In this document: one piece after another, positions 1 to 64,000 of the stretch
Position numbering within the stretch: the stretch's first letter is position 1
Layout: each line of letters starts with the position of its first letter
Assembly: GCF_002214605.1 (NCBI RefSeq)
Contig: NZ_CP015193.1
Location: forward strand, 1,344,978 to 1,408,977
Direction of reading: 5' to 3'
Length of the DNA stretch: 64,000 nt
Origin: Thermococcus chitonophagus
Lineage (GTDB): Archaea > Methanobacteriota_B > Thermococci > Thermococcales > Thermococcaceae
Notes under the pieces: generated by a model
Told to the model about the DNA's origin: nothing
What the model saw: only the letters and a program-made list of their open reading frames with translations
The model's database searches: none
Position numbers and translations under genes: made by a program

Positions 1-1
1 A

Positions 2-1000
2 TTCCTTCACAGAGGTTTCGAAAAGCTTGCAGAATTCAGGCCATGGTACACGAACATAGCCCTCCTTCTCAGAATCTGTGTTCCAGAAGCCGACGTTCCT
101 GAGGCCATATACTCAATGGCCGTTGATGAAATAATCGGCTGGGAAGTTCCTGAGAGGGCCCAGTGGATAAGGACTGTGGTCTTGGAGATGGCCAGAGTTT
201 CAGCTTATCTCTTCTGGATAATGGGATTAAGCTTTAAGTTGGGTGTATACACAGCAGGACAGTGGGCTGCTGCGTACAGAGAGAGGTTTATGAGACTGTT
301 TGAAGAGCTTACGGGAGGAAGGGTCTATCACATCTACACGATCCCAGGAGGAGTTAGAAGGGACATTCCCGGAGACAAGTGGCTGAGGCAACTTAAAGAT
401 ACTGTAGAGTACATAAAGTCAAAGCTACCAGACTTCGACAACCTGGTCTTTGAGAACTACATAACTTACAAGAGAATGGAAGGAATAGGAGTCATGGACA
501 GGAAGTTCGCATTGGCCGAGGGAGTTACTGGACCAAATTTGAGGGCAACTGGAGTTGCCTACGATGTGAGAAAAGATGATCCTTACCTTCTATATCCAGA
601 GCTGGACTTTGAAGTTCCAACGCTCAAAGAGGGGGATGCACTGGCTAGGGCCCTAGTTAGAAGGTACGAGCTTGAGCAGGATCTCTACATCCTAGAGCAA
701 CTCCTTGAAATGGGCCCACCAAGTGGACCATATAAAGTCGAGGATCCCAGATTGAAGAATCTACCTAGGTTCAAGGTTCCAGCTGGAGATGCTTTTGCTC
801 ACGTAGAATCGACAAAAGGAGACTTTGGAGCTTACGTTGTTAGCGATGGAGGGAACAAACCCTACAGAGTCCATGTGAGAGGTCCTAGCATTGCTCACGG
901 AATTAGGGTATTAGAACAGTTATTAGTTGGAGCAAGAATAGCGGATGTTCCTGTAATATTGATGAGTCTTGATAACTGTCCACCCGACATAGACAGGTGA
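2..1000 (+). CDS. mbxL: MBS (Mbx) complex large subunit, NuoD/[NiFe]-large-subunit-like, 5' partial
   Basis: The reading frame is open from base 2, so the gene starts outside the window; 332 residues are visible. It is homologous to the large subunit of [NiFe] hydrogenases and NuoD and belongs to the membrane-bound sulfane reductase of Thermococcales, which couples ferredoxin oxidation to sulfur reduction and ion pumping. The N-terminal metal motif reads RICVPEAD and the C-terminal one LDNCPPDID, so each retains one cysteine where the hydrogenase subunit MbhL in this window has CxxC pairs (RICGIC, DPCLSC). A NiFe site is therefore not expected. It is followed directly by the ferredoxin subunit mbxN, whose ribosome-binding site overlaps this stop codon. 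Confidence 0.9.
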   Translation, partial: FLHRGFEKLAEFRPWYTNIALLLRICVPEADVPEAIYSMAVDEIIGWEVPERAQWIRTVVLEMARVSAYLFWIMGLSFKLGVYTAGQWAAAYRERFMRLFEELTGGRVYHIYTIPGGVRRDIPGDKWLRQLKDTVEYIKSKLPDFDNLVFENYITYKRMEGIGVMDRKFALAEGVTGPNLRATGVAYDVRKDDPYLLYPELDFEVPTLKEGDALARALVRRYELEQDLYILEQLLEMGPPSGPYKVEDPRLKNLPRFKVPAGDAFAHVESTKGDFGAYVVSDGGNKPYRVHVRGPSIAHGIRVLEQLLVGARIADVPVILMSLDNCPPDIDR

Positions 1001-1005
1001 TGAGT

Positions 1006-1620
1006 ATGCCAGCAAAAGTTGTTGGTGAGGATAAAGTCAAAAAGAGCCCTTCCTATGTGAAGCCCTGGCTTGGCCTTAAATATCTCTTTAAGAAGCCTGT
1101 CACGATAAAGATACCTTATGAAAAAATTGAACCAGCTCCAAAGTACAGAGGATTCCATACTTTAGACTGGAAGAAGTGCGTTGGCTGTAACTTCTGCGGC
1201 CAGATATGCCCGGCTAGAGCAATAGAGATGACATGGATAGAAATCGATGGTAAAATGGAGAAGAGGCCACATCCAAAGATAGATTACGGAAGGTGCACAT
1301 TCTGCCAGTTCTGTGTTGATGTATGTCCAACCGGAGCACTAGGATTCATAGAGAGTTATATACTAACGACCACAGGGGAAGAGGAGGAGCTCGTCCTTTA
1401 CGATTGGGTTCCAATACATCCGGACAAGTTCAAGGAGATCCAGGAGGAGTTTAAGGACTGGAGATATCCCGTAGAAAAAATAGATGTCAATGAAGAGACT
1501 GGCGAGGTAACTTACTATCTCAGAAACGGGGAAATATTCAAGTTCAAAATAGTAGGGTATGGTATAAGACCTCCAAAACCCCAAACCCAACCCAAGAAAG
1601 AAGAAAAGAAATCAGAGTAG
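1006..1620 (+). CDS. mbxN: MBS (Mbx) complex ferredoxin-like subunit
   Basis: A NuoI-type subunit of 204 residues carrying two [4Fe-4S] motifs, CVGCNFCGQIC and CTFCQFCVDVC (each with a following CP), which pass electrons from ferredoxin to the MbxJ/L catalytic module. The frame allows GTG at 997, ATG at 1000 and ATG at 1006. I chose 1006 because GGTGAT lies four bases upstream, the spacing seen repeatedly in this window. The C-terminal 80 residues are a charged extension absent from MbhN. The gene ends the mbx operon, and its last nine bases overlap the convergent coaBC gene. Confidence 0.9.
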   Translation: MPAKVVGEDKVKKSPSYVKPWLGLKYLFKKPVTIKIPYEKIEPAPKYRGFHTLDWKKCVGCNFCGQICPARAIEMTWIEIDGKMEKRPHPKIDYGRCTFCQFCVDVCPTGALGFIESYILTTTGEEEELVLYDWVPIHPDKFKEIQEEFKDWRYPVEKIDVNEETGEVTYYLRNGEIFKFKIVGYGIRPPKPQTQPKKEEKKSE

Positions 1621-2817
1621 CCTCTCTATTTCATTCCATATTTTTTCTGCAAGTTCCCTCTTCTTCATCTTTGGCAGATCCTTAACTCTACCCTTCGTTA
1701 CGATAACGACCTTGTTTTCCTCGCTTCCAAAGGCCTCCAGCGTGTTTCCAACAACCATGTCGCTCTTGGCTCTCTCTATCTGCCTCTTTGCTTCATCTAC
1801 TAGCTTGTCCATGGATGTCTCGGCCTTAAAACCAACTAGGAATACATCTGGCTGAATCTCTTTTATCCTGTCTATTATCTTCGGAGTAGGCTCAAGCTCC
1901 AGTAAAATCCTCTGACCGCTCTTTATCTTTTCCTGAGCCTTTACTTTAGGCCTGAAATCACTCACGGCTGCAGCCATTATCACAACATCATACTTCTTCC
2001 TCGATAATTCCTCTTCTATTGCGGCGAGCATCTCCTCGACGGTTTCAACTTCCACCTGATTCTCCACGAAGCTGGGGGCGCTACCCTTTGTTTTTATCAA
2101 CGTAACTTCAGCTCCCCTGAAGTCTGCTTCTTCAGCTAAAGCAACACCCATCTTCCCACTACTGGCATTTGTTATGAACCTTATTGGATCGATGTACTCG
2201 CGGGTGGCTCCAGCTGTAACAAGAACACGCTTTCCCTTTAACGTCTTGGGATGCAATTTCCTTATCACCCTATATACTATCTCATCGATAGTCGCTACCT
2301 TCGCCTTCCCCTCCTCTATTCTGGGCCCTATAAACTCCACGCCAAGTTTTTTTAGCTTTTCAATGTTTTCTCTAACTATTGGATGCTTGTACATGCTCTC
2401 GTGCATTGCTGGAGCTATCATTATTGGGGTATGGGGGAACGCGGTCGTGACAACCGTGGTTACAGGGGTATCATCTATTCCGCAAGCAATTTTACTGATA
2501 GTGTTAGCTGTCGCAGGACACACCAAAATTAGGTCAGCCTTGTTCTCATGCTCACCTGCAAGCTCGACATGCTCTATAAAACCCGTAATCTCGGTCACAA
2601 CGGGATTGCCTGTTGCAAATTCCATCGCGTAGGGGTGAATTATCTTTGTGGCGCTCTCGCTCATCACTGCATGAACCTCAGCTCCATGCCTTATTAGTTC
2701 TCTAGCGAGTTTTACACATTCAACTGCAGCTATGCTCCCAGGAATCGCAAGTACGATTTTTTTCCCAACTAGTTTTCTACTCTTCGTTGCGTATATGAGC
2801 TTAACATGATGGAGCAT
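1612..2817 (-). CDS. coaBC: Bifunctional phosphopantothenoylcysteine decarboxylase / phosphopantothenate-cysteine ligase
   Basis: A CoaBC (Dfp) protein of 401 residues that makes 4'-phosphopantothenoylcysteine and decarboxylates it in CoA synthesis. The N-terminal flavoprotein (CoaC) half has the GSIAA flavin loop and the PAMH active-site segment; the C-terminal CoaB half has the TAGATREYIDPIR nucleotide-binding segment and a KIKS motif. The frame continues upstream, but ATG at 2817 has GGTGAT three bases ahead, and the upstream residues (YWFQIYLKILL) come from promoter DNA. It converges on mbxN with a nine-base overlap and diverges from the DUF4870-like gene across about 65 bp. Two other CoA pathway genes (panE, phosphopantothenate synthetase) are in the window. 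Confidence 0.92.
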   Translation of the reverse strand: MLHHVKLIYATKSRKLVGKKIVLAIPGSIAAVECVKLARELIRHGAEVHAVMSESATKIIHPYAMEFATGNPVVTEITGFIEHVELAGEHENKADLILVCPATANTISKIACGIDDTPVTTVVTTAFPHTPIMIAPAMHESMYKHPIVRENIEKLKKLGVEFIGPRIEEGKAKVATIDEIVYRVIRKLHPKTLKGKRVLVTAGATREYIDPIRFITNASSGKMGVALAEEADFRGAEVTLIKTKGSAPSFVENQVEVETVEEMLAAIEEELSRKKYDVVIMAAAVSDFRPKVKAQEKIKSGQRILLELEPTPKIIDRIKEIQPDVFLVGFKAETSMDKLVDEAKRQIERAKSDMVVGNTLEAFGSEENKVVIVTKGRVKDLPKMKKRELAEKIWNEIERLL

Positions 2818-2884
2818 TTTATCACCATAAAAAATTCGCAGAAGTATTTTTAAGTAAATCTGAAACCAATAAGGGGGAAGAACC

Positions 2885-3226
2885 ATGAGTGGCAGAACAT
2901 CACTGGGTTTAGAAGAGAACGTTGAAGCAGCTCTAAGTTACGTTGGGATCTTCGTTACCGGCATAATAATCTTGGCCTTAGAAAAGGAAAGTGAGTTCGT
3001 GAGGTTCCATGCTCTCCAGTCAACGATAACGTTCCTAGGTTTGATAATCCTAGGTGCAATTTTCAGTGTGATCCCGATTATCGGATGGGTATTCAATACG
3101 ATAATAACGGTCATTGCCGTAATAGCATGGATACTTGGAATAATAAAGGCTTATCAAGGAGAGAAGTTTAAATTTCCAATAGTTGGGGATTTGGCCGAAT
3201 CTTGGCTTCCAAAGATTAACATCTGA
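2885..3226 (+). CDS. Small membrane protein, DUF4870/Tic20-like
   Basis: A 113-residue protein with a short soluble N-terminus, the conserved-looking segment SEFVRFHALQS and three predicted hydrophobic helices (about 18-34, 49-65 and 70-90). The layout matches the DUF4870 family of small multi-pass membrane proteins, whose function is unknown. A purine-rich ribosome site (AAGGGGGAAG) precedes ATG 2885. The secreted Lon-like protease gene follows after 51 bp with its own TATA-like sequence (near 3237), so co-transcription is uncertain. Confidence 0.75.
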   Translation: MSGRTSLGLEENVEAALSYVGIFVTGIIILALEKESEFVRFHALQSTITFLGLIILGAIFSVIPIIGWVFNTIITVIAVIAWILGIIKAYQGEKFKFPIVGDLAESWLPKINI

Positions 3227-3277
3227 AGCGAAACCCGTATATATCTTATACCCATTTCTATTTTTGGTGGGCTGAAA

Positions 3278-5188
3278 ATGAAAAAAGAAGCTATAATATC
3301 GCTTTTTATTGCGATAGCCTTTCTTCTTGAGCCAGCTCTTGCCCAGTGTCCATGTGAAGGAAGAACAGTAATCCTAAAGGCGCCTGCAGTTTCAATGACA
3401 TCTACAGGTGAGATGATAGGTGTCCCAACAGAATTCGTGATCACAGTAGCTCCAGGAAGCGGACATGTATATGTTGAAACATGGCCCCTAACGGAGGTTG
3501 ATATGCAAGCATCAGCAAGACTTGCAGCAGAGGTTGCAGGTAGGGTTCTTGGCATAGACATGAGCAAATATGATGTCTTCATTCAAGTAAAAGCAGATTC
3601 CCCAATAATTGGTGGACCTTCAGCGGGAGGGACAATGACAGTAGGAATAATCGCAGCATTAATGGGATGGAAAGTCAGGAGCGACGTCATGATGACGGGA
3701 ATGATAAATCCCGATGGTAGCATAGGCCCGGTAGGGGGAATCTTAGAAAAAGCTTCGGCTGCCCATCAGGCGGGAGCCAAAATCTTCCTAATTCCAGAGG
3801 GACAAAGGATCCAGGTGGTTACTGAAACCCAGAGAAAGCAGATTGGTCCAATAACACAAATTACAACCACACAGAGAAGAGTTGATGTTGCAAAGTATGC
3901 TGAGGAGAGATGGGGATTAAAAGTAATAGAGGTTAGGGACATATACGATGCTGTCTACTACTTCACGGGGCACAAGCTTGAAAGACCCAAACCTAAAGGG
4001 AAAGTTATAATAAGTACAAGCTTTCTTGAAAGCGATGCAAAGCAAGACTACCAAATGACACTTAACTATTACAAGAATATTAGTGAGAAACTCAAAAACA
4101 GTGATGTAAGTTACTCTACATACAGCTACCTTAAGGCAGCTCTGGATGATGCCTACAAAACACTTCAAGAAGCAAAACAGGCTTTAGATAACGGTAAGTA
4201 CTACACGGCCATGAGCCTTGACTTCCAAGCAAGAATAATCATAAGGCACGTGGATTGGTATATTGACGTTTATGAAGGAAGAGATCTTGAGGATATATTC
4301 CTCGAAGTTAAGAAAGAGATTGATAGTGTTGAAAGTTACGTTTCAAACTTAACGATTAAAGGCGTCACAATGTTACAAGCAGTTGCTGCAAGTGAAACAA
4401 GAATAGAAGATGCAAAAGAGTACCTAAAGGAGGCTCAAGCCTCATACTACAAACAGGACTATTGGGATGCTGTAAGTAATGCTGCATACGCATATGAGAG
4501 GGCAAAAACTGCCAAGCTTTGGGCAGAGCTCGGGGAGAGATATGCAAGGGGAGAAGTCATCTCACGTGAAGCTATTAAGAGAGCAGCAAGAAATCAGCTC
4601 GATAATGCAAGGCTCATAGTTACCTATATAACCTCAATGTTCGGCCAGCAAAACCTGCAGGACTTGATAAACACTCTCAACAAAGGAGAACAGTATTATG
4701 AGGATGGTAAATACTCGGCAGCGCTCTTCTCCGCTATGGAGGCTAGGATTAGGGGAGAGGTAATACTGGACACTATAGGAATTGACAATGTAACAGTACT
4801 TAAAGACAAGCTAAAGATGATGAAAGAAGAAGCCAAGACAGCAATTGGACTTGCGGAGGAGGGGGGAACAGTCCCCCTGCTCTCGATGGCTTATTATGAG
4901 TTTGCAGAGAGCTACGAAGCTAAAGGAGATCCTCAAGATATAATAACTGCAATGATATTCTACCAGTATGCAAAGGAAACGGCGATGGTGTTCCTGGGTT
5001 GGAAGTCTAGTAGTGAAAGCACAAAAACTACAACGATATCTTCACCCATAAGCCAAAACAGCACAGAGGTTACAACAACAGTAACAGTGACAAAAACGGA
5101 GACGGTAAGTGGAACGGGGACAAAAGTATGCGGGCCCGCGATAATGGTGCTGATAGGAGCTCTAGCGGCAATCTTCAGGCGCCGTTGA
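3278..5188 (+). CDS. Secreted, surface-anchored Lon-like (S16) serine protease with CGP-CTERM tail
   Basis: A 636-residue protein. Residues 1-22 form a signal peptide ending in PALAQ. An S16 (Lon) proteolytic domain follows, with the nucleophile in GGPSAGG (Ser115) and the general-base lysine in GGILEKA (Lys158); the 43-residue spacing equals that of the E. coli Lon dyad. There is no AAA+ ATPase domain. Residues 260-590 are alpha-helical, repeat-like and rich in Tyr/Ala, resembling helical hairpins. A Ser/Thr-rich linker leads to a C-terminus with CGPA, a hydrophobic helix and RRR, the CGP-CTERM sorting signal of Thermococcales. It is probably a cell-surface protease; substrates are unknown. 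Its end overlaps the convergent PP-loop gene by 14 bases. Confidence 0.88.
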   Translation: MKKEAIISLFIAIAFLLEPALAQCPCEGRTVILKAPAVSMTSTGEMIGVPTEFVITVAPGSGHVYVETWPLTEVDMQASARLAAEVAGRVLGIDMSKYDVFIQVKADSPIIGGPSAGGTMTVGIIAALMGWKVRSDVMMTGMINPDGSIGPVGGILEKASAAHQAGAKIFLIPEGQRIQVVTETQRKQIGPITQITTTQRRVDVAKYAEERWGLKVIEVRDIYDAVYYFTGHKLERPKPKGKVIISTSFLESDAKQDYQMTLNYYKNISEKLKNSDVSYSTYSYLKAALDDAYKTLQEAKQALDNGKYYTAMSLDFQARIIIRHVDWYIDVYEGRDLEDIFLEVKKEIDSVESYVSNLTIKGVTMLQAVAASETRIEDAKEYLKEAQASYYKQDYWDAVSNAAYAYERAKTAKLWAELGERYARGEVISREAIKRAARNQLDNARLIVTYITSMFGQQNLQDLINTLNKGEQYYEDGKYSAALFSAMEARIRGEVILDTIGIDNVTVLKDKLKMMKEEAKTAIGLAEEGGTVPLLSMAYYEFAESYEAKGDPQDIITAMIFYQYAKETAMVFLGWKSSSESTKTTTISSPISQNSTEVTTTVTVTKTETVSGTGTKVCGPAIMVLIGALAAIFRRR

Positions 5189-6458
5189 TTTTCCTTTCTT
5201 TCATAACTTTTGGAAGGTAACCAAGCTTGTCAAGCAGATCTATCTCCCACTGGGCCAAGCTCGGGCATACAGTACAACCCAGCCTATAGAACCCCTGATA
5301 ATACAGGGGATGCAACTCAAATCCATTCATGAGTATGTACAACTGAACCATTGCCCCGCTCCAGAACTTAATCGGCATGACCTCTGTTATCTCTCCTATA
5401 GGTGTCTTTCTAGTCACAACAGGTGGCTTAAGTCTTCTTCTAGCACTTTCAGCATCTCTGTCCCCCACGATTAGTATTGGATTCTCAATTTCCTTAACGG
5501 CGTTATAGAGGGCTTCAACTTTCATCTTCGTGCACCATCTGTTAGCATGAGTTGGCAGGCCATACTTATGGATAGGCATCGGAACTTCAACTTTCACGAG
5601 ATTTATCCCAAGCTTTTTTGATATCTCCTCAACATACTCATCGGTAAGGGGCATTTCATATTCCATTTTTACATAGATTGCAGTGACTTCATCAAACACT
5701 TTACTTGCCAATATTAGGGTAGCAGTAGAGTCTTTTCCACCACTCCATGGCACTACTGCAGTTTTATCGGCAAAGTCCCTCAGGAAGGAAATACTTGCCC
5801 TCTCAAAGGCTTCCATGTATCTTTTATTGGCTTTAATTGTTTCTCTGAGAGAAACTTCCTCAAGTGCAGGTATCCTCCACCTGACCTCGGTTGGTTGACC
5901 AAGTACTTTACTAATTTCCGCTATCTTGTTCGGACCAGAATAGTACTCTTCCATGTTCATGGTCTTCCTAAGAACTAAGGATATGTCCCCAGGATCAACT
6001 CCCAATAACTCGATCATGTTCCTTCGGAAACCCTCCCCAATTGCAAAATAGAGATCATAGTCTGGATTTATCTCTAAGCCAAGAGGATTATTGGGAGTGA
6101 ATTTATAATAATTAACGTCCCAAGCAATACCAAGCCTAAATCTGGCCTTTATTTCCTCGATGTGGGAATATAATTCGTCAACTCTCATGTTTCTAACTCT
6201 CTTTGTCCTAAGAACCCTTATAAAGTAAGGACCCTTTATCTCACTTGCGATCTCTTCTGCTAACTCTTTTTCCTTTTCCCCAAAAAGAAATATTGGGATG
6301 TAAGGATCGCTTAAAGCATCATGAAGGTGATCCTCAACTTCCTCAAACCTCCTCCCACCACCTAAACTCGAGACTCTTAGATATCCACCGTAGTTCCTCT
6401 CATTGATATACTGAATTGCCTTAGCATCTTTTCTTGCTCTCACTATTATGTTGAACAT
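5175..6458 (-). CDS. PAPS-reductase-family (PP-loop) protein
   Basis: A 427-residue protein. The central domain has the PP-loop pyrophosphatase motif PWSGGKDST (about residue 240) typical of PAPS reductase and related adenylating enzymes. Cysteines occur in RWCTKMKVEAL and near the C-terminus in GCTVCPSLAQWE. The first ~200 residues are not recognised. Members of this archaeal group are annotated as phosphoadenosine phosphosulfate reductases, but sulfate assimilation is doubtful in Pyrococcus, so a tRNA-thiolation or other sulfur-transfer role is equally possible. ATG 6458 has no Shine-Dalgarno; a TATA-like ATTATAAA about 25 bp upstream suggests a leaderless mRNA. It lies downstream of mbhN on the same strand but has this separate promoter. 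Confidence 0.75.
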   Translation of the reverse strand: MFNIIVRARKDAKAIQYINERNYGGYLRVSSLGGGRRFEEVEDHLHDALSDPYIPIFLFGEKEKELAEEIASEIKGPYFIRVLRTKRVRNMRVDELYSHIEEIKARFRLGIAWDVNYYKFTPNNPLGLEINPDYDLYFAIGEGFRRNMIELLGVDPGDISLVLRKTMNMEEYYSGPNKIAEISKVLGQPTEVRWRIPALEEVSLRETIKANKRYMEAFERASISFLRDFADKTAVVPWSGGKDSTATLILASKVFDEVTAIYVKMEYEMPLTDEYVEEISKKLGINLVKVEVPMPIHKYGLPTHANRWCTKMKVEALYNAVKEIENPILIVGDRDAESARRRLKPPVVTRKTPIGEITEVMPIKFWSGAMVQLYILMNGFELHPLYYQGFYRLGCTVCPSLAQWEIDLLDKLGYLPKVMKERKINGA

Positions 6459-6482
6459 CAAGAATTAAAAGAATAAGAAGGG

Positions 6483-6490
6483 TTTATAAT
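6483..6490 (-). promoter_or_regulatory. TATA box for a leaderless PP-loop gene
   Basis: ATTATAAA on the minus strand lies about 25 bases before ATG 6458, the archaeal TATA-to-start distance, and no ribosome-binding site is visible. This supports a leaderless transcript. The promoter sits beside the box C/D RNA encoded on the other strand. Confidence 0.55.
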
Positions 6491-6497
6491 ATTTTGA

Positions 6498-6545
6498 ATG
6501 ATGAGAACTCCCTGACCTGAAGGGTGATGAAGACCGGTTCACTGA
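6498..6545 (+). ncRNA. Box C/D guide RNA (sR-type), antisense to the mbhN 3' end
   Basis: Boxes in order on the plus strand: C ATGATGA at 6498-6504, guide, D' CTGA at 6517-6520, C' GTGATGA at 6524-6530, guide, D CTGA at 6542-6545. Spacing (about 12 nt per guide, three bases between D' and C') is that of Thermococcales 2'-O-methylation guides bound by L7Ae, Nop5 and fibrillarin. The D guide is complementary to TGAACCGGTCT and the D' guide to GTCAGGGAGTTC; I did not identify targets. The 3' end overlaps the mbhN stop codon on the opposite strand. Confidence 0.87.
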
Positions 6546-6964
6546 CTCTTCTTAGCTTTAGCCTGTGCCTTGGCCTTCTTTAGCTCCTCCTGCTTCTTCT
6601 TAATCTCCTCAGCTTCCTCTGGAGTTACATAGATGAACTTTGAGTCGTACTTGTCGTAACTTGCTAGCAGGAACTCATCGCTCATTTGTAAGGCTCCCGT
6701 TGGACAGACATCAACGCACTGCTTGCAGAATACGCACCTGCCTGTCCATAGTGCAACCTTCCTTATCTCTGGGAGGTACACGAAAACTCCAGCAGGGCAC
6801 ACGGTAACGCACATTCTACAGCCAACACACTTGTCAACGTTGTATACTATCTTGCCCCTGAAGTTCTCAGGGACAGGAACAGGCTCAGTCTTAGGGAAGG
6901 GATTGGTTGCCGGCTTCTTGAAGAGGTTCTTGATAACGGTGGATAAGAGAGGAAGTCTTATCAT
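6539..6964 (-). CDS. mbhN: Membrane-bound hydrogenase, ferredoxin-like subunit
   Basis: The last gene of the mbh operon, 141 residues. Two [4Fe-4S] motifs, CVGCRMCVTVC and CVFCKQCVDVC, each followed by P, match NuoI-type subunits that accept electrons from reduced ferredoxin and relay them to MbhJ. The C-terminus is a Lys/Ala/Gln-rich helix. The start ATG overlaps the mbhM stop. A box C/D RNA on the opposite strand overlaps the stop codon, so the two transcripts run into each other there. Confidence 0.93.
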   Translation of the reverse strand: MIRLPLLSTVIKNLFKKPATNPFPKTEPVPVPENFRGKIVYNVDKCVGCRMCVTVCPAGVFVYLPEIRKVALWTGRCVFCKQCVDVCPTGALQMSDEFLLASYDKYDSKFIYVTPEEAEEIKKKQEELKKAKAQAKAKKSQ

Positions 6965-7926
6965 AGGCTCACCCCCATTGCGAGGATTAAGGCTCCGATA
7001 ACACTTGCGGCAAACACCCTAGTCCACAGCAGGTTTACTGCCTGGCTAATCTTCAGCCTACCAGTAACTGTCCTAAATATCGTCTTTGCAACGAACAGGA
7101 CTATGAACACCTTGAGGGTGTGGATGAGCAGGTTAACTATGTAGCCCTGAATTCCCGGCATGTTAAGCTGCCATGGGAACAACACTGCAACTACAAGTGA
7201 GGCAGCTATAAACTCCTTCATTGACTCGGCGAGCTTTATTATTGCCAGGTACCTACCGCTGTACTCAACAAGGGTTCCCTCGGCAATTTCCTGCTCAGCC
7301 TCTGGAATGTTGAAGAATCCTGCCTCTATTTCACTCGCTAACCACGCCATGAAGACGTAAACTAGTATAGCCCCCGCCACCCAAGCCATGGGCCCTAGCT
7401 CCCAGATGTTGTGCTCATAGAGGCTTGAAAGACTGAAGGGCTTCTGGACTCCTAGCTTTGAGATGCCCCACATTACAGCGAAAACACCGAGCATCATTGC
7501 TGGCTCCCTTGATACAAGCATTGCAACCTCTCTCGATGCACCGATCCTTCCATAGGGGCTTCCAGAACTCATAACACCGACTACCAGGAAGAAGTCCGCG
7601 AGGGTTAGCAAGTATATGAACACGATTATATCTCCCTTGGTTGCAAAGAGGGGAGCAAAGCCAAAGGGAGTGTAAGCCAACAAGGCTATTGTCGTTGCGA
7701 GCATCAGAACTGGAGCGGCCTTGAACATGAAGTTTGCCGTATTTGGAATTATTGTTTCTTTGCTAACGAGCTTTAGGAAGTCATAGAAAGGCTGCAGGAT
7801 TGGTGGCCCTATTCTCCTCTGCATTCTCGCGACCAACTTCCTATCAATTCCCGCGAACAATAGTGACATTATGGAAACGTAGATATAGAGGCCAAGTAAC
7901 CCGAGGAAAGCATAAACTAAGTTCAT
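6961..7926 (-). CDS. mbhM: Membrane-bound hydrogenase, NuoH-like membrane anchor subunit
   Basis: A 321-residue polytopic membrane protein of the NuoH/HyfC family, linking the peripheral hydrogenase arm to the ion-pumping module. Visible features are the RMQRRIGPPILQPFYDFLKL segment near residue 35, the SGSPYGRIGASREV loop around 125, and the acidic EIEAGFFNIPEAEQEIAEGT loop near 205, as in complex I subunits facing the quinone-site region. About eight hydrophobic helices are evident. The start overlaps the end of mbhL and the end overlaps mbhN, so the genes are translationally coupled. Confidence 0.93.
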   Translation of the reverse strand: MNLVYAFLGLLGLYIYVSIMSLLFAGIDRKLVARMQRRIGPPILQPFYDFLKLVSKETIIPNTANFMFKAAPVLMLATTIALLAYTPFGFAPLFATKGDIIVFIYLLTLADFFLVVGVMSSGSPYGRIGASREVAMLVSREPAMMLGVFAVMWGISKLGVQKPFSLSSLYEHNIWELGPMAWVAGAILVYVFMAWLASEIEAGFFNIPEAEQEIAEGTLVEYSGRYLAIIKLAESMKEFIAASLVVAVLFPWQLNMPGIQGYIVNLLIHTLKVFIVLFVAKTIFRTVTGRLKISQAVNLLWTRVFAASVIGALILAMGVSL

Positions 7927-9215
7927 AGCAACACCCCCCTAGAACACCCAACTCCTGCGGGAGTTGGATCTCCCTTAACTTCGGGATTTATCTCCCTCGT
8001 CTTCTTTATAGAAAGCCTGAGGAGATCCTTTTCTGTTAGAACGAACTTCTTCCCATCCTTTACCACGGCGACCCTGTCAGTACAGCTGAGGCATGGATCT
8101 ATCGATGCAATTGCAACAACAACATCGGCCAGCTGGTTACCCTCTAGTCCCTTGGCTATAGCGAAGAGGTTCGGGAACGTTGGCTCTCTCATCTTCCACC
8201 TTACTGGGCCATCCCTTCCCTTCTTGCCCTTAACGTAGTGGACAAGCTCACCTCTTGGAGCTTCATACCTTCCTATACCCTCTCCATCTCCAAGGATCTT
8301 CAGCTTTGCAACTAGGACGTTGTCCTTTGGGAATGTCTTAATTTTGCCCTCGGGCATCTGATCTAGAGCGTGCTCTATTAGCTCAAGGCTCTGCCATAGC
8401 TCACCTATTCTGACGGCCATTCTGTCATATATGTCCCCCCTAGCCTTTTCCCCAGTGACATCTTCGGGCATCACTGGCTTTATTCCAAGATCTGGGTAGA
8501 CCCCCAATTTCTCACTCCACCTCGCATCTTCTCTGACCCCTGAACCTCTGCCAGTGGGACCAACTGCCCCCATCTCAATCGCAAGTTTCCTGGGGATTAT
8601 AGCCGAGTCCCTTAACCTGGCTTCAATCGTTGAATCGTGCAGGAACACGTCTTCAATCTGAGGAAGGACTTCACGGTAGTACTTGATCATTTCAAGCAAT
8701 AACCTCTTGTGCTTCTCTTCTATATCCCTCCTAACGCCACCAATGGTCATCATCGAATAGTTAACCCTGTTTCCAGTTATCGCCTCGAGCATGTCCATAA
8801 CTTTCTCCCTAGCCAACCAAGTCAGGTGAAGGACGGTGTCGTAACCTATATCGTGCCCAACGACACCTAGGTTGAGTAGGTGGGAGTGTATCCTTTCGAG
8901 TTCCCCTATTATGGCCCTTATGTACTCTGCCCTTTCTGGCACTTCTATTCCTGCCATTTCTTCAACTGCTCTAACGTAAGTGTGATTGTGAGAGAAAGAG
9001 CATATTCCACATATTCTTTCAGCTAGATACATTACTTGCACGTAGTTCCTCCTCATTGCTATCCACTGAATGCCTCTCAGATTATATCCTAGCTTAACGT
9101 CAACGCTAACTATCCTCTCACCGTCTAGCGTTAGAATGAACTTTTCGGGCTCTTCAAGCCCAGGGTGAATTGGCCCAAAGGGTACTTTAACCCAATATTC
9201 CACTTTCTTTGTCAT
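7923..9215 (-). CDS. mbhL: Membrane-bound [NiFe] hydrogenase large (catalytic) subunit
   Basis: A 430-residue NuoD/[NiFe] large subunit. Both cysteine pairs that hold the NiFe(CN)2CO site are present: RICGIC (Cys69, Cys72) and DPCLSCTDR near the C-terminus. It reduces protons to H2 with electrons from ferredoxin via MbhN and MbhJ. The protein continues 40-50 residues beyond the second motif and ends ...GCSRGVLL, so processing of a C-terminal peptide after an MCH-like site is not obvious. GTG 9218 is in frame, but ATG 9215, overlapping the mbhK stop, is the likelier start. Comparison with MbxL at the window's left end shows the ligands lost there. Confidence 0.95.
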   Translation of the reverse strand: MTKKVEYWVKVPFGPIHPGLEEPEKFILTLDGERIVSVDVKLGYNLRGIQWIAMRRNYVQVMYLAERICGICSFSHNHTYVRAVEEMAGIEVPERAEYIRAIIGELERIHSHLLNLGVVGHDIGYDTVLHLTWLAREKVMDMLEAITGNRVNYSMMTIGGVRRDIEEKHKRLLLEMIKYYREVLPQIEDVFLHDSTIEARLRDSAIIPRKLAIEMGAVGPTGRGSGVREDARWSEKLGVYPDLGIKPVMPEDVTGEKARGDIYDRMAVRIGELWQSLELIEHALDQMPEGKIKTFPKDNVLVAKLKILGDGEGIGRYEAPRGELVHYVKGKKGRDGPVRWKMREPTFPNLFAIAKGLEGNQLADVVVAIASIDPCLSCTDRVAVVKDGKKFVLTEKDLLRLSIKKTREINPEVKGDPTPAGVGCSRGVLL

Positions 9216-9733
9216 CACTTACCCCTCCTTAGCAGGTAGGGGTGACCTGCGTTCTTCACCATCTCTTCAGGAATACCCTTATCATCAAGTCTCAGAGGGT
9301 ATATGCCCTCTGGGAAGTCGTCGGGAAGGAATAGCCTCCTCTTGTCTGGAGCATTTTCAAAGTCTATTCCAATCATTTCCATAGCTTCCCTCTCGAACTG
9401 AAGTGAAATGGGGAATATGTCGCTTATATCGGGAAGCACCGGATCATCCTTGGGAACGCTTGTCTTGACTATCAATGAAATCGCTGGAGTGTCCTCATAC
9501 TTTAATAGGAGGTGAATGCTGAAGTCTATGGCATCTCCAACATCTTCCTCTATCGCAATTGAGTAGTGAGCATCTTCATCATACTCTTTCAGGAACTTCA
9601 TGAAGTCCCTAAAACTCTCCCTAGGTACACTTATCCAAACTCTTCTTCTCCCCCACTTATTCTCCTTGATTTCAACGTTTGCCTCAGGAAACTTCTGCTT
9701 AACTATTTCAACAAACTCTTCTTCCTTACTCAT
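9215..9733 (-). CDS. mbhK: Membrane-bound hydrogenase, NuoC-like subunit
   Basis: A 172-residue homologue of the 30-kDa/NuoC subunit of complex I, part of the peripheral arm beside MbhL. The conserved segment FEREAMEMIGIDFENAPDKRR near residue 125 matches the E-R-E-x-x-D/E-x-x-G signature of the family. The gene overlaps mbhJ at its start and mbhL at its end. Confidence 0.9.
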   Translation of the reverse strand: MSKEEEFVEIVKQKFPEANVEIKENKWGRRRVWISVPRESFRDFMKFLKEYDEDAHYSIAIEEDVGDAIDFSIHLLLKYEDTPAISLIVKTSVPKDDPVLPDISDIFPISLQFEREAMEMIGIDFENAPDKRRLFLPDDFPEGIYPLRLDDKGIPEEMVKNAGHPYLLRRGK

Positions 9734-10251
9734 TCTTCTCCCTCCTCTGGGGGTGCTTCACCCTTAATCATCTTCGCAAGTTTTTCTAGAGCTAAAACAA
9801 CCCCATGAAGGATAGCCTCCGGTCTTGGTGGGCATCCTGGGACGAAGACGTCTACTGGAATCACGTTGTCAAGGGGGGCATTCGTGAATGGGCTCTCGTA
9901 GAATACGCTTCCTCCCGTTGGACAGGCACCCACAGCAATTACCACCTTTGGATCGGGGGTTTGCTCGTACACTAGCTTTACCCTCTCCAAGCTCTGATTG
10001 GTTACCGGCCCGGTGACTATTAGAACATCCGCATGCCTCGGGCTCCCCACTAGCTTTACTCCGAATCTCTCAGCATCATATCGAGGAGTTAAAGCCGCAA
10101 TTATCTCAATGTCACATCCGTTACAGCTTCCGCTGTTTACGTGGAACACCCAAGGTGATCTTCCGATAAACCTGCAGAGTTGTGCAATTCTCCTTTCAAG
10201 CCTCTTCCTTTCCTGGGGATTACCTTGATCAGCGGGGACCTTAATCGTCAT
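9730..10251 (-). CDS. mbhJ: Membrane-bound hydrogenase small subunit (NuoB-like)
   Basis: A 173-residue NuoB-type small subunit carrying the proximal [4Fe-4S] cluster. Candidate ligands are visible in SGSCNGCDIE (residues 42-51), GACPTGGS and VPGCPPRPE. It passes electrons from MbhN to the NiFe site in MbhL. ATG 10251 is preceded by GGGGTGAGGAA. Gene spacing is five bases from mbhI. Confidence 0.93.
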   Translation of the reverse strand: MTIKVPADQGNPQERKRLERRIAQLCRFIGRSPWVFHVNSGSCNGCDIEIIAALTPRYDAERFGVKLVGSPRHADVLIVTGPVTNQSLERVKLVYEQTPDPKVVIAVGACPTGGSVFYESPFTNAPLDNVIPVDVFVPGCPPRPEAILHGVVLALEKLAKMIKGEAPPEEGEE

Positions 10252-10255
10252 TTCC

Positions 10256-10603
10256 TCACCCCCTAAGCAATATCACGACAAGTATGAACGCGGTGGTCAT
10301 TAGGAGATAGCTGACGTAGTCAGTAAGCAATCCTGTGTGATCCGCCTTGAGGGTGGCAAAGAACTTCTTTGCTCCATTTATTAAGCCCCACATGGTGTTC
10401 TTTCCTGTATGGAAGCCTTCAAGATGCTCGAATCCTGGGATGACTTTGTCGGGATCTTCACCGCTTATAAATATCTTTGTGCCATCGCCGACTTCTCTCG
10501 TGCCCATTCCAGCACTCTTAGCCCATCTCTCGAGGAGGTAAGCAAGGATTAAACCGATGATAAAGACGAGGACAAAGTAGAGGGCATCCCAATAACCGAA
10601 CAC
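10256..10603 (-). CDS. mbhI: Membrane-bound hydrogenase subunit I
   Basis: A small subunit (115 residues from GTG 10603) with two hydrophobic helices, one at each end, and a soluble middle. It is positioned between the antiporter-like subunit MbhH and the peripheral-arm genes, as expected for MbhI, which bridges the two modules. GTG 10612 is also in frame, but GGAGGTG is placed properly only for GTG 10603 (MFGYWDALYF...), which begins one base after the mbhH stop. Confidence 0.82.
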   Translation of the reverse strand: MFGYWDALYFVLVFIIGLILAYLLERWAKSAGMGTREVGDGTKIFISGEDPDKVIPGFEHLEGFHTGKNTMWGLINGAKKFFATLKADHTGLLTDYVSYLLMTTAFILVVILLRG

Positions 10604-10604
10604 T

Positions 10605-12137
10605 TCAACCACCTCCCATCAGGGTTGCAACATAGCCAAGGATATCCCAGAGGCTCCTCGCCGCGGGAATCATGAACTTGTCGCTTATCTGCCATGGGAA
10701 GAATCCCATGACTATTATCGCCAGCACGAGGATGAACATTGGAAGCAACATTGAAATCCCTGGGTCTTTGGCGTTGAGTACTTTCTCGCTTGGCCTTCCA
10801 AAGAACGTGAACAGAACCCTTACATAGGCCGCGGTACAGAATGCCGTTCCTATTATCGCTATCGCACCAACTATTGGATTGAAGAGTGCCGAGCTCTCGT
10901 AGATCAACCACTTGCTCGCGAAGCCGTTCAGAGGCGGCATACCAACTATCGCCGCGGCACCGATTAAGAATGCAAATGAAGTCTTTGGCATGGTCTTTGC
11001 TAAACCGCTCAATTCATTGAGATTCCTCGTCCCAATTTCGTGGATTACCGCTCCAGCTACAAGGAAGAGGAGGGCTTTCATTATCGCGTGATTAACTACA
11101 TGATATATTGCTCCAGCCAGTGCAACTTCCCCAACCTTCGTTCCATAGGCTACTATTCCTATACCCAGACCGAGGAGTATGTAGCCTATCTGACCGACTG
11201 AAGAATATGCAAGTAACCTTTTCATGTCCTCCTGCACCACTGCCATTGCATTTCCCACTATCAGGGTTATGCAGGCGAAGAAGATTATTATCCAGCCAAC
11301 GGTTACCGGGTTGAGGGCTGGCCAGAATATGCTAAAGATTATCCTTGCCATTGCATATATTCCACCCACCTTGATGACGAGACCTGATAACATTGCTGAA
11401 ATTGAGCTTGGTGCAGCTGGGTGAGCATCTGCAAGCCACATGTGAACTGGAGAAGCACCACTCTTGAACAGTAGCCCTCCCAAGAATAATGCTAAGGCCA
11501 CCTTGGCAACTATCGTTGGATTCTGTGAGATCTTAACCGCCAAGTAGCCCATGGTTAATGTTCCATACTGGCCATATAGGAGGGTAATCCCCAGGAGTAT
11601 GAAGCTACTCGCCAATGAACCCACGAACATGTACTTGATACCAGCCTCAATCCCTTCCCACGTGTCATTTCTGAATGCAACTAGAGCATAGCTTGCAATG
11701 CTCATTATCTCAAGGAATACATAGAAGTTGAAGATATCACCTGTTATCGCTATACCAAGCATTCCCAGTTCTAGTATTAGGATCAAAGTGTAAAACTTCT
11801 CAAGGCCAGTATCGTGCTTCATGTACTCTATTGAGTACAAAACTGCGAGGAAACTCACAAACGTTATTATGAGCACCATTATTGCTCCGAACTTATCTAC
11901 CTCCCAAACGATCCTAATTGGGAAGTCCGCCTTGCCGAAGGGACTCTTGGCTCCCAGCGTGTAGAGTAATGTTCCCTTGCTCCACACCTCCCTGAACACC
12001 TGAATACCCACTATAAGAGTAGCAAAGCTTATTATTGTAGCCCATGCTTCCTTCGCTTTCCCTTTTAGCAGGCTCACTATTGGCATTGAAAACGCTCCAA
12101 ATAATGGGATGATTATGAGGAACGGTAACCACATCAT
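10605..12137 (-). CDS. mbhH: Membrane-bound hydrogenase, antiporter-like proton/ion-pump subunit (MrpD/NuoN type)
   Basis: A 510-residue membrane protein with about 14 hydrophobic helices, homologous to Mrp antiporter subunit D and NuoL/M/N. Characteristic segments are EYMKHDTGLEKFYTL, the FLEIMSIASYAL helix with a membrane-embedded Glu near residue 145, GASPVHMWLADAHPAAPSSISA (helix 7, broken) and YSSVGQIGYILLG. It is the main ion-translocating subunit of Mbh. It starts in the mbhG stop codon (ATG 12137 or 12134). Confidence 0.93.
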   Translation of the reverse strand: MMWLPFLIIIPLFGAFSMPIVSLLKGKAKEAWATIISFATLIVGIQVFREVWSKGTLLYTLGAKSPFGKADFPIRIVWEVDKFGAIMVLIITFVSFLAVLYSIEYMKHDTGLEKFYTLILILELGMLGIAITGDIFNFYVFLEIMSIASYALVAFRNDTWEGIEAGIKYMFVGSLASSFILLGITLLYGQYGTLTMGYLAVKISQNPTIVAKVALALFLGGLLFKSGASPVHMWLADAHPAAPSSISAMLSGLVIKVGGIYAMARIIFSIFWPALNPVTVGWIIIFFACITLIVGNAMAVVQEDMKRLLAYSSVGQIGYILLGLGIGIVAYGTKVGEVALAGAIYHVVNHAIMKALLFLVAGAVIHEIGTRNLNELSGLAKTMPKTSFAFLIGAAAIVGMPPLNGFASKWLIYESSALFNPIVGAIAIIGTAFCTAAYVRVLFTFFGRPSEKVLNAKDPGISMLLPMFILVLAIIVMGFFPWQISDKFMIPAARSLWDILGYVATLMGGG

Positions 12138-12487
12138 CCCCTCAACCTCCTAAGCTTTGTTACATCAAGCGTTCCATAGTGTCTGTAAGCGTTAACAGTA
12201 AGAGCGACTGCCAACGAGAGGACACAAACTCCAATGACTATGCTCGTAAGCACTAAAGCCTGGGGAATTGGCGCGACCATGGCTCCACCTTCATAGCCAG
12301 TGTAAATTGGGGCGGTTGGTAGAAGACCATTTTCCATCCTGTAGCCTTCGCTGATGAGAAGGAGGTGAATTCCCGAGTCAATTAAGTCAAGGGCCAGTAT
12401 CAGCTTGATTAGGTTCCTCTTGTATAGTAGGGCATAAATTCCCAGGGCCACCATTATTATAGCTGTCAGATACTGGAAGGCTATCAT
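12134..12487 (-). CDS. mbhG: Membrane-bound hydrogenase, MrpC-like subunit
   Basis: A 117-residue three-helix membrane protein of the MrpC/NuoK family, including the SGIHLLLISEGYR and PQALVLTSIVIGV segments typical of that family. GTG 12496 is in frame, but ATG 12487 is better placed relative to GGAGGTG. It works with MbhD-H as the sodium/proton antiport module of Mbh. Confidence 0.9.
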   Translation of the reverse strand: MIAFQYLTAIIMVALGIYALLYKRNLIKLILALDLIDSGIHLLLISEGYRMENGLLPTAPIYTGYEGGAMVAPIPQALVLTSIVIGVCVLSLAVALTVNAYRHYGTLDVTKLRRLRG

Positions 12488-12930
12488 TCCTTCCACCTCC
12501 TAAACAACGAGAGCGCAAATACTGCTGAGACTAGTCCGGTAAACACCTTAAGGCCAACTCCAAGGTTCATTATCGGAAGGAAACCCGCTGAAAGCAATGT
12601 CCCAGGCTTTCCATTGAACAGCGGACCGTTGTGCCAGAGCGTGTTGTAGAAGAACGCCACGCTTAAGCCAAGCATTGCCGCACCCAAGAACACCAGCCCA
12701 CCTACTCCTTCCAATGCTGAATACAGGTTCTTGTTTATCTTCTCTTTTGCCGCCTTGAGTCCAAATGCCACTAGGAAGAGTATTCCAGCGCCGGCGATAG
12801 TAGCTCCTCCCTGGAAGCCACCTCCTGGGGTAAGGTGACCGTGCATGACAATGTAAGCACCGAATATACCGATAAATGGAACAAGTGCTCTCGCATTCGT
12901 TCTCACAATGAGTCCCATGTCCTCACTCAT
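12484..12930 (-). CDS. mbhF: Membrane-bound hydrogenase, MrpB-like subunit
   Basis: A 148-residue membrane protein with the HGHLTPGGGFQGG motif (about residues 28-41) diagnostic of MrpB/MnhB C-terminal domains and four hydrophobic helices. It is part of the ion-translocation module. It overlaps mbhE by eight bases and mbhG by four. Confidence 0.92.
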   Translation of the reverse strand: MSEDMGLIVRTNARALVPFIGIFGAYIVMHGHLTPGGGFQGGATIAGAGILFLVAFGLKAAKEKINKNLYSALEGVGGLVFLGAAMLGLSVAFFYNTLWHNGPLFNGKPGTLLSAGFLPIMNLGVGLKVFTGLVSAVFALSLFRRWKE

Positions 12931-13222
12931 TTTCCTCCCTCCTCCAAGGCCTTAGAAGGGCAATTGCACCTGCTATTGCCGTAAAGAGAACCGTTGCCTC
13001 TCCAAGCGTATCGTAACCTCTGTAGTCAAATACTATGTCAGTAACGATGTTATTTCCTCCAACTTCCTCAACACCATGCTTTATGTAATAGTCATCGGTA
13101 TAGCGATACTTTAGCCAGTCTTCTCCGCCGAGTCCAAATTTTATTCCGTACTTCGGACTTAAAGCTACCATTAATCCTGCAAATATCACGAGTAGAGACA
13201 GAAAGGCTAAAGCTCTCTTCAT
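12923..13222 (-). CDS. mbhE: Membrane-bound hydrogenase subunit E (MrpB N-terminal-like)
   Basis: A 99-residue protein with hydrophobic helices at both ends and a soluble middle; the segment DYRGYDTLGEATVLFTA matches the MrpA/B-type (DUF4040/MbhE) conserved motif. It is part of the Mrp-like module. The start overlaps mbhD by four bases. Confidence 0.88.
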   Translation of the reverse strand: MKRALAFLSLLVIFAGLMVALSPKYGIKFGLGGEDWLKYRYTDDYYIKHGVEEVGGNNIVTDIVFDYRGYDTLGEATVLFTAIAGAIALLRPWRREENE

Positions 13223-13476
13223 GGGGCCTCACGCTCCCACCTTTCAGTTTTCGCTATGGCGTAGATAACAACTGCAGTTACAACACCAGCACCAACCGCA
13301 GCTTCGGCTATGGCCACGTCCGGAGCATGGAGCATGTAGAATTCCAAGCTAAGGAGGAGACTCATTGCCGCTGCTGCTATCGCTGCTGCCAATAGATCCC
13401 TTAGAGTTATCATGAGGACAGATGAAACTATAATACCCAACAGAACTATGAACTGGATGATCATGTCAACATTCAT
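13219..13476 (-). CDS. mbhD: Membrane-bound hydrogenase subunit D (MrpA C-terminal-like)
   Basis: An 85-residue protein of three hydrophobic helices including the LHAPDVAIAEAAVGAG segment, which matches the DUF4040 motif found in MrpA. It belongs to the antiporter-like arm. A GGAGGAG ribosome site precedes the ATG, and the gene overlaps mbhC by 11 bases. Confidence 0.88.
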   Translation of the reverse strand: MNVDMIIQFIVLLGIIVSSVLMITLRDLLAAAIAAAAMSLLLSLEFYMLHAPDVAIAEAAVGAGVVTAVVIYAIAKTERWEREAP

Positions 13477-13834
13477 TCTCCTCCCTCCTTTTCATATAGG
13501 CATCAACCACTGCTCTCTTCGGCATATATCCACTTAGGTGGGCAGCTTTGGCTATTGCATGGGCTCCAACTGGGTTCGTCATGAGAAGTGCGAACATTGC
13601 AACGAAGCTGTGAATGGCCATCTGAAGATACTTAGGATTGCCAGTTTCCTTTAGCCTCACTACTGAGTGAACTATGACCGCGAACACCGCAAACATCGTT
13701 CCAAAGGTCGTGCACTTAGTCGCTCCATGCAACCTTGTATACACGTCCGGGAACCTATGAAGGGCTATGCTACCAAGCAAGTTGAACACCACGCTAATCC
13801 CGAGGAAAGCCATTATCAGGTAATCAGCTATCAT
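13466..13834 (-). CDS. mbhC: Membrane-bound hydrogenase, MrpG-like subunit
   Basis: A 122-residue MrpG/MnhG-family membrane protein; the signature HRFPDVYTRLHGATKCTTFG lies near residues 27-46 and LLMTNPVGAHAIAKAAH near 85. Three hydrophobic helices. It acts with MbhA and MbhB as the MrpE/F/G-like sodium-translocating part of Mbh. Confidence 0.93.
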   Translation of the reverse strand: MIADYLIMAFLGISVVFNLLGSIALHRFPDVYTRLHGATKCTTFGTMFAVFAVIVHSVVRLKETGNPKYLQMAIHSFVAMFALLMTNPVGAHAIAKAAHLSGYMPKRAVVDAYMKRREENEC

Positions 13835-14085
13835 GATAATCCCCCCTGAAGGTACTTCGCTATTATTAATGTTCCAACATAGCTCAGCAGTGCGTAAACT
13901 ATCGCTATATCAATGTAAATTGCCCTCTCGTACGCTGCCCCCAAGAGAACCATCGCTGCCACAACGAGGGTATTCATGGTATCAAGAGCGACTACCCTGT
14001 CTGGAACTGAGGGGCCTAGTATCAGTCGAAGGAGTGTTATTAGACCTGCTATTCCGATGAGAAGAGTTGCATAAAAGAACATCAT
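13831..14085 (-). CDS. mbhB: Membrane-bound hydrogenase, MrpF-like subunit
   Basis: An 84-residue protein of the MrpF/MnhF family with three helices; the segment GPSVPDRVVALDTMN at residues 28-42 is the family signature. Overlaps mbhA and mbhC by four bases each. Confidence 0.92.
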   Translation of the reverse strand: MMFFYATLLIGIAGLITLLRLILGPSVPDRVVALDTMNTLVVAAMVLLGAAYERAIYIDIAIVYALLSYVGTLIIAKYLQGGLS

Positions 14086-14585
14086 TCTCCCAACCTCCTA
14101 GCCCACTTTTCAAACGGGCCTGAAACAGGTTCAGAGCTTTCGGGCCATTCTTGTCCTTCAGGTATATTGATCCAGTGAACATAGAGGGCTTTCTCATCTG
14201 GACAAGCTTCGATTGTTAGAGTTCCTGGGGTCAAAGTTATTGAATTGGACAGAATTGTATACTGGGCATCGTTCTCTAGATCAACAGGAACCCTAACGAT
14301 CCCTGGCCTTATTTTTCCTGTAATGACTCTATAGGCAACATCAAAGTTTGCCTTGACCATGCCCCAGAAGAGCACTGGGAAGTACGCCATGAACATTATC
14401 CACTTCACTGGATTTAAGAACCTCGAGGCCTTTTCTCCAATTATGTCCCTTGTCGCATAAGCCACTATTACTGAGAATATTAAGCCTGCCACTAGTTCCT
14501 GTACGTTCCAAAGCATTCCCTTGCTACCAACAGTGAGCACGAGCCAAATGAAATACGCCCACGCGAAAGCCGTAATGAATGACAT
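14082..14585 (-). CDS. mbhA: Membrane-bound hydrogenase, MrpE-like subunit (first gene of operon)
   Basis: A 167-residue MrpE/MnhE-family protein with two or three N-terminal helices and the conserved cytoplasmic segment SITLTPGTLTIEA. It is the first gene of the 14-gene mbh operon, whose members abut or overlap throughout. GGGGGTTGAG precedes ATG 14585. The ~240-bp region upstream holds the mbh and trxB promoters and SurR-like sites. Confidence 0.93.
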   Translation of the reverse strand: MSFITAFAWAYFIWLVLTVGSKGMLWNVQELVAGLIFSVIVAYATRDIIGEKASRFLNPVKWIMFMAYFPVLFWGMVKANFDVAYRVITGKIRPGIVRVPVDLENDAQYTILSNSITLTPGTLTIEACPDEKALYVHWINIPEGQEWPESSEPVSGPFEKWARRLGE

Positions 14586-14599
14586 AACTCAACCCCCTC

Positions 14600-14616
14600 A
14601 ACCATTGGTTTGAAAC
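14600..14616 (-). promoter_or_regulatory. SurR-like binding site 1 upstream of mbhA
   Basis: The plus strand reads AAC-CATTG-GTT-TGA-AAC, which on the minus strand is an exact match to GTTn3AACn5GTT, the extended site described for the Thermococcales sulfur-response regulator SurR. It lies just before the mbhA ribosome site, within or near the leader. SurR is known to activate mbh in P. furiosus in the absence of sulfur. Binding here is inferred from sequence only. Confidence 0.65.
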
Positions 14617-14707
14617 AGTATTTCAAGAGCTTATTTCTTCTCCTTTCAAACCAAGTTGGCTCTAAAATCTTAAAAGGGTTTTTTAAAGCGATGAGTTTTA
14701 AACAAAA

Positions 14708-14724
14708 GTCCCCAACTTTTGGTT
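14708..14724 (+). promoter_or_regulatory. SurR-like binding site 2 between mbhA and trxB
   Basis: GTC-CCC-AAC-TTTTG-GTT matches GTTn3AACn5GTT with one mismatch. It lies upstream of both the likely mbh TATA region (14668-14700, minus strand) and the trxB TATA (14771-14780), so one site could influence both divergent operons. Confidence 0.55.
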
Positions 14725-14770
14725 AAGTATTTCAGGTTAATTAATGTTACACACCTCTGTCCCAAAATGC

Positions 14771-14780
14771 TTTTAAATAT
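14771..14780 (+). promoter_or_regulatory. TATA box of the trxB gene
   Basis: TTTTAAATAT lies about 50 bases before ATG 14826 and gives an expected transcript start near 14800, leaving a short leader that carries the GGAGGTGAG ribosome site at 14811-14819. Confidence 0.55.
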
Positions 14781-14825
14781 TCACCAACTATTGTGTGCCA
14801 GCGAGAGAAAGGAGGTGAGTTCAAA

Positions 14826-15818
14826 ATGTTCAGTTTAGGGGGACTAACAAAAAGCACTGTCGATGAGAGCAAGGTCTGGGACGTAATAATCATCGGTGCT
14901 GGGCCAGCAGGGTACACAGCGGCAATTTACGCCGCGAGATTTGGTCTTGAGACAATAATTATCACAAAAGATCTCGGAGGAAACATGGCCATAACGGACC
15001 TAATAGAGAACTACCCAGGATTTCCAGAAGGGATAAGTGGCTCAGAACTCTCCAACAGAATGTATGAGCAAGTTAAGAAGTATGGGGTCGACGTTATATT
15101 TGATGAAGTCATTAGGATAGACCCAACTGAATGCGCATATTATGAAGGACCTTGCCACTTTAGTGTTAAAACAGCAAATGGAAAGGAGTATAGATCTAAG
15201 ACAATAATAATCGCAGTTGGAGCAGAACCTAGGAAGCTAAATGTCCCAGGAGAGAAGGAGTTCACGGGAAGGGGAGTTAGTTACTGTGCAACTTGTGACG
15301 GACCGTTATTCGTCGGTAAGGAAGTCATCGTAGTTGGCGGAGGAAATACGGCACTTCAAGAAGCTTTATATCTGCACAGTATTGGAGTTAAAGTTACTCT
15401 AGTCCATAGGAGAGACAAGTTCAGGGCAGATAAGATCCTCCAAGATAGACTTAAGGAAGCTGGAATACCAACAATTCTTAATACTGTAGTTACAGAAATT
15501 AAGGGGACAAACAAAGTCGAGAGTGTCGTTTTGAAGAACGTTAAGACTGGAGAGATATTTGAGAAAAAAGTCGATGGGGTGTTCATATTCATCGGCTATG
15601 AGCCAAAAACAGATTTTGTTAAGCATCTTGGAATTACCGACGAGTACGGTTACATAAAGGTTGACATGTACATGAGGACAAAAGTCCCAGGAATATTTGC
15701 AGCTGGAGATATAACCAACGTATTCAAGCAAATTGCAGTAGCTGTCGGCCAAGGAGCAATTGCTGCAAATTCTGCAAAAGAGTTCATAGAAAGCTGGAAC
15801 GGAAAGAGTATAGAGTGA
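14826..15818 (+). CDS. trxB: Thioredoxin reductase-like flavoprotein (protein disulfide reductase system)
   Basis: A 330-residue FAD/NAD(P)H-dependent reductase: FAD-binding GAGPAGYTAA near the N-terminus, redox-active SYCATCDGP (CxxC) at about residue 155, NAD(P)-binding VVGGGNTALQEA, and C-terminal GIFAAGDIT. It reduces thioredoxin/glutaredoxin-like protein disulfide oxidoreductase. The frame opens at GTG 14793, but ATG 14826 follows an excellent GGAGGTGAG and gives the normal length. The gene is divergent from mbh across SurR-like sites, consistent with co-regulation of redox and sulfur metabolism. Confidence 0.93.
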   Translation: MFSLGGLTKSTVDESKVWDVIIIGAGPAGYTAAIYAARFGLETIIITKDLGGNMAITDLIENYPGFPEGISGSELSNRMYEQVKKYGVDVIFDEVIRIDPTECAYYEGPCHFSVKTANGKEYRSKTIIIAVGAEPRKLNVPGEKEFTGRGVSYCATCDGPLFVGKEVIVVGGGNTALQEALYLHSIGVKVTLVHRRDKFRADKILQDRLKEAGIPTILNTVVTEIKGTNKVESVVLKNVKTGEIFEKKVDGVFIFIGYEPKTDFVKHLGITDEYGYIKVDMYMRTKVPGIFAAGDITNVFKQIAVAVGQGAIAANSAKEFIESWNGKSIE

Positions 15819-15849
15819 ACTTTTCTTTTCTCTGAAAATTTTTCGAACA

Positions 15850-15863
15850 AAAATGATCATTTT
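15850..15863. promoter_or_regulatory. 14-bp palindrome upstream of the aminotransferase gene
   Basis: AAAATGATCATTTT is a perfect palindrome lying directly ahead of the likely BRE/TATA (GCTTAAAG, near 15867) of the aminotransferase gene. The position suits an activator or Lrp-type regulator. The regulator is unknown and an AT-rich chance palindrome cannot be excluded. Confidence 0.4.
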
Positions 15864-15907
15864 CGAGCTTAAAGTTAAAAGTCTGTTCTCCAACCTTTTC
15901 TGGGTGA

Positions 15908-17961
<2,054 letters not shown>

Positions 17962-17989
17962 CTAACCACCTTTACCACTATTAAACTAA

Positions 17990-18002
17990 GGTTTTTAAAT
18001 TA
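17990..18002. promoter_or_regulatory. Two-way TATA element between the HAD phosphatase and riboswitch operons
   Basis: GGTTTTTAAATTA reads as a TATA box on both strands. To the right, 25 bp gives a start near 18022, exactly where the structured leader begins with GGCCGG. To the left, it gives a start near 17971, ten bases before the phosphatase ATG. A second AT-rich box at 18014-18020 would start inside the leader and is less consistent with it. Confidence 0.5.
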
Positions 18003-18021
18003 GCATTGAATAGTTTAAAAT

Positions 18022-18178
18022 GGCCGGAACCCAGGAGATGAGCCGAAACCGGCAACGGGAGTAGGTAATCCTTGGGTTCCGTTGGGGCGATGGCGCCCGC
18101 CCGGGGCTTCGAGCCCGAACCGCCTCCCGTTGGGAGGCTGATGGCGCCTATTCTGAAAGCTTTACGGGAGGCGAGAGT
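18022..18178 (+). ncRNA. Structured 157-nt leader with a fluoride (crcB-type) riboswitch
   Basis: Two domains. Domain 1 (18026-18080): GGAACCCA pairs with TGGGTTCC, extended by GGA/TCC, enclosing a GCCG/CGGC hairpin; not recognised. Domain 2 (18084-18154) matches the fluoride aptamer: GGGC-GATGGCGCCC-GCCC (P1 hairpin), an extra GGGCT/AGCCC hairpin, AACC, P2 GCCTCCC/GGGAGGC, then CTGATGGCGCCTATTCTG. The loop GGCGCC (18092-18097) and the 3' GGCGCC (18143-18148) can form the pseudoknot. P2's 5' strand CGCCTCCCGT (18121-18130) is perfectly complementary to ACGGGAGGCG (18164-18173), which contains the ribosome-binding site of the next gene. This suggests translational control, on with ligand. Confidence 0.82.
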
Positions 18179-19033
18179 ATGGGCTCGAAGCTGAAGGAGT
18201 TTATTAACTTAGAAAAGGTGCTCGAATACGTTGAAAAGAGAAGACACGATGATGGAGGATACTGTTTCGTATCTCAACTCTCAGATACAAACATAAACGA
18301 CACGTATTATGCCGTAAAGATTTACACTCTACTTGGAATGGAAGTTCCAGAGAAAGAGAAGACAATAGAGTTCCTCTATAACTCGGCACAAATGCAGACA
18401 GCAGCCGTTGGAGTCGCAATGGCCATCGAAGCTCTAGCAATTCTAGGGGCTAAGGATTTGGCTAGAGAGAAGCTAGAGCTACTGTTCAAGAAGTACAATC
18501 CAGTGGAAGGAAAATTTGCCGTTGGATTAGGGGGAAGTGAAGAGTTCGGAACGGCAACACCACTTGAGGCAACTTACTGGGCTTCCAAGGCCATGGAATC
18601 CGTAGACTACAGACCATCTCAGGAAATGAAAGAGAGAATTATGGAGTTCATAATGCAGTACAAAATGGGTGACGGCTTTGGTGTGGAGCACCCGACGACA
18701 ACGATGACATATCAGGCATTGTACTCACTTAACTTCTTGGGACAGAAAATCGACACTAGACATTTTGAGCTCTGTGAAGTTTGTGGGGACTGGGGAGGCT
18801 TCACGGAAGTTCCCAACTCTCTTCCACCATACATAGAGCCAACGTTTTACGCACTGAGAGGACTGCAGATGCTTGGAAAGAGGGCCACATGCATAAGAAG
18901 ACACATTAAGTTCATAAAAGCCTTGCAGAATCCGAACGGGGGATTCAGGAGAAGCTACGAGCTGGGGATTTCAAACTTCCAGAACACATATAGGGCACTC
19001 GCAAGCTTGGATGTACTTGTAAGGTGGCTGTAA
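18179..19033 (+). CDS. Prenyltransferase/squalene-cyclase-type alpha-alpha toroid protein
   Basis: A 284-residue all-helical protein with Gly-rich repeat turns (HDDGGYCFV, GDGFGVEHP, CGDWGGFTE, NPNGGFRRS) typical of the toroid fold shared by protein prenyltransferase beta subunits and terpene cyclases. Cys and His residues occur (FELCEVCGDW, RATCIRRH), but a full zinc site or a cyclase DxDD acid motif is not clear, so enzymatic activity is uncertain. ATG 18179 has GGGAGG seven bases upstream, inside the riboswitch leader. The stop overlaps the ATG of the next coiled-coil gene (TAATG), so the four genes to trm5b form one unit. Confidence 0.8.
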   Translation: MGSKLKEFINLEKVLEYVEKRRHDDGGYCFVSQLSDTNINDTYYAVKIYTLLGMEVPEKEKTIEFLYNSAQMQTAAVGVAMAIEALAILGAKDLAREKLELLFKKYNPVEGKFAVGLGGSEEFGTATPLEATYWASKAMESVDYRPSQEMKERIMEFIMQYKMGDGFGVEHPTTTMTYQALYSLNFLGQKIDTRHFELCEVCGDWGGFTEVPNSLPPYIEPTFYALRGLQMLGKRATCIRRHIKFIKALQNPNGGFRRSYELGISNFQNTYRALASLDVLVRWL

Positions 19034-19344
19034 TGGAGATTTGGGTATCTGAAGAGGATATAGAGTTAATAAAAGCCAATAAGGAGAAGATAGAACAAAT
19101 ACTCAGATCAGAAGACAAACTCAGAGAGCTTCTTCTTTCCCTTAAATTTAAATTTCTTAAAGAACGACAATCTGCTTTAGAAAATAGATTAAGCAGAGTC
19201 TCCACAGAGTATGAAAGACTTGTAAAATTCTATGTACAGGCTGAGAATGACAAGATGAAAATGATGGAGCTAAGACTCAAGCTCCATAGAGAGAACGAGA
19301 GGTTAAGGAGGCAACTAAATGAAAGTCGTCTTCAAAGCAAGTAG
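19033..19344 (+). CDS. Small coiled-coil protein 1
   Basis: A 103-residue, highly charged protein; residues 20-100 look continuously coiled coil, ending RENERLRRQL. Not recognised. The ATG overlaps the stop of the toroid gene (TAATG) and AGGTGG lies seven bases ahead; GTG 19024 is a less likely start. It appears distantly similar in layout to the next gene: a short N-terminal domain, then a helix ending EN-x-RLR-x-x-L. Confidence 0.7.
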   Translation: MEIWVSEEDIELIKANKEKIEQILRSEDKLRELLLSLKFKFLKERQSALENRLSRVSTEYERLVKFYVQAENDKMKMMELRLKLHRENERLRRQLNESRLQSK

Positions 19345-19738
19345 ATGGAACAAAGTTTCTATAGACGTTCCCGAAAAAGCCCTAAAAATGATAGAAAAAA
19401 GTGATTTTGAACTAATTGAAGTAATAAAAGCTATATGCAATGGAGAACTTGAAAACGAATTCTTGAATGACAATTTCGAAAAGATAGAGAAACTGGAGAA
19501 AGAACTCTTTGAGTTGGAAGGTAGATGGTCCTCAATTAGATTCAAAGCCTACCAACTAGCCTTAGATAATAAGAACTTAGCAATTCAACTATCAGGCATG
19601 ATAGCTGAAAATGCACGACTCAGAAAAATGCTTGGATTAGAAGAAGGAGACTACCGAGAAGCTAAAGAACTTATAAAGAGATACCTAGTATTCAGTGGGA
19701 CGGAGAATGGTTCTAGCGGTAAAAGTTCCCAGGACTGA
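19319..19738 (+). CDS. Small coiled-coil protein 2
   Basis: A 139-residue protein with a short beta-like N-terminus (MKVVFKASRWNKVSIDVPEK), a long helix with heptad-like spacing (residues 40-105, including AENARLRKML) and a Ser/Gly tail. Not recognised. It overlaps the upstream gene by 26 bases and trm5b by 32, so translation is probably coupled. The pairing of two coiled-coil proteins suggests a hetero-oligomer, but that is inference. Confidence 0.7.
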   Translation: MKVVFKASRWNKVSIDVPEKALKMIEKSDFELIEVIKAICNGELENEFLNDNFEKIEKLEKELFELEGRWSSIRFKAYQLALDNKNLAIQLSGMIAENARLRKMLGLEEGDYREAKELIKRYLVFSGTENGSSGKSSQD

Positions 19739-20708
19739 GGGAGAGAAAGTTAGGAGGAAGTTACTCGAGCGTGGCGTGCTCGATAGGGGATACAAGATAA
19801 AAGTTGAGGGGGACTACATTCTCATCCCCGTAACTTCTGAGGTTGAGGGATTTGATATTGTTGATGTTGAGCTTGAAAAAGCAGAGAGAAGACCACACAG
19901 TTATAGAGAGGTAGTAAAGATACCAGAAACCCTACAAAAATTCCTTCCAAGCTCGTTCGACATAATAGGGGACATAGCGATAATAGAGATACCCGAGGAG
20001 CTCAAAGGATATGAGAGAGAAATTGGGGAGGCAATAATAAAGGTTCACAAGAACGTTAAGGCAGTATTCATGAAGGGAGGAAATGTTGAAGGAGAATACA
20101 GGGTCAGAGAGCTTATTCCCATAGCGGGAGAAAAGAGAACTGAAACCATCCACAGGGAGAACGGGATAAGGCTGAAGCTCGATGTTGCTAAGGTTTACTT
20201 CTCCCCCCGCCTAGCAACTGAGAGGATGAGGATATTTAACAGGACAAAAGCCAGAGAAGTTGTTTTCGATATGTTCGCGGGCGTTGGCCCTTACTCAATC
20301 TTGCTGGCTAAGAAGGCAAAAATTGTCTTTGCGTGCGATATAAATCCCTGGGCCATAAGATACATGGAGCAGAATATAAAGCTGAACAAGACATGGAACG
20401 TCGTTCCAATCTTAGGAGATGCCAGAGAAGTTGCGAAGAAAGTCAAAGCGGACAGGATAATAATGAACCTGCCAAGGTTTGCCAAAGATTTCTTAAGGGA
20501 AGCATTCACAAGCGCTAAGAATGGAACAATTATCCACTACTATGGATTCGGACCAGAGAAAGATCCCTTCGAAGACCACATTTGGGCTATTAAGAGGGTA
20601 GCCCGAGAATTCAACGCTGACGTTGAAATACTGGATAAAAGGATAATAAGGAACTATGCTCCCAGGCGGTACAACATAGCCATAGACTTCAAGGTCACCT
20701 TTTCATAA
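19707..20708 (+). CDS. trm5b: tRNA (guanine37-N1)-methyltransferase, Trm5b type
   Basis: A 333-residue SAM-dependent methyltransferase making m1G37, which prevents frameshifting and, in tRNA-Phe, leads into wyosine synthesis. Visible are the N-terminal D1/D2 region, [30 protein letters not shown] split across the D2/D3 boundary, SAM motif [20 protein letters not shown], and the NLP catalytic loop (MNLPRFA). The sequence agrees with Trm5b rather than Trm5a of Pyrococcus, whose equivalent loop is different. ATG 19707 is chosen over GTG 19695 because the protein then starts at the conserved MVLAVKVP. The 3' end overlaps fen1 by 14 bases. Confidence 0.92.
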
Positions 20709-21720
20709 ACCAGCTCTCCAGTGTCGACTGTCTTCCTGCCCTAACTGCCTTTTTAAGCCTCTCTAATCCATTTTTTACTCTCTCCTCGCTGAAGTCATGC
20801 TCATCGCAGAGGAACTTTAGAATCCCTTCCTCATCAGGCTCCTTCCACTGCAACTTGTATTCGTCGGTCACGGGAGGATTGAGGAAGAACTCTTTGATGG
20901 CATATAGGTCAACTTCACTCTGCTTCTGGAACTTGGCCAAGGGATCCTTCGAGTGCCTAACTATTTCCAATGCCTTCTTTGGTCCTATACCCTTTATTCC
21001 CCCAGGGTTATAGTCCGTGCCAACGAGAATGGCCAGCTCAATCAGCTTCTCCCTCGTAAGCTTTAGCGAGGAGAGAACTTCCTCAAGTACAACGAGTTCT
21101 GGCTTAACTTCCACGTAAACGTTCTTCCCAGGGAGTTTCCTCTTTCCAGTTATGGTAAGGTTCCTAACTAACCTGGGTGCTCCAAATAGAAGTGAGTCAT
21201 AATCCTGGCTTGCAGAAGCGTAAACGTGGCCCTTAGATGCCATGTAAGCTGCTTGGGCCTCACCCTCACTTGGGGCTTGAACAACTGGAATGCCCATCAG
21301 CTCAAGTAGCTTCTTTGCATCCTCAATCAGCATCTCATTAACCCTAGTGGCCCTCTGGGCGTACTTTCTCGCCTCTTCTATATCACCCTTTGCAAGTGCT
21401 TCCCTCCATTTAACTTCTGCCTCTTCCCTAGCCTCCTTTCTCTTCTCTAGCTCCTTCTTTTTGAACTCCGGAGGCTTTCCATCGAAAACGTAAGCTGGCT
21501 TAATTCCTGCTTCCATTAGATTTATCGTCCTATAGAAGAGACCACTGAGGTGAGAGGTTATTCTTCCCTTAGAATCCATCAGTGGAGTACCATCTCTCTG
21601 CCTTATCGTGGACAGGAACTGGTAAATGGCGTTAAGGGCATCAATAGCAACCTTTTTCCCATATAAGTTCTCAAGCTCTATTTCCTTTCGTGGAATTAGC
21701 TCACCTATGGGAACACCCAT
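20695..21720 (-). CDS. fen: Flap endonuclease 1
   Basis: A 341-residue FEN-1/XPG nuclease that removes 5' flaps in Okazaki-fragment maturation and repair. The N domain has [13 protein letters not shown] and [11 protein letters not shown], the I domain has [12 protein letters not shown] and [13 protein letters not shown], a helix-hairpin-helix is present at [18 protein letters not shown], and the C-terminus carries the PCNA-binding motif QSTLESWF. Length is normal for the family. A box C/D RNA gene on the same strand lies 9 bases upstream of the start codon. Confidence 0.97.
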
Positions 21721-21729
21721 AATATCACC

Positions 21730-21780
21730 TCAGCCTACCGGTGTGCTCATCACCTCTCAGATGAGGGGAAGGTTCATCAT
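21730..21780 (-). ncRNA. Box C/D guide RNA upstream of fen1
   Basis: On the minus strand: box C ATGATGA (21774-21780), 13-nt guide, D' CTGA (21757-21760), C' TGATGA (21747-21752), 13-nt guide, D CTGA (21730-21733). Guide complements are ATGAGGGGAAGGT (D') and CCTACCGGTGTGC (D). It ends about ten bases before the fen1 start codon, so it could be excised from, or act as the leader of, the fen1 transcript. Target sites were not verified. Confidence 0.88.
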
Positions 21781-21813
21781 CTGATCTTATCTTGAATTCC
21801 GAGGATTATTAAG

Positions 21814-22191
21814 TTAATCATTTGGATTATCTTTTGTTAGATTAACGTATATCCATCCAAGCACAAATATTACTGCCGAAAAGCCAATAAGAACCTTGAA
21901 GTCATACATTTTCCCTATCATGATCTTTCTAACTATAGCCATTATTCCCAGTTCTGCAATCCTCCTCATGCTTACGTGATGTTCCCTTAAGTAGAGAGAT
22001 AGGAGTTCATACATCTCAAGTAAGATTAAAACGAGTAGAAAATTCTCAAGTGCCAATTCAAGATTTCCAGAGAGGAGATGGATCACAGTCTTATACAACG
22101 CTACACTGATGAATCCTATTACAACTATCTCAAGCAAAGCCACGATAATGTCGAATACTGAAGTGAGCACTGAAACTATACTCCCACGCAT
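21814..22191 (-). CDS. PsiE-family membrane protein
   Basis: A 125-residue protein with four hydrophobic helices and the segment YLREHHVSMRRIAELGIMAI, which matches the phosphate-starvation-inducible PsiE family. Function of the family is unknown. It lies between the transporter operon and the box C/D RNA gene, 27 bp from the ABC ATPase gene. Confidence 0.75.
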   Translation of the reverse strand: MRGSIVSVLTSVFDIIVALLEIVVIGFISVALYKTVIHLLSGNLELALENFLLVLILLEMYELLSLYLREHHVSMRRIAELGIMAIVRKIMIGKMYDFKVLIGFSAVIFVLGWIYVNLTKDNPND

Positions 22192-22218
22192 TGCAAGGAG
22201 AATAAAAAGAGAAGGTAT

Positions 22219-23199
22219 TTAAGCCTTAGCATAAAGCCAACAGGCCACAAAGTGATCCTTTTCAACTTCCACCATTGGGGGCTCCTTTTTATCGCATAGT
22301 CCTGCTTTAGCGTAGGGACACCTCGGGTGGAACCTACAACCTTCCGGCGGATTAATGGGGCTTGGTGGCTCTCCTGTAACCTTCATCCTCTTCTTTTTCA
22401 TTTCTCTCGCGATATCCGGATCTGGTATCGGTATAGCCGAGAGGAGCATCTGGGTGTAGGGGTGTAATGGATTCTCGAAGATCCTATCGGCGGGACCTAC
22501 TTCAACTAACTTGCCCAAGTACATCACACCAATCCTGTCGCTCATGTACTTAACTACACCCAAGTCGTGACTTATAAACAGGTATGTGAATCCGTGCTTC
22601 TCTTGAAGTTCCTTCAGGGTATTAAGGATGTTCGCCTGAACTGAAACGTCCAATGCTGATGTCGGCTCATCCAACACTATGAACTCGGGCTTTAACGCGA
22701 GAAGCCTAGCTAAGGCTATTCTCTGCCTCTGACCTCCGGAGAATTCATGAGGATAACGGTAGAGGTGCATCTCATTAAGACCAACACTTTCCAGTAGCTT
22801 TATCACGAATTCTTCCGGATCATCAACCTGAATTCCATGAAATCTTACCGGCTCCATGATTATTTGGAAGACGGTCTGCCTTGGATTAAGTGAAGAATAG
22901 GGATCCTGGAACATTATCTGAGCCTTCCTTCTGAACCACTTAAGCTCCTCACCTTTTAGCTTTGTAACGTCCTTGCCCATGAATATTATCTTACCATCGG
23001 TAGGCTCAATTAGCCTGAGTATTGTCCTTCCGGTTGTGGTCTTTCCACAACCACTTTCTCCTACTAGTCCAAATGTCTCACCCTTTCTTATTTCGAAGCT
23101 TACCCCATCAACTGCTTTTACCCATCCGACGGTTCTGAAGAGTCCTCTGACAGGGAAGTATTTCTTTAGATTTTCAACCTTAAGTACAGGCTCGGCCAT
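22219..23199 (-). CDS. Peptide/oligosaccharide ABC transporter ATPase, OppF/DppF type
   Basis: A 326-residue ATPase: Walker A GESGCGKTT, Q-loop IMFQDPYSSLNPR, signature EFSGGQRQRIALAR, Walker B FIVLDEPTSALD, H-loop FISHDLG. The C-terminus has the cysteine-containing oligopeptide-transporter extension (CRFHPRCPYAKAGLC), a possible Fe-S or metal site seen in Opp/Dpp ATPases. GAGGTGAT precedes the ATG. Last gene of the substrate-binding protein / permease / ATPase cluster. Confidence 0.92.
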   Translation of the reverse strand: MAEPVLKVENLKKYFPVRGLFRTVGWVKAVDGVSFEIRKGETFGLVGESGCGKTTTGRTILRLIEPTDGKIIFMGKDVTKLKGEELKWFRRKAQIMFQDPYSSLNPRQTVFQIIMEPVRFHGIQVDDPEEFVIKLLESVGLNEMHLYRYPHEFSGGQRQRIALARLLALKPEFIVLDEPTSALDVSVQANILNTLKELQEKHGFTYLFISHDLGVVKYMSDRIGVMYLGKLVEVGPADRIFENPLHPYTQMLLSAIPIPDPDIAREMKKKRMKVTGEPPSPINPPEGCRFHPRCPYAKAGLCDKKEPPMVEVEKDHFVACWLYAKA

Positions 23200-23209
23200 T
23201 TAAATCACC

Positions 23210-24190
23210 TCAATACAAGTGACAAGCAACAAAGTGACCTGGCTCAATTTCTTTCAACTCTGGAACTTTCTGCTTGCAGATATCCATAACCCTTGGACAT
23301 CTCGGATGGAATCTACATCCCGATGGAGGAGTTATTAGGTTTGGCACGGTTCCTGGGATAGCCTCAAGCTTCTCTATCTTAGTCATTGGATTAGGAACGG
23401 CCTTCAGGAGACCCTGGGTGTATGGATGCAATGGGTTCTTGAATATCTGATCGACGCTCCCTATCTCTACTATCTTTCCAGCGTACATCACTGCAACCCT
23501 ATCTGCTGTCTCAGCCACTACACCCAAGTTGTGAGTTATCAGTATTATAGTGGCCTTGTATTCTTTCTTCATCTTCTCCAGCAATTCAAGAATCTGAGCC
23601 TGAACGGTCACATCCAAGGCCGTTGTTGGTTCATCAGCTATCAGTATCCTGGGATTGTTTGATACCCCAATTCCAATGACAACTCTCTGCTTCATACCAC
23701 CTGAGAGCTCATGCGGATAGTTGTTTACTCTCCTCTCTGGATCAGGTATCAGGACTGATTTGAGGATTTGAATAGCCTTCTGGATGCCCTCTTTTATACT
23801 CTTGATCTTTCCGTGAACTTCCATCGCTTCAGCTATCTGGTACCCAACGGTGTAGAGGGGATCCAAGGAGGAGTGTGGATCTTGGAAAATGTAAGCAATC
23901 TCGTTGCCTCTAATCTGCCTTATTTCTTCTTCGCTAAGCTTTAGCAAATCAACAACACTACCATCTTCTCTATGGTAGAGAACTTGCCCCTCAACTATTC
24001 TTCCCGGGCTCTCGATCAGTTGCGTTAATGCTCTGGATGTAACACTCTTTCCACATCCTGTTTCACCTACCAATGCGAAGGTTTCTCCCTTGTAAACGTC
24101 AAAGGACACCTTTTCTATGGCCTTCACAATTCCTGCGTAAGTGTAAAAGTGAACGGTGAGATTTCTAACTTGGAGGATGGGTTCAGGCAC
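23210..24190 (-). CDS. Peptide/oligosaccharide ABC transporter ATPase, OppD/DppD type
   Basis: A 326-residue ATPase: Walker A GETGCGKSV, Q-loop YIFQDPHSSLDPL, signature ELSGGMKQRVVIG, Walker B ILIADEPTTALD, H-loop LITHNLG, and the C-terminal CRFHPRCPRVMDIC motif. I use GTG 24190 as start (MPEPILQ...) because GGAGGGTGAGG is placed for it; GTG 24199 would leave almost no spacing. It overlaps the permease gene upstream by a few bases. Confidence 0.9.
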   Translation of the reverse strand: MPEPILQVRNLTVHFYTYAGIVKAIEKVSFDVYKGETFALVGETGCGKSVTSRALTQLIESPGRIVEGQVLYHREDGSVVDLLKLSEEEIRQIRGNEIAYIFQDPHSSLDPLYTVGYQIAEAMEVHGKIKSIKEGIQKAIQILKSVLIPDPERRVNNYPHELSGGMKQRVVIGIGVSNNPRILIADEPTTALDVTVQAQILELLEKMKKEYKATIILITHNLGVVAETADRVAVMYAGKIVEIGSVDQIFKNPLHPYTQGLLKAVPNPMTKIEKLEAIPGTVPNLITPPSGCRFHPRCPRVMDICKQKVPELKEIEPGHFVACHLY

Positions 24191-25340
24191 TTTCCTCACC
24201 CTCCTTCTTGCTCTTCTTGACCTTGAACTCTATACTCCTTCTAGTCTTTGGATCGAGAATATCTCTCAATCCATCACCAAGCAGGTTCCATCCCAGGGCC
24301 GTCAGCAGAACCACTAGTCCCGGATAGAACACCAGCCACCAGCATCTCGGGAAGTACTGAGCACCGTCGTAAACTATCCTACCCCAGTCCGCTATTGGTG
24401 GTGTTGCACCTAGACCAAGGAAGCTCAGTCCCGCCTCCATTAGCACTACTCCACCGAAGTCAAGTGTTATGTAAACTAGAATTGGACCGATAATGTTGGG
24501 GAGAATGTGTCTGAAGAGTATCGTTCTCGTGGGAAGTCCTATAGCCCTAGCGGCTTCAACGTAGAGCTTTTCCCTCTCGGTTAGTGTCGAACCTCTTGTA
24601 ATTCTAGCATATCCTGGCCACCATACGATTATCATTGCAACTATAACCGCAAGCAACCTTCCCAGGTTACCGGCCTCTCTCTTATCTAAGGCAAATATTG
24701 CAAGTACTATCTTCTCTAGAAGGGGATGACTTGTAATCAACGCCTGAAGCCTATCAGGTAGCACAGCGGAAAATGCTATTGCAAGTATCAATGCCGGGAA
24801 TGAAAGGAACATGTCCGTTATACGCATTATCAGCTCATCTACTTTTCCTCCATAGTATCCAGCCACCAAACCTAAAATTATTCCCAGTGGGACTCCAAAG
24901 GCAATGACTATTATTGAGATGACGAAACTAGTTCTAGCACCTTGCAGAATAAGGCTGAGCAGGTCTCTACCGTAATGATCCGACCCCAGAGGGTAGTATA
25001 TCACGGTATTGTTGTAATACTCTAATGTGGCCTTGCTCCCTGGGGGAACTAGGTAAACCTGGCTATAGTTAGAGGTATAGAGCGTTGGGAAGAAGTTATA
25101 CTTCCATGGGGCAAGATATGGACCAAATATACCAACAAATATAAAGAGTATTACAAGGAACAAGCCTATTAGGGCTGGGGGGGATCTATTGAGGGCGTAA
25201 AGCATTAATCTCCATTCCTCTAACTTTGATCTGTTCTTTTCCATCCAGCCCTTCTTGAATAAGCTTATGAATTTACCTAAAGCAATTACAAATTTATCAG
25301 CGAGCTTGTCTAGTATGCTCTTCTTATATTCCTCTTGCAT
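24183..25340 (-). CDS. Peptide/oligosaccharide ABC transporter permease, DppC/OppC type
   Basis: A 385-residue inner-membrane permease with a long cytoplasmic N-terminus, about six helices and the EAA loop YVEAARAIGLPTRTILFRHI near residue 270. The periplasm-side insertion after helix 1 (residues 80-120) is longer than in bacterial DppC. GGGGTGAG precedes the ATG. Confidence 0.9.
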   Translation of the reverse strand: MQEEYKKSILDKLADKFVIALGKFISLFKKGWMEKNRSKLEEWRLMLYALNRSPPALIGLFLVILFIFVGIFGPYLAPWKYNFFPTLYTSNYSQVYLVPPGSKATLEYYNNTVIYYPLGSDHYGRDLLSLILQGARTSFVISIIVIAFGVPLGIILGLVAGYYGGKVDELIMRITDMFLSFPALILAIAFSAVLPDRLQALITSHPLLEKIVLAIFALDKREAGNLGRLLAVIVAMIIVWWPGYARITRGSTLTEREKLYVEAARAIGLPTRTILFRHILPNIIGPILVYITLDFGGVVLMEAGLSFLGLGATPPIADWGRIVYDGAQYFPRCWWLVFYPGLVVLLTALGWNLLGDGLRDILDPKTRRSIEFKVKKSKKEGEESA

Positions 25341-25353
25341 TCTAACTCACCCC

Positions 25354-26352
25354 TTAGTATCTAACTCTTGGATCTATGATCGCATACAGTATATCAACAA
25401 TCAGGTTCGTTATGACGTATATCAGGGCATAGATGAAGGTTATTGCAACCACTACAGGGAAGTCAAGGTTCTGTATCGCCTGCACGGCATAGCTACCCAT
25501 GCCAGGAAGCCCAAATACCGTCTCTGTAATTGGAGTACCTCCGAGCAATCCTCCAAACTGCAGACCAAGAACCGTTATTATCGGAACTAGAGCATTCTTG
25601 AGAGCATGCTTGTATATCCTCATCTTTGGTACTCCTTTTGCTTTCAGGAACTGGACAAAGTCAGAGCTCAAAGCTTCAAGGAAGCTGTTCCTCACAAATC
25701 TAGCTGTGACTCCCATGCCAAGAAATCCAAGGGTAAATCCTGGAAGCCAAAATCTTGCTAAGTGTTGCTTAAAGAGATCAAACTGCCCACGCAGGAGAGC
25801 ATCTATCATTGGCACATGAGTTATTGGCTTTGGTATTGGCGGGACTCCTGCAATTGTCGTTATCCTATATTTAACAAAGAATATGTATAGCATTAGGTAT
25901 CCTAGCCAGAATGCAGGTGTCGAAACTCCGAGTAGTGCAAATATCCTAACAGCTGTGTCTATCCAGCTGTTCCTCTTTAGGGCTGAAATTATACCCAGAG
26001 GAATACCAATTAATAGCATAAATATAAACGCTATTATAGCCAATTGTAACGTTACAGGGAATCTCTTACCAACGTCATACATGACAGGGTTTGATGTCCT
26101 TGGATCTATTATCGTATTTGTTAGGAGACCCTTCATGAGGAAGATGTACTGGTCGTACCATGGTTTGTCTAAGTGATATTGCTTCCTTATTAGTTCTATA
26201 GCCTCCTTAGTTGCTTTTTCTCCACCAGCCCACGCTTTTACGGGATCTGCTGGGATTTTATATGCGATTAGGAACACTATTAACGTCACTCCAATTATCG
26301 TTGGTATAAAAGTTAGCATTCTTCTTATCAGGAACTTTTTTAGGTTCGCCAT
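25354..26352 (-). CDS. Peptide/oligosaccharide ABC transporter permease, DppB/OppB type
   Basis: A 332-residue permease with an N-terminal RRMLTFIPTIIGVTLIVF helix, about six helices, and the EAA loop FVQFLKAKGVPKMRIYKHAL. ATG 26352 is preceded by GGAGGGAC; an upstream in-frame extension (MDVPIPRCEFTCDN...) is not supported. The preceding 168-bp gap to the binding-protein gene contains a T-rich stretch and a possible promoter, so the permease-ATPase genes may be expressed at lower levels than the binding protein. Confidence 0.9.
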   Translation of the reverse strand: MANLKKFLIRRMLTFIPTIIGVTLIVFLIAYKIPADPVKAWAGGEKATKEAIELIRKQYHLDKPWYDQYIFLMKGLLTNTIIDPRTSNPVMYDVGKRFPVTLQLAIIAFIFMLLIGIPLGIISALKRNSWIDTAVRIFALLGVSTPAFWLGYLMLYIFFVKYRITTIAGVPPIPKPITHVPMIDALLRGQFDLFKQHLARFWLPGFTLGFLGMGVTARFVRNSFLEALSSDFVQFLKAKGVPKMRIYKHALKNALVPIITVLGLQFGGLLGGTPITETVFGLPGMGSYAVQAIQNLDFPVVVAITFIYALIYVITNLIVDILYAIIDPRVRY

Positions 26353-26485
26353 TTTTGTCCCTCCATGAACATTATCACATGTAAATTCGCATCTAGGAAT
26401 AGGAACATCCAAATAAAAATAATTTGCTCATCAAAGGTGATAAAACTTTGTCTCTAAGCTTCCTACACTGAAAATATGTTAACTG

Positions 26486-26520
26486 AAAACTTGAAAAATA
26501 AAAATAATATTCAAAGGGAA
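26486..26520 (-). terminator. Probable partial terminator after the binding-protein gene
   Basis: Just past the stop codon at 26521 the minus strand reads TTATTTTTATTTTTC. Archaeal terminators are often simple T tracts. It would let the binding protein be made in excess of the transporter subunits. Evidence is composition only. Confidence 0.4.
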
Positions 26521-28641
26521 TCAGCTAGAAACCTGAATGTTGACTTCCTTGAACTTCGTTGCGCCATAGAGGAATGGTCCAACCCAGTTATCGGAGTCAA
26601 GGTAGTCTGGGACCCAACCGACGATGTAGACGTCGAAGTCACCCTTCTCAGTCTTTCCTAGGTAGACTGGCCACTCATAGCTCTCAACAGTAACCTGGAA
26701 ACCAAGCTGACTCCAGACGTTCTGGATGAGAGTCATAACCTTTTCACGCTGGGAGTTACCGGAGTTGTAGATTAGCTTGATCTTATACTTGGTCGGATCG
26801 ATACCAGCCTCTTGCAGTAACTGCTTGGCCTTGGCTATGTTGTAGGTGTACTTGATTATACCGTACTCAGTGTAACCTGGCCATGGCTTGGGTATTGGTC
26901 CCCAGTTCCTCTCAAGCAGACCGTTGTATACTACCTTAGCGATCTGGTCGTATGGTATTGCATATGCTAGGGCCTGCCTAACCTTCACGTTGTTGAAGGG
27001 CTCTCTCTGGGTGTTGAAGACTATGAATGTAAGTATTGGCTGTAGTAGCTGGGTCTGCACTATTATCTTAAAGTTGCCCTTAGTAACTCCCTTCACGTCC
27101 TCAATCTTGTCAGTTGGTATTGCAGCAACATCAGCAGTTCCAGTAGTTAGTAGCTGAACTCTAGCGACAGCGTCATTGTTGATTATGTAAATAACCCTCT
27201 TGTGTCCTGGGTTCTTCGTGGCGTTCCAGTAGTATGGATTATACTCGAGAACTATGTAGCTGTTCTCCTGGTAGTCCTTCACGTAGAATGGTCCCGTACC
27301 AACTGGGTACTTGTGCATGAGCTGGTGAGTTGGATCATTTGCACCCTTCTGTACATACTTCGCCCACGCTGTTGGATCCTTACCGTAGTTGCTGTCCTTG
27401 AGGGCCTGCTCATACTTGTCACCAAGTAAGTACTCCATTGGAACAACACTAAGGAACGGATCGGCTAGGATGTTAAGTACTGCGGCATATGGGTGTGGCA
27501 ATACTAGCTTGAACACTCCAGCTGTTGGTCCGTTGTATCCGAAGAACTCGAGTAACTCCTTAAGTGACTTAACTTCCTTAGTCTTGCCGTGGTATTCCGC
27601 AATGAGTGGGTGCTCCTGTAGGTACTTATCAAACTCATCTTCGGTAAGAGCTATGGAGTGGTTAACATCCATGAATGTTGTGACCATCCAGCTGACTGAG
27701 TGACCAAGTCTTGCAACACGCCAGAAGGTGAATGCAACATCGACTGCGTCAATTGGATAAGTCTTATCATGCCATGGGTCATAAGCTTTAACTCCTCCTC
27801 TGATGACGAAGTACCACTCAGTACCATCCTTGTTGTGGGCCCAAGCAACTGCAAGGTCTGGACTTACTTCTTCTGTCTCGTTCTTCCAGTATGTAACTAG
27901 GGTATCTCCTATCTCATGCCAAATTTCCCATCCAAAGGTCTCATAGGTCCATGCTGGATCGAAGCTCTCTGGCCATCCAATGGTAGCTATAACATATGTC
28001 TCAGGATCGTTCTTGTAGTCTCCAATTCCAGTATCAACAACTGGAGCATTCTTGTCTTCCCATAGGAGGTCATACCTCTCTGGGAGGGTTGGGTGGTAGT
28101 ATCTTCCCTTGACCCAGCTCCAGTAGACACGTAGCTGCCTGTTCTGTCCGAGGATGACTTCAGGTACGTAGTAGTTACCCAGGATGTAGAGAGCCTTAAA
28201 GATTTCAGTTCTTATCTCTGGGTTTGTTTCCCTTCTTGCGGCAATAACAAGCGCGTCAACGTTAGTGTCCCTGAAGAACGCTGGATTAATTGCACCGAAT
28301 CCCTGACCTTCCTCCATTAACTTCTTAACTGGGACGGTATTCTTCTCGTCAACAACATAAGTGACCCTAATAACCTTCTTTCCACTTGGTATTGAAACTG
28401 AAGGCTCAGCCCCCTTTGGCCCAACAACAACTATCGCAGTACCAGTATCAACTACTGTAACCTTTCCTAACTCAAGGATGGCATCGGTAACTTTCTTTGG
28501 CTGAGTCTGTGTTGGTGTTTGCGTTGGGCTCTGAGTCTGTGTTGGGCTCTGGGTTGTAGTCCCTCCCCCTATACATCCACTAGCAAACGTTCCAAATACG
28601 AGAATTCCAACCAATAGAATAGTCAACAAGGCCCTATTCAT
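26521..28641 (-). CDS. ABC transporter substrate-binding lipoprotein (SBP_bac_5, Opp/Dpp family)
   Basis: A 706-residue protein: signal peptide with lipobox FASGC (Cys23), a Thr/Gln/Ser/Pro linker (residues 30-48) typical of archaeal surface binding proteins, then the SBP_bac_5 fold with ESFDPAWTYE near 245, PVGTGPFYVKDYQENSYIVLEYNPYYW around 450, and FNNVKVRQALAYAI near 560. The N-terminal ~190 residues before the usual domain are an extra segment. Binds oligopeptides or oligosaccharides; in Thermococcales the same family serves beta-glucosides, so the substrate cannot be fixed. GAGGTGATGCAGGT precedes the ATG. Confidence 0.88.
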   Translation of the reverse strand: MNRALLTILLVGILVFGTFASGCIGGGTTTQSPTQTQSPTQTPTQTQPKKVTDAILELGKVTVVDTGTAIVVVGPKGAEPSVSIPSGKKVIRVTYVVDEKNTVPVKKLMEEGQGFGAINPAFFRDTNVDALVIAARRETNPEIRTEIFKALYILGNYYVPEVILGQNRQLRVYWSWVKGRYYHPTLPERYDLLWEDKNAPVVDTGIGDYKNDPETYVIATIGWPESFDPAWTYETFGWEIWHEIGDTLVTYWKNETEEVSPDLAVAWAHNKDGTEWYFVIRGGVKAYDPWHDKTYPIDAVDVAFTFWRVARLGHSVSWMVTTFMDVNHSIALTEDEFDKYLQEHPLIAEYHGKTKEVKSLKELLEFFGYNGPTAGVFKLVLPHPYAAVLNILADPFLSVVPMEYLLGDKYEQALKDSNYGKDPTAWAKYVQKGANDPTHQLMHKYPVGTGPFYVKDYQENSYIVLEYNPYYWNATKNPGHKRVIYIINNDAVARVQLLTTGTADVAAIPTDKIEDVKGVTKGNFKIIVQTQLLQPILTFIVFNTQREPFNNVKVRQALAYAIPYDQIAKVVYNGLLERNWGPIPKPWPGYTEYGIIKYTYNIAKAKQLLQEAGIDPTKYKIKLIYNSGNSQREKVMTLIQNVWSQLGFQVTVESYEWPVYLGKTEKGDFDVYIVGWVPDYLDSDNWVGPFLYGATKFKEVNIQVSS

Positions 28642-28732
28642 ACCTGCATCACCTCAAGAGCTTCACGAATGAATGTAAGAGTGCATCGGGCTAATAAACT
28701 TTTCGTCTAGGTTGAGGCAGTTTGGTAAAAAT

Positions 28733-28744
28733 ATAAAGATTAAT
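28733..28744 (-). promoter_or_regulatory. Promoter of the ABC transporter operon
   Basis: CTTTATATTTTT on the minus strand is a good TATA candidate, predicting a start near 28708 and a leader of about 65 nt with GAGGTGAT before the ATG. The 230-bp gap between the binding-protein gene and pyrH is AT-rich and otherwise shows no gene. Confidence 0.5.
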
Positions 28745-28870
28745 AGGGAACATATGGAACAAATGAACAAATGAAACATGACATTTAGTGATATCTCTGG
28801 AATTAGATATTTAATGTTCAATGAATATAAATAGCATTTTATGACCAAAATTATACATCACTCATCGTGA

Positions 28871-29554
<684 letters not shown>

Positions 29555-29611
29555 TCACCTCCTTTGCAGGCTGAAATTTCCTTTAGGATGTAGGAAAGTT
29601 CGCAAAGTCAC

Positions 29612-29650
29612 TACAATTTACCACCCCTATGAGGGGATCCCCCTATTGTA
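29612..29650. repeat. Nested inverted repeats in the pyrH upstream region
   Basis: TACAAT (29612-29617) pairs with ATTGTA (29645-29650); inside, CCCCTATGAGGGG (29624-29636) forms a hairpin which overlaps the palindrome GGGGATCCCC (29633-29642). The element lies between pyrH and the gene before it on the same strand. No H/ACA or C/D signature fits. It could be a leader structure, an operator or a processed terminator. Confidence 0.45.
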
Positions 29651-29675
29651 CCCGATAAAGCCACATGCCCGATGG

Positions 29676-31001
29676 TTAGCTCTCAAAGTTTTCAACGAGT
29701 CTAGCTCCTTTCTCCGTAAGCCTATAATATATCCTCTTCCCCCTCCTATAGGCTTCTTCGATGAGACCTAACTCCAGGAGCTCCTTAATATGCTGATGAA
29801 CAGCTTGATACTTAAGGGGTTTTCCAAGAGCTTTCCATATTTCGTACGCATACATTTCAGTGTCCTTAAGAACCTTAAGGATGTCTAGCTTTGTTCCACC
29901 AATTGAGAACTTCTCCCTCCCGCCTCCTCCAGTTTTTAATCCTGATCCAGTGACAACAAGAACGGGCTTATCCCCTTTCTCAATGAAACCCTCCTCAACT
30001 AACTTTAAAAGGGCGGGCATGACAACCGCCGACGAAAGTTCAGCAAAGATGCCTTCATTAGCCAGCAACTTCTCTCCTAAGTCTATATCTTCCTCACTGA
30101 CGATAACTGCTGTCCCATTGCTCTCCTTTATTGCCTCTATTGCCCGAGATTTCATTATTGGATTTCTAACGTAGAGACCCAGGGCTTTAATCTCCTTGCA
30201 ACTCTTTTCAACTCCTAGGATTTCAGCAGCTATTGGATTGCACTTTTCAACTTGAACGGCAATAAGACGAGGCATCTCCCTAAGGACACCGATTTTAGAT
30301 AACTCCTTGAACCCCTTATAAATTGAGTATAAGTAACTTCCACTACCCGTAGGAACAATAACGTGGGTAGGAGTCATCTCTTCCCACAATTCATACGCTA
30401 TCGTCTTCTGTCCTTCGAGACCTACGATGTTATCTTCAGGAGTTACGTTGTAGAGGCCATTAAGCCTGGCAAGCTCCCTTGCGTATTCAATTGCATCATC
30501 AACACTCTCCCCATACCTAATTATCCTCGCTCCAAACGCAATCATCTGTATGAGCTTCCCCTTATCCACCTTTTTGGGAACTACAACGAAGGCTTCCTTT
30601 TCAGCCCTTGCAGAATATGCAGCAACAGAAGCTGCAGCATTTCCATCACTAGCTATAATAAATCCATTGGTAGTGTAGGGAAGACCATAAGATACTGCAA
30701 CCGTTGCAAGCCTGTCTCTGAAAGAGCCAGTTGGATTTCTCGTTTCATCTTTTATGTACACATCAATACCCAACTTTTCACTTATCCTAGCCTTTATAAG
30801 AGGAGTTCCTCCCTCCCTAAGGGAGATAATCCTTTTTACAGGAGGTAAAAGCTCCTTGTATCTCCAAACTCCAGGGATTCTCCTTCGCCACTTTCTCACG
30901 TCAACCGAAGAGTAGTCATAGGTTATTTCTAGTTCCTGCCCACAAATGCAAAAAGGAGGGATTACCTCTACATATTCCCTTCCACATCTTGGGCACTTCA
31001 T
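29676..31001 (-). CDS. Threonine-synthase-like protein lacking the PLP lysine, fused to a C-terminal winged helix
   Basis: A 441-residue protein. Residues 1-25 form a zinc ribbon (CPRCG...CICG) as in threonine synthases; residues 45-355 have the fold-type II PLP domain with ASDGNAAAS (118-126) and the phosphate loop VPTGSGS (216-222). The Schiff-base position in NPTGSFRDR is Arg95 (codon AGA at 30717-30719) where enzymes have SFKDR, so normal PLP catalysis is not expected. Residues 365-441 are a winged helix (YQAVHQHIKELLELGLIEE...RIYYRLTEKGARL). A ligand-sensing DNA-binding regulator derived from threonine synthase is the likeliest reading, though unproven. It lies four bases after aCPSF1, probably in one transcript. 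Confidence 0.82.
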   Translation of the reverse strand: MKCPRCGREYVEVIPPFCICGQELEITYDYSSVDVRKWRRRIPGVWRYKELLPPVKRIISLREGGTPLIKARISEKLGIDVYIKDETRNPTGSFRDRLATVAVSYGLPYTTNGFIIASDGNAAASVAAYSARAEKEAFVVVPKKVDKGKLIQMIAFGARIIRYGESVDDAIEYARELARLNGLYNVTPEDNIVGLEGQKTIAYELWEEMTPTHVIVPTGSGSYLYSIYKGFKELSKIGVLREMPRLIAVQVEKCNPIAAEILGVEKSCKEIKALGLYVRNPIMKSRAIEAIKESNGTAVIVSEEDIDLGEKLLANEGIFAELSSAVVMPALLKLVEEGFIEKGDKPVLVVTGSGLKTGGGGREKFSIGGTKLDILKVLKDTEMYAYEIWKALGKPLKYQAVHQHIKELLELGLIEEAYRRGKRIYYRLTEKGARLVENFES

Positions 31002-31005
31002 ACGG

Positions 31006-32952
31006 TCACCTCAGCCTTATAGTGTCAAGATTGTTTGGAGCCCTCGTAGAGAGGCCGAACTTCTTGTGTATGCTTGTCGCAAGATCTAGACACTTCTGTG
31101 GCTCTCCGTGTACAGTTATGACTCTCTCTGGCCTTGGTCTGACCTTTGCAACATAGTTCATTAACTCTCTCCTATCGGCATGACCTGAAAAGCCATCTAT
31201 CGTGTGAACCTCCATGTTCACCTTTATGACCTCAGTTCTGCCTTCCTCACCTATCATGGGTATTTCCCTTGCTCCATTTTGAACCTGTCTACCCAACGTT
31301 CCCTCAGCCTGGTAGCTCACAAAGATTATGGCATTCTTAGGATCTGGGGCCAGTTGCTTGAAGCACTCAACGCTTGGCCCTCCAACCAGCATACCCGAAG
31401 AGGCTATTATTATAGCGGGCTCCTTGCTGTCTATTATGTCTTGCCTCTCCCTGGAATTAGCTACCGGATGGAAGATCTCGCTTAGGAACGGATTGTAGCC
31501 CTCCTTGAATATCTGCTCTCTGAGCCTCCTGCTTAGGTACTCTGGATAAGCAGTGTGAATGGCAGTAGCCTCCCAGATCATGCCATCTAAGTAAATTGGA
31601 ACATCAATTCCACCTATCCTTGCGTACTCCTCGAGAACCATCATAACTTCCTGGGCCCTTCCCACGGCCATTGCTGGAATTAATACTTTTCCTCCTCTCT
31701 TTATTGTTTGATGGATAACCTCTATAAGCCTTTTCTCAGCCTCTTCTCTTGGCATCTGAATGTCATTGCTTCCACCATACGTTGACTCCATAATTAGGGT
31801 TTCAAGCCTAGGGAATTTTGCATTTGCCGGCTCCAGGAGCCTAGTGGGTATGAACTTAAAGTCTCCTGTAACTGCTATATTATGAAGGCCGTTTCCTATG
31901 TGAAGATGAACTATTGCAGAACCAAGAATATGACCAGCGTTGTGAAGCGTCAACCTGATATCTGGGGAGATATCTCTAACCTCTCCATAATCTAATGTTA
32001 TAGTATGCTTAATGACTTCTTTGATATCCCTAGTTCTGTAAAGAGGTTCTTGGCCGTTACTCTGCTGTATCTCAATGAAGTCTTTCTGAAGGAGAACCAT
32101 CAAGTCTCTAGTTGGAGGAGTTGTGTATATCGGCCCATCGAACAGATTATACCTAAACAAATAAGGGAGCATTCCGCTGTGATCAAGGTGAGCGTGAGTT
32201 ATTATTATCGCATCTAGGAGACCCTCTTTAAGGACGTATTGGAACTCTGGAGCGTCGAAGTGGGGGAATGCCTTGTAGGGGTCATTCATAGTAGCAACGT
32301 TAACACCAAAGTCTACGAGAACAAAACTCTCATCAGTTTGAACCAAGAGAGCACTCCTACCAACTTCCCTAAACCCACCAAGGCCGGTAATTCTAATCCA
32401 TCTGCTCTTATACTCGGGCTTCCTGTAAATGTTCCTCCCAACCTGTCTTAGGAACTTCCTCCTGTCTTTGCTCTCGGTCTGAAGGATCTGCCTTATGGAA
32501 TATATAGTCTGACTTTGGAGGGGAGGCGTTCTAACAACCCTAGGAGCCCACCTAACCTTTTGGGTTATCATTCTAAGGGTCTCGCCGTTTTTTCCTATAA
32601 CCAGACCGGGCTTCTTCGCCTCAATAAGAACCTCCCCAACGGAGGGATCGAAAGAGATGTTAGTTATCTCAGCCTCCTTAGGGACAATCTCATATATCAT
32701 TTTCTCAGCTTCTTCAGGAGGAAGCAACACGTCAGGATCGGGCCTTATGCTTATTCTTTTCTTAAGAACCTTAGCTAAATCCTTAATAAGCTCGCCATTT
32801 TTCATTATTGCTTCAGGGTTTTTAACGTAAATAACTAGTTCAGGACCTTCAAATTCTATCTCGGTAATCTTGGCTTCCCTGGGAACCATTTGATTCACTA
32901 TTGCCCTAATATCCTTGAGTATCTGATCAACTTGGGTTTCCCTCTTGATCAA
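31006..32952 (-). CDS. aCPSF1, KH-domain beta-CASP ribonuclease (transcription termination factor)
   Basis: A 648-residue protein: two N-terminal KH domains (KKPGLVIGKNGETLR visible near 115), a metallo-beta-lactamase domain with the HAHLDH zinc motif and GDFKFIP, a beta-CASP domain with ASSGMLVGGPS, and the final SGHADR and HGEP motifs. It is the archaeal CPSF73 homologue acting as endonuclease/exonuclease at U-rich 3' ends and in transcription termination. It starts at TTG 32952, preceded by GGTGG at four bases, 12 bases after psmB, so psmB, aCPSF1 and the threonine-synthase-like gene are probably co-transcribed. Confidence 0.95.
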   Translation of the reverse strand: MIKRETQVDQILKDIRAIVNQMVPREAKITEIEFEGPELVIYVKNPEAIMKNGELIKDLAKVLKKRISIRPDPDVLLPPEEAEKMIYEIVPKEAEITNISFDPSVGEVLIEAKKPGLVIGKNGETLRMITQKVRWAPRVVRTPPLQSQTIYSIRQILQTESKDRRKFLRQVGRNIYRKPEYKSRWIRITGLGGFREVGRSALLVQTDESFVLVDFGVNVATMNDPYKAFPHFDAPEFQYVLKEGLLDAIIITHAHLDHSGMLPYLFRYNLFDGPIYTTPPTRDLMVLLQKDFIEIQQSNGQEPLYRTRDIKEVIKHTITLDYGEVRDISPDIRLTLHNAGHILGSAIVHLHIGNGLHNIAVTGDFKFIPTRLLEPANAKFPRLETLIMESTYGGSNDIQMPREEAEKRLIEVIHQTIKRGGKVLIPAMAVGRAQEVMMVLEEYARIGGIDVPIYLDGMIWEATAIHTAYPEYLSRRLREQIFKEGYNPFLSEIFHPVANSRERQDIIDSKEPAIIIASSGMLVGGPSVECFKQLAPDPKNAIIFVSYQAEGTLGRQVQNGAREIPMIGEEGRTEVIKVNMEVHTIDGFSGHADRRELMNYVAKVRPRPERVITVHGEPQKCLDLATSIHKKFGLSTRAPNNLDTIRLR

Positions 32953-32964
32953 AATACCACCCCC

Positions 32965-33588
32965 TCACTGCCTTAGAAAAGCCTTGAGCTCTGAATTTGA
33001 GAGCTCCTTGTAGCCTTCTTTGGTTATCGTGACCACGAGTATTCCGTCCCCAGAGAAAACATCTCTCTTTATAGCTGAGTTTATTGCCTTAACAGCCAAC
33101 TTAACACCCTCTTTTACTCCCATATCATCTCTATACTCGGAATCTAAAACTGAATAAGCAAACTCCATACCACTACCAGCAGCAACATACCTATCCTCCG
33201 TGACACCACCAGCCATGTCAACCGAGAAAACCCTGGGCTTGTCATCATATCCCCCAACTAAAAACCACACAAAGTATGGGAAGTATTTGGTTCCGTTTAG
33301 TATGTTTGCAAGCAATGTCGCTAGGGCCTTGACGCTCATTGGTTTACCAACATTTGCCCTATACAATCTAGCCTCAGCCCTCAGCAACCTTACTAGGTTT
33401 AGTATGTCACCAACGTTTCCCGCTCCTGCTATCGCTAAGTGCTCATCTATCTTGTGTATCTTCGTAACGTTCCTAGCGTACACCATGTTACCAAAGCTCG
33501 CCCTCATGTCCGCTGCTAGCACCACACCATCCTTACAAACAATGCCCACGGTTGTTGTACCTTTAAGCTTCTCAGTCAAGTGCAACAC
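32965..33588 (-). CDS. psmB: Proteasome beta subunit
   Basis: A 207-residue Ntn hydrolase: a short propeptide (about 8-10 residues) ending in LKG, then the catalytic Thr in GTTTVGI, the DMRAS loop, and AGAGNVGD, and [13 protein letters not shown]. Forms the 20S core inner rings. The longer open frame from 33678 is not used: a TATA box sits inside it (TTTTATAAAG, near 33650) and the upstream residues overlap trmY. GTG 33588 gives [13 protein letters not shown] 33579, with GGGGTG six bases ahead, is an alternative. First gene of the psmB-aCPSF1 unit. Confidence 0.92.
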
Positions 33589-33647
33589 CCCTTGATGTAG
33601 CTGTCCCAGAATAGAAAGAAGACTCCTGAATTTGGATGACACTAAAT

Positions 33648-33657
33648 CTTTATAAAA
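33648..33657 (-). promoter_or_regulatory. Promoter of psmB
   Basis: TTTTATAAAG on the minus strand, with purine-rich BRE sequence upstream (CGAAAG), predicts a start near 33625, about 35 nt before the chosen psmB start. It lies against the trmY stop codon. Confidence 0.6.
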
Positions 33658-33664
33658 CTTTCGA

Positions 33665-34273
33665 CTATGGGATCCCAAGTCTATCGAGGTAAATATTCAC
33701 AAAGGATATAACGTGGGAAGTTAGGTATGCCTTCGGCCCTATGCTAATTCTCTGGGCAAACCCTTCTAAAAAAGATAAATCCTCTCTACTCAGTCCTATA
33801 TGATCTCCTAAGACGAACGCAACGTTGTCTCTGGGGAACTTCGTGCTGAACAAGTCCTCTCCCCCCTCTTCTAGAACATACAAATTAAACCTAGTATTCT
33901 TCCTTATAACATCCTCAAACGTCATTCTACTGACGAATACCCCGGGGAAAACCTCTACTTCCTGGGAAGGGCCTCTAATCCCTCCACTGGCTTTAAGAGC
34001 TTTCCCTATCAATTTTGCCGTTGAAAGCTCGTCAGGATTCAGAATCTTAGGTTTTATCCTAGAGCCCTCAAATCTTATAGTCTTTGGTGGATCAGGAGGG
34101 CCAAGGAAAGTAACGTACACTCGAACATTTTTCCTAAAAGAGTGGGATAAGTGAAAGGCGGCATTCAAAGACCTGCATATGAGATCTATCCTCCCGCTTG
34201 TCCCAGGAAGATCCTTCAAGCTGAAGTCAAAGTCTGTATGAGCTTCGTTTGCCTTAATTATGAACACCCTCAT
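33665..34273 (-). CDS. trmY: tRNA (pseudouridine54-N1)-methyltransferase
   Basis: A 202-residue SPOUT-class (DUF358) enzyme that methylates pseudouridine 54 in the T loop. The C-terminal knot with [17 protein letters not shown] and [22 protein letters not shown] segments matches the family. Length is normal. It starts four bases after the stop of the upstream hypothetical gene. Confidence 0.92.
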
Positions 34274-34277
34274 GTTT

Positions 34278-35174
34278 TCACACCAGTAGATTTATTTGAG
34301 CCCTGCTGACCCTATCGGAAACTTCAACTCTCCCCTCCCTAAACAATATCCCCAGCTCAAGGGGCCTCTCAGGCCTAGACCTTCTCCTGATTATAATCCC
34401 AACTTCATCTTCAACTCTATCGATGTTCATCCTAGATAAGTTGAAGTATAATAGCTGAAGGAAGTTTCTATAGTCATGCATCTCCTCTAAGAACTCCCTA
34501 TGCTCTGGGGGAAGTTTTGGATAAACGTGTTTCATGAAGAATTCATAGAAATGACCAAATGTATCGAGGGATACAGCAAAAAGCAACCTATAGAAGGCAG
34601 CATTTTTAGCATGGAATAGCGAGTCTAAGATAAAGGTTGCCCTTCCAAATATCCGAGAAAGCTGAGATAATGGAATGTTATAAGGTTCTAGCTCAAGAGT
34701 TGAACCAATCATCTTCAGCTTAACGAACCTATCCCCTTCAAATTTTAAATACACTTCATCCCCAAGGGAATAAATCTTCCTTGGAGGCTCCCTCATTGCA
34801 GGAATTAAATTTGATAGAAGAGAGTACACCCTTCTTAAATTTGCTTTATTTCCAACTAAAAGGCACTCAACACCTCTAATAGATGTTCTCTCAACGAAGT
34901 CAGTATCCAAGTGAAAGTCGAATATTCTCTTCCACGCTGGCATGTTTGCATTCGTAATAATTGAGAGATCTATTGGAGAGACAAGAACTTCTTTATCAAT
35001 ACCACCAAGTCTTTTCCTCAATCTTAGCAGGGGATGAAAGTTCCTCGGATAGAGTGGAGAAACAGGAACTGTTGATAACTCCCTAAATGCCAATATAACC
35101 TCTCCAGCCTTTCTTATCTCCCTTTCAGGAAGTCTCAAGGCAAGATCCTGGAGCAGTCTCTCAAGTCTCGTCAT
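34278..35174 (-). CDS. Conserved protein of unknown function, co-transcribed with trmY
   Basis: A 298-residue protein not recognised. It is soluble, mixed alpha/beta, with basic segments ([21 protein letters not shown]) and no signal peptide. Its codon use looks like its neighbours. It has no visible ribosome site; a TATA-like CTTAAACATG about 25 bp upstream suggests a leaderless mRNA, and an 8-bp inverted repeat overlaps it. It precedes trmY by four bases, so a link to tRNA or RNA metabolism is possible but only by association. Confidence 0.7.
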
Positions 35175-35176
35175 GA

Positions 35177-35202
35177 TTAAACATCAAAGGTGTCATGTTT
35201 AA
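35177..35202. promoter_or_regulatory. Inverted repeat over a leaderless promoter
   Basis: TTAAACAT (35177-35184) and ATGTTTAA (35195-35202) are perfect inverted repeats separated by ten bases. On the minus strand the right arm overlaps the likely TATA box and the left arm overlaps the expected start. The arrangement would suit a repressor. Confidence 0.4.
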
Positions 35203-35240
35203 GAGAGTTACGATAAAAATAGTAGGGGAAATAACAAAAG

Positions 35241-36035
35241 TCACTCTTCATGGTCACTTGAGCTGGTATTTTCAACATTCTCGTTCTCTTCTTTAGGAGA
35301 TTCTTCAATATTTTCCTCACTAGTCTGCTCTTTGGGCTTAAGAAGCTCCTCTACAGTAGGCTTGAACTCGACTTTCTCATATCCTATGAACTTTATATCG
35401 CTTTCAAGCAAAATTTCCCCCAAGATAAGGGTCTTTGGATCAATATTAACCTTCGTGAAGTCTATCTTTACATCTTTCTCCCCAACTTCAATCATGACAT
35501 TATCTTTGTCAACCATGGGTAGCCTAAGTTCTATCAGAGCCTTAATTTTCTCTATTGGATCCTCTATCTTTTCAACTATCTCAACCTCGTAAACAAGTGT
35601 CTTTCCTGCTAGGGGGTGGTTAAAGTCTACTCTAACCCTTCCACCACTTACAGTTAACACCCTACCCTTTAGTTTTCTTCCATCTTCAGTAGTTACCTCC
35701 ACCTCCAAGCCTGGGAACGGAACTATGCCTTGCCTTCTGAATTGGCCAAGTGTAAATACTTTGATTAGTTTGGGATCCCTTAGACCAAACCCCTCCTCAG
35801 GTGGGACTTCTATCGTGTACTTCTTCCCCACCTCAAGCCCAACAAGCCTCTTGTCGAGTCCTGATATCACATGACCAGCACCAACAGCAATTGGAACCGG
35901 TCCATAGATCCCTTTGGGGTTGTAAATTCCGGCCTCTTTAGCAATGTCCTCATAAGTTGTGTCAAAAATTTCTCCGGTCTCCTTAACCTTGCCAGTATAG
36001 TGTAGCCTTATAACATCTCCTCTTTCTACCTTCAT
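35241..36035 (-). CDS. FKBP-type peptidyl-prolyl isomerase, long archaeal (SlyD-like) form
   Basis: A 264-residue protein with an FKBP domain (GDVIRLHYTGKV, VAVGAGHVISGLDKRLVGLEVGKK with the IF insert domain GLRDPKLIKV...NHPLAGKTLVYEV) and an extra C-terminal alpha/beta domain from about 155 ending in an acidic Glu/Asn-rich tail. Long FKBPs of this kind are chaperones in Thermococcales and methanogens. ATG 36035 lies behind GGGGAGCTGTC; a TATA (GCTTAAAAGC, near 36075) is upstream. Confidence 0.93.
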   Translation of the reverse strand: MKVERGDVIRLHYTGKVKETGEIFDTTYEDIAKEAGIYNPKGIYGPVPIAVGAGHVISGLDKRLVGLEVGKKYTIEVPPEEGFGLRDPKLIKVFTLGQFRRQGIVPFPGLEVEVTTEDGRKLKGRVLTVSGGRVRVDFNHPLAGKTLVYEVEIVEKIEDPIEKIKALIELRLPMVDKDNVMIEVGEKDVKIDFTKVNIDPKTLILGEILLESDIKFIGYEKVEFKPTVEELLKPKEQTSEENIEESPKEENENVENTSSSDHEE

Positions 36036-36090
36036 GACAGCTCCCCTATCCGGCTATTAGGGATTAGCTTTTAAGCTTTCCCGAGAATCC

Positions 36091-36864
36091 TCACGATGGC
36101 ATTGTTATATTGAGGAGTCTCTCAATCAGAACAACTTCAGCTCTAAGCGCGGCATCCGTTTTGCCCTTCAAAATTATTAAACCAGGCCTTATAATAAGAA
36201 TTTCATTAGAATCGGCACCCTCAGCGGGACCCATAAGAACAACGCAGAGGTTATCCTTATTGCCAACCATTCCAAGGCCTATTTCAGCCTTCGTAAGGAA
36301 GCTTAGATAACGGATGCTTTTTCTTTTCATAGTCTGCTCAAAAGCATACTTTTTGGCGGATTCATTATCTAAACCTTTTTTCAGGGCTTCCCAATAGTAA
36401 TACCTCTTAAAGAGCATAGATGTTACCACAGTAATCTCAGAAACTGCGAGTGTCCTCTCTTCACAGCTTCCAGTAAATAAATTGGGATCTGAAGAGCATA
36501 CCCTAACTTCAGGAGATCCAACAACTATCGTGAATTTATCATACTTCGCTAGCATTGTCATATTTAGATCCACTTCAGGAACTCCAGTAATATAACCTTT
36601 AATTGATATCAAATAACCTTTTGATCCAGCAGGAGGCTTCCATCCTTTTACCGTTAAATTGACATACTCAGGTAGAGTCAATACAAGAAATTTCGGGCCA
36701 ACATCCTTTAGAGGAGGAAGTTGAATAACAACATACTTGCCCACTGGTACTTGTTTTTTTGGATTTATCGTACTGTCAAATTTTGCATACCCATACAGGA
36801 GATATCCTAATGCACCGCTAAAGATAACTAGCAACACAAGAACAGCCAGAATACTTTTTTTCAA
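36091..36864 (-). CDS. Membrane-anchored protein of unknown function
   Basis: A 257-residue protein with a single N-terminal helix (SILAVLVLLVIFSGALGYLLYGY) and a soluble remainder that should face the outside. Contains two Cys (RVCSSDPNLFTGSC), possibly disulfide-bonded. Not recognised. Starts at TTG 36864 with GGAGGTTCAGAG ahead. It is 42 bp downstream of the S-layer gene on the same strand, so an envelope role is plausible. Confidence 0.65.
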   Translation of the reverse strand: MKKSILAVLVLLVIFSGALGYLLYGYAKFDSTINPKKQVPVGKYVVIQLPPLKDVGPKFLVLTLPEYVNLTVKGWKPPAGSKGYLISIKGYITGVPEVDLNMTMLAKYDKFTIVVGSPEVRVCSSDPNLFTGSCEERTLAVSEITVVTSMLFKRYYYWEALKKGLDNESAKKYAFEQTMKRKSIRYLSFLTKAEIGLGMVGNKDNLCVVLMGPAEGADSNEILIIRPGLIILKGKTDAALRAEVVLIERLLNITMPS

Positions 36865-36906
36865 CTCTGAACCTCCAATAATAATTTAGAAAAGGGATGA
36901 AGGAAA

Positions 36907-38760
36907 TCAGAGCTCTTCTGAGATGTACTTGAGTAGTGCCTCTGCGGCAGCCCTGGTTCCTTCCCTGTCAGCACCGGCAACTAGGACAACACCGTAGCCA
37001 CCGATCTTGCTACACTCTGGCTTGTAGATGACAACACCCTCCTTAAGTGTCTCGTTGGCTGCCCACTCCTCGTAGGTCTCTGGGACTCCAAGGGCATCTG
37101 CAAGGGCAGCAGTTACCTTGTTGACGACTGGACCACCGACAAGGATGAGGTTGCTCTTGACGTTTTCGAGACCCTGCTCCATGATCTCAGTGTCAAGGAC
37201 TGTTATTGGCTCAGTAAGCTTGCTTGGTATGTAGGTCTCCTCTGGGCTGAGCTTGACATCGACGCTATCAACTACGTAGCCAGTGTCATCAATCTCATCG
37301 CCTTTTGAAACTTCTGCAACGTCATACTGCTTCTCTGCAGGCTCGACGTACACGTATGCAGTTAGAGTTGCATACTCAGTTCCATCGCTAGCCTCCTTCT
37401 TCTTGATATCTGCCTTGTAGTCAACTACATACTGGTCAAAGAGCTTGACTGTGTCACCTGAAAGGACATCCTCGTTCTCAAGTGCAAACCACTTGATTGC
37501 AGGTCCATCAGCAGTATCAGTAACGTTGAACACTGCCTTCCATCCGGTGAGACCAGGCATGTCATCTCCGCTCTCAAGGACCTTAAGGTTAGTCCATACC
37601 TTGATCTTCACTGACTGAGTTCCAGCGACACCTACGAAGGTGTCAAGGAGCACAATTCTAATTCCTCCGTCGAAGAATACCTTCGGCTCATCCTTGTAGA
37701 GAGTGTCAGTTATCTCTTCACCGCTTGGGCTCGTTATCTTGACTAATGCCTTCTCTCTCTGAGTGTCAATGTCGAGGATTGTGACCTTATATCCGTCAAA
37801 GCTCTCAGTGTCTCCCCTCTCATAGAACTTCTCTTCATACTCGGTACCGTAGGTGAAACAGTTACCACAGCTCTGGTTGGTAATAAGGTTCTTTCCAACT
37901 GCTAGGATTGAGAATGTCTGTCCAAACAGCTTGAGAGTGTCACCAGCGTATGTACCGTTCTTGATAATTTCCCTTCCAGTAATCGTATAACCGCTGTAGT
38001 CTGAGTAGTACTTTCCTAGGGTTGCATCAGTAAGGTACAGGTTGGTTATAAGATTGTCAGTTGGTGTTGTGGTCTCCTTGGTTATTGGGTCTGTCTCGGG
38101 TGAACCCTGGAGGGTGTAGTTGTAGATTACTAATGAAACGTTTGCAACGACACTTGTTATGTTGACCTTGAAGTCCTTGAACTCATCAACCTGGTCAATG
38201 TCAGAGGAAGCAAGATTATCTAGTGTGATGTTTGTGAGTGTGAGGTTTGCATCAAGGTCATAGCCTCCGAGAGCACCAATGTCGCTAAGCTTTATGCTAA
38301 CTGGGGTGGTGTAGGTACCACCGTCCCAAGCTGAGGTAGTATAGTTAACGTTGAAGTATGGGTTACCATTGCTGTCATATGAACCGTTCCACCAAGCATC
38401 TACAGTCTTTGGATTTGCATCAGCTTCCATTGCAGGCTGGCTTGCACCGTAGTTGTCGAAGACGGGGATCTTAGCAACTGGCTCAGTGATGTCCTTCTTA
38501 ACAACAACGCTAACGTCCTCAACCTTTACATCCTTCTCTGTGTAGAGTAAGCTTCCGATAGCAGCCGCAATGTCAGCGGCGCTCACAACATCCATGGCAG
38601 CTCCTTCGCTACCAACGACGATCTTAACGTTTGGCTGACCGTCCTTAACGAAGAACTCCTTTGGAATCTCGGGAACCTGAGGCTGAGCTGATGCAAAGCC
38701 AAGGGTTGCACCAGCTACTGCGGCACCAACCGCAAGTGCCGCGATCTTCTTAACCTTCAT
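36907..38760 (-). CDS. S-layer protein
   Basis: A 617-residue secreted protein of the MJ-type (TIGR01564-like) S-layer family. Signal peptide residues 1-25 (MKVKKIAALAVGAAVAGATLGFASA in essence), then an SLH-like archaeal domain with VGSEGAAMDVVSAADIAAAIG, many NxT/NxS sequons in residues 120-260, Ig-like beta domains, and a C-terminal domain ILVGGPVVNKVTAALADALG ... VLVAGADREGTRAAAEALL typical of the family. It has a strong promoter and ribosome site (AGGAGGTG), expected for an abundant protein. Confidence 0.9.
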   Translation of the reverse strand: MKVKKIAALAVGAAVAGATLGFASAQPQVPEIPKEFFVKDGQPNVKIVVGSEGAAMDVVSAADIAAAIGSLLYTEKDVKVEDVSVVVKKDITEPVAKIPVFDNYGASQPAMEADANPKTVDAWWNGSYDSNGNPYFNVNYTTSAWDGGTYTTPVSIKLSDIGALGGYDLDANLTLTNITLDNLASSDIDQVDEFKDFKVNITSVVANVSLVIYNYTLQGSPETDPITKETTTPTDNLITNLYLTDATLGKYYSDYSGYTITGREIIKNGTYAGDTLKLFGQTFSILAVGKNLITNQSCGNCFTYGTEYEEKFYERGDTESFDGYKVTILDIDTQREKALVKITSPSGEEITDTLYKDEPKVFFDGGIRIVLLDTFVGVAGTQSVKIKVWTNLKVLESGDDMPGLTGWKAVFNVTDTADGPAIKWFALENEDVLSGDTVKLFDQYVVDYKADIKKKEASDGTEYATLTAYVYVEPAEKQYDVAEVSKGDEIDDTGYVVDSVDVKLSPEETYIPSKLTEPITVLDTEIMEQGLENVKSNLILVGGPVVNKVTAALADALGVPETYEEWAANETLKEGVVIYKPECSKIGGYGVVLVAGADREGTRAAAEALLKYISEEL

Positions 38761-38828
38761 TTCCCAACACCTCCTAAAGTTGTAGTATCTGCCCTAAGTG
38801 GGCTCACTTAAATCCTGTCCATGTAAGG

Positions 38829-38845
38829 TATAAATACTTTTCGGT
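38829..38845 (-). promoter_or_regulatory. Strong promoter of the S-layer gene
   Basis: The minus strand reads CCGAAAAGTATTTATA, a consensus BRE plus TATA. The predicted start is near 38805, giving a ~45-nt leader ending in AGGAGGTGTTGGGAA before ATG 38760. Confidence 0.75.
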
Positions 38846-38947
38846 TCCAGACCCTTTCTTATGATTAAAAAAGCTCGCTAATTGCCGTAATAAATAATAG
38901 GAGCTTCTTTCCATGTCTACAGCCATTTCGGTGTTTGCCGATAATAT

Positions 38948-39748
38948 CTACTTATCAATTGCCAAGAAGGGCCTATGGATTAATTCATTGACCATTGTGG
39001 CTAATTCTGATAAGGAATTTTGTAGCTCATTTGGGGTTATCTCAATCAACTCGGGTTCAACAATAACAATGCCAATTGGAGCGTATTTCGCTGTTAATAT
39101 AAAGAGAGACTCTAGGCTTGAAAGTAGCTCAAAGGCTATTAGCAGCTTTACTCTCCTGTTACCCTTGTATTCCCTCTCCTCCACTAATTTGGACGCAAAT
39201 TTGTTAATATATACACCTTCCAATGAGAGGGCCTTCTTCATGTTCCTCTCAACTTCTTTCTTATCACTTCCAAATGCCTCTATAACGAACCTATACCTAA
39301 TAAACCCACTATCAATTATCAGCTTTTCAATCTCTTCTTCGCTATAACCAACCTTTGGTTCCGGAACTGTACTTAAATCAGGATAAGCGGCAAGAGTTCC
39401 AAAATTTTCCATAAGCTTGCCCATAACGGCTGATACCCTAGCTAGAATTTCTACAAGCTTTTCCGCCTCTATCTCTTCCCCCTTGAGATCCTCAAGCTCA
39501 ACAATACTCGGTCCGTACTTCAGGATAACATCAACTATGTCAGCAAGATGACCATGAATCTTGGCTTCAAGAACGGCCGAATACTTAAACTTAGGATCTT
39601 CGGTCTCTATTACATCTTCCTTTTTAATCGACAATACCTTAATTTTCTCCTGTTTTAGCTTTTCTTCAATTTCAGAAATCGCAGTTTCTACGGCTTTCTT
39701 ATCGTTTCCCAAAGCCTCAATATAAAAAATGCATGTTAATTCAACCAT
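38948..39748 (-). CDS. Conserved protein with an internal duplication
   Basis: A 266-residue protein not recognised by name. Residues 5-115 and 150-258 look like two copies of one alpha/beta domain: each begins with a beta strand plus (I/V)EA-(L/F)G-(N/S)DKK-x-V and ends with a helical segment containing K-(Y)AP/GPSI-V-x-E. The ferredoxin-like pattern could be ACT-like or a repeat dimer. It starts one base after amrS and probably shares its transcript. No function is suggested beyond association. Confidence 0.65.
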   Translation of the reverse strand: MVELTCIFYIEALGNDKKAVETAISEIEEKLKQEKIKVLSIKKEDVIETEDPKFKYSAVLEAKIHGHLADIVDVILKYGPSIVELEDLKGEEIEAEKLVEILARVSAVMGKLMENFGTLAAYPDLSTVPEPKVGYSEEEIEKLIIDSGFIRYRFVIEAFGSDKKEVERNMKKALSLEGVYINKFASKLVEEREYKGNRRVKLLIAFELLSSLESLFILTAKYAPIGIVIVEPELIEITPNELQNSLSELATMVNELIHRPFLAIDK

Positions 39749-39749
39749 A

Positions 39750-40802
39750 TTACCACCACATTCCTCTATATTTCTTCCTTTTATAATATCCCACTACAGG
39801 AATCCTTTCTCCACAGTATTTGCATCTCCCATCCTGTATCTCATACCGTAGGATCTCGAAACCCCACCTTTCTATCAGCAATCTTCCACACCTTGGACAG
39901 TAGGTGTTCTCGCCCTTGTGTCCGGGCACATTTCCTAGGTACACAAACTTCAACCCTTCCTCTTTAGCTATCTTATAAGCTTTTTCCAAAGTTTCGATCG
40001 GAGTTGGAGGTAGGTTGAGAAGTTTGTAGTGAGGGAAGAACCTAGAGAAGTGAACTGGAGTATCATTACCTAGGCTACTAACGACCCATCTGACGAAAGC
40101 CCTAATTTCCTCCTCCCTGTCGTTTAATGTGGGAATTATGAGGTAAGTAAGCTCAACGTGTATTCCGAATTCTTTCTTAGCAATTTCAGCTGTCCTTCTG
40201 CTGGGTTCTCCGCTGGGCACGCTAGCTATCTTCATGTAGAACTCGTCATTGAAGGCCTTTATGTCTATGTTCATGGCATCTATGTAGGGGGCAAGCTCCC
40301 TGAAGGGTTCCTCGTTGATGTAGCCGTTGGTTACTAATACATTATATAGGCCTTCCCTCTTGGCGAGCTTCGCGGTATCGAGGACGAATTCGTACCATAT
40401 AGTTGGCTCGTTGTAAGTGTAGGCTATGCTCTCGCACTCATAGTGTTTTGCAAGTTTAACGATTGCCTCGGGGGTAGCATCTTGCAAGTAGGGAAAAGTT
40501 TCATCGGCCTGACTAATTTCCCAGTTCTGGCAGTGCTTACAGTGCATGTTACACCCTACGGTTCCTATAGAAAATGCGCATGATCCTGGCCAGAAGTGGA
40601 ATAGGGGCTTCTTCTCTATTGGATCGAGAGCTATGGATGAGACTTTACCATAATTCAGAGTGTATAGTCTCCCCCCAATATTCACCCTAACCTTACATGA
40701 GCCTCTCTTTCCCTCACTAATTATGCAATTTAGGGGGCAAAGTTTGCACCTAACTCTCCCATCCCCCAGGGGTTCCCAGTATTTTGCCTCCTTCATGACC
40801 AT
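39750..40802 (-). CDS. amrS: AmmeMemoRadiSam-system radical SAM enzyme (AmrS type)
   Basis: A 350-residue radical SAM protein: CxxxCxxC cluster motif CNMHCKHC (about 80-87), an N-terminal CKLCPLNC zinc-like motif, and a C-terminal zinc ribbon (CPRCG...CKYCG). It resembles PFL-activase-like enzymes grouped with AMMECR1 and MEMO proteins, whose reaction is not settled. ATG 40802 lies about 25 bp after a TATA box (TTTAAAAG, minus strand) with no ribosome site, so the mRNA is probably leaderless; GTG 40820 lies within the promoter. Confidence 0.88.
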   Translation of the reverse strand: MVMKEAKYWEPLGDGRVRCKLCPLNCIISEGKRGSCKVRVNIGGRLYTLNYGKVSSIALDPIEKKPLFHFWPGSCAFSIGTVGCNMHCKHCQNWEISQADETFPYLQDATPEAIVKLAKHYECESIAYTYNEPTIWYEFVLDTAKLAKREGLYNVLVTNGYINEEPFRELAPYIDAMNIDIKAFNDEFYMKIASVPSGEPSRRTAEIAKKEFGIHVELTYLIIPTLNDREEEIRAFVRWVVSSLGNDTPVHFSRFFPHYKLLNLPPTPIETLEKAYKIAKEEGLKFVYLGNVPGHKGENTYCPRCGRLLIERWGFEILRYEIQDGRCKYCGERIPVVGYYKRKKYRGMWW

Positions 40803-40819
40803 GGTATGTTGGTGGTGCA

Positions 40820-40832
40820 CCTTTTAAACCTC
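40820..40832. promoter_or_regulatory. Shared two-way TATA box of amrS and panE
   Basis: CCTTTTAAACC reads as TATA on both strands. About 25 bp to the left is ATG 40802 of amrS, and about 25 bp to the right is the start region of panE. One TBP site may therefore serve both genes. Confidence 0.5.
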
Positions 40833-40863
40833 ATCCCCCCTAAACTTAACTTTGGGGTTGAAG

Positions 40864-41781
40864 TTGAAGATATACGTGCTCGGGGCAGGAGCTATAGGAT
40901 CGCTCTTTGGTGGTCTTTTGGCAGAGGCTGGAGAGGATGTTATACTTATTGGAAGAGAGCCACATGTAGGTGCAATAAAGAAAAAAGGATTGATTATTAG
41001 AGGCATAGTCGACACGACTGTTCACGTTGAGGCAATGACCTCGGTGCCAAGAGACAGGCCCGATCTTATTATACTTTCAACGAAGGCATATTCAACTGAA
41101 GAGGCCCTTAAGTCCGCGGGTGAGATCGTGAAGGGAACGTGGGTTTTGAGTATTCAAAACGGTATTGGGAACGAAGAAAGAATAATTAAGTTTGGAGGTA
41201 GAGCAATAGGAGGAATAACGACAAATGGGGTTGTCATGAGCGAGCCGGGAATCATTGAGTGGAGGGGAAAGGGAGTAACAGTTATTGGACTATATCCCCA
41301 GGGTCACGATCCGTTTGTAGAAGAAGTGGCCAATACTTTGGAGAGGGCAGGACTCGAAACTCATGTCACTGAGAACGTTCAGGGATGGATATGGTCAAAG
41401 GCCATAGTTAACTCCGCAATAAACACTATAGGGACAATTTTAGAAATAAAAAATGAAATAATTATGACTAATGACTACCTCTTGTCGATAGCTATGGAAG
41501 TCGTAAAAGAGGGCTGTAAAATAGCATTACAGAACGGGATTGAGTTTGAGGTACCTCCCATGGAGTTGCTCTTTCAAACGTTAGAACAGACAAAAGAAAA
41601 CTACAACTCAATGCTACAAGATATATGGAGGGGAAAGCAAACAGAAATTGATTATATTAATGGTAAGATAGTAGAGTACGCTAAAGCTGTTAATTTAGAT
41701 GCTCCTATGAATACATTGTTATGGGCCCTCGTAAAAGCTAAAGAGGAGCTGAAAGGGAATGTTTGGAGAAAAAGAAAGTGA
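40864..41781 (+). CDS. panE: Ketopantoate reductase
   Basis: A 305-residue NAD(P)H-dependent reductase making pantoate for CoA synthesis. The N-terminal Rossmann motif is VLGAGAIGSLFGGLL; VLSIQNGIGNEE and the C-terminal domain ENVQGWIWSKAIVNSAINTIG, and NYNSMLQDIWRGKQTEIDYINGKI are family signatures. Start is uncertain: TTG at 40852, 40858 or 40864. I chose 40864 (MKIYVLGAGA...) as it matches the family and has the GGGGTTG spacing. Overlaps the PhoU-like gene by 23 bases. Confidence 0.92.
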   Translation: MKIYVLGAGAIGSLFGGLLAEAGEDVILIGREPHVGAIKKKGLIIRGIVDTTVHVEAMTSVPRDRPDLIILSTKAYSTEEALKSAGEIVKGTWVLSIQNGIGNEERIIKFGGRAIGGITTNGVVMSEPGIIEWRGKGVTVIGLYPQGHDPFVEEVANTLERAGLETHVTENVQGWIWSKAIVNSAINTIGTILEIKNEIIMTNDYLLSIAMEVVKEGCKIALQNGIEFEVPPMELLFQTLEQTKENYNSMLQDIWRGKQTEIDYINGKIVEYAKAVNLDAPMNTLLWALVKAKEELKGNVWRKRK

Positions 41782-42397
41782 TGTATTTACAAAAATTAGA
41801 AAGCACCTTGAGGCCGTTGAAGATACCTTAAAAAGCTTTAGAGAGATGTTCGAAGAGTACATTAATGGAAACATTGAGAAGTCCGAAGAAATCCTCAAAA
41901 AAGTTGAAAAGAATGAGGGAAAGGCAGACGATCTAAGAAGAGAAATAGAGCTAATGCTGTATGCAGGAGCCTTTATCCCGGCTAATAGGGGAGACTATAT
42001 AAGGCTAAGTGAGCTAGTGGACAATATTGCTGATGCTGCAGAAAGTGCTGCCCATACTCTAATTTTCGCCAGACCAAATGTTCCAGAGGATCTAAAGGAT
42101 GAGCTAGTAAAACTGGTAGAGGAATCCCTAAAGACCTTTGAATACTTAAAGCTTTCAGTTCTCGCACTAGAAAGTGACGTAGATGAAGCATTAAGACTTG
42201 CAAAAGAAACAGAAGTACAAGAAGAAAGCGCTGATAAAGTGGAATATGCTGTTTTGAGGAGAATTTTCTCATGCCAAAATATTTCAACATACGCAAAGCT
42301 TATCTGGAATCAAGTGGTCACCAAGATCGGGGACATTGCGGATAGAGCGGAGGATGCATCAGACCATATAATGCTGATGGCAGTTAAAAGGAGGTGA
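41759..42397 (+). CDS. DUF47/PhoU-like protein
   Basis: A 212-residue all-helical protein of the TIGR00153/DUF47 family, related to PhoU, usually linked with phosphate (Pit) transporters. Metal-binding-type E/DxxxD positions are visible in LSELVDNIADAAESAAH and TKIGDIADRAEDASDHI. No Pit transporter gene is in the window. Start overlaps panE; serA follows after six bases. Confidence 0.87.
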   Translation: MFGEKESDVFTKIRKHLEAVEDTLKSFREMFEEYINGNIEKSEEILKKVEKNEGKADDLRREIELMLYAGAFIPANRGDYIRLSELVDNIADAAESAAHTLIFARPNVPEDLKDELVKLVEESLKTFEYLKLSVLALESDVDEALRLAKETEVQEESADKVEYAVLRRIFSCQNISTYAKLIWNQVVTKIGDIADRAEDASDHIMLMAVKRR

Positions 42398-42403
42398 TAT
42401 AAC

Positions 42404-43318
42404 ATGAAGGTGCTCGTAGCAGCTCCCCTACACGAAAGGGCGCTCCAAGTTTTAAAGGAGGCTGGACTTGAGGTCGTCTACGAGGAGTATCCAGATGAAG
42501 AGAGGTTGCTAGAGCTCGTTAAGGATGTTGAGGCCATAATAGTCAGGAGCAAGCCAAAGGTGACAAGGAAGGTTATAGAGAATGCTCCAAAGCTCAAAGT
42601 CATTGCAAGGGCTGGAGTTGGTCTAGACAATATTGATGTCGAGGCTGCGAAGGAGAGAGGAATAGAGGTTGTGAATGCTCCTGGGGCCAGTTCGAGAAGT
42701 GTCGCTGAGCTCGCCTTTGGTCTAATATTCGCCGTTGCAAGGAAAATAGCCTACGCAGATAGAAAAATGAGAGAGGGAGTGTGGGCGAAGAAGGAGTGCA
42801 TGGGAATTGAGCTCGAAGGTAAAACAATAGGAGTCGTGGGATTTGGAAGAATTGGATATCAGGTTGCAAAGATAGCTAGGGCCTTTGGAATGAACGTCCT
42901 ATTGTATGACCCATACCCCAACGAGGAAAGGGCAAAGGAAGTCGGAGGAAAGTTTGTCGATCTTGAGACCCTACTTAAGGAGAGCGACATTGTAACGCTC
43001 CACGTCCCACTACTGGATTCAACTTACCACCTGATAAACGAGGAAAGATTAAAGCTTATGAAGAAGAACGCGATACTCATAAACGCCGCGAGGGGAGCAG
43101 TCGTTGATACGAACGCGTTAGTTAAAGCACTACAAGAGGGATGGATAGCGGGAGCTGGACTGGACGTTTACGAGGAGGAACCATTGCCCAAGGATCATCC
43201 TCTAACGAAGCTCGACAATGTTGTCCTAACACCACACATAGGGGCTTCAACTTATGAAGCACAGGAAAGGGCAGGAGTAGAGGTAGCAGAAAAAGTAGTA
43301 AAGATATTAAAGGGCTGA
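42404..43318 (+). CDS. serA: D-3-phosphoglycerate dehydrogenase-like 2-hydroxyacid dehydrogenase
   Basis: A 304-residue NAD-dependent dehydrogenase without an ACT regulatory domain. NAD motif VGFGRIGYQVAKIARAFG (about 146-163), substrate-binding Arg in NAARGAVVDTN, Glu in DVYEEEPLP and catalytic His in TPHIGAST are visible. Likely the first step of serine synthesis, though related hydroxyacid dehydrogenases look similar. Excellent GGAGGTGAT seven bases from the ATG. Overlaps the convergent GH57 gene by 12 bases. Confidence 0.9.
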   Translation: MKVLVAAPLHERALQVLKEAGLEVVYEEYPDEERLLELVKDVEAIIVRSKPKVTRKVIENAPKLKVIARAGVGLDNIDVEAAKERGIEVVNAPGASSRSVAELAFGLIFAVARKIAYADRKMREGVWAKKECMGIELEGKTIGVVGFGRIGYQVAKIARAFGMNVLLYDPYPNEERAKEVGGKFVDLETLLKESDIVTLHVPLLDSTYHLINEERLKLMKKNAILINAARGAVVDTNALVKALQEGWIAGAGLDVYEEEPLPKDHPLTKLDNVVLTPHIGASTYEAQERAGVEVAEKVVKILKG

Positions 43319-45205
43319 CTTCATTCTTCTAAATATCTTTTTTAGCCTGCTCCTTGGTATCCCGGTTTTCTTTGCTAGATCCTCTATCCTCCATTTGGAA
43401 AGCTCTCTTAGTGAATTTATCCCTGCTTTCTTGAGCCTTTCCACAGTTTTAGGACCGACGCCTTTTATCGATAACAAGAATTTCTCAAAGTTCACGGTGT
43501 CCTCACTCTGACCGCTCACGAACTTTCCCTCATCCTTCTCTCCAGTCTCCGGTGGTATCTCCGGAGGCTCTATGTATTTTGGAACCTCCGGAGGAGCTTC
43601 GCTGATGTAAGGACCAAGCACAATTGGAGTGAAGACTTTATCTGTGTCCTCAACCTCTTCAAGTAGTTCCATCTCTTCGAACGTTCCGCTCTCAACGTAT
43701 TCTTCTAGAGCGTTCGCGAGCCTGTGGAAGATGTGAGCGTGCTCTAAAAGTCTTCTCTTTCCGTACTCCTTAGCTTGGCCAGTAGTTATAAGGAACTGCC
43801 AGTCGCTTGCCTCTATGAGTAGCAACTCCCTGCCCAGCTGATCGAGAACCCTATCTGCTAGATCGTCCCTTCCCAGATATCTACTGACAAGTGATACCAT
43901 CCTCCTCTCAGCTAGGTGTATTATCGGCCATGTCCACTCTACTTCTGGGTTCCACCATGTATAGTGCGTCCCAAACATTCCCCAGGATCCCTCTGGAAGT
44001 TCTATTTCATACTTCTCACCAGAATATGAATCCAAGAAATTGCTTATTGTTGTTGTCTTTATTCCATTCTCCTGGGCTAATTCCAAAACCCTGGTGAGCC
44101 ACTTGACGCCTTCAAACCACCAGTGGCCAAATAGCTCTGTATCATAGGGTGCTACCACTATTCCTTTCTCTCCCTCTCTCTTTTCGAACTCTTCTAGCAG
44201 AGAACTAACGAGGGAAATAAAGTGCTTTGCATGCTCTTCAACTCTCTCCAAGGCTTTTTCCGGCTCATAGGGCTCCTTTGCTCCAAGGTCTTTTGTTCCA
44301 GTAACCCTCCAGTACTGCCCTCCGCTCTTCTCAGCTTTCTTATGAAACTCCCTATACCAGAAGTCCCCAGGATACCCAATATCGGCGCTCCATACCTGAA
44401 TTCCCGTCTCCCTATTTCTTGCAAACACCGCAACCCCATTCTTAAGGAAGTAAGGTCTTAAGGTGGACTTCTTTGTCTTTGCTGGGAGGATCTTTCCATA
44501 TTTTGATGTCGCAGGCCCTTCATCGACAAGATGGCTCTCGACAAAGAAGTATTCTATACCGTACTTCTTCAAGAAGTGCTCTATTCCTTTCCTCCACCTC
44601 ACCTCACCATCACTGGGACTTCTCCAGAAGCCATCTGGCCTATAGGCACACTCTGGTAGCCAAATTCCTCTCGGCCTTCTTCCGAAGTATTTCTCATATG
44701 TCTTAATGCCATTAAGTATCTGAGCCTCTATCGCTTCGTCTCTATCGAGGAGGGGGAGGTAACCATGGGTTGCAGCTGAGGTAATCACCTCAACGTAACC
44801 AGCGTCCTGAAGCTCTCTAAATTTGCCCAGGATGTCCCCATTTATGGACTTCCAGTAAGAGTAGACCCTCTCAAAATAACCAATCATGTAGGAGATTGCC
44901 TCTTTGATCTTAACATCCTCAAACTTTTCAAGATCCTTGGCCATGGCCCTTAGCTTCCTCTCCATGTACTTCTCAAACTCCCTCTTTACGTATTCGTCAT
45001 TAAGTTGCTCCATGAGAACCGGTGTGAAACTTATGACAAGTTCGAATTTCACACCTTTTTCCTTTAGCTTTTCGAGCTCCATGAGAAGGGGCAGATAACT
45101 CTCTGAGATTGCCTCAAATAGCCATTCCTCTCCAAAGGGCCACTTACCGTGCTTCCTAACGTAGGGAATATGAGTGTGTAAAACAAATGTTAAATATCCT
45201 TTCAT
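43307..45205 (-). CDS. GH57 1,4-alpha-glucan branching enzyme with C-terminal helix-hairpin-helix
   Basis: A 632-residue GH57 enzyme. The nucleophile is in IWLPECAYRP (Glu185) and the acid/base in APYDTELFGHWW (Asp355), matching the residues known for the Thermococcus kodakarensis branching enzyme (about 183 and 354). The alpha-helical C domain (DUF1957) follows, then an acidic linker and, from about 575, a helix-hairpin-helix (IKGVGPKTVERLKKAG). It acts in glycogen branching. The HhH resembles DNA-binding modules and its role here is unclear. It converges on serA with a 12-base overlap. Confidence 0.9.
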   Translation of the reverse strand: MKGYLTFVLHTHIPYVRKHGKWPFGEEWLFEAISESYLPLLMELEKLKEKGVKFELVISFTPVLMEQLNDEYVKREFEKYMERKLRAMAKDLEKFEDVKIKEAISYMIGYFERVYSYWKSINGDILGKFRELQDAGYVEVITSAATHGYLPLLDRDEAIEAQILNGIKTYEKYFGRRPRGIWLPECAYRPDGFWRSPSDGEVRWRKGIEHFLKKYGIEYFFVESHLVDEGPATSKYGKILPAKTKKSTLRPYFLKNGVAVFARNRETGIQVWSADIGYPGDFWYREFHKKAEKSGGQYWRVTGTKDLGAKEPYEPEKALERVEEHAKHFISLVSSLLEEFEKREGEKGIVVAPYDTELFGHWWFEGVKWLTRVLELAQENGIKTTTISNFLDSYSGEKYEIELPEGSWGMFGTHYTWWNPEVEWTWPIIHLAERRMVSLVSRYLGRDDLADRVLDQLGRELLLIEASDWQFLITTGQAKEYGKRRLLEHAHIFHRLANALEEYVESGTFEEMELLEEVEDTDKVFTPIVLGPYISEAPPEVPKYIEPPEIPPETGEKDEGKFVSGQSEDTVNFEKFLLSIKGVGPKTVERLKKAGINSLRELSKWRIEDLAKKTGIPRSRLKKIFRRMKSAL

Positions 45206-45349
45206 GGCCTTTCCCCTAATGGAAAGTTCTTGGAGTAGTATTTAACGATTTCGCAAATTTCCTGTCTTTATTTCCAAAAAAATGATTTATCTACATAAAA
45301 CACCATGATTTATGGGAGAGAGTGAGTTTTACAAAATCCCGGGAATTTA

Positions 45350-45360
45350 TAAAAAAATTG
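45350..45360 (+). promoter_or_regulatory. Promoter of the NFACT/Rqc2 gene, within an upstream in-frame extension
   Basis: GGGAATTTATAAAAAAA is a good BRE/TATA (45342-45358) with a predicted start near 45378. This lies inside the longer open frame from 45312 and argues that translation starts at 45387 (TTG) or 45399 (ATG). Confidence 0.6.
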
Positions 45361-45398
45361 ACACACAGTCAAATGGGGGGAGGAATTTGAAGGAAAGC

Positions 45399-47327
45399 AT
45401 GACGAGTGTCGACGTTAAGTACGTCATTGAGGAGCTTAAAGATATCGTTGGAAGTAGAGTCGATAAAGTTTATCATGAGGGTAGCGAGGTAAGAATTAAG
45501 CTCCACAAAGCTGGAGAGGGGAGGATAGATCTCCTAATTGAGGCCGGGAGGCGGATACACGTAACCACATATGTAAAGGAAAACTTACAACCTACGGCAT
45601 TCGCAATGCTCCTCAGAAAACATCTCTCAGGAAAGTTCCTCACAAACATAGAGCAGAGGGAATTCGACAGAATCGTTGTGTTGCACTTTGGTGAATATAA
45701 GCTAATTGCTGAGCTCTTTGGAAAGGGAAATATCGTGCTCGTAAACAATGACTGGGAGATCATTGGAGCTTTGAGGTACGAGGAGTTCAAGGATAGAAGC
45801 ATCAAGCCAAAAGTGAAGTACAAGTTCCCCCCAACACGTGAGAATCCATTAAAGGTAAGCTTCGAGAAATTTGTAGAGCTAATAAAGGGGGAAGATACTG
45901 AAATAGTCAGAGCCTTGGCGAGAAAGCTCAGCATCGGTGGGCTGTACTCTGAAGAGACCCTTCTAAGGGCAGGAATTGAGAAGACGAAGAAAGTGGGCGA
46001 GCTTAAAGATGAAGAGCTAAAGAAGATATACGAAACCATGCTTAGTGTTCTTAATTCCGAGAAGAGGCCTAACATAGTATTCAAAGATGGAGAGATGGTA
46101 GACGTCGTGCCAATCGACTTGATCTGGTACTCGGACTATGAGAAGAAGTTCTATGAAAGCTTTAGCAGGGCGTTGGATGAATACTTTGGCAGACTAACAA
46201 TAGAGAAAGCCAAAAGAGAAAGAACAAAGGCGCTTGAGGAAAAGAAAAAAGCGCTGGAAATTTCTTTAAGGAGGATAGAGGAGCAGATTAAAGGGTTTGA
46301 GAAGGAGGCTAGTGAAAATCAGGAGAGAGGGGATCTTTTATACGCAAATTACACCTTAGTCAAAGAAGTTCTTGAAGGCATTAGAAATGGAATTAAAAAA
46401 CTGGGAGTCAATGAAGTCAAGAGGAGAGTTGAGGAAGCCAAAAAGAAGGGTTACCCTTGGGCTAGGAGTATAGTGGAGATTGCCGAGGATTCCCTAACGC
46501 TGATTTTAGATGGGAAAAAGATAAAGCTCGACATCAACAAGTCGCTCGAGGAAAATGCAGAGCTATTCTACGAGAAAGCTAAGAGAGCAAGACAGAAACT
46601 AGAGGGAGCGAAGAAGGCTTATGAGGAAACAAGGAGGAAGATAGAAAACATAGAAAAAGAAATCGCAGAGGAAGAAGAGAAGATCTCAGTAAAGAAGCTT
46701 GAAAAAAGGAAGAAGAAGTGGTTTGAGAAGTTTAGGTGGTTCATAAGTAGCGAGGGATTTCTGGTCATTGGAGGAAAGGACTCAACCACGAATGAAATAG
46801 TGGTGAAGAAATACATGGATGAAAATGACCTCTATTGTCATGCAGACATCTGGGGAGCGCCTCATATCGTGATAAAGAACGGACAGAAAGCCGGAGAGAG
46901 GACAATCTTTGAAGCGTGTCAGTTCGCGGTCTCTATGAGCAGAGCGTGGAGTGAAGGTCTAGCCAGCGGTGATGCCTACTGGGTTTATCCAAATCAGGTT
47001 AGCAAGCAAGCACCGGCGGGAGAGTACCTTCCAAAGGGCGCGTTCATGGTCTATGGAAAGAGAAACTGGCTACACGGAATACCCCTCAAGTTGGCCGTTG
47101 GGATAATTAACTACGAAGGGGAGAACTTAGTTATGTGCGGACCCGTAGATGCCGTAAAGGCGCACACAGACAAATACATAGTTATAAGGCCCGGCGATAC
47201 TAAAAAGAGCGAACTAGTAAAGAAGATAAAAAAGATATTTGAAAAATGGGGATATAAGGTTCCCGAAGAGGACATTATGGCGGTTCTTCCTCCCGGTGAG
47301 GGGGACATCGTGGAGGTGGTTGAATGA
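45399..47327 (+). CDS. NFACT-family ribosome quality control protein (Rqc2/NEMF/RqcH homologue)
   Basis: A 642-residue protein with an N-terminal NFACT-N domain (TSVDVKYVIEELKDIVGSRVDKVY; residues 1-180), an HhH-like region, a long basic coiled coil (residues 280-450) and a C-terminal NFACT-R domain (FISSEGFLVIGGKDSTTNE, DLYCHADIWGAPH). The family binds stalled large ribosomal subunits and adds C-terminal tails to nascent chains. Start chosen at ATG 45399 (MTSVDV...), since a promoter lies at about 45350; TTG 45387 with GGGGGAGG is an alternative. The stop overlaps the next gene (ATGA). Confidence 0.9.
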   Translation: MTSVDVKYVIEELKDIVGSRVDKVYHEGSEVRIKLHKAGEGRIDLLIEAGRRIHVTTYVKENLQPTAFAMLLRKHLSGKFLTNIEQREFDRIVVLHFGEYKLIAELFGKGNIVLVNNDWEIIGALRYEEFKDRSIKPKVKYKFPPTRENPLKVSFEKFVELIKGEDTEIVRALARKLSIGGLYSEETLLRAGIEKTKKVGELKDEELKKIYETMLSVLNSEKRPNIVFKDGEMVDVVPIDLIWYSDYEKKFYESFSRALDEYFGRLTIEKAKRERTKALEEKKKALEISLRRIEEQIKGFEKEASENQERGDLLYANYTLVKEVLEGIRNGIKKLGVNEVKRRVEEAKKKGYPWARSIVEIAEDSLTLILDGKKIKLDINKSLEENAELFYEKAKRARQKLEGAKKAYEETRRKIENIEKEIAEEEEKISVKKLEKRKKKWFEKFRWFISSEGFLVIGGKDSTTNEIVVKKYMDENDLYCHADIWGAPHIVIKNGQKAGERTIFEACQFAVSMSRAWSEGLASGDAYWVYPNQVSKQAPAGEYLPKGAFMVYGKRNWLHGIPLKLAVGIINYEGENLVMCGPVDAVKAHTDKYIVIRPGDTKKSELVKKIKKIFEKWGYKVPEEDIMAVLPPGEGDIVEVVE

Positions 47328-47767
47328 AGTTAATGAAGCTTTATTCTCTTGCACAGGAGCTGGCTAGAGATCTAGTGTTTGAGGTAGATGACGAAGTTGT
47401 CACGCTCTCAATAAAAGGTGTGTTAATAGCAAACGTCCTATCGAAATCCTACAACTTTTCCTTTTTTGAAGTCTCGGAGGATGAGTTCATACTTGCCCTT
47501 CAAGCCTCGGGCTATGTGATATACCTGGGAATCGAAAGTGATGCAGAGCTGAGTGAAGATGCATACCCGTCAATAGTTCAGATTTTAATATCAGAGTTAA
47601 TGCCTCATGTAAACGCCCTAATAAGGGAGGCTGAGAAGATAAAATACAGGGGAAGCGATGTGCTACTCGATGACAACATGTCTCCCACACTGAAGGAAGC
47701 CATGTATGACATTCTCATTAAGCATAGAAAAGGAAAGATGCCTTATGAGCAGTTTGAGGTTGCTTAG
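47324..47767 (+). CDS. Conserved protein of unknown function, coupled to the Rqc2-like gene
   Basis: A 147-residue acidic protein starting in ATGA overlap with the NFACT gene, so it is likely co-expressed. Not recognised; no transmembrane helices. It could be a partner in ribosome quality control, but only proximity supports that. The following 150 bp are AT-rich with a TTTTTTT tract and carry only the next gene's promoter. Confidence 0.6.
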   Translation: MKLMKLYSLAQELARDLVFEVDDEVVTLSIKGVLIANVLSKSYNFSFFEVSEDEFILALQASGYVIYLGIESDAELSEDAYPSIVQILISELMPHVNALIREAEKIKYRGSDVLLDDNMSPTLKEAMYDILIKHRKGKMPYEQFEVA

Positions 47768-47917
47768 ATATTTTCCAAGATGTATTGAAAAAATTCTAAA
47801 TATTTAGAAATTACTTTAAGTTTTTTTCAATTACTTGTGGATATAACATTATTTTGTTAGAAATTTTACAAAACACTTAAATATGTTCTGAGCGTATAGT
47901 TAATGGTGAGAGAAAGC

Positions 47918-48667
47918 ATGATAATCTATGAGGGACCGAGAGACTATGAGTTCGCTGTCATACCTCATGCGAAGAGATTAGTTGAAGCCCTTGAGACGCT
48001 CGGAATGAAGATCAGAGAGTTTTCAATCCAAGGCAGGATATTAACACTAAATGGATACTTTGTACTGCACCTACAAGGGGAGTTGATAATAGAAAGGGCA
48101 GGTTTAATGTTCAAGACCCTCCCACAAGTGCTGGTAGAGCTAATTGAAGATATGGAGGAGAACATAAAGAAAGAACTGAAGCCCCTAGGAATGTTCGTCT
48201 ACTTAAGGCCTTCAGACATAAAAATAACGTATGAAGAAAAGCCAAAAGCTAACGAAAGCCTTGTCATTGACTGTCCAGAAGAAATAAAGAAAGAGTGCGA
48301 GAGATTTGGAAAAGGCGTTTTAATAGATCTGAGGGATAAAGGAATTGCAATAGACACGTTGGTAATTTCCTCCTATGTCGTTGGAAGAACTCTGAAAGTT
48401 CGGGTAACGGTTGTTCCAAATGGAGAAACAGAAGGAATCGAGGAAGTTGTTAAGAAAAAGATCGCATACCTTGAAAGGACAATTAAGGGATACAACATTT
48501 CACTAGAGAAAGTCGAAGTCATAACTCCAAAGATAAAGCCAGTTCTCGGCTTTGTCCTTATAAGAAAGAGGTCAATAGAAAGAGAGGCTGATGAAATAGT
48601 TCAGAACGAGGAAGTCAAATCAGTTCTAGCTAAAATCAGGGAACCAAGTGAGAACCATCGCAAGTAG
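47918..48667 (+). CDS. Conserved protein of unknown function
   Basis: A 249-residue soluble protein not recognised. It begins MIIYEGPRDYEF and has a central basic/acidic alternation (DCPEEIKKECERFGKG, then LVISSYVVGRTLKVRVTVVPNG). The frame opens at 47903, but ATG 47918 follows GGTGAGAG and a TATA (CACTTAAATATG, near 47878). Its 3' end overlaps the convergent radical SAM gene by 32 bases, an unusually long overlap for this window. Confidence 0.6.
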   Translation: MIIYEGPRDYEFAVIPHAKRLVEALETLGMKIREFSIQGRILTLNGYFVLHLQGELIIERAGLMFKTLPQVLVELIEDMEENIKKELKPLGMFVYLRPSDIKITYEEKPKANESLVIDCPEEIKKECERFGKGVLIDLRDKGIAIDTLVISSYVVGRTLKVRVTVVPNGETEGIEEVVKKKIAYLERTIKGYNISLEKVEVITPKIKPVLGFVLIRKRSIEREADEIVQNEEVKSVLAKIREPSENHRK

Positions 48668-49469
48668 GGTAGGAGTAATAGCCTTCCCTGCAGGATCCGA
48701 AGGTTATGCCCCTCTTTTCTATGAGCTTCCTTGCCTTTTGAAGTATGGCAAACCTTAGATCCCTCTTTAGGTAATAGTATCCTTCGTACTTCTCAGTATA
48801 CAGGGGCTCAAGCCTCTTCATAAGATCAGGAAACTTGGCACGCATCCTGGCCTTAATGTCGGGCCTGAGCTTCAAGGTCGAAACCGTTATATGGCTGACG
48901 AAATCTAAAGCCTTCAGGGTATCCTCAAAGTCATCCCACGTGTAGAAAGGTATTATTGGATCAATTCTGGCATAAACGGGAATTCCGGCTTTTTTAGCTT
49001 TTTTAAGAGCTCTTATTCTGTTCCTAGGGGGAGGAGCGTTAGGCTCAAGCAATTCTGCTTTATCCTCATCAACGGTTGTAACCGTAATTCCAACGGCACA
49101 CCTCAACTCGCTCAATATGTCAATGTCCCTCTCAAATATATCGGATTTCGTCAAGAGCAGGCATCTGACGTTGTACCTCTTTAAAAGCTCAAGAACCCTC
49201 CTGGTTATCCCAAGCTCACGCTCTATTGTAGGGTAAGGATCGGAAGAGTACGACATGGCTATGATAAACCTCTTGTCAAACTTCCTTAATTCCCTCTCCA
49301 GTGAGGGAAGGAGGTTGTCTTTGGTTCTAACTTTGAAGGCCTTAGGTATATAACCCGTTATATAGCAGTACACGCACGCGTGATCACAGCCCGTGTAAGG
49401 GTTTAGCGTGTACTTGAAGGGGCACGTACAGAGCTTCGATTTCCACGGGTCGAATGGCCTTATGTACAT
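48636..49469 (-). CDS. Radical SAM protein, SPL/Rv2578c-like family
   Basis: A 277-residue radical SAM enzyme. Motif CDHACVYC (C-x3-C-x2-C) is at about 26-33 in NPYTGCDHACVYCY, followed by SYSSDPYPTIE and ITVTTVDEDKAELLEP, which match the Rv2578c / spore-photolyase-like group. The reaction is unknown. The open frame runs from 49586, but ATG 49469 (MYIRPFDPW...) is the sensible start; a TATA-like TTTTTATC about 25 bp upstream suggests a leaderless mRNA. Confidence 0.82.
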   Translation of the reverse strand: MYIRPFDPWKSKLCTCPFKYTLNPYTGCDHACVYCYITGYIPKAFKVRTKDNLLPSLERELRKFDKRFIIAMSYSSDPYPTIERELGITRRVLELLKRYNVRCLLLTKSDIFERDIDILSELRCAVGITVTTVDEDKAELLEPNAPPPRNRIRALKKAKKAGIPVYARIDPIIPFYTWDDFEDTLKALDFVSHITVSTLKLRPDIKARMRAKFPDLMKRLEPLYTEKYEGYYYLKRDLRFAILQKARKLIEKRGITFGSCREGYYSYPTCDGSHLVP

Positions 49470-49533
49470 CACTTGGAGTGTTGTTTGGCAAAGAGATAAA
49501 AGGATTACGAGAAAACTGAAACGGGTGAAAGTA

Positions 49534-49944
49534 ATGTCAGATGTTGTGAAAGGAAAAGTGAAGTGGGTTGAGGGAGAGCAGTTCATCGGCAGGATAGAAG
49601 GAGATCAGTGTTCGGTGATCCTGGGAGAGGGTGGAATAAGTCCAATGAAACTGCTCCTCCTGAGCGTCGCTGGGTGTACAGCATTTGACGTCGTTATGAT
49701 ACTAAAGAAGATGAGGGAACCAATCAAAGGGCTCGAGATAGAAATTGAAGGAACAAGAAGAGACGAGTACCCCAGGATATACAAGGAGGTCACGATACAC
49801 TACAGAATATATGGTAACGTCGATGAGAAGAAAGCTAGGAGAGCAATAGAGCTCAGTCAAGAGAAGTACTGCTCAGCATCAGCCCATATAAAGCTGAGCG
49901 GGGCAAAAGTTAACTATACCCTTGAGATAATCCCCGAATCTTAA
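49534..49944 (+). CDS. OsmC/Ohr-family protein
   Basis: A 136-residue OsmC-fold protein. The two cysteines expected for thiol peroxidase activity are in LSVAGCTAFDVV and QEKYCSASAH, with the ISPMKLLL helix between. It reduces organic hydroperoxides or acts as a related thiol protein. ATG 49534 with GGGTGAAAG is preferred to the 42 residue-longer open frame, which overlaps the divergent radical SAM gene and its promoter. Confidence 0.85.
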   Translation: MSDVVKGKVKWVEGEQFIGRIEGDQCSVILGEGGISPMKLLLLSVAGCTAFDVVMILKKMREPIKGLEIEIEGTRRDEYPRIYKEVTIHYRIYGNVDEKKARRAIELSQEKYCSASAHIKLSGAKVNYTLEIIPES

Positions 49945-49965
49945 TTTAATTTTTTGGTGATCTTA

Positions 49966-50295
49966 ATGCCCCTAATAGCAGTTTATGGGAGCTTAAGAAG
50001 GAGAAAGTGCCTTCACGACCACTACATGAAGAGTGCAACCTTCTTAGGGAAGGACTGGATAGAGGGATTTGAACTGTGGGTCGGGGAATGGCCTTATGCA
50101 GTTAAAGGAGAAGGAAGGATAAAGGTTGAAGTCTATGAGGTTTGTGAAGAGACCTTTGAGGAAATAAACAAGATGGAAGTAGAAAGTGGTTACATTCCAA
50201 CAAAAGTTAAAACGAAGTTTGGCATTGCAGTTCTATGGGAGTATCCCAGGAGAAGAGGGAGAAAAATTGAGAGCGGGGACATAAATGATCAATGA
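49966..50295 (+). CDS. Gamma-glutamylcyclotransferase-like (AIG2-fold) protein
   Basis: A 109-residue protein with the YGSLRR motif (residues 6-11) and the catalytic-type Glu (...INKMEVESGYIP) characteristic of the GGCT/AIG2 fold. The substrate is unknown. Start at ATG 49966 is set by GGTGAT four bases ahead; the in-frame TTG 49954 is not favoured. The stop at 50293-50295 overlaps the box C of the C/D RNA on the same strand. Confidence 0.85.
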   Translation: MPLIAVYGSLRRRKCLHDHYMKSATFLGKDWIEGFELWVGEWPYAVKGEGRIKVEVYEVCEETFEEINKMEVESGYIPTKVKTKFGIAVLWEYPRRRGRKIESGDINDQ

Positions 50296-50341
50296 TGAGC
50301 CTCCATCCCCACTGAAGTGTGATGAGTGCACATCAGGCTGA
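50292..50341 (+). ncRNA. Box C/D guide RNA, overlapping the end of the cyclotransferase gene
   Basis: Box C ATGATGA (50292-50298), 13-nt guide, D' CTGA (50312-50315), C' GTGATGA (50319-50325), 12-nt guide, D CTGA (50338-50341). The guide complements are TGGGGATGGAGGC (D') and CCTGATGTGCAC (D). The box C overlaps the stop codon of the gene before it on the same strand, so the RNA is probably processed from its transcript. Targets not verified. Confidence 0.88.
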
Positions 50342-50387
50342 GATAACTCTTTTCTACTCCCTCTTCCAAATCATTCTGGTGATTTAG

Positions 50388-51170
50388 GTGGTCAAAATAC
50401 CGAAGAGCCATCCAAGATACTGGAGCCTTTACTATAGAGAGAAGATAATAGAAGGGATGGAGAAAGGAATAACGGCAAAGGCAGGCCTTATAGCTCATGG
50501 AAGAGGAGAGGCTTTTGACTACTTAATAGGAGAAAAAACGATTCCTCCGGCCGAAGAGGCCATGAAAGCGGCAGTTGCAAAGCTACTTCTGGCAGAACAT
50601 CCCGTTATCTCAGTAAACGGGAACGTCGCAGCCTTGGTACCAAAGGAAACTGTTGAACTGGCAAAGGCCCTGGGAGCAAAACTTGAAGTAAATCTGTTTT
50701 ATAGAACTGAGGAGAGAGTGAAGAAGATCGCAGAAGTTCTTTATGAGCACGGAGCTGAGGAAGTTCTCGGAATAAATCCAACTAAATTTATCCCAGGATT
50801 GGAGAGCGAAAGAGCAAAAGTCGATGAAAGAGGAATATGGAAAGCAGATGTCGTTGTTGTTCCCCTTGAGGATGGAGACAGGACTGAGGCTTTAGTTAAG
50901 ATGGGAAAGTTCGTGATCACGGTAGATCTAAATCCACTCTCAAGGTCAGCTAGAATGGCGGACATAACCATTGTTGACAACATAATAAGGGCCTACCCCA
51001 GGATGATAGAACTTGCAAAGGAAATGAAATCCTGGGATAAAGAAAGGCTTCAAGACGTCCTCAAGAGTTACGACAACTCCAAGGTTCTAAGTGATGTCCT
51101 GATTCACATAAGGGACAGGCTAACGAGGCTCGCTAGCGAGGGGGTATGGAGGAAAGAAAGGTTAGACTAA
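50388..51170 (+). CDS. 4-phosphopantoate--beta-alanine ligase (archaeal phosphopantothenate synthetase)
   Basis: A 260-residue DUF137 protein that joins 4-phosphopantoate and beta-alanine in the archaeal CoA pathway, following pantoate kinase. Features: [17 protein letters not shown] at the N-terminus, [46 protein letters not shown] and [19 protein letters not shown], matching the family. GTG 50388 has GGTGAT four bases ahead. Together with panE and coaBC, this window holds three CoA pathway steps, dispersed rather than in one operon. Confidence 0.93.
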
Positions 51171-51886
51171 AAGCTTCCAACAAGCTTTCTTAGACCAGCT
51201 ATGAGCTCCGCTTCATTTTCTGCATGAGAAACAACAAGAGGAACCCTTTCCTTTTCCGCTATTTTTACCGCGAGTTCATCCAACCTCTTTACACCATGTA
51301 GAACGACCATGGCTGGTTTAAGCCCCTGAACTCTCACAGCTATCATGGGGCTTCTTCCAGTAGTAACCTTCGTGAAAACCAGGGCCCTCTCCGTGGTCCA
51401 GCCATAGAGCTTTAAGAACTCCTCGGCGGACATTTCAAGTATGGCCTGTATGCTGTCAACGACGGTGTAGCCATAAATCTTCTTGTCCATTAAATCAGGA
51501 TTTGCCACTATCTCGCCTTTAACGGCGTCAACTATGTCCTTTACTGTAACTGGGATGTTGAACTCCCTTATGTCAAGAATTGCGCTCGTTGGAATTTCTC
51601 CCCCAAGGGTCCTGCTGAAAGCCTTTATTACGTTCCCCCCTCTCTTCTCGTCTATCTCAATCAAGGCCTCGACGAACTTCCTTATTGTTGAAGCTCCCGG
51701 GCTCTTCCTTCTCCCACCTTCATAATCGCTGATAACAGAAGAGGAGACACCCAAGTATTCAGCAAGCTCAGTTTGACTTATGCCAAATATTTCTCTCCAC
51801 TTTCTCATGGTTTTACCCGGGTCTGGGGATAGAACTATCTCGCCGGCTATCCTTCTAGCAAGGGCTTCTTTCTCCTTTTCGAACAT
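51167..51886 (-). CDS. XRE-type helix-turn-helix regulator with C-terminal sensor-like domain
   Basis: A 239-residue protein with an N-terminal helix-turn-helix ([31 protein letters not shown], about 33-63) and a C-terminal region ([29 protein letters not shown]) of unknown ligand. It resembles the COG1709 archaeal regulators. The TATA box (GATATAAACG, minus strand near 51910) lies 25 bp from ATG 51886, giving a leaderless mRNA, and the 10-bp palindrome GGCAATTGCC (51922-51931) sits just upstream, a possible autoregulatory operator. Overlaps the ligase gene by four bases. Confidence 0.85.
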
Positions 51887-51906
51887 GATAGTATTTTAAC
51901 TAAAAG

Positions 51907-51931
51907 GGATATAAACGTTTCGGCAATTGCC
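51907..51931 (-). promoter_or_regulatory. Promoter and palindrome ahead of the HTH regulator
   Basis: Minus strand: GGCAATTGCC palindrome (51922-51931), BRE-like CGAAACG, TATA TTTATATCC, then ATG 51886 25 bp on. The palindrome is at the position expected for an activator or autoregulation site, inferred from layout only. Confidence 0.5.
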
Positions 51932-52533
51932 TAAATCTTAATGGAGTTCAAAAGTTCTCTTAGCTTCTTGAAATCCTCCTTTAGTTCTTCTCTAAGCTGA
52001 GGCCTATATAGAGCAACTGCTGGATGGTACATTGGGATTATATAGACCTTTCCAAAGAGCGTTCTTGCCTCAAACACTTTGCCATGAATTTTACTTATCC
52101 CTTCAACAGTGAAGCCAAACTTCTTGAGTATATATGAGGTGGAAAACCTGCCCAAAGTAACAATTACTTTGGGCTTTATTATATCTATCTGCGCATCAAG
52201 GTAGGGGGAGCAGGCCTTTATCTCCTCCTCGGTTGGATCCCTGTTGTTTGGGGGTCTGCACTTAACTATGTTCGTAATGTAAACTTCGCCTCTGCTAAGA
52301 CCTATGGAAGCAAGCAACTCATCAAGAACTTTTCCCGCTTTACCAACGAAGGGCAGACCTTGCTGATCTTCCCAGTACCCTGGGGCTTCTCCGACTAACA
52401 TTACCTTAGCATCGTAACTCCCAGCGCCGGGAACGGGATTAGTCCTTAATTGCCAGAGCGGACATTTCCTGCAGTTCCGGATTTTCTCCTCAAGCTTCTT
52501 CATTAATTCCCTCTTTGAGGGCACGGAAATCAC
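51931..52533 (-). CDS. Family 4 uracil-DNA glycosylase
   Basis: A 200-residue UDG4 carrying a [4Fe-4S] cluster: four cysteines in NCRKCPLWQ, KCRPPNN, and ACSPYLDA. Motif A GEAPGYWEDQQGLPFVG and motif B MYHPAVALY are visible. Removes uracil from DNA, important at high temperature. Start overlaps the stop of the upstream small gene. Confidence 0.95.
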   Translation of the reverse strand: MISVPSKRELMKKLEEKIRNCRKCPLWQLRTNPVPGAGSYDAKVMLVGEAPGYWEDQQGLPFVGKAGKVLDELLASIGLSRGEVYITNIVKCRPPNNRDPTEEEIKACSPYLDAQIDIIKPKVIVTLGRFSTSYILKKFGFTVEGISKIHGKVFEARTLFGKVYIIPMYHPAVALYRPQLREELKEDFKKLRELLNSIKI

Positions 52534-52889
52534 CTTTTAACCGGCAACCTTGCCTGTGAGAGGTAAGCCTGAAGGAGTTCAACCCATGCTGTGTAGTAGC
52601 CCCTCTCATAGTCGTCTCTAAACTCCTGACTCCTTATTTCTTCAAACTGTTCAAGTAACTTCTTTATCTCCTCGGGATCAGGATTATTCATGAGCCTAAC
52701 TATCAAAGAATCTGGATCGTTGTCCTTAATTGCACTCATGAACCCGTTTATCGCCTTAAGGTATCCTCTTCCCCACTCATCATCCTTTACTAGCTTTGAC
52801 AGCTTATCTAAGTGTGACTTTGCCTTATCAAAGTCCCTCCTAAGAAGTGCCCTCAGGAACATTTCCATTCGCATTTCCCTAGCAGGCAT
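52530..52889 (-). CDS. Small helical protein of unknown function, next to UDG
   Basis: A 119-residue protein with TPR-like helical pattern (MEMFLRALLRRDFDKAKSHLDKLSK). Not recognised. It sits between the sugar isomerase-like gene and UDG4 with four-base gaps/overlaps, so it is in one operon, but the operon logic does not reveal its job. Confidence 0.65.
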   Translation of the reverse strand: MPAREMRMEMFLRALLRRDFDKAKSHLDKLSKLVKDDEWGRGYLKAINGFMSAIKDNDPDSLIVRLMNNPDPEEIKKLLEQFEEIRSQEFRDDYERGYYTAWVELLQAYLSQARLPVKR

Positions 52890-52893
52890 TGCC

Positions 52894-53700
52894 TCACCTC
52901 CTGAGCCTCTGAATTAAATCCTCCTTAGGCGGCATGTTGTGGAAGACCTTGGGATCCTTGACCTTTACGAGAATGGGAATGTTATCATCGAACATCTTGA
53001 GAACCTTTCCGAAGGGTATCTTGCCTTCTCCCGGAAGCAAGTGAAGATCGCCGACTCCATACGCGAGGGCATCCTCTGGTTCAACCTGGGGAAACATCTT
53101 CCCGAAGTTATCATGAACAAGCAGAAGAATGGTCTTCTCGATGCCGAGCCTCACATCTTCAAGCAACTTATTCTCATCACCTTGAGCGCTTAAGAATGCA
53201 TGGGCCACATCCAGGGCAAAACCGACGTTGTCCTTATCGACGTTGTCTATAACGTAAAGTGTATCTTTAACGCTGAACGTATTTTCAAGAGCTATCTGAA
53301 TGCCAAACTTTGAGGCAGTATCAGCTAGGGTCTTTATAGCATCTATCTCCAAATCAAGCCTTCCAGTCTTTCCGCTCTGCATTACCACTATCTTGGCACC
53401 CAACTTAATGGCAACGTCCAATGCAGCCTTGGCAACCTTGAAGTGCCTACTATAGTAAATGCTATCCCTTAGGTTTATTGAGGCAGGCATTCTAATTATG
53501 TATTCAATTCCAACTCCCCTAAGTGCCGCCTCAACTTCTTGTAGGTGATTTTCGACGACTATTCCATTCTTTATCAAACCAAGAGCGTGAGGGAATATCT
53601 GAACAAAATCGTAGTTCTTGATCTTAATTTCAGCAAGAATCGAGGGCAAAGTCCTTCCTTCCTTAATGAAGTGGGGGTATATGCTTACTCCAACCTTCAT
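52894..53700 (-). CDS. Sugar phosphate isomerase/epimerase-like TIM barrel (AP endonuclease 2 family)
   Basis: A 268-residue xylose-isomerase-like barrel. Candidate metal ligands: Glu in QIALENTFS, Asp in GFALDVAHAF, His in LLLVHDNFGK. DNA-repair activity (endonuclease IV) is possible but the metal-site pattern looks incomplete, so an isomerase/epimerase is more likely. AGGTGG precedes ATG 53700. First gene of an operon with UDG4, so a DNA role is worth remembering. Confidence 0.78.
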   Translation of the reverse strand: MKVGVSIYPHFIKEGRTLPSILAEIKIKNYDFVQIFPHALGLIKNGIVVENHLQEVEAALRGVGIEYIIRMPASINLRDSIYYSRHFKVAKAALDVAIKLGAKIVVMQSGKTGRLDLEIDAIKTLADTASKFGIQIALENTFSVKDTLYVIDNVDKDNVGFALDVAHAFLSAQGDENKLLEDVRLGIEKTILLLVHDNFGKMFPQVEPEDALAYGVGDLHLLPGEGKIPFGKVLKMFDDNIPILVKVKDPKVFHNMPPKEDLIQRLRR

Positions 53701-53732
53701 TCTTAACCCACCTTGAGAGACCATCAAGCGAA

Positions 53733-53746
53733 AGACTTAAAAGTCT
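53733..53746. promoter_or_regulatory. Two-way TATA element for tRNA-Met and the isomerase operon
   Basis: AGACTTAAAAGTCT is nearly palindromic. On the plus strand it has GCGAAAG (BRE-like) before it and leads to tRNA-Met at 53774; on the minus strand it lies about 25 bp from the start region of the isomerase mRNA (ATG 53700, short leader). A shared promoter is likely. Confidence 0.5.
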
Positions 53747-53773
53747 TCCGTGGGTGAGGTAATTCCGGGCAGT

Positions 53774-53883
53774 GCCGGGGTAGCTTAGCCTGGTCAAAGC
53801 GCCCGGCTCATAGGGCTACTCCCCCGTGAGGGGGAGCCTGAGAAACCGGGAGATCCGGGGTTCGAAGCCCCGCCCCGGCACCA
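53774..53883 (+). tRNA. tRNA-Met (CAT, elongator) with intron and encoded CCA
   Basis: Acceptor GCCGGGG pairs with CCCCGGC; discriminator A and CCA are encoded (53880-53883). Anticodon CAT lies at 53809-53811, with anticodon stem CCCGG/CCGGG. A 32-nt intron (53813-53844) follows base 37 and contains the strong hairpin CTCCCCC-GTGA-GGGGGAG, which fits a bulge-helix-bulge for archaeal splicing. The initiator tRNA in archaea has a different acceptor and no intron, so this is elongator Met or, if the first anticodon base is modified to lysidine-like agmatidine, Ile2. D- and T-loop features make Met the default reading. Confidence 0.88.
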
Positions 53884-53939
53884 CCTTTTCTAAGCATAGG
53901 TATTTTTAAGGAGTTGAGCGTAGATAAGAGGGGATAGCG

Positions 53940-54980
53940 ATGCACTTAATGGAGTTCCCCAGGGAGGTCGTTCTTGGCAATAATTTAATTCCGGAAGTAG
54001 TTAATGTAGCTAAAAGACTCAAACTTGAGTCCCCTGTTCTAGTTGTTTATGGTCCAAAAACAAAAGAGATCGCCGGAAAAGACGTTGAAAGGGAGTTAAA
54101 ATCTGCCTTTGACGTTCATTCTGTCACAGTTGGAGAAGCAGATATAGAGAATGCTGAGAAAGTTCTCGCTAAAATCATGGACTTAGGGGTTAAATGGGCA
54201 ATAGCAGTTGGTGGTGGAAGCATAATAGACGTAACGAAGCTTGCAAGCTACAAATCAGGTATTCCTTTTGTCAGCTTTCCCACGACAGCGTCGCACGATG
54301 GAATAGCAAGTGCAAATGCATCGATAAAGGGTCTCGGATCAAAAACATCGGTAAAGGCAAGACCCCCTCTCGCCGTGATCGCTGACATCGACGTGATAAA
54401 AACAGCTCCAAGAAGGTACCTCGCCGCAGGAGTTGGGGATGTTATAAGCAACATAACTGCAGTTAGAGACTGGAGGTTAGCCCACAAAATTAGAGGAGAG
54501 TACTTCAGCGAATACGCTGCCGCCTTAAGCTTAATGAGTGCGAAGATGGTTATGAGGGATGCAGAGATAATAAGGCTTGGAGAAGACGAGGGAGTTAGAA
54601 AGGTTGTTAAGGCCCTCATATCAAGCGGAGTGGCAATGAGCATAGCGGGCTCTTCAAGACCAGCAAGTGGAGCAGAACATCTTTTCAGTCACGCTCTCGA
54701 CATGCTTCTCGACAAGCCCGCTCTCCACGGTGAGCAGACAGGGATAGGAACTATAATAATGGCATACCTGCACGGAATAAACTGGAAGAGAATAAAAGAG
54801 ACCCTAAAAACTGTTGGAGCACCAACCACGGCATATGAACTCGGAATAGATCCAGAGATAATAGTGGAGGCCCTAACAATAGCCCACACGATAAGGCCAG
54901 AGAGATACACAATCCTAGGTAGGGATGGCCTCACTAGAGAAGCCGCCGAAAGGGCTGCTAAAATCACGGGTGTAATTTGA
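53940..54980 (+). CDS. egsA: sn-glycerol-1-phosphate dehydrogenase
   Basis: A 346-residue NAD(P)H-dependent enzyme making G1P from DHAP, the stereospecific start of archaeal membrane lipids. Visible are GGGSIIDVTKL (about 90-100), the Zn/substrate region TTASHDGIASANASI and zinc-ligand-type segments PRRYLAAGVGDVISN, PASGAEHLFSH and HGEQTGIGTI. Length and residues fit the family. ATG 53940 is preceded by GAGGGGAT; TATA GTATTTTTAAGG lies about 25 bp before the expected start near 53928. UPF0179 follows 12 bp later. Confidence 0.96.
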   Translation: MHLMEFPREVVLGNNLIPEVVNVAKRLKLESPVLVVYGPKTKEIAGKDVERELKSAFDVHSVTVGEADIENAEKVLAKIMDLGVKWAIAVGGGSIIDVTKLASYKSGIPFVSFPTTASHDGIASANASIKGLGSKTSVKARPPLAVIADIDVIKTAPRRYLAAGVGDVISNITAVRDWRLAHKIRGEYFSEYAAALSLMSAKMVMRDAEIIRLGEDEGVRKVVKALISSGVAMSIAGSSRPASGAEHLFSHALDMLLDKPALHGEQTGIGTIIMAYLHGINWKRIKETLKTVGAPTTAYELGIDPEIIVEALTIAHTIRPERYTILGRDGLTREAAERAAKITGVI

Positions 54981-54992
54981 GGAGGTGATCGG

Positions 54993-55421
54993 ATGGTCAT
55001 CACATTAGTTGGTGAAAAGCTAGCCAAACCCGGGCTCGAATTCGTGTATTATGGACCGGGGGAACCGTGCAAGACATGCAAGCTTGCAAGGGTCTGCATA
55101 GGAAACTTAGAGCCTGGAAGGAGGTACAAGATAGTTAGGGTGAGAAACATTGAACACCCCTGCCCGCTCCATGAGGGGAAAGTCAGGGTTGTTGAAGTCG
55201 TTGAGCCAGCAATAGACGTTCTCATAGACCCAAGGTACGCAATAGCCGGCAGTAAGATAAAGCTTACCTTTGTAGAATGCGAGGAGCCTGACAAAACCGA
55301 GCTAGTAAGGCCAGAGGGCCTATTTGAGGGAGACATGGTCAAAATTCTAGAGATCCTTGGAGATATTGAGTGCAATGGAAAGAAGTATAAATTGGTAAGG
55401 GTGATGAGAGAGAAAGAGTAA
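54993..55421 (+). CDS. UPF0179 family protein
   Basis: A 142-residue protein with cysteine motifs [11 protein letters not shown] near the N-terminus and HPCPLHEG, suggesting a zinc or Fe-S site. UPF0179 is a conserved archaeal family without an established function. GGAGGTGATCGG precedes the ATG. It is in tandem with egsA and ends next to the convergent argS. Confidence 0.88.
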
Positions 55422-58392
<2,971 letters not shown>

Positions 58393-58396
58393 TCTC

Positions 58397-58759
58397 TCAC
58401 CTCCAGCCAAACTCAGACAAAAACTTCTTCTTAAGCCTTCTTATGGTACCGGAAACTCCAAGGGTCCTCACTAGAACCTTTCTTCCTTTATATTCTGTTA
58501 TTAAAGCCAGAGAAAACCTAACGTATTCAACGTAATTCCTGTCGCACCTAATAATCCCCGTTTGTGATTTTTCATCAAACTTAATTAACCATGGCTTAGC
58601 CATTGAGGTTCCTACTTCACCAAGAACTCGAAGGACGTTACTCCAGACCATATCCTTTACTTCTCCTTTCTTGAGGAGCTCCTCGGAGATGACTTGAAAA
58701 GCTATGTACCTATACTTGTCTCTGAGAGTTGGAGGTAGTGTTTTTGGTCTATCGCTCAT
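58397..58759 (-). CDS. pop5: RNase P protein Pop5 (Rnp2)
   Basis: A 120-residue Pop5 protein of archaeal RNase [19 protein letters not shown] at the N-terminus and [32 protein letters not shown] match the family. Co-occurrence with pelA and argS makes a translation-related operon. The TFB gene is divergent 180 bp away. Confidence 0.95.
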
Positions 58760-58869
58760 GCTCTAAGTTACTCAGCCAGAATTTAATAATTGCTGTGCAA
58801 AAAATTTACACGATATGAGTCCTTAAAATACTTTTGGGAGATCCACTTAACACCCAATTTAGTAACACA

Positions 58870-58887
58870 AAAGGTTTATATACCTTT
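58870..58887 (+). promoter_or_regulatory. TFB gene promoter with inverted repeat over the TATA box
   Basis: AAAGGTTTATATACCTTT: the TTTATATA box lies inside a perfect AAAGGT/ACCTTT inverted repeat. The predicted start is near 58904, leaving a leader of about 40 nt. The symmetry could suit a dimeric regulator or promoter use in both directions. Confidence 0.6.
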
Positions 58888-58942
58888 CGGTATCCGTAGT
58901 TATATTGAGAAGGGTTCTTGGACCGCCGGCGGGGGTGTTGGG

Positions 58943-59845
58943 GTGAGTAAGCAAAGAGTTTGTCCTGTTTGTGGATCAACCGAGTTCATTTATGACCCCG
59001 AAAGGGGAGAAATCGTCTGTGCAAGGTGTGGTTACGTAATTGAAGAGAACATTATCGACATGGGACCAGAATGGAGAGCGTTTGACGCTTCTCAGCGTGA
59101 AAGAAGGTCAAGAACAGGAGCTCCAGAGAGCATACTTCTCCACGACAAGGGACTATCCACGGATATAGGTATTGACAGGTCTTTGACTGGGCTAATGAGG
59201 GAAAAGATGTACAGGCTTAGGAAGTGGCAGTCAAGGCTTAGGGTCAGCGATGCAGCAGAGAGGAACCTCGCGTTTGCATTAAGTGAACTCGACAGGATTA
59301 CCGCCCAGTTGAAGTTGCCAAAACACGTTGAGGAGGAGGCTGCAAGGCTGTATAGGGAGGCCGTGAGGAAGGGACTAATAAGGGGAAGATCAATCGAGAG
59401 CGTTATAGCTGCCTGTGTATATGCAGCCTGTAGATTGTTGAAAGTTCCCAGGACCTTAGATGAGATATCGGACATAGCAAGAGTAGAGAAGAAGGAGATT
59501 GGAAGGAGCTACCGTTTCATCGCAAGGAACCTGAATTTAACTCCCAAGAAGCTCTTCGTTAAGCCAACAGATTACGTTAATAAGTTTGCAGATGAGCTCG
59601 GGCTGAGCGAGAAGGTTAGAAGGAGGGCTATAGAAATCCTTGAAGAGGCCTACAGGAGGGGCCTCACAAGCGGAAAGAGCCCGGCTGGATTGGTTGCTGC
59701 CGCCCTCTACATAGCATCGCTCCTTGAAGGGGAAAAGAGAACCCAAAGGGAAGTTGCCGAGGTCGCAAGGGTTACTGAGGTTACCGTAAGAAACAGATAC
59801 AAAGAACTTGTGGAGAAGCTCGGAATTAAAGTTCCCGTTACATAG
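58943..59845 (+). CDS. tfb: Transcription initiation factor B
   Basis: A 300-residue TFB: N-terminal zinc ribbon (CPVCGS...CARCG), the B-reader/linker DMGPEWRAFDASQRERRSRTGAPES, and two cyclin-fold repeats with AERNLAFALSELDRI and TQREVAEVARVTEVTVRNRYKEL. Binds TBP-DNA and recruits RNA polymerase. Start GTG 58943 (GGGGTGTTGGG ahead) gives the standard length; the longer open frame from 58790 contains the promoter. Confidence 0.96.
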   Translation: MSKQRVCPVCGSTEFIYDPERGEIVCARCGYVIEENIIDMGPEWRAFDASQRERRSRTGAPESILLHDKGLSTDIGIDRSLTGLMREKMYRLRKWQSRLRVSDAAERNLAFALSELDRITAQLKLPKHVEEEAARLYREAVRKGLIRGRSIESVIAACVYAACRLLKVPRTLDEISDIARVEKKEIGRSYRFIARNLNLTPKKLFVKPTDYVNKFADELGLSEKVRRRAIEILEEAYRRGLTSGKSPAGLVAAALYIASLLEGEKRTQREVAEVARVTEVTVRNRYKELVEKLGIKVPVT

Positions 59846-59890
59846 CATGCCTTTCTCTTTATACCCTGTTAAGTAATGAATGGAATATTC

Positions 59891-59977
59891 TGGCGCCGGG
59901 GCGGGGATTTGAACCCCGGTGGGCGAACGCCCACGGGCTCTCCAGGCCCGCGCCTTCCCTGGCTAGGCTACCCCGGC
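59891..59977 (-). tRNA. tRNA-Ser (GGA) with encoded CCA
   Basis: Minus strand: acceptor GCCGGGG pairs with CCCCGGC, discriminator G, encoded CCA (59891-59893). Anticodon GGA at 59941-59943 in loop CTGGAGA, a long variable arm (TGGGCG/CGCCCA) confirms a type II serine tRNA. Promoter TATA GGTTTATAATCC (minus strand near 60008) lies about 25 bp from the expected start. Confidence 0.96.
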
Positions 59978-60015
59978 ATGCCCATATTAAATAGAATTAG
60001 AGGGATTATAAACCT

Positions 60016-60324
60016 TCAGGATATGAGCTCAATCTCAATTGTAACATCCTCAGGAACGCGAATTCTCATGATCTGTCTCATAGCCCTCTCATCAGCCTCG
60101 ATGTCGATGAGCCTCTTGTGTATCCTGAGCTCCCACCTATCAAAGGTTGCTGAACCTTCCCCGTCAGGGCTCTTCCTTGTTACGATCCTTATCCTCTTGG
60201 TTGGCAGTGGTATTGGCCCGCTCATTCTAACTCCAGTCCTCTCTGCTATCTGCCTTATCTGATTTGCAACCTCCTCAAGGGAGCGGACGTTAGTGCTTGC
60301 AAGCTTGATCCTCGCTTTTTGCAT
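60016..60324 (-). CDS. rps10: Ribosomal protein uS10
   Basis: A 102-residue archaeal uS10; [40 protein letters not shown] is family-specific. ATG 60324 with GAGGTGAT is correct; the longer frame from 60366 runs into the EF-1alpha end. Lies downstream of EF-1alpha in one operon. Confidence 0.97.
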
Positions 60325-60362
60325 AAAAATCACCTCAAGAGAATTAAAGAAGGGAGAAGAGA

Positions 60363-61649
60363 TCACTCACCCTTCTGGATTGAGATTACCATACCAGCAG
60401 CGACGGTCATACCCATGTCTCTGATAGCGAACCTACCGAGCTGTGGGATCTCCTTGACGGGCTCAAGGACAACTGGCTTCATTGGCCTGAGGACAACGAT
60501 AGCTGAGTCACCAGTCTTGATGAACTGTGGGTTCTCCTCTACGATGTTACCAGTTCTCGGATCAAGCTTGGCAAGGAGCTGCTCGAACCTGACTGGAACC
60601 TGAGCAGTGTGAGCGTGAAGAACTGGGCTGTATCCAACGGTGATTGCAGTTGGGTGGTTGAGCACGATGATCTGGGCCTTGAAGGTGTCCTTGGTTCTGA
60701 CGACTGTTGGTGGCTTGTCTGGGTGTCCAGCAACGTCACCTCTCTTGATGTCGTTCTTGCTGACACCTCTGACGTTGAATCCGATGTTGTCACCTGGGAG
60801 TGCTTCCTGAAGTGGCTCGTGGTGCATCTCGATGGACTTAACTTCACCCTGGATGGGCTTGTGGAAGATAGTTGATGCTGGCTCGAAGATGACTACGTCA
60901 CCGACCTTGAGCTTACCAGTCTCAACCCTACCAACTGGAACGGTACCAACACCCTTAATTGAGTAAACATCCTGGATGGGTATTCTGAGTGGCTTGTCAA
61001 CTGGCTTCTCTGGCTCTGGAATCTGGTCGAGAGCCTCGATGAGAGTTGGGCCGTTGTACCATGGCATCTTGTCGCTCTTCTTAACGACGTTGTCACCCTC
61101 CCAAGCGCTGATTGGGATGACTGGGAAGTCCTTGTAACCGAGCATCTTAAGGAGCTTCTCAACCTGAGCCTTGACCTTCTCGAAGACCTTCTGGTCGTAG
61201 TTGACCATGTCCATCTTGTTGATGGCAACAATTATGTGCTTGATACCAAGGGTCCTTGCAAGGAAGGCGTGCTCCTTGGTCTGTGGCATGACACCATCAG
61301 TTGCTGCAACGACAAGGACTGCAGCGTCAGCCTGTGAGGCACCGGTGATCATGTTCTTAACGAAGTCCCTGTGACCTGGGGCGTCGATAATGGTGATGTA
61401 CCTGTGTGGTGTCTCGAACTTGGTGTGGGCGACGTCAATAGTAATACCTCTTTCTCTCTCCTCCTTAAGTCTGTCCATGACCCAAGCGAACTTGAATGAC
61501 TTACCCTTTTCACCCATCTCCTCGAACTTCTTGATAATCTGCTCTGGAATGTTACCGGTATCGTAAAGGAGCCTACCGATTGTTGTACTCTTACCGTGGT
61601 CTACGTGTCCGATAAACACGATGTTAACGTGGGGCTTCTCCTTTGGCAT
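60363..61649 (-). CDS. tuf: Translation elongation factor 1-alpha
   Basis: A 428-residue GTPase: P-loop GHVDHGKST, switch [14 protein letters not shown] specificity motif and archaeal EF-1alpha domains II/III. Delivers aminoacyl-tRNA to the ribosome. GGAGGTGG precedes the ATG. Codon use is strongly biased to C-ending codons, as expected for high expression. Confidence 0.98.
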
Positions 61650-61694
61650 CTTTAACCACCTCCAAACTTTTGCCTAACCCTACTTTTGAGCGAG

Positions 61695-61710
61695 CTTTTT
61701 AAAATTTTCG
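61695..61710 (-). promoter_or_regulatory. Promoter of EF-1alpha
   Basis: CGAAAATTTTAAAAAG on the minus strand is a BRE/TATA pair. The expected start near 61677 gives a ~28-nt leader with GGAGGTGG. Confidence 0.7.
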
Positions 61711-61716
61711 CACATC

Positions 61717-61756
61717 GGCCCCCTCAGGCGGGAAACCCGCCCAAGTAGAGGGAGCC
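61717..61756. repeat. Strong two-tier hairpin upstream of EF-1alpha
   Basis: GGCCCCCTC (61717-61725) pairs, with one mismatch, with GAGGGAGCC (61748-61756); inside, GGCGGG-AAA-CCCGCC forms a second stem (61727-61741), leaving a six-base bulge (CAAGTA). A TATA-like GTTTTTAAACC lies about 25 bp upstream on the minus strand (61786-61796), so it may begin a small RNA. No box C/D or ACA motif. Confidence 0.5.
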
Positions 61757-61808
61757 TCATGAGCTCGGATTGAAGTTGAGAAGGAGGTTTAAAAACTTAA
61801 CTCAGGGC

Positions 61809-61860
61809 TCAGCGGTGACCACTCTCATCACTCCTCAGACAAGACCGATTTCTTCATCGC
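61809..61860 (-). ncRNA. Box C/D guide RNA upstream of EF-1alpha
   Basis: On the minus strand: box C GCGATGA (one base off consensus, 61854-61860), 15-nt guide, D' CTGA (61835-61838), C' TGATGA (61825-61830), 12-nt guide, D CTGA (61809-61812). Guide complements are ACAAGACCGATTTCT (D') and CGGTGACCACTC (D). A TATA box (GCTTAAATAC, minus strand near 61888) lies about 25 bp upstream of box C, so it has its own promoter. Confidence 0.85.
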
Positions 61861-61919
61861 CTATTCAAGGCTAGCTCGTGAAAGTATTTAAGCGGTTTTC
61901 CCAAGCTGAGGTGGTGTTT

Positions 61920-62672
61920 ATGATGAGGTTCATTCCACTCATCGTTGCAAGGCCCGAAGTTCAGATGGCCATAGATGAAGCAATAATGATGGCAAGGATT
62001 GAGGGCAAAGTCCCAGATACGGTAAGGCTTTACGTCTTCAAGCCTAGTTCTGTGACCATAGGGAGATTTCAGAGCGTAAAGCACGATGTCAATCTAGAGA
62101 AGGCTAGAGAGTTAGGTATTCCAGTCGTGAGGAGAATAACGGGAGGAGGAAGTGTTTTCCACGACGAATACGGTGAGATAACTTATTCTGTGATTATAGG
62201 GGAAGACTACCACCCTGCCCTTAAGAACATTCAAGAGAGCTATAGATTCTTAGCAGGCCCCTTGGTCGATGCCCTTAAGGATCTAGGGTTGAAGGCAGAG
62301 TTTTCAGGACTTAACGATATCATCGTTAACGGGAAGAAAATTAGTGGATCAGCCCAAACCAGAAGAAAGGGCGTCATTTTACAACACGGGACTTTCATGT
62401 ACTCGACGAGACTTGAAATTCTGGCCTCTGTATTAAAGGTATCTAAGGAAAAACTGAAGGATAAGGGAGTGAAGAGCATATACGAGAGGGTAACCACCAT
62501 AGAAAGGGAAGGAATAAAGCTGTCAAGGGAAGAAGCTTATGAGCTCCTGAAGAACAGCTTTTTCAGAGCATTTCCTTTGGAATTCGGAGAACTAACGGAC
62601 TATGAGTTAGAGCTTGCGGAAAAGTTGATCGAGGAGAGATATGGGAACGAGAAGTGGAACTTCATGAAGTAA
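61920..62672 (+). CDS. Lipoate-protein ligase A-like / octanoyltransferase (archaeal split type)
   Basis: A 250-residue protein of the biotin/lipoate protein ligase family: RRITGGGSVFHDEYGEITYSVI and NDIIVNGKKISGSAQTRRKG (with the catalytic-type Lys in KKISGSAQ) are diagnostic. The usual C-terminal domain of bacterial LplA is missing, as in archaea that carry it in a separate gene. Whether the reaction is ligation or octanoyl transfer is not clear from sequence. GAGGTGGTG precedes ATG 61920; the open frame from 61878 spans the promoter. Confidence 0.85.
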   Translation: MMRFIPLIVARPEVQMAIDEAIMMARIEGKVPDTVRLYVFKPSSVTIGRFQSVKHDVNLEKARELGIPVVRRITGGGSVFHDEYGEITYSVIIGEDYHPALKNIQESYRFLAGPLVDALKDLGLKAEFSGLNDIIVNGKKISGSAQTRRKGVILQHGTFMYSTRLEILASVLKVSKEKLKDKGVKSIYERVTTIEREGIKLSREEAYELLKNSFFRAFPLEFGELTDYELELAEKLIEERYGNEKWNFMK

Positions 62673-63522
62673 CGCCCCTTATGTCCACGTGAACAAAGGC
62701 AACTTCAACCTCTGGCAACTCCTCTATTTTCTTCTTAACTTCCTCACTAATATCGTGTGCCTCTTTAAGAGTCATCTCCGGAGGAACCTCTATGTGTAAC
62801 TCAACATGTAGCCTATTTCCAACGTAGTGAGCCCTCAAATCATGAACTCCCAAAACCCCAGGAACGCTCTTGGCAACCTCCTCTATCCTTCTGCAAATTT
62901 CATACGGAGGAGCTTTACCCGTTAAGTAGTGGACGTTCTCGAGGATTATTTCAACCGCAACTTTTCCTACGAACAGGGCAACTATAAATCCTGCAAGGGC
63001 ATCCCCAAAGCTTATTCCGACTTTCTCAAGGCCAAACCCAAAGAGAACAGCTATAGTACTCAGGACGTCGCTACGATGATGATAGGCATCGGCTATCAAT
63101 ATTTGATTGTTCGTTTTCTTTCCTACAGCTAGGGTGTACCTTGTCATACCTTCCTTAACGAGGATTGAGAGAACTGCAACACCAACCATTAAGGGAGTTA
63201 CCTCAATCCTCGTTCCGTGAATGATCCTTTCAAGGGAGTCTCTAGCTATTTCATAGGCAACTATAAGCAGGAGTTCGCCCATGAAGAACGCAAATAGAGG
63301 CTCAAATCTTGAATGACCAAATGGGTGGGAGCGGTCTGGGGGCTTTTTCGATATCTTCACCCCGATAAGTCCAATAATGCTCGTAAGGGTGTCACTGAAC
63401 GAATGAATGCCATCAGAAATTAGGGCTATGCTTGAATAGAGGAGGCCAACTAATATTTTAATAATTCCAAGTATCGTGTTCCCAACTATGCTCACCACTA
63501 TGGGCCTGTACTCCTCCCTCAT
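62662..63522 (-). CDS. Cation diffusion facilitator (CDF) family transporter
   Basis: A 286-residue membrane protein with about six helices and the CDF motif SDGIHSFSDTLTSI (metal-binding Asp/His) in helix 2, and ADAYHHRSDVLST in helix 5, then a cytoplasmic ferredoxin-like domain (VHDLRAHYVGNRLHVELHIEV). Exports divalent metals such as zinc or manganese. ATG 63522 is set by GGTGAT three bases ahead. Overlaps the lipoate ligase end by 11 bases. Confidence 0.92.
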   Translation of the reverse strand: MREEYRPIVVSIVGNTILGIIKILVGLLYSSIALISDGIHSFSDTLTSIIGLIGVKISKKPPDRSHPFGHSRFEPLFAFFMGELLLIVAYEIARDSLERIIHGTRIEVTPLMVGVAVLSILVKEGMTRYTLAVGKKTNNQILIADAYHHRSDVLSTIAVLFGFGLEKVGISFGDALAGFIVALFVGKVAVEIILENVHYLTGKAPPYEICRRIEEVAKSVPGVLGVHDLRAHYVGNRLHVELHIEVPPEMTLKEAHDISEEVKKKIEELPEVEVAFVHVDIRGVTS

Positions 63523-63621
63523 TTTATCACCTTGCATATGCACAAAATTTTCTGGGCAACAAAATTTTAGAGAAGAGGCTTATTAGGATTTCTTTTTGTT
63601 AGCCTAATCTAATTCCTGCGG

Positions 63622-63673
63622 TCAGTCCGTCACTCCCTCATCACGCATCAGCCTAGGCTGAACTCCTCATCCC
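63622..63673 (-). ncRNA. Box C/D guide RNA with predicted 16S decoding-site target
   Basis: On the minus strand: box C GGGATGA (63667-63673, first base variant), 15-nt guide, D' CTGA (63648-63651), C' TGATGA (63638-63643), 12-nt guide, D CTGA (63622-63625). The D guide GGGAGTGACGGA is complementary to TCCGTCACTCCC, ten bases of which agree with the CCGTCACTCC I recall in Pyrococcus 16S rRNA helix 44. By the box D plus five rule it would methylate the U equivalent to E. coli U1406. The CCGC before and GCGG after suggest a terminal stem. Confidence 0.84.
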
Positions 63674-63692
63674 GCGGTATTCCCTAAAAAGC

Positions 63693-63742
63693 TCAGAGAT
63701 CACCTACCATCATCACCACTCAGTTCGCCCATCAATCATCAT
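63693..63742 (-). ncRNA. Box C/D guide RNA, upstream of the previous one
   Basis: On the minus strand: box C ATGATGA (63736-63742), guide, D' CTGA (63720-63723), C' TGATGA (63710-63715), 13-nt guide, D CTGA (63693-63696). The D' guide is complementary to TTCGCCCATCAA, which resembles the 23S rRNA A-loop region (TTCGCC...), so a site near E. coli C2558 is possible. The D guide complement AGATCACCTACCA has no identified target. It lies 20 bases upstream of the other guide on the same strand, so both may be cut from one precursor. Confidence 0.86.
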
Positions 63743-63776
63743 TGCCAAAATCTCAAAGAAGAGAGAGTTTAAAAAG

Positions 63777-64000
63777 TTAAACGTCCCAGCCGAACTCCTC
63801 CCTTACAAGCTTTACTAACTCCTTGAACTCTTCTTTCTTGATATTAACACTACTAGTAGCTCCAACGAGGGCAATTATTCCGTGAACTTCTTCTTGGATT
63901 TGTATAACGTCATCGCTAACTTTGGCCACCCTAAGTTCTCTCCTTGCAACTTCGTCTTCACTTATCTTGAACCTGTCCTCCCCTATCTTGTAGTACCTGA
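63777..64000 (-). CDS. Partial gene of unknown function (C-terminal 74 residues)
   Basis: An open minus-strand frame enters at the right edge and ends WDV-stop (TAA, 63777-63779). The visible residues include ISEDEVARRELRVAKVSDD and IIALVGATSSVNIKKEEF. Alternating charged/hydrophobic character and acid/base codon pattern look coding. Not recognised; the start lies outside the window. Confidence 0.65.
   Translation of the reverse strand, partial: RYYKIGEDRFKISEDEVARRELRVAKVSDDVIQIQEEVHGIIALVGATSSVNIKKEEFKELVKLVREEFGWDV

Follow-up and report, generated by a model that had tools for sequence, protein, structure and literature searches.

The window analyzed here, a stretch of 64,000 nucleotides from Thermococcus chitonophagus, carries on its forward strand a structured leader followed by a compact group of genes. 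The controlled unit is the one named in the original prediction: a toroid-fold protein of 284 aa, encoded by the first controlled gene (18179..19033; PF00432, E = 3.9e-15), two small, predicted coiled-coil ORFs (19033..19344 and 19319..19738), and trm5b (19710..20708; NF047730, 642 bits). Upstream, a TATA-like element read from the sequence, TTTTTAAA (17992..17999), represents the predicted promoter of the leader; an equivalent box is located approximately 25-30 nt 5' of the aptamer in Thermococcus relatives, and 5' of an additional hairpin in Pyrococcus. This structured hairpin, present only in Pyrococcus, precedes the aptamer at 18025..18080, and its outer stem covaries, with both sides changed in 8 of 20 predicted pairs. 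Its core, ATGARCCGAAACCGGYAACGGRAGTAGG, is fixed and common to a dispersed Thermococcales repeat: near-identical cores (mostly CTGA...) were detected between genes in 40 of the 94 Thermococcaceae genomes surveyed, in up to 13 copies, and a control search of the 94 genomes with the reversed pattern returned zero matches. One repeat locus resembles HgcC (31.8 bits) and sot0042, both sub-threshold. Our guess is that the hairpin may represent a domesticated repeat RNA, perhaps with a connection to IS200/IS605 elements; its assignment to the fluoride aptamer, or to any known Rfam family, was ruled out, as no Rfam match was obtained there in the window.

A covariance search of the window (cmscan) located the fluoride riboswitch aptamer RF01734 at 18077..18157, scoring 44.8 bits against a gathering threshold of 34, with E = 3.6e-9 over the whole window and an alignment spanning the full model (1-64). 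The crcB riboswitch call was thereby borne out, and the layout proposed for it was correct, as P1, AACC, P2, UGAUG and the pseudoknot strand are all located where they had been placed. In the P1 stem-loop, GGGCGAUGGCGCCCGCCC (18085..18102), positions 18085-18089 pair with 18098-18102, and the loop (18092-18096) provides the 5' strand of the pseudoknot, which pairs with GCGCC in the 3' tail (18144-18148). P2 is formed by GCCUCCC and GGGAGGC (18122-18128 with 18132-18138); its 5' arm is contained in CGCCUCCCGU (18121..18130), and its 3' arm, UGAUG and the pseudoknot 3' strand together occupy 18132..18148, according to the cmscan alignment and pair counts. The same alignment shows the conserved segments GAUGG, AACC and UGAUG to be all present. 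The extra hairpin that had been noticed between P1 and P2 is real: it corresponds to GGGGCUUCGAGCCC (18103..18116), and most relatives of the window leader have it as well. Across 58 distinct related leaders, 98.2% of the aptamer pairs are standard, with seven pairs changed on both sides; the pseudoknot is conserved and paired in 58/58 (100%), one of its pairs having changed from U-A to C-G in Pyrococcus. Judged from its sequence, the window element is a fluoride riboswitch aptamer, and this copy would be expected to bind fluoride. It shares with the crcB motif (RF01734; PMC2864571) the aptamer core, the stems, the pseudoknot and the position in the 5' leader, but differs from it in the hairpin inserted between P1 and P2, the 3' part of which is complementary to the start codons of the gene.

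We then surveyed 94 genomes of Thermococcaceae, among which the riboswitch was found in 88, crcB in 82, and the toroid gene in 90. Of 103 riboswitch matches in these genomes, 88 are found no more than 200 nt 5' of the toroid gene and 15 precede a formate-hydrogenlyase-like operon, and none (0/103) is located directly upstream of crcB (within 300 nt). Seen from the gene, 88 of the 90 toroid genes have a riboswitch. The usual order, on a single strand, is riboswitch, toroid gene, DUF6062 protein, two coiled-coil ORFs, crcB and DUF190, although in some relatives crcB-DUF190 comes directly after the toroid gene; in 73 genomes crcB lies no more than 4 kb downstream of the toroid gene on the same strand. 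Both coiled-coil ORFs are ancestral operon members, orthologues of the first being found between the toroid gene and crcB in most relatives. In Pyrococcus, including the genome of the window, crcB-DUF190 is located elsewhere, without a riboswitch (295 kb away in the window's genome), and trm5b comes after the coiled-coil ORFs, a downstream position seen only there. A separate relocation of crcB has taken place in another genome (G019), where the riboswitch is still found with the toroid gene. Even with a permissive threshold, crcB showed no riboswitch in front of it in either Pyrococcus or G019.

These observations modify the original prediction in two respects. The first gene does lack a known fluoride function, but it is not foreign to fluoride biology, as its orthologues are usually part of one operon with crcB-DUF190. 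Similarly, trm5b is indeed downstream, but Trm5b is unlikely as a meaningful target, since that position is limited to Pyrococcus. The riboswitch has been kept with the toroid gene despite relocation of crcB (Pyrococcus and G019) or its decay (G010, a Pyrococcus genome), which supports the assignment of the toroid gene to the fluoride regulon. The toroid protein may be a new fluoride-resistance factor, as had been suggested, with a putative role in fluoride stress.

Several loci depart from the family pattern. In G010 (L103, ~3165-3326), crcB is a frameshifted pseudogene and the riboswitch and the toroid gene are intact (93% identity); DUF190 was not found in this genome. The two toroid genes without a riboswitch match belong to G011 and G080. 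In G011, also from Pyrococcus (L108, ~5000-5170), the aptamer has lost its 5' part and only the 3' tail is left, with the toroid gene and its start sequence kept; crcB, DUF190 and CLC are all absent from this genome, so that a CLC exporter as a replacement for CrcB was rejected. In G080 (L105), the toroid gene is a pseudogene, the riboswitch is gone and crcB is intact, and DUF190 is matched by two overlapping fragments, with an internal TAG. In addition, one Thermococcus genome (G072) has a second, more divergent crcB (L107, C1:287380-287706).

The toroid protein itself is of the prenyltransferase-type alpha-alpha toroid class. Its AF2 model (pLDDT 91.5, pTM 0.90) has as best Foldseek match the RabGGTase beta subunit (3dss_B), with a TM score of 0.74, and both the PF00432 match and Foldseek assign it the toroid fold of protein prenyltransferase beta subunits. 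This alpha-alpha toroid fold is shared with RabGGTase beta, protein farnesyltransferase beta and type II terpene cyclases; identity to RabGGTase beta is about 17%. Many residues are invariant, a pattern that points to an active or binding site; assigning a zinc or cyclase site at the residue level was dropped, as the alignment to PDB chains was too weak. No relatives were found among same-phylum genomes outside the family, and all 25 toroid loci from a genome scan (25/25) are labelled Thermococcus, Thermococcaceae, Thermococcales or Thermococci; a distribution beyond Thermococcaceae was rejected on both counts.

The aptamer and the beginning of the toroid gene are complementary in two blocks. 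The 11 nt of GCUUCGAGCCC (18106-18116), in the insert hairpin, are perfectly complementary to GGGCUCGAAGC (18181-18191), a segment that begins at the G of AUG, covers codons 2-4 and ends with the first base of codon 5. Moreover, CGCCUCCCGU, the proposed anti-Shine-Dalgarno segment, is an exact 10-nt complement of the Shine-Dalgarno (SD) region ACGGGAGGCG (18164..18173), which was read from the sequence and in which GGAGG (or GGGGG) is kept in relatives. The two-block match is also found in most relatives, the second block being ACCGCC with GGCGGU in Thermococcus. The minimum-energy fold of the window leader, computed with no ligand or pseudoknot, is the masked OFF form (-64.8 kcal/mol at 37 °C), in energy models that leave out Mg2+, the pseudoknot and in vivo conditions, and both OFF blocks persist in the fold predicted at 80 °C. 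Across relatives, the plain energy model has SD and start at least 60% paired with the aptamer middle in only 41 of 74 leaders, which counts against this masking. By complementarity and folding, the pairings of the aptamer segment with itself and with the SD and start regions are mutually exclusive, because the insert hairpin and P2 need the same bases.

The start codon and codons 2-5, AUGGGCUCGAAGC (18179..18191), are conserved at the nucleotide level, and codons 2, 4 and 3 (GGC, AAG and TCG) rank 1, 2 and 5 of 136 conserved codons in synonymous invariance; GGC is used at codon 2 in 69/69, whereas the median entropy over the gene's conserved glycine codons is 1.77 bits. When the native codons were compared with their synonymous alternatives for pairing with the aptamer segment, they ranked in the top 5% in 64 of 74 leaders. 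Furthermore, a canonical start is present in all 62 leaders that keep the complement, and changed in 6 of the 12 that lost it (Fisher p = 5e-6, uncorrected for relatedness); against this, the start sequence persists in six leaders from which the complement has gone. The start helix is 94.3% paired (n = 58 leaders), compared with 33-51% for the whole structure when slid. Compensatory changes are almost absent from the OFF helix, with one clear two-sided change, located in the SD helix: in locus L124, one SD pair is changed on both sides (ACUGCC/GGCAGU). None was found in the start helix across the 58 leaders, and for this reason the OFF structure does no better than shuffles in the same set. 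Covariation was thus set aside as proof of the OFF helix, which is argued instead from complementarity, synonymous constraint and co-loss.

Based on these results, we propose that the leader is a translational fluoride ON switch, with an aptamer that carries its own anti-start sequence, a reading that we regard as likely. Without fluoride, the aptamer middle (18106-18130, that is, the 3' part of the insert hairpin and the 5' arm of P2) would form two blocks of pairs, one with the SD region (18164-18173), the other with a stretch comprising the final base of the start codon together with codons 2-5 (18181-18191). With the start region masked in this manner, ribosomes would be unable to initiate on the toroid mRNA. 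In the presence of fluoride and Mg2+, P1, the insert hairpin, P2 and the pseudoknot would form and hold the middle segment, and the start region would be freed. The toroid protein would then be made, as would the coiled-coil proteins and, in the majority of relatives, CrcB and DUF190. In this proposal the most plausible role of the insert hairpin is that of expression platform, and the presumed direction of switching is ON with fluoride.

Other explanations were weighed against this one. The true target could be crcB (and DUF190), reached by read-through from the toroid operon, with the toroid protein being unrelated to fluoride. The location of crcB within 4 kb after the toroid gene, on the same strand, in 73 genomes is what one would expect in that case, but the riboswitch has remained with the toroid gene in Pyrococcus and G019, which have crcB elsewhere, and in G010, where crcB is broken; moreover, crcB has its own start site in T. 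kodakarensis (PMC4247193). Taken together, we consider this explanation unlikely. If the fluoride riboswitch controlled transcription or mRNA stability instead, either through attenuation or by releasing a stable leader RNA, the complementarity to the start would be incidental. Such a mechanism would account for the 86-nt crcB RNA reported from growing T. kodakarensis cells, and undetected in stationary phase (PMC4247193), but the window has no oligo-U tract 3' of the aptamer, and attenuation gives no role to the synonymous constraint on codons 2-4, which makes it rather improbable.

It is also conceivable that the Pyrococcus aptamer is a fluoride-blind relic, which lost sensing once crcB had moved and persists by drift, as could be suspected from the distant crcB without a riboswitch in the window's genome, and from the degraded aptamer next to a retained toroid gene in G011. 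Nevertheless, the eight Pyrococcus genomes that keep the aptamer show no damage to its core, to either stem or to the pseudoknot, and compensatory changes in the pseudoknot and P2 are specific to Pyrococcus; we give such a relic very little credence.

The 15 riboswitches without a link to the toroid gene were found, on reading the loci, before hycD, in a formate-hydrogenlyase-like operon (Pfam: NADHdh, Proton_antipo_M, Complex1_49kDa and Oxidored_q6) beside valS; L055, L068, L069, L071, L074, L076, L079 and L082, among others, lie between valS and the operon. The aptamer of this class has no insert hairpin. Its start sequence, GUGACGCC, copies the pseudoknot strand: the start region GGAGGUGACGCC repeats the strand GAUGACGCC, giving the P1 loop GGCGUC two possible partners. 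A start region of this class, GGAGGTGACGCC, likewise mimics the pseudoknot strand. In addition, UUCCGGG at the 5' end of the aptamer complements CCCGGAA in the coding region, and the predicted duplexes range from -22 to -26 kcal/mol. The codons ACG, AAC and CCG are invariant, which is weaker evidence, because 35 of 237 codons in this small set are equally invariant. In the loci read, the arrangement is analogous to the start masking proposed for the toroid class and counts in favour of it. Three toroid-linked aptamers (L054, L080 and L109) lack the insert hairpin, resemble the hycD class and have changed start codons; replacement by the second riboswitch class is possible in these cases.

Part of this picture is already known. 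The motif has been described in archaea, some copies being tied to formate hydrogenlyase genes (Weinberg 2010, PMC2864571), and many of the motifs in that work overlap terminators, whereas the platform predicted here is translational and overlaps the aptamer. The P. abyssi element was among the candidates of Phok 2011 (PMC3124441), where Northern blots gave no signal, and its confirmation by RNA-seq is cited in a 2014 map of T. kodakarensis (PMC4247193), which found the crcB RNA preceding TK0513 and not crcB (TK0514), a placement called surprising. The element in these two organisms, and its placement before a gene other than crcB, are thus previous knowledge (PMC4247193). Judged by the gene order (switch, TK0513, crcB), the T. 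kodakarensis RNA is the same element, and TK0513 is presumably the toroid orthologue; Pyrococcus differs in the absence of crcB-DUF190 downstream, in the additional 5' hairpin and in a longer P2. Moreover, Speed 2018, as cited in PMC8241225 and PMC11549558, is described as reporting a working fluoride-responsive system in T. kodakarensis, and translational control is presumed for that element (PMC8241225, citing Speed 2018). As far as checked, two points are new here, namely the gene rule that holds across the family and the base pairing between the insert hairpin and the start codons, although some of the platform model may already be present in Speed 2018.

Overall, the 2014 oddity of a fluoride RNA before the "wrong" gene becomes a family-wide rule. 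The predicted platform would be a compact and testable translational platform for an archaeal riboswitch, in a field with few verified cases, and for a riboswitch that is already in use as an expression tool. A wider view, tentative and perhaps wrong as a whole, is that the toroid protein may be a Thermococcaceae-specific fluoride-tolerance factor independent of CrcB, that its start codons may have evolved a double reading, as protein and as partner of the insert hairpin, and that a second, independently built version may control the formate-hydrogenlyase-like operon. In any case, the analysis points out a candidate fluoride-tolerance gene in hyperthermophiles.

Follow-up and report, generated by a model that had tools for sequence, protein, structure and literature searches.

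The described systems closest to the protein considered here include the bacterial PdxR/MocR factors, with a sensor derived from a PLP enzyme (a fold-type I aminotransferase domain) fused to an N-terminal winged helix (wHTH) of the GntR type. In Archaea, the fusion of an enzyme domain to an HTH controlling a vitamin pathway is represented by RbkR (riboflavin kinase and HTH) and ThiR (HTH and ThiN). Fold-type II PLP enzymes or their relatives are also involved in gene control, as CymR-CysK in B. subtilis and CYSL-1 in C. elegans, but these are separate proteins that act by protein contact and carry no fused DNA-binding domain. The PdxR regulon comprises pdxST, pdxK and pdxU (PMC5320631), S. pyogenes has a PdxR-PdxKU locus (PMC11619246), and MocR factors have been reported to be absent from Archaea (PMC5320631). 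RbkR and ThiR regulons are both listed for P. furiosus in a study that does not refer to pdxS or to pyridoxal in its main text (PMC10746257), and none of the terms searched for is matched in the main text of an inventory of P. furiosus transcription factors (PMC6316755). No earlier description of the protein, nor of an archaeal B6 counterpart, was found in the literature searched, outside which most subscription journals lay.

The window, by which we mean the whole 64,000-nucleotide (64-kb) stretch of Thermococcus chitonophagus DNA that was analyzed, contains the following gene, domains and neighbors:

29676..31001, minus strand: ORF of 441 aa, starting MKCPRCGREY; zinc ribbon, fold-type II (threonine-synthase-like) PLP domain and C-terminal winged helix; its product is the proposed B6 regulator
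30942..30995, minus strand: Cys4 zinc ribbon (C3/C6/C18/C20), identified from the sequence
29946..30827, minus strand: PALP domain (PF00291), residues 59-352, Pfam E 4.8e-70
29682..29897, minus strand: winged helix, residues 369-440, from a Pfam HTH_45/PadR-like match and the AF2 model
31006..32952, minus strand: upstream gene aCPSF1 (KH and beta-CASP), 4 nt from the regulator ORF
28871..29548, minus strand: downstream neighbor, a uridylate kinase-like gene (pyrH), identity from sequence reading

The product of this ORF is proposed to be a transcription factor that responds to vitamin B6, and most probably a repressor with PLP as co-repressor. This proposal can be held with good confidence on the fusion, the conserved loss of a lysine, the operators, the regulon and the co-occurrence of operator and regulator, all of which are evident at the sequence level; no binding, expression or ligand data stand behind it. 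Like PdxR/MocR, the protein would be a PLP-enzyme-derived sensor fused to a winged helix, but it does not have the MocR/PdxR architecture (N-terminal GntR wHTH and fold-type I domain): its domain is of fold-type II with another residue in place of the Schiff-base Lys, and its PadR/HTH_45-like wHTH stands at the C-terminus. The PdxR-like trait lies in predicted operators at genes of B6 synthesis and uptake (pdxS and PF07155 promoters), an effect of PLP on DNA binding being inferred. From RbkR and ThiR it differs in enzyme fold, ligand and regulon. With ThrC (NF004170/PRK05638, TIGR00260) it has the fold, the ancestry, the zinc ribbon and the contacts to the PLP ring and PLP phosphate in common, but it lacks the catalytic Lys and the presumed substrate-phosphate site, carries a fused wHTH, and coexists with a genuine ThrC encoded elsewhere.

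The fused architecture is supported by both profile and structure comparisons. HTH_45 is matched at residues 372-440 (E 2.8e-7), and in an AlphaFold2 model (mean pLDDT 89.6) residues 369-440 form a wHTH of their own, preceded by a disordered or flexible linker (356-365). The top Foldseek matches with this model are threonine synthases (e.g. 2zsj, E 2e-27), and the best structural matches have 34-37% identity over the PALP domain. In the zinc ribbon, C6, C18 and C20 are found in every sequence covering them in the Thermococci orthologue alignment and C3 in 53/54. The preliminary description had the winged helix as not known to it from any threonine synthase; the fused wHTH stands, but the NCBIfam model NF004170/PRK05638 "threonine synthase" (442 positions; 799.6 bits against a curated cut-off of 421) covers the entire protein, so the fusion is already present in databases under an enzyme name. 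That naming is probably a misannotation extending across many archaeal genomes.

The family was found in all six Thermococcales genera searched, being missing from part of Thermococcus, and a scan of genome contigs added full-length fusions from Bathyarchaeia, from a separate Thermococci lineage (f2) and from one Desulfurococcales MAG. No full-length orthologue lacks the winged helix, not even those of Bathyarchaeia at ~40% identity. In a FastTree phylogeny the fused proteins stand apart from ThrC (support 0.86). One regulator gene (G077:C1:1996288-1997567, L068) is split into two overlapping frames (residues 15-148 and 140-440), either a frameshift or a pseudogene; the PF07155 operator of that genome is intact.

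The active site was numbered against T. thermophilus ThrS, with K61 equivalent to Arg95, in a family alignment that includes 17 ThrC rows:

30711..30737, minus strand: KDETRNPTGSFRDR / NPTGSFRDR, residues 89-97, in which Arg95 replaces the Schiff-base Lys
30639..30650, minus strand: SDGN, residues 118-121; N121 is invariant in the family alignment
30336..30347, minus strand: GSGS, residues 219-222, the PLP-phosphate loop; GSGS/GSGG across the family
30636..30638, minus strand: A122, at the position of ThrS T88; presumed substrate-phosphate contact lost
30435..30443, minus strand: T187/P188/E189, at the positions of ThrS N154/S155; presumed substrate-phosphate contacts lost
30420..30422, minus strand: G194, at the position of ThrS R160; presumed substrate-phosphate contact lost in all members

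The replacement of the PLP lysine by Arg95 (codon AGA, 30717-30719), with SDGN, GSGS and zinc ribbon retained, had been the starting observation of the preliminary description, and reading of the ORF together with Pfam confirms it. The PLP contacts of ThrS are kept in the family: N87, the O3' contact in ThrS (N121, invariant), T317 (T351) and the Gly-rich phosphate loop. An alignment of orthologues, proposed there as a check, gives Arg in 53/54 distinct Thermococci orthologues, so Arg95 is not a sequencing error; the sole exception (L029/L060, genome G002) has Lys. The 58 Bathyarchaeial sequences have 48 Arg, 8 Lys, 1 Ser (L118) and 1 Met (L104), and the 8 with Lys form one clade. Orthologues with this lysine and threonine synthase activity had been named as an observation that would refute the idea of a regulator, and the lysine does occur (8 Bathyarchaeia, 1 Thermococcales), but the sequences concerned are without the presumed phosphohomoserine contacts and several come with an operator. 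Since Lys-bearing members (L145, L150, L158 and G002) retain operators, the regulator did not come about through lysine loss; the Arg may hold PLP while preventing the pocket from reacting.

The second change concerns T88, N154, S155 and R160 of ThrS, which we take to be the contacts of the phosphate of the substrate, phosphohomoserine, and which were reportedly described by Omi et al. in 2003. T, N, S and R stand at these positions in 15/17 ThrC rows, while the family has A/L/M, T/S, E and G/V/A/T/S, Lys-bearing members included. A genuine thrC lies elsewhere in the T. chitonophagus genome, inside an aspartokinase-thrB-thrC-asd cluster. With these residues replaced family-wide and a normal thrC elsewhere, it is very unlikely, as far as can be judged without activity data, that the protein is a threonine synthase.

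Alignment of PF07155 promoters from Thermococcales genomes with and without the regulator placed a palindrome, TCAAGTTNNAACTTGA, only in regulator-bearing genomes. In a whole-genome search of 94 Thermococcales genomes, its exact form was found at 30 sites in 23 genomes (22 before PF07155, 6 before pdxS, encoding PLP synthase, and 2 in the 3' end of moeA), and a backward-pattern control found 1 site in the same 94 genomes. The two moeA sites (L310:2571 and L312:361), upstream of serS in two related genomes, are orthologous and probably coding sequence. Sites of at least 14/16 stand in the PF07155 promoters of 48/59 genomes with the regulator versus 0/12 without, a score of 14 being reached by 0.06% of shuffled sequences; part of the 11/59 promoters below 14 result from wrong start anchoring (G011, G070). 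Scores of at least 13 are found at pdxS in 18/18 genomes with the regulator, T. chitonophagus included, versus 1/12 without. That lone exception is a 73% complete MAG, from which the regulator may just be missing. The genomes are related, so that these counts are not independent tests. On the PF07155 protein tree, two places lack the regulator and each of them lacks the operator as well, which suggests two losses of the regulator, the node of the second (G058) being weak (0.65). The PF07155 gene itself is present in 51/51 near-complete genomes with the regulator versus 12/23 without, and all 10 near-complete regulator-bearing genomes lacking a pdxS match keep it.

In T. chitonophagus the pdxS promoter carries GCAAGTTTTAACTTGA (a site also written TTTATATGCAAGTTTTAACTTGA), one of only two sites in the genome with at most one mismatch, and the PF07155 promoter carries TCAAGTTTTAGCTTAA. 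The second such site, at 1006343 and with one mismatch, overlaps an allophanate-hydrolase-like ORF at its start. A two-mismatch scan of this genome returned 19 sites versus 14 in the backward control and hence is not specific; the analysis drew only on sites that have one mismatch at most or are backed by phylogeny. The sites either overlap the TATA box or come directly behind it, which puts much of each site upstream of the expected transcription start. This fits a DNA operator better than an RNA element, and the position suggests repression. In Thermococcus, operator and TATA box run into one another, so that the TATA box accounts for part of the motif match and scores come out inflated. The gene's place directly after aCPSF1, also pointed out in the preliminary description, is real but gives no clue to function: the order aCPSF1-regulator-pyrH is a Thermococcales neighborhood only. 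Autoregulation in Thermococcales was rejected, because the gene starts so close behind the aCPSF1 ORF and no site of at least 14/16 is found in the 64-kb window.

In Bathyarchaeia, the gene after the regulator is usually a PF07155 ECF S component (Pfam 3.5e-30; PF07155 cluster in 47 loci). PF07155/COG4720 is the family of PdxU and PdxU2/HmpT, both known as S components for B6 (PMC9997740), and for the Bathyarchaeial as well as the Pyrococcus S component the closest PDB match is HmpT (4hzu_S; 1.7e-11 and 2.1e-20), in line with a B6 transporter. Of the HmpT ligand positions (numbering per PMC4860826), compared by eye in the alignments, E41 is kept in Bathyarchaeia and is Asp in Pyrococcus, W76 is kept in Pyrococcus, and H84 is replaced by Lys. 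A HypE/ThiL-like AIRS protein often comes next (cluster c3; 27 loci, e.g. L102:8204-9229); by analogy with PdxR-PdxKU, it could be a non-orthologous pyridoxal kinase. A 24-bp palindrome, ATAGTATAGTTNNAACTATACTAT, with the same core as the Thermococcales site but longer, stands upstream of PF07155 in 45/47 of these loci (at least 16 matching positions), and hardly any sites with at least 17 are found elsewhere in the 594 kb of locus sequence. The operator lies downstream of the regulator, between it and the transporter; upstream of the Bathyarchaeial regulators, a de novo search for dyad motifs found only a TATA-like signal. The palindrome tracks the transporter and not the regulator, as it is kept despite intervening sequence in L114, L116 and L144 and also accompanies a transporter encoded on the opposite strand (L158) and a second transporter copy (L147, 9791). 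It precedes a Bathyarchaeal pdxS in L306. In the f2 lineage, a TATA-proximal TACAAG...CTTGTA repeat stands ahead of the PF07155 gene. Across ~38 non-Thermococci genomes searched, pdxS was found in only 4 and PF07155 in all except the Desulfurococcales MAG, so that most of them would depend on uptake, with the reservation that MAGs are incomplete. Adjacency, operators and their co-occurrence with the protein lend support to the earlier idea of an enzyme-derived transcription regulator, albeit by comparison of genomes alone.

In the proposed mechanism, the dead threonine-synthase-like domain would bind PLP, or a PLP-amino acid adduct, non-covalently, and the state of the ligand would set the arrangement of the two C-terminal winged helices in an inferred dimer. 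This dimer would bind the palindrome of its lineage (Thermococcales: TCAAGTTNNAACTTGA; Bathyarchaeia: ATAGTATAGTTNNAACTATACTAT), which sits on or just past the TATA box of two targets, pdxST for PLP synthesis and the gene for the PF07155 (PdxU/HmpT-family) ECF transporter; plentiful PLP would then block transcription of both. DNA binding by the protein, PLP as its ligand and the sign of regulation are likewise inferred. End-product repression with PLP as co-repressor is the simplest reading of a dead PLP pocket, winged helices on a dimeric scaffold and operators over promoters of synthesis and uptake genes. The preliminary description had left the ligand among an amino acid, a phosphoester and PLP; the near-restriction of the operator to pdxS and the PF07155 transporter gene narrows it to vitamin B6/PLP, and the degraded substrate-phosphate site makes a phosphohomoserine sensor unlikely. 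It could be that the PLP-amino acid external aldimine is sensed instead of PLP itself, B6 and an amino acid being reported together. With no lysine present, there could be room in the pocket for a free PLP-amino acid Schiff base, the S-(D/N)-G-N loop for the carboxylate is retained, and the B. subtilis threonine synthase structure 6cgq has PLP-Ala bound; with a regulon of B6 genes only and the operator on no amino-acid gene, this remains possible but unlikely.

ThrC ancestry could also point to a sensor of threonine, serine or phosphohomoserine that regulates amino-acid genes, and in ~10 Bathyarchaeia (L108, L109, L115, L123, L124, L125, L128, L133, L147 and L151) a genuine thrC is indeed divergent from, and upstream of, the regulator. 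The regulator-thrC intergenic regions of these ~10 genomes, however, hold no operator of at least 17/24, no exact Thermococcales site stands at a thr gene, and every member has lost the presumed contacts of the phosphohomoserine phosphate. A threonine biosynthesis regulon was rejected on the first two grounds, and the amino-acid sensor as a whole is improbable; the divergent thrC without an intervening operator leaves another role possible.

As direct binding by the regulator has not been shown, a different transcription factor of the same distribution could bind the palindromes, the protein merely travelling along. We give this only a small chance, given that the regulator adjoins the operator-bearing transporter in Bathyarchaeia and that the co-occurrence is also found in Thermococci, a different phylum. 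There is a slight chance that the regulon serves a thiamin precursor (HMP) imported by the ECF S component. In T. chitonophagus (L172:1854-3422) PF07155 is divergent from thiL with a promoter region common to both, the same adjacency is found in Pyrococcus, and HmpT was first named for HMP. However, the second operator target is pdxS, the sensor domain has a PLP fold, and pyridoxamine was identified bound to HmpT as its cargo (PMC4860826). That the protein is an active PLP enzyme (threonine synthase or other lyase) with an incidental wHTH, as the NCBIfam name with its 800 bits and the nine Lys-bearing members might imply, is scarcely credible with Arg, Ser or Met in almost all members, the presumed substrate-phosphate site lost in all, a separate ThrC present and operators co-occurring with the regulator gene.

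The preferred reading, a PLP-co-repressed repressor, is a prediction that can be tested with one protein and one 16-bp site. It seems probable that this is the first transcription factor derived from a fold-type II PLP enzyme, a lysine-less pseudo-threonine-synthase predicted to sense PLP non-covalently and to repress PLP synthesis and B6 import in Thermococci and Bathyarchaeia. If true, the name "threonine synthase", given automatically in well over a hundred genomes, would have to be corrected, and vitamin B6 would be linked to an archaeal ECF S component and possibly to a new B6 kinase. A second PLP-enzyme fold would have been turned into a transcription factor, here by losing the catalytic lysine, and Archaea, from which MocR/PdxR are reported absent, would have a vitamin B6 regulator of their own, an independent solution to the job done by PdxR in Bacteria.
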